IMG/VR virus record: IMGVR_UViG_3300044641_001164
Coordinates: 1-26,600 of that record
Source of the DNA: a virus
DNA: 26,600 bases
Strand: one strand, 5' to 3'
The notes beneath the pieces were generated by a model. That model made no database searches. It saw only the letters and a program-made list of their open reading frames with translations, and had not been told where the DNA came from. A program made the translations under genes and the position numbers. This document shows positions 1 to 26,600 of this stretch, piece after piece (positions within the stretch are counted from its first letter, which is position 1; each line of letters opens with the position of its first letter).

Positions 1-174
1 GATGATCGTGAAGAGGATGCCTATCCAGAAGAACTTAGAGCACAGTGGAAAGAAGAAATGCAAAAGATTAGAGATGCTCAAAAGGTTGAAAAAGAAGAGT
101 GGCAAAAACTTCTAAAAGATGGATATAAATTAGATATTAATGGCAAACCATATAAGGTTGAGGAGTTGTCATAA
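1..174 (+). CDS. C-terminal fragment of an unrecognised protein
   Basis: The first base is in frame with an open reading frame that ends at TAA 172-174, giving the last 57 residues of a protein whose start lies before the window. The fragment is very rich in Glu, Lys and Asp, and its first ~40 residues look helical. It ends in a short segment (DINGKPYKVEEL). I do not recognise a family. It is followed without a gap by the oxygenase gene (TAA then ATG), so the two are probably co-transcribed and translationally linked. The ribosome site of the next gene (GAGGAG, 160-165) lies inside this coding sequence. The reading frame is secure; the function is unknown. Confidence 0.7.
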   Translation, partial: DDREEDAYPEELRAQWKEEMQKIRDAQKVEKEEWQKLLKDGYKLDINGKPYKVEELS

Positions 175-834
175 ATGGAAACTTTTCTAAAAAAGCAATT
201 AGAAGATGACGGGTTTATAGTTCAAGAGCCAGTAAGTCAAGTCATTGTCGTAGAAGATTTTTTGTCTAAAGATGAATTAGATTCTTTGCACAACATTATT
301 AACAACCTGTCAGAAGATGACTGGATGATAGAGTATACAAAAAATCTTAAAAGGTTTTGTATGGAGAAGTTTGGAAGAGACGATGTTGAAAATCTTGTTG
401 CTGAAGGAAAGTTTGAAATAACTCAGGGCTGGCAAGACAAAAACTATGATCTTAAATCAGAGCCAATTACTAGAAATGTTATAGAAAGATTAGATAATTT
501 AGTTGCATTGGTGGATCCAAAACTAGAGGCTAGTGGGCTAAAGACTTTTCAAAGAATGCAGGATGGAGTTGAGTTAAAGGCTCATACAGACCAGCACACA
601 GATCCATCAATTAATTATGCAACCATTATATATTTAAATGATAACTATAATGGAGGTGAACTATTTTTTAGTAATAAGGATTTACAATTAAAGCCAAAAC
701 CAGGATCTTTGGTAATTTTCCCTGGTACAGATGAATTTAATCATGGAGTAAGACATGTAGAGCCAGGACCAATAAGATATGTTCTGGTTGGATTTATAAA
801 GGTTAGAAATTTTTATGAAAAGAACAAATACTAG
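175..834 (+). CDS. 2-oxoglutarate/Fe(II)-dependent oxygenase, prolyl-4-hydroxylase-like
   Basis: This 219-residue protein looks like a small 2-oxoglutarate/Fe(II) dioxygenase of the prolyl-4-hydroxylase type. It would use Fe(II), O2 and 2-oxoglutarate to hydroxylate an unknown substrate. The C-terminal half carries the double-stranded beta-helix signature: HTD at 137-139 (proximal His and Asp iron ligands), YLND at 153-156 followed by GGEL, a PGSLVIFP strand at 176-183, distal His190, and Arg201 as the likely 2-oxoglutarate carboxylate ligand. A second HTD at 141-143 is a less likely ligand pair by spacing. The N-terminal ~100 residues are unassigned. The start is supported by GAGGAG 9 nt upstream. 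All arginine codons are AGA or AGG, as in the two genes that follow. The family is fairly sure; the substrate is not known. Confidence 0.8.
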   Translation: METFLKKQLEDDGFIVQEPVSQVIVVEDFLSKDELDSLHNIINNLSEDDWMIEYTKNLKRFCMEKFGRDDVENLVAEGKFEITQGWQDKNYDLKSEPITRNVIERLDNLVALVDPKLEASGLKTFQRMQDGVELKAHTDQHTDPSINYATIIYLNDNYNGGELFFSNKDLQLKPKPGSLVIFPGTDEFNHGVRHVEPGPIRYVLVGFIKVRNFYEKNKY

Positions 835-849
835 GAGAGTGGAGACAAA

Positions 850-1554
850 ATGAATAAGCAGATACTAGAAGAAAAGATTTATTACTATGAAGATGGTGTT
901 AAGAATTTTGAAACACTCATGAAGACTATTGATGAACTTGATGCCCTTGACAAAGAATATGGAAAAGAGTCTTGGTTAGATTGGACAGCATCAAACGATA
1001 AGAACTTTATTTATGGAAAAACAAAAAGTTTTGACATCGAACAAATTAATAATATAACTTTAGATCTAGACTATAAAGAAAAAATGAAATATGTATACAA
1101 CACCATTATGGAGTCTTTCCATGAGGTTTGTTCAGACTATGCCAAGTCAATTGGTGACAACGATGAGCCACGACTATTCCCAACCTTTAATATAAAAAAG
1201 TATAGGTCTGGAATTGGGATGGGATCTCACTTTGATCAATTAGATGGAGATAGAACTCTTAGGTACTCTCTTGTCATGTATTTAAATGATGATTTTGATG
1301 GAGGAGAAATATCTTTTGCTCTGTCAGATTATGAAGATGTTAAAAAAGTTGCCTCTCCAGACCTAGATTATGATATTGCAGTAGATAAAAATCAAATACA
1401 GATTGGGCTAAAGCCAAAAGCAGGAAGCGTAATAATCTTCCCATCATCAGCGCCATATTATCATACAGCGCATGTTGTTAAGACCAATTTTAAGTATATG
1501 GTTCCTGGACACTGGATACATAACGATATGCCACTACACCAGTCATCTATGTAG
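850..1554 (+). CDS. second 2-oxoglutarate/Fe(II)-dependent oxygenase, divergent
   Basis: A 234-residue dioxygenase of the same superfamily as the gene before it, but not a recent copy: its N-terminal half is quite different. The core motif is HFD at 127-129 (iron ligands), followed by YLND at 144-147, GGEI, PKAGSVIIFP at 189-198 and distal His205. At the position where the upstream enzyme has Arg, this one has Lys215. Lys is also used to bind the 2-oxoglutarate carboxylate in animal collagen prolyl-4-hydroxylases, so activity is still plausible. It begins 15 nt after the preceding stop with a purine-rich GGAGAGTGGAG ribosome site. Two diverged oxygenases in tandem suggest different substrates, possibly nucleic-acid bases, virion proteins or surface sugars. 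This is not resolved by the sequence. Confidence 0.78.
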   Translation: MNKQILEEKIYYYEDGVKNFETLMKTIDELDALDKEYGKESWLDWTASNDKNFIYGKTKSFDIEQINNITLDLDYKEKMKYVYNTIMESFHEVCSDYAKSIGDNDEPRLFPTFNIKKYRSGIGMGSHFDQLDGDRTLRYSLVMYLNDDFDGGEISFALSDYEDVKKVASPDLDYDIAVDKNQIQIGLKPKAGSVIIFPSSAPYYHTAHVVKTNFKYMVPGHWIHNDMPLHQSSM

Positions 1555-1564
1555 TTCTTAGTTT

Positions 1565-2233
1565 ATGAAAACAGCAATAGTAACTGGAGCAAGCAGGGGT
1601 GTTGGAAGAGCAACTGTCAAACTTTTGTCAAAAAATGGTTATAGGGTTATTGCGGTATCCAGGGATTTAGAAAGAATGCATGATTTAATATCTGAAAATG
1701 TTGAAATATATCAACTTGATATAACAAACTCATCAGAAATTAAAAGTTTTTTTGAAAATTATAAAGACATTACTCTAGACATTCTTGTTAATAATGCTGG
1801 AGGGGGAGCAAGTCCTACACATATTATTAATGAAACCCCTGAAAATTTTAGGACAGCCTACGACATCAATGTAACTGGCCCAATGTACATATCTCAATTA
1901 TTTGTTCCTTGTCTACAAAAGTCAACTTCGCCAACTATTGTATTTGTAACTTCAATAGGAGGAAATGTTCCCTATCACGGTGGCGGAAACTATACAAATG
2001 CCAAAAGAGGAGAAATAGGTCTTATTGAAACGATGAGGCTTGAGTTCCCACTATATGGAATAAAAATAACAGAAGTTTGTCCAGGAACTATTGATACCCA
2101 AGAAGAAAAAAAGGACAATGCTCTGAGTGCTGAAGACTTGGCTGAATCTATACTTTGGGTCTCTTCTTTGCCAAGTCACTTTAATGTCAATAGTCTCAAC
2201 ATTAGTCATATTAATAATTCAGTTTTTAGATAA
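1565..2233 (+). CDS. short-chain dehydrogenase/reductase (SDR)
   Basis: A 222-residue classical SDR, an NAD(P)(H)-dependent oxidoreductase with a Rossmann fold. The cofactor motif TGASRGVG is at 7-14 and NNAG at 76-79. The full catalytic tetrad is visible: Asn102, Ser130, Tyr143 and Lys147 in a YTNAK context. PGTIDT follows at 173-178. An Arg directly after the glycine motif start and SRD at 32-34 hint at NADP preference, but this is weak. It is about 30 residues shorter than the usual ~250. It starts 10 nt after the oxygenase stop with no clear Shine-Dalgarno, so it probably depends on coupling. It ends right at a strong bidirectional terminator and so closes the oxygenase-SDR operon. The substrate is unknown; a joint pathway with the two oxygenases is inference. 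Confidence 0.85.
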   Translation: MKTAIVTGASRGVGRATVKLLSKNGYRVIAVSRDLERMHDLISENVEIYQLDITNSSEIKSFFENYKDITLDILVNNAGGGASPTHIINETPENFRTAYDINVTGPMYISQLFVPCLQKSTSPTIVFVTSIGGNVPYHGGGNYTNAKRGEIGLIETMRLEFPLYGIKITEVCPGTIDTQEEKKDNALSAEDLAESILWVSSLPSHFNVNSLNISHINNSVFR

Positions 2234-2237
2234 AAAA

Positions 2238-2263
2238 AATACCCCCTAATTAAAGGGGGTATT
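2238..2263. terminator. bidirectional intrinsic terminator between convergent genes
   Basis: A perfect 10-bp stem (2238-2247 with 2254-2263, centre CCCCC/GGGGG) with a 6-nt loop. It has an A-run on its left (2232-2239) and a T-rich stretch on its right. It lies between the stop of the SDR gene (+) at 2233 and the stop of the lysozyme gene (-) at 2274, so it can end transcripts from both sides. Confidence 0.88.
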
Positions 2264-2273
2264 CCTTTATAAA

Positions 2274-2825
2274 TTACTTTGGAAACTTTTGCATCCAGGC
2301 TTTAGTCCTTGGAGTAATACCTTTCCAAGCAGACCAGTCATCTCCACCATTTGTCATATAGTATGCAATCTCTGCATTCTTAACAGGGTTAAAAAGTTCT
2401 GCATTTGAATCAAGATCAAACTTGGTTCTGCGATCTGGACCAAGGTGATCAAGCATGTTTATCTGAAATACCCCATAAGAAGAATCGCCTGTTCTGTGAT
2501 TACCGTTATATGCCAAAGGTCGCCCATTAGACTCCTTCTTAGCAACAGCCCAAGCAACCACCAAGTCCCTACCCTCAAACCCAACTAAAGACAACAGGGT
2601 TTTTAGTTCTGTATCTGTCAAATTTGTCTTATTTTCAAAACGCTCTAATATTTTTACCTTAGAAACCAAAAAAGCCGACTTGGGGTCGGCAGGCTGAACT
2701 TCTAACGATTTACTTATTAAATTATTGTCAGTTGAAAAATCATCAGCATTAGCGATATTGCTAACGGGTGCCAACATTCCAACCAAAGATAGGATTCCAA
2801 TCCAAGCCATCTTGTCTCTTCTCAT
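2274..2825 (-). CDS. secreted lysozyme/transglycosylase-like protein
   Basis: A 183-residue protein with a lysozyme-like (SLT-type) fold predicted to cleave the glycan strand of peptidoglycan. The N-terminus is a signal peptide: basic MRRDK, a hydrophobic core at ~7-24, and probable cleavage after ANA at 25-27. The catalytic domain spans ~85-175. Glu98 in KKESNG is the expected catalytic acid. YGVFQIN at 117-123 and a C-terminal ATG-proximal helix pattern (NPVKNAEIAYYM, then DDWSAW) are typical of the family. AGGAGGT (2833-2839, minus strand) precedes the ATG. It is the only minus-strand gene here, with its own extended -10 promoter and a 5' hairpin. It could be a Sec-exported endolysin or a cell-wall enzyme acting from outside. 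No holin is visible nearby. Confidence 0.82.
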   Translation of the reverse strand: MRRDKMAWIGILSLVGMLAPVSNIANADDFSTDNNLISKSLEVQPADPKSAFLVSKVKILERFENKTNLTDTELKTLLSLVGFEGRDLVVAWAVAKKESNGRPLAYNGNHRTGDSSYGVFQINMLDHLGPDRRTKFDLDSNAELFNPVKNAEIAYYMTNGGDDWSAWKGITPRTKAWMQKFPK

Positions 2826-2849
2826 AAAATATACCTCCTAGAGAACAAT

Positions 2850-2867
2850 TGCTACCGTCTGGTAGCA
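2850..2867 (-). promoter_or_regulatory. 5' leader hairpin of the lysozyme mRNA
   Basis: A perfect 7-bp inverted repeat (TGCTACC/GGTAGCA) with a 4-nt loop. Its outer base lies about 7 nt after the minus-strand -10 box, so the transcript should begin at the hairpin. It may protect the 5' end or act as an operator. Confidence 0.6.
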
Positions 2868-2874
2868 TAGTTCA

Positions 2875-2883
2875 AGTATAACA
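2875..2883 (-). promoter_or_regulatory. extended -10 promoter for the lysozyme gene
   Basis: On the minus strand the sequence reads TGT TATACT, an extended -10 box. A possible -35 (TTGCCT) lies 18 nt upstream inside an inverted repeat. The start of transcription is predicted near 2868. Confidence 0.65.
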
Positions 2884-2888
2884 TGTTT

Positions 2889-2904
2889 TTGCCCTAAAAG
2901 GCAA
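2889..2904. repeat. small inverted repeat in the divergent intergenic region
   Basis: TTGCC/GGCAA, 5-bp arms with a 6-nt loop, followed by CTTTTT on the plus strand. It overlaps the possible -35 region of the minus-strand promoter. It could be an operator, or a weak terminator that blocks read-through from the lysozyme promoter region. The evidence is only the symmetry. Confidence 0.35.
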
Positions 2905-2949
2905 CTTTTTGTAATATTTTTTTATTTTATTTATTTTGCGGGATTCAAG

Positions 2950-2958
2950 TGGTATAAT
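2950..2958 (+). promoter_or_regulatory. extended -10 promoter, leaderless start at 2968
   Basis: TGG TATAAT, with 9 nt between the -10 box and the ATG at 2968. No -35 is recognisable (the upstream region is a T-rich run) and there is no Shine-Dalgarno, so the mRNA should start at or within about 3 nt of the ATG. Confidence 0.75.
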
Positions 2959-2967
2959 AGAAAGACT

Positions 2968-3492
2968 ATGGCTACAGGCTCAACTACAGCGTACGATTTA
3001 CCATATCCTCTAATAACTGATCCAGTTAATGTACATGAGGATGTGCAGTCACTGGCTGAACAAATTGAATTAGTTCTAGTAAGTTTTGGACTATCGACGC
3101 ATACGATAGAAGTTAAAAATGTAAGCGGAGCAAGTATAACAAAAGGAGATCCAGTTTATGTAACTGGATTTAATGGAAAAACAACTGTTGCAAAATCACA
3201 ATCAAGCAATCTAGATACATTGCCATTTATTGGATTGGCCCAGTCAACCATGGCTAACAATTCAGAAGGCGTTGTAGTAATATCTGGTGTATTTAGTAAT
3301 ATAAATACAACATCATACTCTAATGGTGACATATTGTATTTAGGAGCCTCTGGAGGCCTAACAGCAACACAGCCAGTATCTGGCTCTGGAGCAGTAGCAG
3401 TTGTTGCCAAGTCTGGTTCTGCTGGAATTTTGATTGTTGGACAGGTAAAAGGCAATGGCACTTGGGGATCACTGAAAGCAGGTTTATCATAA
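2968..3492 (+). CDS. small virion structural protein, DUF2190-like beta domain
   Basis: A 174-residue protein, probably part of the virion. The N-terminal ~45 residues (TAYDLPYPLITDPVNVHEDV, then a helix) resemble the entry segment of phage fibre or decoration proteins. Residues ~47-165 form a Gly/Ser/Val-rich all-beta domain (VSGASITKGDPVYV, then IGLAQ, GDILYLG and GILIVGQV). This pattern is common in phage DUF2190-type and fibre-associated domains. It has its own leaderless promoter and opens a tight operon: its TAA overlaps the next ATG by one base. The structural role is inferred from composition and position; the exact place in the particle is unknown. Confidence 0.6.
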   Translation: MATGSTTAYDLPYPLITDPVNVHEDVQSLAEQIELVLVSFGLSTHTIEVKNVSGASITKGDPVYVTGFNGKTTVAKSQSSNLDTLPFIGLAQSTMANNSEGVVVISGVFSNINTTSYSNGDILYLGASGGLTATQPVSGSGAVAVVAKSGSAGILIVGQVKGNGTWGSLKAGLS

Positions 3493-3896
3493 TGGCTACT
3501 TATAGAGGACAAGAATCAAAGAGTTCTTACGATGTTGGATTACGACCACCAATGGTAAGTTGGACGGTAGTCAAAGGCGACACAGCAGCATTTAGAGTTT
3601 ATACAACTGATGACAATAAAGAGCCATTAGTTATTGAGGACTGGGATATTCGTTGTGAGTTCCGCCGTCCAGATGTTAGAAACAACATAGATCAAGATTC
3701 TGCTGGAACTATTTTTACTATCATTCCCGCACCTACCCCTAATGATGGTATTGGAGAGTTTACAGTTCCTCTTACCAAAGAGCAGACCATTCAGTTGCGT
3801 ACTGGAGATGTCTTTGACGTAGAGTTAAGCGATGCCGATAGAGTCTGGACAGTTTGCCAGGGTAAGATGATAATTATTGAGGATGTAACTGACTAA
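3492..3896 (+). CDS. small tail/fibre-associated beta-sandwich protein
   Basis: A 134-residue protein starting at the ATG inside a TAATG overlap with the preceding gene. The upstream in-frame ATG at 3462 lies within the previous gene and is not preferred. Residues ~25-130 look like one beta-sandwich: WTVVKGDTAAFRVYT, then an IEDWDIRCEFRRP strand, a GEFTVPL strand and a last DRVWTVCQGKMIII strand. This pattern resembles Ig-like or LtfC/BppU-N-like domains found in tail and baseplate proteins. No membrane segment or enzyme motif is seen. Its stop overlaps the start of the next gene (TAATG), which argues for translational coupling. Confidence 0.55.
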   Translation: MATYRGQESKSSYDVGLRPPMVSWTVVKGDTAAFRVYTTDDNKEPLVIEDWDIRCEFRRPDVRNNIDQDSAGTIFTIIPAPTPNDGIGEFTVPLTKEQTIQLRTGDVFDVELSDADRVWTVCQGKMIIIEDVTD

Positions 3897-4120
3897 TGGC
3901 AACTGCTGTAATTATTGACGATTACAGTAAGAGGGTAGCAATTCCTAGTGCCGTTAATTATCCAATAACACAAATAGAATACTCTGCACCACTAACCACA
4001 GTTGAGTCTATACTTCCGTTTAGAGTTAGATTTAGCACTATCATTGTTGAAGGTTATTCTTCCTCAAATCCACCAGGAATTGGCATACAAATTATTGGTT
4101 TTTCCAACTGGATCATTTAA
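3896..4120 (+). CDS. 74-residue protein of unknown function
   Basis: A short protein coupled by a TAATG overlap to the gene before it, and the last member of the operon from the 2950 promoter. It is rich in Ile, Val, Ser and Pro with several predicted beta strands (IVEGYSSSNPPGIGIQIIGF near the end). No family is recognised. It could be a truncated fibre domain or a small virion component. Its position between virion genes is the only functional hint. Confidence 0.55.
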   Translation: MATAVIIDDYSKRVAIPSAVNYPITQIEYSAPLTTVESILPFRVRFSTIIVEGYSSSNPPGIGIQIIGFSNWII

Positions 4121-4136
4121 TATTTATAATTAATTA

Positions 4137-4145
4137 TGCTATAAT
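4137..4145 (+). promoter_or_regulatory. extended -10 promoter, leaderless start at 4152
   Basis: TGC TATAAT with only 6 nt before the ATG at 4152. There is no Shine-Dalgarno and no clear -35; the upstream 30 nt are AT-rich. Transcription should begin at the start codon. Confidence 0.75.
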
Positions 4146-4151
4146 ACATAC

Positions 4152-4598
4152 ATGGCTACCGTATCAATTCCAACAGTAAAGACCAAGTTTGAGACTGGGG
4201 ACCGCCCAAGTCAACAAGACTATATCGACTTAATCGACACTACCGCAGGTCAAGCAACAAACCTTGGCTCTTTCGGTAACAACGATAACTCAATCAGTGA
4301 TATCACTAACGTAACTGTATTTGATAACTTTGATGCCACAACATGGAGAATGGTAAAGTACATTATCTCCATAGCAAAGACTTCTGCTGGCGATAATAAA
4401 TTTTACGCCACAGAGATGACTATCCTTGTTGACGGAGAAGATGTTTCTGTCAGCGAGTATGGAACTATAGACACCGATGGGAATATTGGCACCATTAGCG
4501 TCTCCAGGGTTAGCAATACAGTTGCCCTTACTGTAACGCCTGCCCTAGGAATAACCCCTATCACCCTGCGTTATGCACGTATTGGGTTGAAGGCTTAA
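4152..4598 (+). CDS. short fibre-type virion protein
   Basis: A 148-residue protein. The N-terminal ~45 residues (VKTKFETGDRPSQQDYIDLI) are of the kind that starts many phage fibre or collar proteins. The C-terminal ~100 residues form a beta-rich domain (WRMVKYIISIAK, then FYATEMTILVDG, SEYGTI and VALTVTP). The C-terminus of the next gene's 657-residue product shares its layout and key residues: an aromatic/Arg-Lys strand, a SE or TE turn, an ITEYA/VSEYG strand and an RVTP/TVTP strand. It is therefore probably a short version of the same terminal module, perhaps a receptor-binding or trimer-ending domain. Confidence 0.65.
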   Translation: MATVSIPTVKTKFETGDRPSQQDYIDLIDTTAGQATNLGSFGNNDNSISDITNVTVFDNFDATTWRMVKYIISIAKTSAGDNKFYATEMTILVDGEDVSVSEYGTIDTDGNIGTISVSRVSNTVALTVTPALGITPITLRYARIGLKA

Positions 4599-4614
4599 CT
4601 AAAGGAGATAAAAA

Positions 4615-6588
4615 ATGGCAACAGTAGTAAAAGATTTTAAAGTAAAAGCAGGACTCGTAGTTGAAGGTTCAACAGGTACAATCAATGGAAAGAACATTCT
4701 TAGAGAAGATGATTCCGACCAGTACATTATTGAACTCATCGGCGGAGAAACACTTGTAACATCTGTAGATGCAGATCAACTTCAGGTTATTGACGGAGAA
4801 CTTTCTGTTAAGGCTGAAGTATTTGATGAATTCGGTGCAGCAGCACAGGCTCTTACAGATGCAGAAGCATACGCAGATGCACTTACAACATCAGACATTG
4901 CAGAAGGTACAAATGAGTACTTTACAACAGCAAGAGTTGACTCACACCTTTCAGGTGGAGCAGGAATTGACTACCAAGCAGGAACAATCTCTGTTGCTAC
5001 TGGAACTGGTATCACTTTAGAACAAAATGATTTTATTGCAATTGACCGTAATACAGTAGACAACTGGTACGATGCAAATGGTGCAGCAAGCACTGTAGCA
5101 GGAGACCTTACAGACCACGAGAACGCAACAGAAGCACACGGCGCAACAGGTGCGGTAGTTGGAACAACCAACACACAGACATTAACAAACAAGACCATTG
5201 GAGATACACTTAACTTCACTGGCGCAGGAGTGATGACAATCAACTCTGATGATGATCTTGTTCTTACTCCCGCAGCAAATCATTATGTTAAGTGGGGTGC
5301 AGATATTCTTGCAACTCAGGACTATGCAGATACAGCAGAACAAGATGCAAAGGACTACACAGATCTTCTTCTTGGAGATGCAACAATTGATGGTTCTGGT
5401 GGAAACACAGTTACAGACAGAATTGCTTCAGCAGTTGCAGATCTTGTAGATGCAGCACCAGCAGCACTAGATACATTGAATGAGTTAGCAGCAGCACTTG
5501 GTGATGCGGTTGATGCCCAGGGTCTTGCAACAGCAATTGGAAATAAACTTCCACTTGCAGGCGGAACAATGACTGGCGCTATTGCAATGGGAACAAACAA
5601 GATCACTGGTCTTGGAACTCCTACAGCAAACACAGATGCAGCAACTAAGGCTTATGTAGATGATCAAACAACTACAGATGTAGCAGAAGGTACAAACCTT
5701 TACTTCACAAACCAAAGAGCACTTGATGCAACCGCATCAGCATACGACGCAGCAGGCGCTGCAGGCGATGTAGCATCAGACCTTACAGACCACGAAAATG
5801 CTACATCAGCACACGGCGTAACTGGTTCAGTAGTTGGAACTTCTGATCAGCAGACTCTTACAAATAAGACAATTGATGCTTCAAGCAATACCCTTTCAAA
5901 TATTGCTAACTCATCACTTACAAACGACTCAATCACAGTTAACGGATACGAAACTGCACTTGGTGAGACTGTAACTCTTGATACAGACGATGTAGCAGAG
6001 GGTTCAAACCAGTACTTCACAGATGCTCGTGCTAAGTCAGCAGCAGCAGCACTTTTGACCGATATCAATACAACACTTACCAACATCACAATCACAGGTA
6101 ATGGTGGAGGACTTACTATCACTGCAGAAAACGGTGTAGCAGATTCTGATACTGATGATCTTGATGAAGGTAATTCAAACCTATACTTCACAAATGAAAG
6201 AGCAGTAACAGCCCTTGAAGCAGTAACTCCAAACTTTACAGAAGTAGATATCAACTCACTTGCTAAGCAGATTGCAGCAACAGTCTCTGCTCCAACAGGT
6301 GGATCACAGGTTACTGCTTATGAGTTTGCAGCACACACATATCGCTCAGCCAAGTTCCTTGTAAAGACCGCATACGGTACACATACAGAACTTTCTGAGG
6401 TTCTTCTTACACTTGATACCCCAAACAACATTGCTATCACAGAATATGCAATTGTTGGAACAAACGGTTCATCATCAACTATTACAGCAGACGTAACTGG
6501 ATCACCACTACTTCCTGTTGTAAGACTTCGTGTAACACCAACTAACAATACTTCAACAATCACTGTTGTTGGAACACTACTAGCATAA
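4615..6588 (+). CDS. long repeat-containing tail fibre protein
   Basis: A 657-residue fibre-type protein. The N-terminus (MATVVKDFKVKAGLVVEG) is shared with the next gene and is probably the anchor to the particle. The body is Ala/Thr/Asp-rich and built of repeats. Four EGTNxYFTxxRA-type units begin near residues 97, 355, 460 and 520. Two copies of a 32-residue DLTDHENAT...LTNKTI unit sit at nt 5104-5199 and 5779-5874. A PAALDTLNELAAALGD segment is near 284. The last ~100 residues match the C-terminal domain of the gene before. A strong AAAGGAGAT site precedes the ATG. Codons are heavily restricted (GCA, ACA, CTT), as expected for an abundant protein. The receptor is unknown. Confidence 0.75.
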   Translation: MATVVKDFKVKAGLVVEGSTGTINGKNILREDDSDQYIIELIGGETLVTSVDADQLQVIDGELSVKAEVFDEFGAAAQALTDAEAYADALTTSDIAEGTNEYFTTARVDSHLSGGAGIDYQAGTISVATGTGITLEQNDFIAIDRNTVDNWYDANGAASTVAGDLTDHENATEAHGATGAVVGTTNTQTLTNKTIGDTLNFTGAGVMTINSDDDLVLTPAANHYVKWGADILATQDYADTAEQDAKDYTDLLLGDATIDGSGGNTVTDRIASAVADLVDAAPAALDTLNELAAALGDAVDAQGLATAIGNKLPLAGGTMTGAIAMGTNKITGLGTPTANTDAATKAYVDDQTTTDVAEGTNLYFTNQRALDATASAYDAAGAAGDVASDLTDHENATSAHGVTGSVVGTSDQQTLTNKTIDASSNTLSNIANSSLTNDSITVNGYETALGETVTLDTDDVAEGSNQYFTDARAKSAAAALLTDINTTLTNITITGNGGGLTITAENGVADSDTDDLDEGNSNLYFTNERAVTALEAVTPNFTEVDINSLAKQIAATVSAPTGGSQVTAYEFAAHTYRSAKFLVKTAYGTHTELSEVLLTLDTPNNIAITEYAIVGTNGSSSTITADVTGSPLLPVVRLRVTPTNNTSTITVVGTLLA

Positions 6589-6605
6589 TTAACGAGGAGT
6601 AAGAG

Positions 6606-7058
6606 ATGGCAACAGTAGACAAAGACTTTAAAGTAAAGAATGGGCTAGTCGTTGTAAACGGCGGTTCATTTGGAGGAACAGTTACTGTTGCCACTCCTAC
6701 CCTTGGTGGTCATGCAACAACCAAGGATTATGTAGATTCTCTTCCAGTATCAATACCTGTAGACGATCTGCCACCAGTATCCCCATCTAATGGAGACCTA
6801 TGGTTTGACAGTGTTACAGAAAGAGTTCATGTTTATTACGGAAGCGAGTGGGTAGCCATTGCTACACTTGCTGATTCAGAGGTTTTGAGGGATCACATTC
6901 ATGATACTTCAATTGATGGCACAGGACTAATAGTAAGCACATTTGTTTCTGGTGGTTCATATGACGAACCAGGAGTTCTTGTAAGTGCTGGAAGTTATAA
7001 CTCAACAACATGGGAATCAGTCTGGAATGGCGGGGACGCAATAGATAATTTTAATTAA
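6606..7058 (+). CDS. short fibre-family protein sharing the N-terminal anchor
   Basis: A 150-residue protein whose first ~20 residues (MATVDKDFKVKNGLVVVNGG) match the N-terminus of the preceding 657-residue fibre, so both probably dock at the same place. Residues ~55-83 hold a small aromatic segment (SNGDLWFDS, then VYYGSEWVAIA) common in phage tail proteins. The C-terminal ~60 residues are Gly/Ser-rich and end at WNGGDAIDNFN. GAGGAG lies 6 nt before the ATG. It lacks the repeat shaft and may be a short fibre, a spacer or a chaperone-like partner. No enzyme motif is seen. Confidence 0.62.
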   Translation: MATVDKDFKVKNGLVVVNGGSFGGTVTVATPTLGGHATTKDYVDSLPVSIPVDDLPPVSPSNGDLWFDSVTERVHVYYGSEWVAIATLADSEVLRDHIHDTSIDGTGLIVSTFVSGGSYDEPGVLVSAGSYNSTTWESVWNGGDAIDNFN

Positions 7059-7063
7059 TTATC

Positions 7064-7072
7064 TGTTATAAT
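7064..7072 (+). promoter_or_regulatory. extended -10 promoter for the 638-residue fibre gene
   Basis: TGT TATAAT just after the stop at 7058. The predicted start near 7079 gives a ~24-nt leader with a strong GGAGGA ribosome site at 7089-7094. No -35 is evident. Confidence 0.7.
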
Positions 7073-7102
7073 ATAGTTACTAATATACGGAGGAGTATAT
7101 AA

Positions 7103-9019
7103 ATGGCAACAAGAATGCAACAGCGTAAAGGTACCGCTGCACAATGGGTCTCTACCAATAATGGAGATGGTCCAATCCTTAACGCAGGTGAAATTGGCTA
7201 TGAGTCAGACACCAACAAGTTTAAGATCGGTGATGGAATCAACCACTGGGTTGATCTAAATTACTTTGCCGATGTTGTAGAACTAGGTGGCAGCATTGAC
7301 GACTATGTTCCACTAACACAAAAGGGTGTCGCTAACGGTGTGGCAACGCTTAACTCCTCTGGCGTTATCCCATCAGAGCAGATCCCATCACTAGTAGGTC
7401 TAGATTCAGAAATCACAACTGCCGTAAACAATGCAGTTAATGCACTTGTTGATGGAGCACCAGCAGCCCTCAATACACTTAATGAACTTGCAGCAGCAAT
7501 TGATGATGATGCTGATTTTGCAGCAGAAATTATTGCTACAATGAATAACAAGCAAAATATTATTGCTGGTGTTTCAGATACTGAAATTGGATACCTATCA
7601 GCAGTTACTTCAGACATTCAGGCACAGATTAACTCAAAGGCTAACTCATCTGAGTTGGCAGAGAATGCTGTAGATGCAGTAGCAACTGCACTTGCTGCTG
7701 GTGATGGACTAGATAAGTCATACGATGACGTTGCTGGAACACTTACACTCAACATTGACTCAACAGTAGCAACAAAGACTTATGCAGATGATGCAGTATC
7801 AACACATAACAGCGACACAACAAGTGTTCACGGTATTGATGATACAGCAGAACTTGCAACAAAGACATTTGCAGCAAACCTCTTGGTTAATGCTACAAAG
7901 ACTAACATTCAGATTACAGGCGACAAGAATGGAATTACAATTGTTGCTGAGAACGGTGTAGCAGATTCTACTACCGACAATCTTGCTGAGGGTACAACTA
8001 ACAAGTACTTTACAGATGAAAGAGCACAAGATGCTATTGGAACTAATGTTGGAACAGGGCTTTCCTATAATGACACAACAGGTGCTATTTCTGTAGACCA
8101 AACAGTTATGCAGGCTCGTGTTGCAGATGTTTCAGATACTGAAATTGGCTACCTCAATGGAGTTACTTCAGCAATCCAAACACAGATTGATGCTAAGGCC
8201 CCAACTGCTGACCCAACATTTACAGGAACAGTTTCTGGTGTTACAAAGAGCCATGTAGGTCTTGGAAATGTTGACAATACAGCAGATGCAGATAAGCCAA
8301 TTTCAACTGCTACACAAGCAGCGCTAGATGCTAAAGCAACACCAGCAGACATTACAACAGCCATTGATAACCTTATTGGTGGAGCACCAGGAGCACTTAA
8401 TACCCTTAACGAGTTGGCAGAAGCAATTGGTGATGATGCATCATATGCTGCAACAATTACAACCTCACTTGGCAACAAGCAAGACAAGGTAGCAAATGTT
8501 TCAGACACCGAAATTGGATATCTTGATGGAGTAACTTCAGCAATTCAGACACAGTTAAATTCTAAGGCTCCAACCGCTGACCCAACATTTACTGGTACAG
8601 TATCTGGAGTTACAAAGGCTCATGTCGGTCTTGGTAACGTAGACAATACAACAGATGCTAATAAGCCAGTTTCAACTGCAACACAGACAGCACTTGATGC
8701 TAAGGTCAACTCACTTGTTACAATTGATGCAGAAACTGCATCATACACTCTTGTTCTTACAAATAGAGATCAGATGGTTGAGATGAATGTTGGTTCTGCA
8801 AACACACTTACAGTTCCTACAAACTCAAGCGTAGCATTCCCAGTCGGAACAAGAATCCACGTAGTTCAAACAGGTTCAGGACAAACCACAATTACCCCAG
8901 CAGGTGGAGTAACTGTTAACGGTACACCTGGTCTAAAGACTAGAGCACAGTGGTCTGCAGTAACTCTTGTAAAGAGAGCAACAGATACATGGGTTGCTTT
9001 CGGAGACTTGACAGCATAG
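7103..9019 (+). CDS. tail fibre with Mtd-like N-terminus and 70-residue repeats
   Basis: A 638-residue fibre. The first ~55 residues (MQQRKGTAAQW, then LNAGEIGYESDTNKFKIGDG and a Trp) form the short N-terminal domain seen in many tail fibres and named after major tropism determinant. The shaft has a VSDTEIGYL unit three times, near residues 157, 343 and 466. The last two belong to a 70-residue direct repeat (nt 8129-8338 and 8498-8707). It also carries an ENGVADS...YFTDERA module shared with the 657-residue fibre. The last ~95 residues (YTLVLTNRDQMVEMN, then HVVQTGSGQTTITP and WVAFGDLTA) form a compact beta tip likely to touch the receptor. A strong terminator follows. Confidence 0.78.
   Translation: MATRMQQRKGTAAQWVSTNNGDGPILNAGEIGYESDTNKFKIGDGINHWVDLNYFADVVELGGSIDDYVPLTQKGVANGVATLNSSGVIPSEQIPSLVGLDSEITTAVNNAVNALVDGAPAALNTLNELAAAIDDDADFAAEIIATMNNKQNIIAGVSDTEIGYLSAVTSDIQAQINSKANSSELAENAVDAVATALAAGDGLDKSYDDVAGTLTLNIDSTVATKTYADDAVSTHNSDTTSVHGIDDTAELATKTFAANLLVNATKTNIQITGDKNGITIVAENGVADSTTDNLAEGTTNKYFTDERAQDAIGTNVGTGLSYNDTTGAISVDQTVMQARVADVSDTEIGYLNGVTSAIQTQIDAKAPTADPTFTGTVSGVTKSHVGLGNVDNTADADKPISTATQAALDAKATPADITTAIDNLIGGAPGALNTLNELAEAIGDDASYAATITTSLGNKQDKVANVSDTEIGYLDGVTSAIQTQLNSKAPTADPTFTGTVSGVTKAHVGLGNVDNTTDANKPVSTATQTALDAKVNSLVTIDAETASYTLVLTNRDQMVEMNVGSANTLTVPTNSSVAFPVGTRIHVVQTGSGQTTITPAGGVTVNGTPGLKTRAQWSAVTLVKRATDTWVAFGDLTA
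8129..8707 (+). repeat. two-copy 210-nt direct repeat inside the fibre gene
   Basis: Copy 1 is 8129-8338 and copy 2 is 8498-8707, both in frame and 70 residues long. They are separated by a 53-residue linker with PGALNTLNELAEAIGDDA. A linker of the same type (PAALNTLNELAAAIDDDA) also precedes a shorter third VSDTEIGYL copy at 7571. The copies differ at silent positions, so this is an old, selected repeat and not an assembly artefact. Confidence 0.85.
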
Positions 9020-9040
9020 TACTTAATAAAAACAAAAGCA

Positions 9041-9100
9041 CTTAACCTAAAGTTAAGGTTAAGAAGTTAAAGCCCCGCATAACAGCGGGGTTTTTTCTTT
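9041..9100 (+). terminator. double-hairpin intrinsic terminator after the fibre gene
   Basis: A first AT-rich stem (CTTAACC 9041-9047 with GGTTAAG 9057-9063) is followed by a GC stem (CCCCGC 9073-9078 with GCGGGG 9085-9090, 6-nt loop) and a TTTTTT run at 9091-9096. The second hairpin is a textbook rho-independent terminator. It separates the fibre region from the RNR gene. Confidence 0.9.
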
Positions 9101-9109
9101 GTAAATCTA

Positions 9110-9118
9110 TGATATACT
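9110..9118 (+). promoter_or_regulatory. extended -10 promoter for the RNR gene
   Basis: TGA TATACT, directly after the terminator. The predicted start near 9125 gives a ~55-nt leader. There is no clear -35. Confidence 0.7.
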
Positions 9119-9124
9119 TAACAC

Positions 9125-9145
9125 TACTTTGGAAATTACAAAGTA
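9125..9145 (+). promoter_or_regulatory. 5' leader hairpin of the RNR mRNA
   Basis: A perfect 7-bp inverted repeat TACTTTG/CAAAGTA with a 7-nt loop. It begins where transcription from the TATACT box should start, the same arrangement as upstream of the lysozyme gene. The leader is too short for a cobalamin riboswitch. Confidence 0.6.
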
Positions 9146-9179
9146 CTCAATTAATTTTGCTATGAAAGGTAAATAATAA

Positions 9180-11213
9180 ATGTCAGAAACCGTATTCTCT
9201 TTTCGTCTTTCAGATGAATTTGTAAATAAATATAATAACACTCCAGCCCCATTTGGATTCTCAGATGCAGGGTCTAACTCATTAGGAGAGATTACTTTTA
9301 TTCGTACATATTCTCGTGTTAAAGAAGATGGAACTAAGGAACGCTGGCATGAGGTTTGTCGTCGTGTAATCGAGGGTATGTATTCAGTACAGAAGAATCA
9401 TGCTAAGGATAACCGCCTTCCCTGGAATGACAACAAGGCACAGAAGTCTGCTCAAGAAGCCTTTCAAAGAATGTTTGAATTAAAGTGGACACCACCAGGT
9501 CGTGGTCTCTGGGCATTTGGTACTCCTATGACTATGGAGAAGCGTAACTCGGCATCCCTTCAGAATTGTGCTATGGTCTCTACTCGTGACCTTGATCGCA
9601 ATGATCCAGGAGCCCTATTTGCGTGGGTAATGGATGCATTAATGTTGGGTATTGGTGTAGGGTTTGATACCCTTGGACAAGACAAGCAGATGTCTATTTA
9701 TGCTCCTACAGAGCCAGCCTCAGTCTATGAAATCCCAGATACTCGTGAGGGATGGGTAGAGTCTGTTCGTATTTTGATCAATTCATTTTTGCGTCAGAAT
9801 CAGCCAATTCAGGAGTTTACTTATGACCTTATCCGCCCTCTAGGAGCCCCTATTAAGGGCTTTGGAGGCGTTGCAAGCGGTCCAGCACCACTTATTGATC
9901 TCCATACACGCATTCGTAATGTAATCGGTTCTAGAGCGGGAGAAGCATTAGACAGCCGTGCTATTGTAGACCTTGTTAATCTTATTGGTACCTGTGTTGT
10001 TTCTGGAAATGTTCGTCGTTCTGCAACTCTTGCTTTAGGTACACCAGAAGATGAAGGTTTTATTAATCTTAAGAATCCAGAAGTATTTCCAGAAAGAAAT
10101 TCATATGATCCACAAAAACCAGGTTGGGCATGGATGAGTAATAACTCAATTGCTGCTGAGGTTGGAACTAAGTATGAAGACTATGTAGATTTAATTGCAG
10201 ACAACGGAGAACCAGGTTTTATCTGGCTTGATGTTGCTCGTGATTATGGCCGTCTTGCGGATGCACCTGATTACAAGGACACTCGCATTATGGGCTTTAA
10301 CCCTTGTGCGGAGCAGCCATTGGAAAGTTACGAATTATGTACACTTGTAGAAGTGCACTTAAATCGTCATGACTCCAAGGAGGACTTCCTCAAGACGTTA
10401 AAGTTTGCTTACTTGTATGGAAAGACTGTAACACTTATGCCAACACATTGGCAACAGACAAACGGTATCATGCAGCGTAATCGCCGTATTGGTACATCTC
10501 TTACTGGCATTGCTGCATTTGCAGACGAGCACGGTCTTCCAGTTATTCGTGAATGGATGGACGAGGGATATAGTACAATTCGTAAATATGATCATTCATA
10601 TTCTGAATGGCTTTGTGTTCGTGAGTCAGTTCGTGTAACAACAGTTAAGCCATCAGGATCTGTTTCACTACTTTCTGGTGCTACCCCTGGAGTTCACTGG
10701 GGACCAGGTGGAGAATTTTATCTTCGTGCAATACGTTTTGGAAACACAGATCCTATGATGCATTTATTTAAGGCAGCGGGATATAGAATTGAAGACGACC
10801 TAGTATCAGCAAATACTTCAGTAGTATACTTCCCAGTTGCATCAGGACACAAGCGTTCTGAGAAGGAAGTTAGCCTATTTGAAAAGATTGGTTTGGCAGC
10901 GACTGCTCAGAAGTACTGGTCAGATAATGGTGTTTCTGTAACGCTTTCATTTGATAAAGAAAATGAAAAGAAGTTTATCGCTCCTGCACTAAATATGTAT
11001 GAGGGACAACTAAAGGCAGTTTCATTTTTACCAATGGGAGATAAAATTTATCCTCAGCAGCCATATTCAGAAATAACAAGAGAAGAATACAATGCATATG
11101 TAGGCAAGATTGGCAAGATTGATTGGTCTGCTATTTATGACGGTATAGAAAATCTTGAGGCTGCTGGAGAAGCATACTGCTCAACTGACGCTTGTGAGAT
11201 TAAGTTTTATTAG
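9180..11213 (+). CDS. nrdJ: adenosylcobalamin-dependent (class II) ribonucleotide reductase, monomeric type
   Basis: This 677-residue enzyme reduces ribonucleoside triphosphates (or diphosphates) to deoxyribonucleotides using adenosylcobalamin as radical source. The active site is clear: Cys130 (QNCAM) and Cys387 (ELC) as the redox pair, and Cys376 in NPCAE (374-378) as the thiyl radical site, with Asn374 and Glu378. The 11-residue spacing from Cys376 to Cys387 equals that in the Lactobacillus leichmannii enzyme. C-terminal Cys667 and Cys672 (CSTDAC) are the re-reducing pair. NVRRSA at 277-282 and KPSGSVS at 490-496 are also family motifs. It is a little shorter than the ~740-residue reference. 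A GAAAGG site lies 10 nt before ATG. Arginine codons are mostly CGT/CGC, unlike the oxygenase operon. It supplies dNTPs for phage replication. Confidence 0.93.
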   Translation: MSETVFSFRLSDEFVNKYNNTPAPFGFSDAGSNSLGEITFIRTYSRVKEDGTKERWHEVCRRVIEGMYSVQKNHAKDNRLPWNDNKAQKSAQEAFQRMFELKWTPPGRGLWAFGTPMTMEKRNSASLQNCAMVSTRDLDRNDPGALFAWVMDALMLGIGVGFDTLGQDKQMSIYAPTEPASVYEIPDTREGWVESVRILINSFLRQNQPIQEFTYDLIRPLGAPIKGFGGVASGPAPLIDLHTRIRNVIGSRAGEALDSRAIVDLVNLIGTCVVSGNVRRSATLALGTPEDEGFINLKNPEVFPERNSYDPQKPGWAWMSNNSIAAEVGTKYEDYVDLIADNGEPGFIWLDVARDYGRLADAPDYKDTRIMGFNPCAEQPLESYELCTLVEVHLNRHDSKEDFLKTLKFAYLYGKTVTLMPTHWQQTNGIMQRNRRIGTSLTGIAAFADEHGLPVIREWMDEGYSTIRKYDHSYSEWLCVRESVRVTTVKPSGSVSLLSGATPGVHWGPGGEFYLRAIRFGNTDPMMHLFKAAGYRIEDDLVSANTSVVYFPVASGHKRSEKEVSLFEKIGLAATAQKYWSDNGVSVTLSFDKENEKKFIAPALNMYEGQLKAVSFLPMGDKIYPQQPYSEITREEYNAYVGKIGKIDWSAIYDGIENLEAAGEAYCSTDACEIKFY

Positions 11214-11222
11214 TCTCTAGCC

Positions 11223-11231
11223 TGCTATAAT
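11223..11231 (+). promoter_or_regulatory. extended -10 promoter for the large tail gene
   Basis: TGC TATAAT, starting 10 nt after the RNR stop. The predicted start near 11238 leaves a short ~11-nt leader carrying an AGGAG ribosome site (11240-11244). No terminator separates it from the RNR gene. Confidence 0.7.
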
Positions 11232-11248
11232 AAGGGGATAGGAGAGTT

Positions 11249-14200
11249 ATGTCTAACCCGTCAAATTTATATGCAGAAAAGATCTATAGTGAGCACCCAC
11301 TAGTTCTTTGGGCTCTAGACGATCAGGCAGACTATGTTAGCCTAATCTCAGAAAATCAAAGAAATATCCAGACTCTTTGGGATAACTCTGGCGCAACTAT
11401 TGTAAGTGGATCAGGCAGCAATGCTCCCACGCCCCCATTTGTTAATAGTCTGTCTACTTTAGTTTCTGCAAATGTCCCATCTGGGTTATCGGGAGAATTC
11501 GTATTAATAAGTCCAGAACTTACAAATTTTCAAGATTTAAATAATTCATTTGGTACATTTTGTATAGGAACATATTTCTACTCAACATCATCATTGATAA
11601 CATCTATATCAATTGGCTATGAATATACAGACACAACATCCTCTCAAATTATTCAAAAACTTGAAACATTCAATGATCCTATAACATCAAATTGGACTTT
11701 TGTATCTGGAACATTTGATATTCCAAATGAAAGCACAACTTTTAGAATTGTCATTAAAGCAACAACTATTTCTGGCGGTGCATCTAGTGAAGACTATAAA
11801 CTATATATAAATGGTATAAGTTCTGGTCAGTGGTCAGAAGAATTTAATGTAAAATCGCTTGGTATAAATCCAGAAGTATTTCCAGAAAACATAGGTTTAC
11901 AAACAGAAAGCCTTGTTGTTAAGGCAGACGCTTATGGTTTGGCAGAAGAAAATGGGTACTACCTTGTTGACAACAATTTCTTAGTTGCTAGAAATACATC
12001 CATACCTTTGGTTTTTGGAGCATCTGGAGTTACAAAAATAGTTCCTAATTCAGAAAATAATCCATCTTTAATTATTCCAGGAAAAGGATTCTTAAATGAT
12101 TCTGGAAGATACCAAGACTATACGGTTGAGTTCTGGGCAAGAATTAACTCTGACGCATCAACAGCAAAGAGAATTTTTGGTCCAATATCGTCTTTAGATG
12201 GTTTATATGTTGACGGAGCATTTCTAACACTAAAGGTTGGAGATAATTTTAGGTCTCACTTTGTTGGTGAATGGTTTAGGCCAATTTTAATTCATATTCG
12301 GGTAGTAGAAAATGCTGCTAGCCTATTGATTAATGGAGAAGAAGTTTTATCTTTTACAATTAATACAAAAGAGTTGGTTTTGCCAGAACAATCTTCGGCA
12401 GAGGGATCCCTAGACTGGTTAGGATTTTATTCTTATGCTGATGTTAGCCCAATAGAAATTGATTGCGTTGCCATCTATCCTTATCAAGTTCCAGTTACCG
12501 TAGCAAAAAGACGATGGGTTTATGGACAAGGCGTACTATCTCCAGAAGGAATCAACTCTTCATACGGAGGAACAACTGCATTTATTGATTTTCCATTTGC
12601 AGAATATACAGCAAACTACTCTTATCCAGATTTTGCAGAATGGCAACAAGGAAGTTTTGATAATCTAGTAACAACATCATCATCTTTAAAAACACCAGAA
12701 TACGCCTTGCCATCAATCTTTTTAAATTCAAAAAGCGTAAAGTCGCTATATAATGACTGTAAAGAGATACAATCTGGAACATATAAATTTATAACCTTTA
12801 GACCAAACTCTTCTTGGAACTTAGATCAATGCTACTTTAATTTTAATAATTTAAATGTTATAAATAATAAGGTTAAGTCTATCTATGCTGTTTTTAGTAC
12901 AGACAATATTGACCCAGAAGAACCACAGACGCTAATAAAGATTTATAGTCAAAACAGTTCTGATTATTTCTTAATAAAACAAGATCAAGATGCTGTAGTT
13001 TATCTATTAAACCATAGTGGTCAGGATCAGATATTATACACAACCCCATCTATTGAGTTGGACCAACTTTTTTCAGTTGGTATTAATATAGATGCTATAT
13101 CCAATTCTTTTGGTCAAAACACTTCTTCATTTTTTGGAAACCAGGGCTCATTAAAGTTATATGTTGGTGGAGATCAAAATGTCAATAGCACTTTTACTGG
13201 AAACATTTATACAGTTGGTTTTTGTACGGACTCAAATTATAAAGAAATAGAAAACAATTATGATGAAGATGGATTTGTTATATTTGATGATCTTTCTTTG
13301 CCAGGATCAACAGAGGCAGTTTCCACATCATTGATAGAGCATACAGCAAGTTATACATTATTGCCAACAGACTCTTATGATTTATTTTTCTTAGACATAG
13401 GCACATCGGGATACTGGGAAGATTACTTACCACTTTCTTATTTTGCCCAGTATGTACAAAATGATATTGGAAATGAATTTTATGATTTAGATTTTCTTCA
13501 ATTTAATGTTGGATACCCATCACCATCAAGAGTAATAGAATCAGATCAAGAGTTAGAGTCTTGGACATATGGAGATTTAGATAATTCTTATTCTAATCCA
13601 GTACAGGAAACCTATCAGCAACTAGATAACTCACTGCTTACTGACTGGAATGATTATGACGACATGACAACAAAAACTCAAAAAGTTTATGAGTATGATA
13701 CGCAAAATTCATCTATCAGAAGTTATGTAACATTTCAATATATTGAAGATGGCGCAAATGCACTTCAGTCATCTTTCACAAGATCAGAAAAAGCAAGACA
13801 AGGAAAAATTATTGACATAGATAGCCACCCGCTATGGAGTACAACAAAGTTTGAAGTAGTTGATAATACAATTCTTTATCCTACCAAATCTATCAATTTT
13901 AATAATCTTGCTATTGTTTATAGGCTAGAGTTTATAAGTAGGTCAACAATATCAAAACCAGTATCACTAAAGCAACTAAGTCTGTCTTCTCAAGTTTTTA
14001 ACGATAACTCGTTTAATCCAATTGGAACAAGATTTGGAACACAGATATTTCCTTATACAAGGTCAGGTATTTATTATGATTATAAAACAAAAAATCCATT
14101 TACGATTTATAAGGGAAGCACCCCATATCTCTACATGACAAGAAGTTCTGGAATAGAACTAAAGGGTAGTTTTGATGGATCTGTAGATCGTGGACTATCA

Positions 14201-14878
14201 ATACCAGTTAACTTACAAATTTCAGATAATTATAAAATTAATGCGATGCAACTATGGTACAGATATGACGATCTTGAATTTCCTGGATCACCAGTCCAAC
14301 TATTTGAGATTAACTATAAAGGTGAAACCATAAAGTTTTTTATGGTCACAAACAATGACCTTGGAAATAGGGCAAGAATTTTTGCACTAGATGCAAAAAC
14401 TGGTCAACAGTACAATGGGGTATCTTATTTCTTAAATGGTAAACTAGTAAGAGAACCAGTTCTTACAGTTAAGGAATGGTCAGTAATCGGATTAAGATTT
14501 TCAGACTCTCTAAACTTTGACTCGTACTCAGGCTCGATCAATCTTACTGGCCCAGGGGTATTTAATAATGTCTCCTACTATCAATCAACAGACTTGCAGC
14601 AGGTTCAAAGAACTGTTACAAGGCCTTGGCTTAATGTAAAGAGTGAGGGGTTAATTGACTACGAATGGCAGTATTGGTTTGATAATTACGTGTGGGATGG
14701 AATGTTGTCAATTTCTACATCAGAAATATATGGAGTTAGCCCAGAAAATGTATATAAGTCGTACTCTGGAACAAATAAGATTATTATTGATGACTTAAAT
14801 GGATTAACTGTTGATGCAGATGCTTTAAGAATATATAATGCCGTCTCATGGTCATCAGAAACCGTATCTCCAGTGTAA
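11249..14878 (+). CDS. large LamG-domain minor tail protein
   Basis: A 1209-residue protein, the largest complete gene here. The N-terminus (LYAEKIYSEHPLVLWALDD) is of a type I associate with actinophage tail proteins. Residues ~95-200 resemble a jelly-roll carbohydrate-binding domain (WTFVSGTFDIP, then YINGISSGQW). Residues ~283-412 look like a concanavalin/LamG fold (YTVEFWARIN, then LLINGEEV and DCVAIYPYQV). A second LamG-like region lies at ~960-1100 (MQLWYRYDD, then YFLNGKLV and WSVIGLRFS). There is no signal peptide, membrane segment or protease motif. It probably forms tail-tip or fibre structures that bind surface glycans. Codons are mainly AGA/AGG for Arg and very AT-rich. Family assignments are from strand pattern only. 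Confidence 0.65.
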   Translation: MSNPSNLYAEKIYSEHPLVLWALDDQADYVSLISENQRNIQTLWDNSGATIVSGSGSNAPTPPFVNSLSTLVSANVPSGLSGEFVLISPELTNFQDLNNSFGTFCIGTYFYSTSSLITSISIGYEYTDTTSSQIIQKLETFNDPITSNWTFVSGTFDIPNESTTFRIVIKATTISGGASSEDYKLYINGISSGQWSEEFNVKSLGINPEVFPENIGLQTESLVVKADAYGLAEENGYYLVDNNFLVARNTSIPLVFGASGVTKIVPNSENNPSLIIPGKGFLNDSGRYQDYTVEFWARINSDASTAKRIFGPISSLDGLYVDGAFLTLKVGDNFRSHFVGEWFRPILIHIRVVENAASLLINGEEVLSFTINTKELVLPEQSSAEGSLDWLGFYSYADVSPIEIDCVAIYPYQVPVTVAKRRWVYGQGVLSPEGINSSYGGTTAFIDFPFAEYTANYSYPDFAEWQQGSFDNLVTTSSSLKTPEYALPSIFLNSKSVKSLYNDCKEIQSGTYKFITFRPNSSWNLDQCYFNFNNLNVINNKVKSIYAVFSTDNIDPEEPQTLIKIYSQNSSDYFLIKQDQDAVVYLLNHSGQDQILYTTPSIELDQLFSVGINIDAISNSFGQNTSSFFGNQGSLKLYVGGDQNVNSTFTGNIYTVGFCTDSNYKEIENNYDEDGFVIFDDLSLPGSTEAVSTSLIEHTASYTLLPTDSYDLFFLDIGTSGYWEDYLPLSYFAQYVQNDIGNEFYDLDFLQFNVGYPSPSRVIESDQELESWTYGDLDNSYSNPVQETYQQLDNSLLTDWNDYDDMTTKTQKVYEYDTQNSSIRSYVTFQYIEDGANALQSSFTRSEKARQGKIIDIDSHPLWSTTKFEVVDNTILYPTKSINFNNLAIVYRLEFISRSTISKPVSLKQLSLSSQVFNDNSFNPIGTRFGTQIFPYTRSGIYYDYKTKNPFTIYKGSTPYLYMTRSSGIELKGSFDGSVDRGLSIPVNLQISDNYKINAMQLWYRYDDLEFPGSPVQLFEINYKGETIKFFMVTNNDLGNRARIFALDAKTGQQYNGVSYFLNGKLVREPVLTVKEWSVIGLRFSDSLNFDSYSGSINLTGPGVFNNVSYYQSTDLQQVQRTVTRPWLNVKSEGLIDYEWQYWFDNYVWDGMLSISTSEIYGVSPENVYKSYSGTNKIIIDDLNGLTVDADALRIYNAVSWSSETVSPV

Positions 14879-14880
14879 TA

Positions 14881-14889
14881 TGGTATACT
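14881..14889 (+). promoter_or_regulatory. extended -10 promoter, leaderless start at 14897
   Basis: TGG TATACT, 7 nt before the ATG at 14897, with no Shine-Dalgarno and no -35. It drives the 128-residue gene and the overlapping portal gene. Confidence 0.7.
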
Positions 14890-14896
14890 GGTTGTT

Positions 14897-15283
14897 ATGG
14901 ATGCATTAATTAACCCAAAAACTGGCAAACCCCTTGTAAAAAATGTACGTCGTCAAGTTATTGAAAAGAAGTACAATTGGGGCCTATATGTTTATAAGAA
15001 GTCAAACGGCAAGTGGTTTACTGATGGAGAGGGCAATGTCCTCAACATTGAGTCTATGAGAGGCGACCTCTCAAAGATGGCACAACTAAAAGATGCTGCA
15101 AAGTATTACGGCGATCCAGGTGATGGAGACGCAGTTTTTGTTCCAGGACTGACTAGAGTTACTGATGAAGAATATTCTGAGCAACTAGACAGAATGCAGC
15201 AAGGACTAATCCCATCCATGAATGACCTAGGTGCATGGCATGCAGCACAACAAACTCACGATAGGTACGGTAGCGATGAGTAA
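14897..15283 (+). CDS. unrecognised small protein directly before the portal gene
   Basis: A 128-residue soluble protein with no family I recognise. The N-terminus is basic (VKNVRRQVIEKKYNWG). The middle has NGKWFTDGEGNVL, and the C-terminal part is acidic and helical (DEEYSEQLDRMQQG). It has a leaderless start under its own promoter, and its last 8 nt overlap the start of the portal gene (ATGAGTAA), so the two are translationally coupled. Its place suggests a role in DNA packaging or portal assembly, for example a small accessory or terminase-related factor. Nothing in the sequence proves this. Confidence 0.6.
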   Translation: MDALINPKTGKPLVKNVRRQVIEKKYNWGLYVYKKSNGKWFTDGEGNVLNIESMRGDLSKMAQLKDAAKYYGDPGDGDAVFVPGLTRVTDEEYSEQLDRMQQGLIPSMNDLGAWHAAQQTHDRYGSDE

Positions 15284-16868
15284 CGAATATCCAATTTTTG
15301 CAAAGTTAAACACACAAGAAAAAGAGCCAGATCCTTTTGTTGCTCAAGACCCATTTAATAAAAACTGGGAAGACCTAAAAGATCTTAATGGTATAAACCA
15401 AAACTTTAAGCGCAGAACAAGCCGTGTAGCAAACAAGGCTATCGGTGATCCTGCATATCTAGATTCAGCAAATGCTATGCCAGCAGGAGAAACTTCTGCA
15501 TCAAAGCAGATCAATCCTGGAACGGTATATCGTAATGGATACGGACTGTTCGATGTTATTACACCACCATACAACATGTATGAGTTGGCTAACTTTTACG
15601 ATACATCTTTTGCTAATCATGCTGCAATTGATGCCAAGGTAGAAAATATTGTTGGCTTGGGCTATAGGTTTGACCTAACAGACACTACTGCACTTCGTTT
15701 TGAAAGCAGCGATGATCAAGAAAAGGTTGGTCGTGCTCGCAAGAGAATTGAACGCATGAAGATCGAACTTCGTGACTGGCTAGAAAACTTAAACGATGAA
15801 GATTCGTTTACAAAAATTATGGAGAAGGTTTATACAGACCTTCAAGCAACTGGTAATGGCTTTATTGAGGTAGGAAGAAACATAGAAGGACAAATCGGAT
15901 ATATTGGACACATACCAGCAACAACAATTCGTGTTCGTAGACTTCACGATGGCTTCTTACAGATTATTGGAAATAAGATTGTTTACTTTAGAAATTTTGC
16001 AGCAAGCAATCCAAACCCTGTCACATCAGACCCAAGACCAAATGAGATTATTCACATTAAGGAATACTCTCCATTAAACACATTCTATGGTGTGCCAGAT
16101 ATTGTTTCTGCACTTCCATCTTTAGTTGGAGATCACCTAGCATCCCAATACAACATTGACTATTTTGAAAACAAGGCTGTCCCAAGATATATTATTACTC
16201 TTAAGGGTGCTCAACTTAGTGGAGACTCAGAAGACAAGATGTTTAGATTCCTACAAACAGGACTTAAGTCTCAGTCACACAGAACTTTATACATTCCACT
16301 TCCTGGAGATACAGACCAGAATAAGGTTGAGTTTAAGATGGAGCCAATTGAGAATGGTGTTCAGGATGGATCATTTAAAGAGTATCGCAAGCAAAATCGT
16401 GATGATATCTTAATTGCTCATCAGGTTCCTATTTCAAAACTTGGTGGGTCAGAATCAGGACTTGCAGCAGCACTCTCACAAGACAGAACCTTTAAAGAGC
16501 AGGTTGCACGACCAGCACAGCATCACCTTGAAAAAGTAATCAGCAAAATTATTAAAGAGCAAACAGATATTCTAGAACTTAAGTTTAATGAACTCACTCT
16601 TACAGACGAGATTGCACAGGCTCAAATTCTTGAAAAATATGTTAAGTCTCAGATTATGCTTCCAAATGAGGCTCGTGAAATTCTTGATCTTCCTCAAAGA
16701 GAAGGTGGGGATGAGCCACTAGAGTTAAACGCAAGAGCAGCAGCAGACGCAAGGGCTAACACTGCGGGGAACAGAGCAAGAGATACCGAAAGAACAAACA
16801 ACCAATCAGACAGCACAACTACGGTATCTGGAAGAAATGCACAGGGTCAGGGTCGTTCGTCTCAATAA
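15276..16868 (+). CDS. portal protein, HK97-like
   Basis: A 530-residue portal protein, the dodecameric vertex ring through which DNA enters and leaves and to which the neck binds. Typical elements are visible. MYELANFYDTSFANHAAIDA at 101-120 is the conserved helix early in the family. LQATGNGFIEVGR at 189-201, IGHIPATTIRV at 210-220, IIHIKEYSP at 258-266 and YGVPDIVSALP at 271-281 follow in the usual order. An SESGLAAALSQDRTFKEQ helix follows later. The last ~40 residues are polar and disordered. I chose the ATG at 15276, inside the stop of the previous gene (8-nt overlap), over an in-frame ATG at 15231 that would overlap by over 50 nt. It is followed by the protease gene, as in most siphoviruses. 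Confidence 0.9.
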   Translation: MSNEYPIFAKLNTQEKEPDPFVAQDPFNKNWEDLKDLNGINQNFKRRTSRVANKAIGDPAYLDSANAMPAGETSASKQINPGTVYRNGYGLFDVITPPYNMYELANFYDTSFANHAAIDAKVENIVGLGYRFDLTDTTALRFESSDDQEKVGRARKRIERMKIELRDWLENLNDEDSFTKIMEKVYTDLQATGNGFIEVGRNIEGQIGYIGHIPATTIRVRRLHDGFLQIIGNKIVYFRNFAASNPNPVTSDPRPNEIIHIKEYSPLNTFYGVPDIVSALPSLVGDHLASQYNIDYFENKAVPRYIITLKGAQLSGDSEDKMFRFLQTGLKSQSHRTLYIPLPGDTDQNKVEFKMEPIENGVQDGSFKEYRKQNRDDILIAHQVPISKLGGSESGLAAALSQDRTFKEQVARPAQHHLEKVISKIIKEQTDILELKFNELTLTDEIAQAQILEKYVKSQIMLPNEAREILDLPQREGGDEPLELNARAAADARANTAGNRARDTERTNNQSDSTTTVSGRNAQGQGRSSQ

Positions 16869-16890
16869 TTGAGAAAACCCCATAAACGTT

Positions 16891-16899
16891 TGGTATAAT
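16891..16899 (+). promoter_or_regulatory. extended -10 promoter, leaderless start at 16909
   Basis: TGG TATAAT with 9 nt to the ATG of the protease gene. There is no ribosome site before this ATG. It should also feed the nested scaffold and the capsid gene. Confidence 0.75.
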
Positions 16900-16908
16900 A
16901 GATACGCT

Positions 16909-18219
16909 ATGAAAATTAATAAGGCTTCCTGGATTACGGAAGGCGACAACGTTCGTCTATCAATGCCTTTCGGAAAAGTGGATTTAGAGCGTAGAATCGT
17001 TTCAGGTTTTGCATCCCTTGACAACCTAGACAAGCAATATGACATTGTAACAACAGAGGCTTCTATGGAAGCATTTGCTAAATTCCGTGGGAACATTAGA
17101 GAAATGCATCAGCCATCTGCAGTAGGAAAGATGATTTCATTTAAAGAAGAAAAGTATTTTGATCCAGAGTCAAAGAAGTTCTACAAGGGTGTTTATGTTT
17201 CTACCTACATTTCCAAGGGTGCACAAGATGCATGGGAAAAGGTTCTTGATGGAACATACACAGGTTTTTCAATCGGGGGACGTATGAACAAGTGGGATGA
17301 TGCTTATGACGAAAAGATGGATAAGCAAATTAGAATTATTAAAGACTACGACCTAATCGAACTCTCATTGGTTGATAGTCCAGCAAATCAGTTTGCAAGT
17401 ATTATGTCAGTTGAGAAGGTTGATGGCGTTGATGTTATCAAGGCTGACGACACAGTTTTAGAAAATGTATTTTATGATAAGCAATCTGGCCTCATTGTCA
17501 CATCAGAAGAAGAAACACATGTAAGCCCAGTTTCTGGAGAAGAAATGAAGAACATTGGTTTTGTTGAAAAGAATGATAAAGATAAAGCAGATATGATAAA
17601 GTTCTTAGTTGATAGTGCTAAAGGCATTAGTACAATTAAGATTACAAAGGAGGTAAACCCTATGTCAGAAACAACAGAAGCAGCAGTTGATGTTGCAGTT
17701 GAAAATGCAGAGGTTGCTCCAGAGGCACAGCCAACTGAAGTTGAAAAGACAGATGTAGTTGCTGATGAAGCAGTGGTTGTCGATGAGGCACCAATTGAAA
17801 AGTCAGTTGATGGTGGTGCAGATTCTACAGTTGCAGATGTAACAGTAGAAGAAGAGACTAACAAGGAAGCAGCAGATACTGTAAATGAAGTTTCTGTAGC
17901 ACTTAATGAAGAAGTTGCAAAAGCAGTTTCAGAAATTAAAGAGTCTCTTACTAATGCCTTTGGCGATCTTGCTGCCACTATCAAGTCTCTTAATGAGCAG
18001 ATAGCAGTAGTAACAAAGTCCGTTGATAGTGTAACAAGCGAGGTTAACAATATCAAGGGTAACTTTAATGAGTTTGGCAAGCGTGTCGATGCCGTAGTTG
18101 CAGACACTGCTTTCCGCAAGTCTGGCGATCTAGGCGAGATCGTGCAGTTTGAGCCTGTAAAGGTTCAGAAATCCCTATGGGGCGGACGTTTCCTCACAAA
18201 TTCCGACCTATTAAGTTAA
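16909..18219 (+). CDS. prohead protease with C-terminal scaffold domain
   Basis: A 436-residue protein made of a prohead serine protease (~1-165) joined to a scaffold-like tail (~250-436). The protease resembles the XkdF/S78-type fold. It has VSGFASLDNLDKQYDIV near 31-47, His67 in REMHQP as catalytic His, Ser121 in TGFSIGGR as nucleophile, and ELSLVDSPAN at 151-160 as the conserved end motif. The tail has an acidic Ala/Val/Glu-rich stretch (252-330) and a helix/coiled-coil region (~330-400), and ends with LWGGRFLTNSDLLS. The protease should cut the scaffold and capsid arms during head maturation. An in-frame ATG at 17662 with a strong ribosome site creates a second product. The start at 16909 is set by the promoter spacing and has no Shine-Dalgarno. 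Confidence 0.85.
   Translation: MKINKASWITEGDNVRLSMPFGKVDLERRIVSGFASLDNLDKQYDIVTTEASMEAFAKFRGNIREMHQPSAVGKMISFKEEKYFDPESKKFYKGVYVSTYISKGAQDAWEKVLDGTYTGFSIGGRMNKWDDAYDEKMDKQIRIIKDYDLIELSLVDSPANQFASIMSVEKVDGVDVIKADDTVLENVFYDKQSGLIVTSEEETHVSPVSGEEMKNIGFVEKNDKDKADMIKFLVDSAKGISTIKITKEVNPMSETTEAAVDVAVENAEVAPEAQPTEVEKTDVVADEAVVVDEAPIEKSVDGGADSTVADVTVEEETNKEAADTVNEVSVALNEEVAKAVSEIKESLTNAFGDLAATIKSLNEQIAVVTKSVDSVTSEVNNIKGNFNEFGKRVDAVVADTAFRKSGDLGEIVQFEPVKVQKSLWGGRFLTNSDLLS
17646..17654 (+). promoter_or_regulatory. strong internal ribosome binding site
   Basis: AAAGGAGGT inside the protease reading frame, 7 nt before an in-frame ATG at 17662. It is among the best Shine-Dalgarno matches in the window, while the gene's own start has none. 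It decides the nested scaffold start. Confidence 0.8.
17662..18219 (+). CDS. nested in-frame scaffolding protein
   Basis: A 185-residue product read in the same frame as the C-terminal part of the protease gene, from codon 252 (MSETTEAAVDVAV). The AAAGGAGGT site 7 nt upstream gives it an efficient start of its own. The protein is acidic at the N-terminus, then helical with heptad-like spacing (NEEVAKAVSEIKESLTNAFG onward). That is the composition expected of an internal scaffold that guides capsid assembly and is removed by the protease. The layout parallels phage lambda, where scaffold Nu3 is nested in the protease gene C. The product has not been observed; the call rests on the ribosome site, frame, composition and precedent. 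Confidence 0.75.
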   Translation: MSETTEAAVDVAVENAEVAPEAQPTEVEKTDVVADEAVVVDEAPIEKSVDGGADSTVADVTVEEETNKEAADTVNEVSVALNEEVAKAVSEIKESLTNAFGDLAATIKSLNEQIAVVTKSVDSVTSEVNNIKGNFNEFGKRVDAVVADTAFRKSGDLGEIVQFEPVKVQKSLWGGRFLTNSDLLS

Positions 18220-18247
18220 GATATAAAATCACTAGGAGGTGAACAAT

Positions 18248-19390
18248 ATGTCAGAACAAAATACAGATATCGTAAAGAACTATCCAGGTTCTCCAACTGA
18301 ATCACATGCTCACAATGGCGACGGTGCATTTGCATCAGGTGCTATCGGCGGTGCAACAGTTACAGGTCCAGATGGTAATCTTACTCCAGCGGCTTCTCTT
18401 GGTAACATTGCCACAGCAGCCTTTGGTACATACGGTGCAAACTCTGTAAACCCAACTGGAACACCAGGTGGTATTTTAGCACCAGAGCAGGCTCGTCGCT
18501 TCATCGACTACGTGTGGGATGCAACAGTTCTCGCCAAGGATGGCCGTAGAGTTACTATGCGAGCAAACACAATGGAACTTGAAAAAGTTAACGTTGGTGA
18601 GCGTGTAATCCGTGCTGCTGCACAAGCACAGCCAGATTTCACAAACGCAGGTGCTACATTTAGCAAGGTTGAACTTACTACAAAGAAGATTCGTCTCGAT
18701 TGGGAAGTTTCAACTGAAGCGCTTGAAGACAATATCGAAGGTGGAGCACTTGAAGATCATCTAGTTCGCTTGATGACAAATGCTTTTGCTAACGATATCG
18801 AAGATCTTGCAATCAACGGTGATGGTACAACATCACCATTCCTTTCAATCATGGAAGGTTTCGTAACAAAGGTTACAGAAGGTTCAGATGCTCACGAAGC
18901 AGCAGTAACTGTAACTGGTAACGAATGGACTCCAAACGTTATGCAGGACATTATCTTGGCAATGCCACGTAAGTACCGTGCACTTAAGTCAAACCTTAAG
19001 TTCTACGCAGGTACAGACGCATTCCAGGGTATCGTCAAGAATAACGGTACACTTGCTGATGCAATTGCTGAAGCAGTTAACGGCCAGATTCCAGGAAGCA
19101 CACAGGCTAACCGCCAGGCTTACCTTGATGGCGCAGGACAGACATTCGGCGATGCTCGTACAACTCGTGTACTTGGCATCACAGTCCAAGAAGTTCCTTA
19201 CTACCCAGCAGGTTATGTCGACTTGACATTCCCAGCAAACCGTGTATGGGGCTTCCAGCGTGATATCACAGTAAATCGTGAATACATCAACAAGAAGGAC
19301 ACCATTGAATACACAGTATTCGTTCGCTTTGGTCTTCAGTGGGAAGAGTTGGATGCAGTTGCTTACGCAGATGCAGCCTCAGATTCCTAA
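18248..19390 (+). CDS. major capsid protein, HK97 fold
   Basis: A 380-residue capsid subunit. The N-terminal ~85 residues form a Gly/Ala/Thr-rich arm (YPGSPTESHAHNGDG, then TGTPGGILAPEQARR), followed by the fold proper: FIDYVWDATVLAKDGRRVTM, TKKIRLDWEVSTEALEDN, FANDIEDLAINGDGT, MPRKYR, VPYYPAG and the C-terminal EYTVFVRFGLQWEELDAVAY strand. AGGAGGT at 18234-18240 fixes the ATG at 18248. An in-frame GTG at 18239 overlaps the ribosome site and is unlikely. Codons are strongly biased (mostly CGT/CGC for Arg), as for a very abundant protein. It follows protease and scaffold as usual and is transcribed with them. A terminator-like hairpin follows. Confidence 0.92.
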   Translation: MSEQNTDIVKNYPGSPTESHAHNGDGAFASGAIGGATVTGPDGNLTPAASLGNIATAAFGTYGANSVNPTGTPGGILAPEQARRFIDYVWDATVLAKDGRRVTMRANTMELEKVNVGERVIRAAAQAQPDFTNAGATFSKVELTTKKIRLDWEVSTEALEDNIEGGALEDHLVRLMTNAFANDIEDLAINGDGTTSPFLSIMEGFVTKVTEGSDAHEAAVTVTGNEWTPNVMQDIILAMPRKYRALKSNLKFYAGTDAFQGIVKNNGTLADAIAEAVNGQIPGSTQANRQAYLDGAGQTFGDARTTRVLGITVQEVPYYPAGYVDLTFPANRVWGFQRDITVNREYINKKDTIEYTVFVRFGLQWEELDAVAYADAASDS

Positions 19391-19410
19391 TTAATACTAA
19401 GCAATGATCT

Positions 19411-19438
19411 AGGGGGGCAGCGTAAAAACTGCCCTCCT
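19411..19438 (+). terminator. terminator-like hairpin after the capsid gene
   Basis: A 10-bp stem with one G-T pair (19411-19420 with 19429-19438, core GGGCAG/CTGCCC) and an 8-nt loop. It is followed by only a few T residues (TTAGTCAT), so termination may be partial. It could lower expression of the small downstream genes relative to the capsid or protect the 3' end of the capsid message. Confidence 0.6.
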
Positions 19439-19458
19439 TAGTCATATAGGGAGAAAAT

Positions 19459-19674
19459 ATGTCTTATCCAGGAAGTGCACCAGAAGAACATAATCACCGT
19501 AGTGGTGGATGCATTGTTGCGGGTGGAGTAACTGGCACAGTTATATCTGGACCCAATGGGATCATATCTGAAAAAAATGCTTTAGGATGTATACCTACAG
19601 CAAATTTTGGTGAGAACATCATTATGTCTGGAACACCATCAGGAATTAGAAGACCCCAGACTCTGAGAAGATAA
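19459..19674 (+). CDS. free-standing paralogue of the capsid N-terminal arm
   Basis: This 71-residue protein matches the first ~84 residues of the major capsid protein next to it. By hand, residues 3-51 align without gaps to capsid residues 12-60 (20 of 49 identical: YPGS, the HxH pair, GP.G, LG.I.TA.FG). After a 4-residue gap, residues 58-71 align to capsid 71-84 (8 of 14 identical: GTP.GI..P....RR). It stops right after the RR where the capsid fold proper begins. AGGGAG precedes the ATG and no promoter of its own is obvious, so it should be read through the hairpin after the capsid gene. It may be a minor capsid component, an assembly modulator or a relic. A complete frame and own ribosome site argue against a dead relic. 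Confidence 0.78.
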   Translation: MSYPGSAPEEHNHRSGGCIVAGGVTGTVISGPNGIISEKNALGCIPTANFGENIIMSGTPSGIRRPQTLRR

Positions 19675-19677
19675 CTC

Positions 19678-19686
19678 TGGTATAAT
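19678..19686 (+). promoter_or_regulatory. extended -10 promoter for the connector operon
   Basis: TGG TATAAT overlapping the region just after the stop at 19674. The predicted start near 19693 gives a ~17-nt leader with AGGGAG (19699-19704) 5 nt before the ATG. It should drive the five tightly packed genes up to 22758. Confidence 0.72.
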
Positions 19687-19709
19687 TGCAGTAAGCATAG
19701 GGAGATCAA

Positions 19710-20057
19710 ATGACAACGATGGAAGATTTAGCAACAAAGACTGTTATGGAACTAAAGTCATACGCTAAAAAAAATAACATTGATCTATTTGGGGTAAAGA
19801 CTAAATTAGAAATATTAGAAGTAATAGCAAGTTTTCATCCAAATGACAATAAGATTGAAAGTGTAAAGCAAGGCAAAGAGCAGCCTAAAGAAGAAAAGGT
19901 CGCTCTTTACTCCACTAGAAATATCCACTGGAACGGGTTGGGGTCTCTCGCACCAGGATATAACATCGTCTCAAAGGAGGCATCGGAAAAGATGATTACC
20001 CATAAGGCAGTACGCATAGCGTCTCCAGAAGAGGTAGCATCATACTACGGTAAATAA
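19710..20057 (+). CDS. small head protein with SAP/Rho-N-like N-terminal motif
   Basis: A 115-residue protein. Residues ~5-38 (EDLATKTVMELKSYAKKNNI, then KTKLEILEVIA) have the helix-extended loop-helix pattern of SAP or Rho-N-type nucleic-acid-binding motifs, which often sit in small proteins after phage capsid genes. A charged linker follows. Residues ~65-115 (ALYSTRNIHWNGLGSLAPGYNIV, then AVRIASPEEVASYYG) form a compact domain seen in head-tail or capsid-associated phage proteins. It opens an operon with its own promoter and ribosome site. Its stop is 2 nt from the next start. A head-associated role is inferred; DNA binding is only suggested by the motif. Confidence 0.62.
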   Translation: MTTMEDLATKTVMELKSYAKKNNIDLFGVKTKLEILEVIASFHPNDNKIESVKQGKEQPKEEKVALYSTRNIHWNGLGSLAPGYNIVSKEASEKMITHKAVRIASPEEVASYYGK

Positions 20058-20059
20058 TT

Positions 20060-21058
20060 ATGCAGATTCTAAGACTCCCACCATACCCACTTTCTGTAAC
20101 ATACACAGTACCAGATGCTAACAGAGGTTATGTTTTAGTAATTGAAGATACTTTAGAGCAGTCAGAGGTTGTTGCTTATTTAACATCTAACTCCAACTCA
20201 CAACTAACCTATACTCTAGATGAAGATTTTGTAAAATACGATAAGTCATATGCACTTACTATTCACGAAGACCTAGAAGAGTCTGGAAATGTTTATGAAG
20301 ACCGTGGAGATATTGTTGTTCAAGACAACCTAGAGGTTGCAAGACCATATGTAAATCCAAGAGAATTAGCAGCAAGTCACGGACTAACAACTGCAACAGA
20401 TATTGCAAAGTATGAAGAGTATGAAAACTTAGCAAGAATACTTATAGACAGCATTACTGGTGGATTTTATTACAAGAGAAAGTATGTTGAGCCAGTTGGA
20501 CAAGAGACTGATTACATGCCAGTATGGGACAAAGTTGAAAAACTCGTAAAGGTTTATGAGAACGCAATTCTTGTTTATGATATTTATTCTGCAGATGGTC
20601 CAGCACTAGGTGAGTGGAACTACATGCTCACAAAAGATAAGAGTGCAATCATTAAGGATCCAGTTGCAGCAACAGAAGGATACAACAGATCAGAGCGCAG
20701 ACCAGCACGAGTTCCTTTAGCAGCATCAGATTCTTTGTCATTGTTTGATACAGACGACAGCGGAAATGTTGCAACCATTACCCCTGGAGTTACATTCCCA
20801 GAAGGAACTGATTATATCTTCTTGGCTGAGGTTGGGTATAAGGTTGTTCCATACGACATTCAAGATGCAACAAAGATGCTTATTGAAGATATTAAGTGTG
20901 GGAAACTAGATTACTATAAGAGATATGTAAAGAACTATAGCACCGATCAGTTTAAGATTGAGTACGACAAGCAAATCTCAAGCGGTACTGGAAACATTAT
21001 TGTAGATAAGATTTTATCAGGATACACTAATAAGATTACACGTATTGGGATTTTATAA
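20060..21058 (+). CDS. head-tail connector (adaptor) protein
   Basis: A 332-residue protein in the position of the adaptor that binds under the portal. The N-terminal ~95 residues are a beta domain (YPLSVTYTVPDANRGYVLVI). From ~100 on it has the helical connector pattern: RPYVNPRELAASHGL, then YEEYENLARILIDSITGGFYYKRK, a common gp6/gp15-type signature. The C-terminus again has helices (YDIQDATKMLIEDIKCGKLDYYKRYV). The N-terminal beta domain makes it longer than usual adaptors (~100-200 residues), so an extra surface function is possible. It starts 2 nt after the previous stop with no Shine-Dalgarno and ends in a TAATG overlap, so it is translationally coupled on both sides. Confidence 0.72.
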   Translation: MQILRLPPYPLSVTYTVPDANRGYVLVIEDTLEQSEVVAYLTSNSNSQLTYTLDEDFVKYDKSYALTIHEDLEESGNVYEDRGDIVVQDNLEVARPYVNPRELAASHGLTTATDIAKYEEYENLARILIDSITGGFYYKRKYVEPVGQETDYMPVWDKVEKLVKVYENAILVYDIYSADGPALGEWNYMLTKDKSAIIKDPVAATEGYNRSERRPARVPLAASDSLSLFDTDDSGNVATITPGVTFPEGTDYIFLAEVGYKVVPYDIQDATKMLIEDIKCGKLDYYKRYVKNYSTDQFKIEYDKQISSGTGNIIVDKILSGYTNKITRIGIL

Positions 21059-21507
21059 TGGATACATGTGAAGTTACTGACTTCATGTACCCTATGAAGG
21101 CCGATATTTATTATGCAAAAATTAAGCAGAATGAGTATGGCCAAGCACAAAAGGATTGGATTTATGATAGAAGCATTATATGTAATGCCACCCCAATAGG
21201 TGGTGCTTCTAAAGAAGAGATTAAGCCAGAGATATTTTTGCAGAACAACGGACAACTAATAGTAAGAACAAAGTCAGATCCACGAACATCTTCTTTAGGT
21301 TCTGATAACGCAATGACAAATATTTTAGTAACAAATATACGCAATGCAAGTGATACTATCATTTATAGAGAAACATCTGGGCCACGATCAGGTAGGGCTA
21401 CAATCTATGAGTTTGCTACTGTAGAACCATTTGTTGGACCATTTGGAGATATTCAATACTATAAAATTCTTTGGCGTAGAGCAGAGAATCAGTCTGTAGG
21501 TGACTAG
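21058..21507 (+). CDS. head closure (stopper) protein
   Basis: A 149-residue, mainly beta protein in the second neck position. The features are YPMKADIYYAKIKQNEYGQA, an RSIICNATPIGG strand, a long loop with NNGQLIVRTKSDPR, and a final FGDIQYYKILWRRAEN. The pattern of a short beta-barrel with a strand near 15-35 and a C-terminal KILW-type strand fits head-closure proteins that seal DNA in the filled head. The assignment leans heavily on gene order (portal, capsid, adaptor, this, neck, terminator, tube). The start overlaps the adaptor stop by one base and its stop overlaps the next GTG start by one base. Confidence 0.6.
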   Translation: MDTCEVTDFMYPMKADIYYAKIKQNEYGQAQKDWIYDRSIICNATPIGGASKEEIKPEIFLQNNGQLIVRTKSDPRTSSLGSDNAMTNILVTNIRNASDTIIYRETSGPRSGRATIYEFATVEPFVGPFGDIQYYKILWRRAENQSVGD

Positions 21508-22181
21508 TGAGAGTAACCACCACAACCAAAAGTTTTGAAAAACAAATGAATAATATTGTAAATTATTCTATGGGATTTATTGATGGAGTTCAAAAAGGTA
21601 AGACTGATTTTTTAAAGGCTTTGGGTCAAGCAACAATCACTTCTATGGGTCAGTATGTAGATGCTCAAGCAAGATCTAACCCTGCAGCACTACATCATAT
21701 ATATGAATGGAATAAGACTGGTAGCCCAACCGCAAGATTGTTTGATTTAGATTATACAATTAGCAATTTGGGTCTATCGATCAGAGGAACATTTACACAA
21801 TCAGAAACACTAAAAAAAGGATCTACTGTCCCATTTTATGACAAAGCAAAGATTATGGAAAATGGAGTTCCAGTTACCATTAGACCAAAGAAAAGAGTTC
21901 TTGCTTTTACAATTGACAATGAAGAAATCTTTACCTCAAATGATGTAACAGTTACAAATCCTGGAGGAACTGAAGTTCAGGGATCTTTTTCAAAGACAAT
22001 AGATGAGTTTATGTTGTTTTATTTTAAGCAGTCATTTCTAAGAGCATCTGGTATTTATAACTATATTCAAAATCCAACTGTATTCAAAAAGGATATTAAG
22101 CAAGGATCAAGGCTTGGCAAAAACAAGGGTATCCAGACTGGATTCAGATGGATAGCAAACTTAAAGATTGGTGTAGAATAA
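21507..22181 (+). CDS. neck / tail-completion protein
   Basis: A 224-residue protein beginning with GTG inside a TAGTG overlap. Residues ~10-70 are helical (KSFEKQMNNIVNYSMGFIDG, then LGQATITSMGQYVDAQARSN). A beta segment (ARLFDLDYTISNLGLSIRG) and a basic stretch (TIRPKKRVLAF) follow, with an aromatic C-terminal helix (DEFMLFYFKQSFLRASG). The HHIYEWNKTG turn near 70-80 recalls HK97 gp10-like tail-completion proteins. The role as a neck or tail-completion factor is taken from gene order and this weak resemblance. There is no ribosome site, so expression depends on coupling. Confidence 0.58.
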   Translation: MRVTTTTKSFEKQMNNIVNYSMGFIDGVQKGKTDFLKALGQATITSMGQYVDAQARSNPAALHHIYEWNKTGSPTARLFDLDYTISNLGLSIRGTFTQSETLKKGSTVPFYDKAKIMENGVPVTIRPKKRVLAFTIDNEEIFTSNDVTVTNPGGTEVQGSFSKTIDEFMLFYFKQSFLRASGIYNYIQNPTVFKKDIKQGSRLGKNKGIQTGFRWIANLKIGVE

Positions 22182-22185
22182 GATT

Positions 22186-22758
22186 ATGGATAAAGAACTA
22201 CTAGGCCAGCAAACATACTATCCAGGCTTTGCTCTTAATGGATATCTTGAAGAACAACTAAAGTTGTTTGATATTGTGCCAGCCTCTCAAACGTTTAGTC
22301 CTTTTATCCCAGTATCAGCAACCAGTATAGATGACCTATATAGCGAACTACTATCGACAGACTCTTCTCTTCCAGTACTAATAGGATTTGACACACTCTC
22401 AAGATTTAGACCAAGCCCTTTTTACAGACACAAGAGAGAGCAGATTCTGTACACAGTTCACGGACCACTTGAAAAGGTTTTGGCTACTATCCGTATTATT
22501 AATGCTGCCCTTGATAGAGAAGACTCATCTGCACAGGATGTCAATACCTGGTCCTCAAAGAATCAGGAATCTATAGGCTCAATATCTCAGGGTGTCTTCT
22601 TTCACAATACCAAAACCTTCCAGGTGGATGAGTCTAGAGACCTTCTAGAACTACAGTCTGCTCAAGGCTCAATGAGAATGATCTATAGAAACAAGGTCAT
22701 TGTCCAGTATGACTATCATACACACGGCTCTGACCCGCTTAACGAATTATACACTTAA
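22186..22758 (+). CDS. tail terminator-like protein
   Basis: A 190-residue protein just before the tail-tube gene, where the tail terminator usually lies. It has a mixed alpha/beta pattern: YLEEQLKLFDIVPAS, then LPVLIGFDTLSRFRPSPFYRHKREQILYTVHGP, a helix EKVLATIRIINAALDRED, and a late ELQSAQGSMRMIYRNKVIVQYDYH. The central YxVHGP followed by a helix fits the fold that caps the tail tube and joins it to the head. The call depends partly on gene order. It begins 5 nt after the preceding stop without a ribosome site and ends the connector operon. A new promoter follows for the tube gene. Confidence 0.62.
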   Translation: MDKELLGQQTYYPGFALNGYLEEQLKLFDIVPASQTFSPFIPVSATSIDDLYSELLSTDSSLPVLIGFDTLSRFRPSPFYRHKREQILYTVHGPLEKVLATIRIINAALDREDSSAQDVNTWSSKNQESIGSISQGVFFHNTKTFQVDESRDLLELQSAQGSMRMIYRNKVIVQYDYHTHGSDPLNELYT

Positions 22759-22763
22759 AAGGC

Positions 22764-22772
22764 TGTTATACT
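22764..22772 (+). promoter_or_regulatory. extended -10 promoter for the tail-tube gene
   Basis: TGT TATACT, 6 nt after the preceding stop. The predicted start near 22779 gives a ~60-nt leader with a weak 6-bp hairpin (22805-22810 with 22814-22819) and an AGAGGTG ribosome site before the ATG at 22839. Confidence 0.7.
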
Positions 22773-22838
22773 TAGGGTGAGGAAACAAGCGCCAACAACT
22801 TAATATCTATTCTATAGATTACAGAAAGAGGTGAAAAA

Positions 22839-23474
22839 ATGGCATATAGTCGTGGTTCGTCAACTAACATCATCGTTGGAGCAGCAGCACTTTTCGTTGC
22901 AGATACAACACTATCAGCAAATACCCTAGAGGCATTTGACGGTACAGAGTCTTTTAGAGAGACACTTGCAGATGATTCAGGTTATACAAACGTAGGTTAC
23001 ACCATGAACGGTCTTGAATTGCAGTTCCAGCCTGACTTCGGCGAAGTACAGGTTGACCAGATTCTTGACGTTGCTAAACTTTATAAGCAGGGCATGCAGG
23101 TAAATCTTGCAACTGCTTTTGCTGAGGCTACACTAGAGAACCTTCTCTTGGCTTTGGCATTCAGCGATTCACAATTGACAGGTACAAAGTCAACATCTAA
23201 CGGACAGGTTCTTAACCTTTCTGCAGGTGAACTTGGCGAATGTCCAGTTGAGCGTGGTATCGTTGCAATCGGTCCTGGTACAGGTGATTGCGTAGACTCT
23301 GCAACAGTAGAGCGTGTCTATACAGCATACCGTGCACTCTCAATTGAGAATGTAACAGTATCTGCAAAGCGTGATGAGGCTTCAATGTTTGAAGTATCAT
23401 TCCGTCTCCTTCCAGAGGACACATCTGGTTCATACGGTAAGATCGTAGATCGTACTTTCGATCCAGCATCATAA
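22839..23474 (+). CDS. major tail tube protein
   Basis: A 211-residue tube subunit. Early strands (TNIIVGAAALFVAD) are followed by SFRETLADDSGYTNVGYTMNGLELQFQPDFGEVQVDQILD, a pattern typical of siphovirus tube proteins: a loop, then a beta-hairpin that builds the inner tube wall. A helix ATAFAEATLENLLLALAFS and a late strand MFEVSFRLLPEDT complete the fold. It is a single gene flanked by its own promoter and a strong terminator, with no sheath gene, which points to a non-contractile tail. Codons are strongly biased (mainly CGT for Arg), matching an abundant structural protein. It is followed by the tail chaperones and tape measure, the usual order. Confidence 0.87.
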   Translation: MAYSRGSSTNIIVGAAALFVADTTLSANTLEAFDGTESFRETLADDSGYTNVGYTMNGLELQFQPDFGEVQVDQILDVAKLYKQGMQVNLATAFAEATLENLLLALAFSDSQLTGTKSTSNGQVLNLSAGELGECPVERGIVAIGPGTGDCVDSATVERVYTAYRALSIENVTVSAKRDEASMFEVSFRLLPEDTSGSYGKIVDRTFDPAS

Positions 23475-23495
23475 TTTAAATAATTATACGACTTG

Positions 23496-23517
23496 GCCCA
23501 TCTCTTCGGAGGTGGGC
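23496..23517 (+). terminator. intrinsic terminator with C(TTCG)G loop
   Basis: A 9-bp stem (GCCCATCTC/GAGGTGGGC, one T-G pair) closed by a TTCG loop between C and G, the very stable UUCG tetraloop in RNA. It is followed by TTTGTTGTTTTA. It isolates the tail-tube transcript from the chaperone genes. Confidence 0.88.
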
Positions 23518-23529
23518 TTTGTTGTTTTA

Positions 23530-23538
23530 TGATAGAAT
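23530..23538 (+). promoter_or_regulatory. extended -10 promoter, leaderless start at 23548
   Basis: TGA TAGAAT, one base off the consensus, with 9 nt to the ATG at 23548, the same spacing as at 2968 and 16909. The in-frame ATG at 23542 is only 3 nt from the -10 box and would lie upstream of the expected transcript start. Confidence 0.62.
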
Positions 23539-23547
23539 AGAATGTCT

Positions 23548-24237
23548 ATGGCAACCACAGTATATAATAGTGATTTTATTACACTAGTAAATAATAAAAC
23601 AATTGAGATTACTCCACTTAAGATTAAATATCTTCGTGAGTTTATGGTTGCTTTTGATAAAATTAAAGGTGCACAAACTGACGATGAATCTATAGTTGTT
23701 CTTGTTGAGTGTGCAAGAATTTGTATGAAACAGTATTGTCCAGAAATATCATCTACTACTTTAGATGTAGAAAATAATGTAGACTTGCCAACAATATATA
23801 AAGTGCTAGAGGTTGCTGCAGGTATTAAGATAAATAAGTCATCTGAAGAACCAGTAAAAGAGCAAGCAGAAAAAGGAAATACTTGGGCTGATCTAGATCT
23901 TGCTAAGTTAGAAGCAGAGGTATTTTTGCTGGGAATTTGGAAAGACTATCAAGAACTAGAACTATCTTTATCTATGCCAGAGTTAATGGCAACGCTAGAT
24001 ATAAGCAGAGAGTTAGATTATTCAGAAAAAAAGTTTTTGGCTGCAATTCAGGGGGTAGATCTAGATGCCGAGTCTGGTAAAAAACGAGGGCAGCAAGAGT
24101 GGGAAGACATGAAGGCTAGAGTATTTAGCGGTGGTCAAACAAGTGATTCAAATGACGTATTATCTCTTCAAGGACCAAAGGCTAAGCAACTCGGGTTTGG
24201 TATTGGCATGGGACTAGATTACGAAAATCTAACATAA
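23548..24237 (+). CDS. long tail assembly chaperone (G-T-like, single frame)
   Basis: A 229-residue protein that joins, in one reading frame, the two parts usually linked by a programmed frameshift. Residues 1-~97 are the short-chaperone domain (PLKIKYLREFM, then ECARICMKQYCPE, VDLPTIYKVLEVAAG). Residues ~112-175 are the extension typical of the frameshifted half (LAKLEAEVFLLGIWKDYQE, then LPELMATLDI-like helix and KKFLAAIQGVDLD). The end is polar (KGKKRGQQEWEDMKARVF region). These proteins coat the tape measure while the tube polymerises. I chose the ATG at 23548 because it fits the leaderless spacing and gives the same MATTV start as its paralogue downstream. The gene sits between two promoters. 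Confidence 0.8.
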   Translation: MATTVYNSDFITLVNNKTIEITPLKIKYLREFMVAFDKIKGAQTDDESIVVLVECARICMKQYCPEISSTTLDVENNVDLPTIYKVLEVAAGIKINKSSEEPVKEQAEKGNTWADLDLAKLEAEVFLLGIWKDYQELELSLSMPELMATLDISRELDYSEKKFLAAIQGVDLDAESGKKRGQQEWEDMKARVFSGGQTSDSNDVLSLQGPKAKQLGFGIGMGLDYENLT

Positions 24238-24240
24238 AAA

Positions 24241-24273
24241 TAGGCTTGTTTGTGCTATAATTAAGGAAGCCTA
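24241..24273. repeat. inverted repeat bracketing the short-chaperone promoter
   Basis: A perfect 7-bp inverted repeat, TAGGCTT (24241-24247) and AAGCCTA (24267-24273), whose 19-nt interval contains the extended -10 box. A 10-nt palindrome CCTATATAGG (24270-24279) runs from its right arm into the ribosome site. It may be an operator or form a leader structure. Confidence 0.45.
24253..24261 (+). promoter_or_regulatory. extended -10 promoter for the short chaperone and tape measure
   Basis: TGC TATAAT, full consensus, giving a predicted start near 24268 and a ~19-nt leader with AGGAGG at 24277-24282, 4 nt before the ATG. There is no -35. Confidence 0.72.
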
Positions 24274-24286
24274 TATAGGAGGAAAA

Positions 24287-24619
24287 ATGGCAACAACAGT
24301 ACATGAGGGTAGAGAACTTATTCTTATGGATGGATCAAAGATTAGCGTTAGACCGCTTAAGATTTCTTTGCTTCGCCCATTTATGAGTAAGTTTGAAAAG
24401 GTAGCAGAGGTGGCAGAAGATAACGAAAAGTCAATGGCTCTTCTTATGGAATGCGTACAGATTGCTATGGAGCAATTCAGTCCAGAACTTGCAAAAGATA
24501 AGGATAAACTAGAAGACATTCTTGATCTTCCAACAGTTTATGAAATTATTGAAGCAGCCTCTGGAGTTAAACTATCAGATGCAAATGCTTTGTTAAACAC
24601 AGTACTTGCAAACAATTAA
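24287..24619 (+). CDS. short tail assembly chaperone (G-like paralogue)
   Basis: A 110-residue protein that aligns along its length with residues 1-97 of the gene before it, with about a third of residues identical and one single-residue shift. Shared blocks are MATTV, PLKI..LR.FM, EC..I.M.Q..PE and DLPT.Y..E.A.G.K. It has no extension and ends at TAA 24617-24619, 22 nt before the tape measure, so no downstream frame is available for a frameshift product. A consensus promoter and AGGAGG site suggest strong expression. It should supply the abundant short chaperone that coats the tape measure, with the upstream gene supplying the rarer long form. Confidence 0.8.
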   Translation: MATTVHEGRELILMDGSKISVRPLKISLLRPFMSKFEKVAEVAEDNEKSMALLMECVQIAMEQFSPELAKDKDKLEDILDLPTVYEIIEAASGVKLSDANALLNTVLANN

Positions 24620-24641
24620 ACAATAGAAAAGGTGCTAGTTA

Positions 24642-26600
24642 ATGGCTGACGTAAATGCTAATATTGGCGTACATATTGATGCGTCTGCAGCACTTGCGGA
24701 ACTAAAAAATCTACAGCGTCAACTAGCCACCTTTCATGCGTCCATCGCTAAGGGCAGTGCTGCTAGTGCTATGGCACAAAAGAATTTACAGACTAACCTC
24801 TTAAATTCTATAAATGCTACAGGACAGTTCACTGCCCAGATGGGCCTTGTTAGAACATCAACAGAATCATTTACTCATGCTCTAGAGAAAAATAAACTAG
24901 GCATGAAGGAGTACTTCCGATATGCTGGAGGTGCTACAAAAACTTTTGGTAGACTATTTAAATCAGAGTTTGACACCATTGAGCAGGTTGCTCAAGAGCG
25001 TGTAAAGAGGATGCAGACCCAGTTTATCAAGATGGGTCGTGATGCAAACGGTGCAATGAAGGCTATGGCAATTACGCCAAATGCACTAAACATGAAAGAC
25101 TTTGGAACACAAACTCAGATCGCAGCCCAGAAGCAAGCACTATTTAATCAGTTAGTTAGACAGGGTTCTACAAACCTTCTAAACTTTGGTAAGAACACTC
25201 AGTGGGCAGGTCGCCAGTTGATGGTTGGTTTTACAGTCCCTCTTGCATATCTTGGAACTGTTGCTTCAAAAACATTCATGGACTTAGAAAAACAAGCAAT
25301 TAGGTTTAGGCGTGTTTATGGTGATATGTTTACAACAACAGAAGATACCACCAAAGCACTTAAAGAGATTGAACTACTAGCACAAAGTTTTACTAAGTAT
25401 GGCGTTGCAGTAGTAGATACTATGGAGATGGCTGCAGATGCAGCAGCAATGGGTAAGACTGGTGCAGACTTAACCGCACAGGTTGCACAAGCAACTAGAC
25501 TTGCAGTCCTTGGTAGCGTAGAGCAGCAGCAAGCATTAGAGACAACGATATCACTAACAAACGCTTTTGGTGTAGCAGCAGAAGACTTAACTTCAAAGAT
25601 TGACTTCTTAAACTCAGTAGAAAACCAAACAGTTGTATCTATTGAAGATTTAACAATTGCGATTCCAAAGGCTGGTCCAGTTGTTCAGCAACTTGGTGGA
25701 GATGTAGAAGATCTTGCGTTCTTCCTCACAGCAATGAAGGAAGGTGGAATCAATGCATCCGAAGGAGCAAACGCACTTAAGTCTGGTCTTGCATCTTTAA
25801 TTAATCCAAGTAAGAAAGCCTCTGCATTCCTTGCTGATCTTGGTGTTAACATTAATGCCATTGTTGAAAATAACCAAGGAAACATTAGAGATACTGTTAT
25901 TGATTTTTCTAGAGCACTCGATACACTAGACCCTCTTAACCGTGCTCGTGCAATTGAGCAACTTTTTGGTAAGTTCCAGTTCTCACGTTTATCAACACTG
26001 TTTCAGAACGTAACAAAAGACGGAACACAGGCTGCTAGAGTTTTGCAACTTGCAACATCTTCTGTTGAAGAACTTGCTATATTGTCAGAAAGAGAATTAA
26101 AAGCAGTTGAAGATTCAGTTGGAACAAACTTTAAGGCAGCGGTAGAAGAACTTAAACTAACTCTTGCTCCAATTGGTAAGGAATTCTTAAAGGCTGTCAC
26201 TCCAATTATCAAGGTTGTTGGAGATGTTCTTGAAAAATTTAATGGACTTAGCGAAGGCACCAAAAAGTTTATTGTAGTAGCAACCGCTCTTGTAGGATTA
26301 ATTGGTCCTACACTTCTGATGACTTTTGGTTTGCTTGCTAACGGTGCAGCAAACATAATTAAACTATTCCTTGCTTTGCGTATGGGATTTATGAAACTTG
26401 GCGGGAACTCAAAGATACTTGCTGAACAAACCAACTACATGACAATGGAGCAGTTAGAAGCAGCAACTGTAGCAACATCACTTAATCAAGCACACACAAG
26501 ACTTACTCAATCCTTTAACGTAGAAACAGTAGCAGTTAAAGCATTACGTCAAGCATATGTAGAAGCAACTATTGCAGCAGCAAACTTTGCTAGATCAAAC
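24642..26600 (+). CDS. tape measure protein, N-terminal part
   Basis: The reading frame starts at ATG 24642 and stays open to the last base (653 codons, incomplete). The tape measure sets tail length and lies inside the tube. The first ~45 residues are MADVNANIGVHIDASAALAE, then a helix. Residues ~190-208 are hydrophobic (MVGFTVPLAYLG). Residues ~215-470 resemble the TP901-type tape-measure core (FMDLEKQAIRFRRVYGDM, then MEMAADAAAMGKTGADL, GGDVEDLAFFLTAMKEGG, LDPLNRARAIEQLFGKFQF). A second hydrophobic segment lies at ~543-570 (KFIVVATALVGLIGPTLLM). The rest is helical and Ala-rich. A weak AAAAGG lies about 10 nt upstream. It follows the two chaperones, the classical order. Confidence 0.9.
   Translation, partial: MADVNANIGVHIDASAALAELKNLQRQLATFHASIAKGSAASAMAQKNLQTNLLNSINATGQFTAQMGLVRTSTESFTHALEKNKLGMKEYFRYAGGATKTFGRLFKSEFDTIEQVAQERVKRMQTQFIKMGRDANGAMKAMAITPNALNMKDFGTQTQIAAQKQALFNQLVRQGSTNLLNFGKNTQWAGRQLMVGFTVPLAYLGTVASKTFMDLEKQAIRFRRVYGDMFTTTEDTTKALKEIELLAQSFTKYGVAVVDTMEMAADAAAMGKTGADLTAQVAQATRLAVLGSVEQQQALETTISLTNAFGVAAEDLTSKIDFLNSVENQTVVSIEDLTIAIPKAGPVVQQLGGDVEDLAFFLTAMKEGGINASEGANALKSGLASLINPSKKASAFLADLGVNINAIVENNQGNIRDTVIDFSRALDTLDPLNRARAIEQLFGKFQFSRLSTLFQNVTKDGTQAARVLQLATSSVEELAILSERELKAVEDSVGTNFKAAVEELKLTLAPIGKEFLKAVTPIIKVVGDVLEKFNGLSEGTKKFIVVATALVGLIGPTLLMTFGLLANGAANIIKLFLALRMGFMKLGGNSKILAEQTNYMTMEQLEAATVATSLNQAHTRLTQSFNVETVAVKALRQAYVEATIAAANFARSN

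Follow-up and report, generated by a model that had tools for sequence, protein, structure and literature searches.

A pair of tail assembly chaperone genes, probably derived by duplication, in place of a programmed frameshift in a viral clade related to long-tailed Streptomyces phages

The DNA analyzed here is a 26.6 kb viral fragment (the window), in which two related genes lie between those for the major tail protein and the tape measure protein, the position occupied by tail assembly chaperones in siphoviruses; all features described for this locus are on the + strand. The upstream neighbor (22839–23474) matches phrog_2175 (Ig-domain protein; E 2.8e-35) and aligns in position with the annotated major tail proteins of the Streptomyces phages Francob, Coruscant, and Faust. 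Between this gene and the first chaperone promoter, a terminator-like structure was found at 23495–23528, composed of a hairpin (23495–23518) and a T tract. It is followed by the extended -10 element TGATAGAAT (23530–23538), which ends 9 nt before the ATG at 23548; a ribosome-binding site is absent, and the predicted transcription start coincides with the ATG or lies within about 3 nt of it, so that the message would be leaderless. The long gene (23548–24237) contains no internal stop codon, also when read from a further ATG at 23542; since close relatives lack the latter and keep the former, 23548 was taken as the conserved start. Its product joins, in a single frame, an N-terminal G-like domain (residues 1–99; 23548–23844) and a C-terminal T domain (23887–24234), which matches phrog_10474 over residues 132–193. 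A second extended -10 element, TGCTATAAT (24253–24261), and the ribosome-binding site AGGAGG (24277–24282) precede the short gene (24287–24619), which is a separate G paralog according to its ORF, homology, and position in the G tree. Its stop codon is separated by a gap of 22 nt from the ATG of the tape measure gene (24642–26600), which runs off the window and was recognized through phrog_10030 (E 1.1e-100) and the Pfam family PhageMin_Tail (3e-25).

A first-pass annotation of this DNA had proposed that gene duplication stands here in place of a programmed frameshift, with the long chaperone encoded in one uninterrupted frame and the short one by a separate paralog, and had suggested profile searches, structure prediction for the N-domains, and a survey of related phages as checks. 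The paralogy was borne out by BLASTP, in which the N-domains of the long and short proteins share 38% identity over 100 aa (E 3e-25), by profile searches, in which both match phrog_10504 (long, E 9.8e-20; short, E 6.1e-20), and by profile–profile comparison of the long N-domain with the short protein (probability 100, residues 1–99). Furthermore, AlphaFold models of both proteins, made from alignments of their relatives and of moderate confidence (pLDDT 69 for the long and 74 for the short protein), agree on the succession of elements in the N-domain, with strands at residues 9–12 and 18–21 and helices at 26–41, 45–64, approximately 71–78, and approximately 80–92. In BFVD (viral predictions), the short model is matched best by a protein named as a tail assembly chaperone (TM 0.77/0.81). 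The HK97 chaperone 2ob9 was listed at Z 4.1 (rmsd 5.8 over 87 residues), which is no proof of kinship, because unrelated folds score equally. Among solved structures, the long model matched just common helical arrangements (Z < 4), so the fold may still be a known one, and sequence searches of solved structures gave no credible relative.

The nearest annotated relatives of both genes are annotated as tail assembly chaperones in Streptomyces phages of the Stanwilliamsviridae, and the C-terminal half of the long protein is homologous to T of these phages, its T domain being about 50% identical to the T encoded in the -1 frame of frameshifting relatives. By homology and position, the two genes likely supply a long-tailed phage with its tail assembly chaperones, one in the long and one in the short form. 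Given the kinship to Streptomyces and Rhodococcus phages, our guess is that the host is actinobacterial. The G of the Rhodococcus phage NiceHouse had no relatives in the viral contigs, and no relatives were found in the genome contigs searched (prophage or binned).

In order to survey related loci, viral contigs were scanned five times, mostly around relatives of G or T, with one scan remaining empty, and loci were typed with profiles of G, T, and the tape measure protein. This resulted in 303 complete loci of two designs, the counts of which are not natural frequencies, because each scan yields just the hits that match its query best: 194 carry G and T in one frame together with a second, separate G before the tape measure gene, while 109 carry a single G followed by T in the -1 frame. 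After removal of near-copies at 93% identity of the tape-measure part, 73 two-gene and 48 frameshift-type representatives remained. The in-frame long gene and the short gene are present in all 73 representatives of the two-gene clade, whereas the 48 representatives outside it all encode T in the -1 frame behind a single G. The long form is encoded in one unbroken frame in 194/194 complete clade loci, i.e., it is not the product of a programmed -1 frameshift. A canonical slippery heptamer (XXXYYYZ), mostly CCCAAAC or CCCAAAT, was identified in 39 of the 48 frameshift-type representatives. The remaining 9 (Jay2Jay type, e.g., L162–L163) lack XXXYYYZ; the corresponding position is occupied by CCCGGAA, which might be a nonstandard slippery site.

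Two kinds of apparent exceptions were rejected. L259 and L260 resembled intermediates with two G copies, but each contains one G in which an insertion splits the profile match; in L259 (2573–3016), this frameshift-type G carries an insertion of about 30 residues ahead of the last helices. Moreover, three loci where a second G is missing next to the fused gene do not represent a third design, as they are cut off by the contig edge.

In a tree of T and the tape measure protein, the two-gene design forms one side of a branch (SH-aLRT 98) and is nested among the frameshifters, its nearest frameshifting lineages being L261 and L286, both of which carry the slippery heptamer GGGAAAC at the 3' end of G and encode T in the -1 frame. 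The design therefore has a single origin, and the nearest relatives still frameshift, which makes the switch itself visible in the sequences. In the G-domain tree, which was built on few columns, so that detail within the groups is not firm, the short genes join the G of L261 and L286, while the long N-domains all fall into a clade of their own, set off by a long stem. Likewise, at sites of consistent difference between long and short copies, the sister lineages mostly have the short state (e.g., S27, L28, N46, M50, L68, and S92). Since both the G tree and the sister residues side with the short gene, the latter is the ancestral, conservative copy and the long N-domain the diverged one. The median identity is 0.56 for the long N-domain, 0.67 for the short gene, and 0.73 for T, and 89% of genome pairs show a lower identity in the long N-domain than in the short gene, i.e., the long N-domain evolves faster. 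Together with the distribution of the two designs, these relationships support the proposal that duplication took over from frameshifting, although the link between the fusion and the extra G does not amount to a repeated natural experiment, because just one evolutionary switch was seen.

The expression signals of the two genes were compared across 72 representatives whose tape measures share less than 93% identity. A -10 element ending 5–9 nt before the start of the long gene was found in 71 of them, while a ribosome-binding site was found before none (0/72). By chance, an extended -10 element would stand 5–9 nt before any ATG in 1.3% of cases. The corresponding hexamers are TAGAAT (30), TATACT (15), TATAAT (14), TAAAAT (9), and TACAAT (3). 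The prediction of a leaderless long gene with an off-consensus -10 element therefore agrees in full with the sequence of the window and, with respect to spacing and the missing ribosome-binding site, with that of the clade, but the off-consensus hexamer is not general, as 14/72 relatives have TATAAT. Before the short gene, the extended -10 element TGNTATAAT was found in 72/72 representatives, with its hexamer (TATAAT) 23–43 nt from the start, and a ribosome-binding site in 70/72; TGNTATAAT is expected in 1.2% of random 55-nt windows. This agrees with the predicted promoter of its own that had been assigned to the short gene, comprising a full-consensus -10 and AGGAGG. No -35 element was reported for either the long or the short promoter, and both are of the extended -10 type. 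Terminator-like structures precede the promoter of the long gene in 65 of 71 representatives, whereas none was found between the long and short genes in the 73 representatives (0/73), including the window, so that the short gene may also be co-read from the transcript of the long gene. In frameshifting relatives, G has a leader, and a ribosome-binding site was found in 45/48, so the leaderless condition of the long gene is a derived one.

The explanation that accounts best for these data, and which we consider likely to be correct as a whole, starts from an ancestor in which a single G gene preceded a -1 frame T and the long form would have been made through a programmed -1 frameshift. G would then have been duplicated once, in the ancestor of the two-gene clade, with the upstream copy becoming fused in frame to T via a new linker and the downstream copy retaining the old G sequence, its T having been lost or never having been there. 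From then on, the short:long ratio would have come from expression instead of recoding: the long gene would depend on a leaderless promoter that lies downstream of a terminator and in most cases deviates from the consensus, and the short gene would combine an extended -10 promoter of consensus sequence with a leader and a strong ribosome-binding site, to which read-through from the long gene might add.

As in the first-pass annotation, we infer that promoter and ribosome-site strength may set the short:long ratio, which fits the conserved contrast of signals, and the consensus -10, the ribosome-binding site, and the possible read-through suggest that the short form would be in excess. The part of this proposal that concerns -10 strength is weaker than that concerning leaderless versus ribosome-site-dependent initiation, because of the 14 long genes with a consensus -10. 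In M. smegmatis, translation was not found to be clearly poorer for leaderless messages, although their predicted transcript production was lower (PMC7148126). G outnumbers G-T roughly 30:1 in the coat of the lambda tape measure, where T serves to recruit the major tail protein (PMC5009743). By homology and position, the two proteins described here likely do the same job, with their ratio adjusted via separate promoters and different modes of translation initiation. A more specific version holds that the N-domains specialized once they were separate, with the long protein becoming a dedicated initiator with an interface of its own and the paired leaderless and leadered promoters tuning the ratio clade-wide; we regard this as tentative, though plausible. 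If true, it would represent a transcriptional replacement for ribosomal recoding that has been kept across the whole clade.

The faster evolution of the long N-domain, which has its own fixed residues, could also be explained if the short gene were the entire functional chaperone and the long gene had been repurposed, e.g., as a dedicated initiator or carrier of the major tail protein, making the ratio irrelevant. This is unlikely, considering that the long N-domain retains the fold and core residues and that both domains of the long protein are kept in 73/73 representatives. Less likely still is that one long transcript mainly serves both genes, with the ratio depending on ribosome-site strength alone and the TATAAT of the short gene being secondary; while such a transcript would agree with the lack of terminator-like sites between the genes, it does not account for the conservation of TGNTATAAT before every short gene, even where it overlaps the region of the long-gene stop codon.

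Compared with these alternatives, a frameshift within the two-gene clade fares worst. In-frame slippery heptamers of mixed kinds occur in 9/73 linker regions of the long gene and at 13/73 ends of the short gene, but none is conserved in kind or place among the 73 representatives, and the idea that these sporadic heptamers are remnants of a frameshift was therefore rejected; the slippery site of the frameshifting relatives has been lost. The inference that no T-frame can follow the short gene, originally drawn from the 22-nt gap, proved correct, since the -1 frame past this gene closes at most 25 codons from its stop and encodes no T. A shift of ribosomes out of the short gene and into that for the tape measure protein was rejected as well: the relative frame of the two genes varies (35:22:16 among 73 representatives), i.e., there is no fixed link between them. 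Thus, while TTTAAAT, TTTAAAC, or similar heptamers are found near the end of 12/73 short genes, their inconstant kind and place, the early closure of the -1 frame, and the variable frame of the tape measure gene make it highly improbable that a programmed frameshift persists which shortens the product of the long gene or extends that of the short gene.

The duplication-based arrangement shares with the lambda-type G/G-T system (Levin 1993; Xu 2004; as cited in PMC5009743) the short and long forms with a common N-domain, the place before the tape measure gene, and the T domain restricted to the long form. It differs in that no frameshift is involved, the long form being encoded in one frame and the short form by a separate, diverged gene. 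With the Stanwilliamsviridae (Jay2Jay, Francob, Coruscant, and Faust) and their uncultured relatives, it has the protein families and gene neighbors in common (G here is 32–38% identical to Francob G, and T approximately 37–46% to Jay2Jay T), whereas those phages possess a single G with T in the -1 frame, mostly at CCCAAAY or similar heptamers; in Francob, G and the -1 T are annotated as a joined gene. For some T4-like phages, the PRFect authors describe, with reference to Vladimirov 2022, one short and one longer fused gene without a frameshift (PMC10885494). As far as that description goes, the same arrangement is found here, with a short gene and a fused longer gene that share an N-domain; the T4-like phages have contractile tails and belong to another lineage, and the two arrangements are likely convergent. 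In some subclusters of Microbacterium cluster EA (PMC7302621), two chaperone ORFs are separately expressed with no evident frameshift, but these constitute an ORF pair for which no fused long copy is reported there.

The two-gene principle is therefore already known, as the T4-like precedent is stated in PMC10885494. Within the literature searched, and an earlier report may exist, its occurrence in an uncultured, actinophage-like lineage akin to long-tailed Streptomyces phages is new, as are the visibility of the ancestral frameshift state in sister lineages, the knowledge of which copy is ancestral, and the conservation of a leaderless and a leadered promoter as a pair. The short:long chaperone ratio is the textbook reason for the retention of programmed frameshifting in phage tail operons. 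Because the clade keeps both proteins without a frameshift while its sisters keep the frameshift, the need for frameshifting can be tested directly, apart from the need for two forms in the right amounts. Moreover, as the long and short N-domains have separate sequences, residues important to each form become visible that are hidden when one gene makes both.

Beyond the chaperone locus, extended -10 motifs occur on the + strand in most intergenic gaps of the window (2950, 4137, 7064, 11223, 16891, 19678, 23530, and 24253). Those at 2950, 16891, and 23530 stand exactly 18 nt from an ATG, pointing to leaderless expression as a general trait of this phage, while those at 7064, 11223, and 19678 have leaders. 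Among these sites, the TAGAAT hexamer was found only at the long chaperone gene. Right after the major capsid gene, a 71-aa gene (19459–19674), which is preceded by a hairpin, encodes a paralog of the N-terminus of the capsid protein (38% identity over 74 columns, E 1e-15) and is conserved, with relatives in 39 viral loci. Furthermore, two 2OG-Fe(II) oxygenase-like genes and a short-chain reductase-like gene adjoin each other upstream of tail-fiber-like genes (175–2233), and a ribonucleotide reductase gene (9180–11213) is located within the structural region, between the fiber-like genes and the portal gene.
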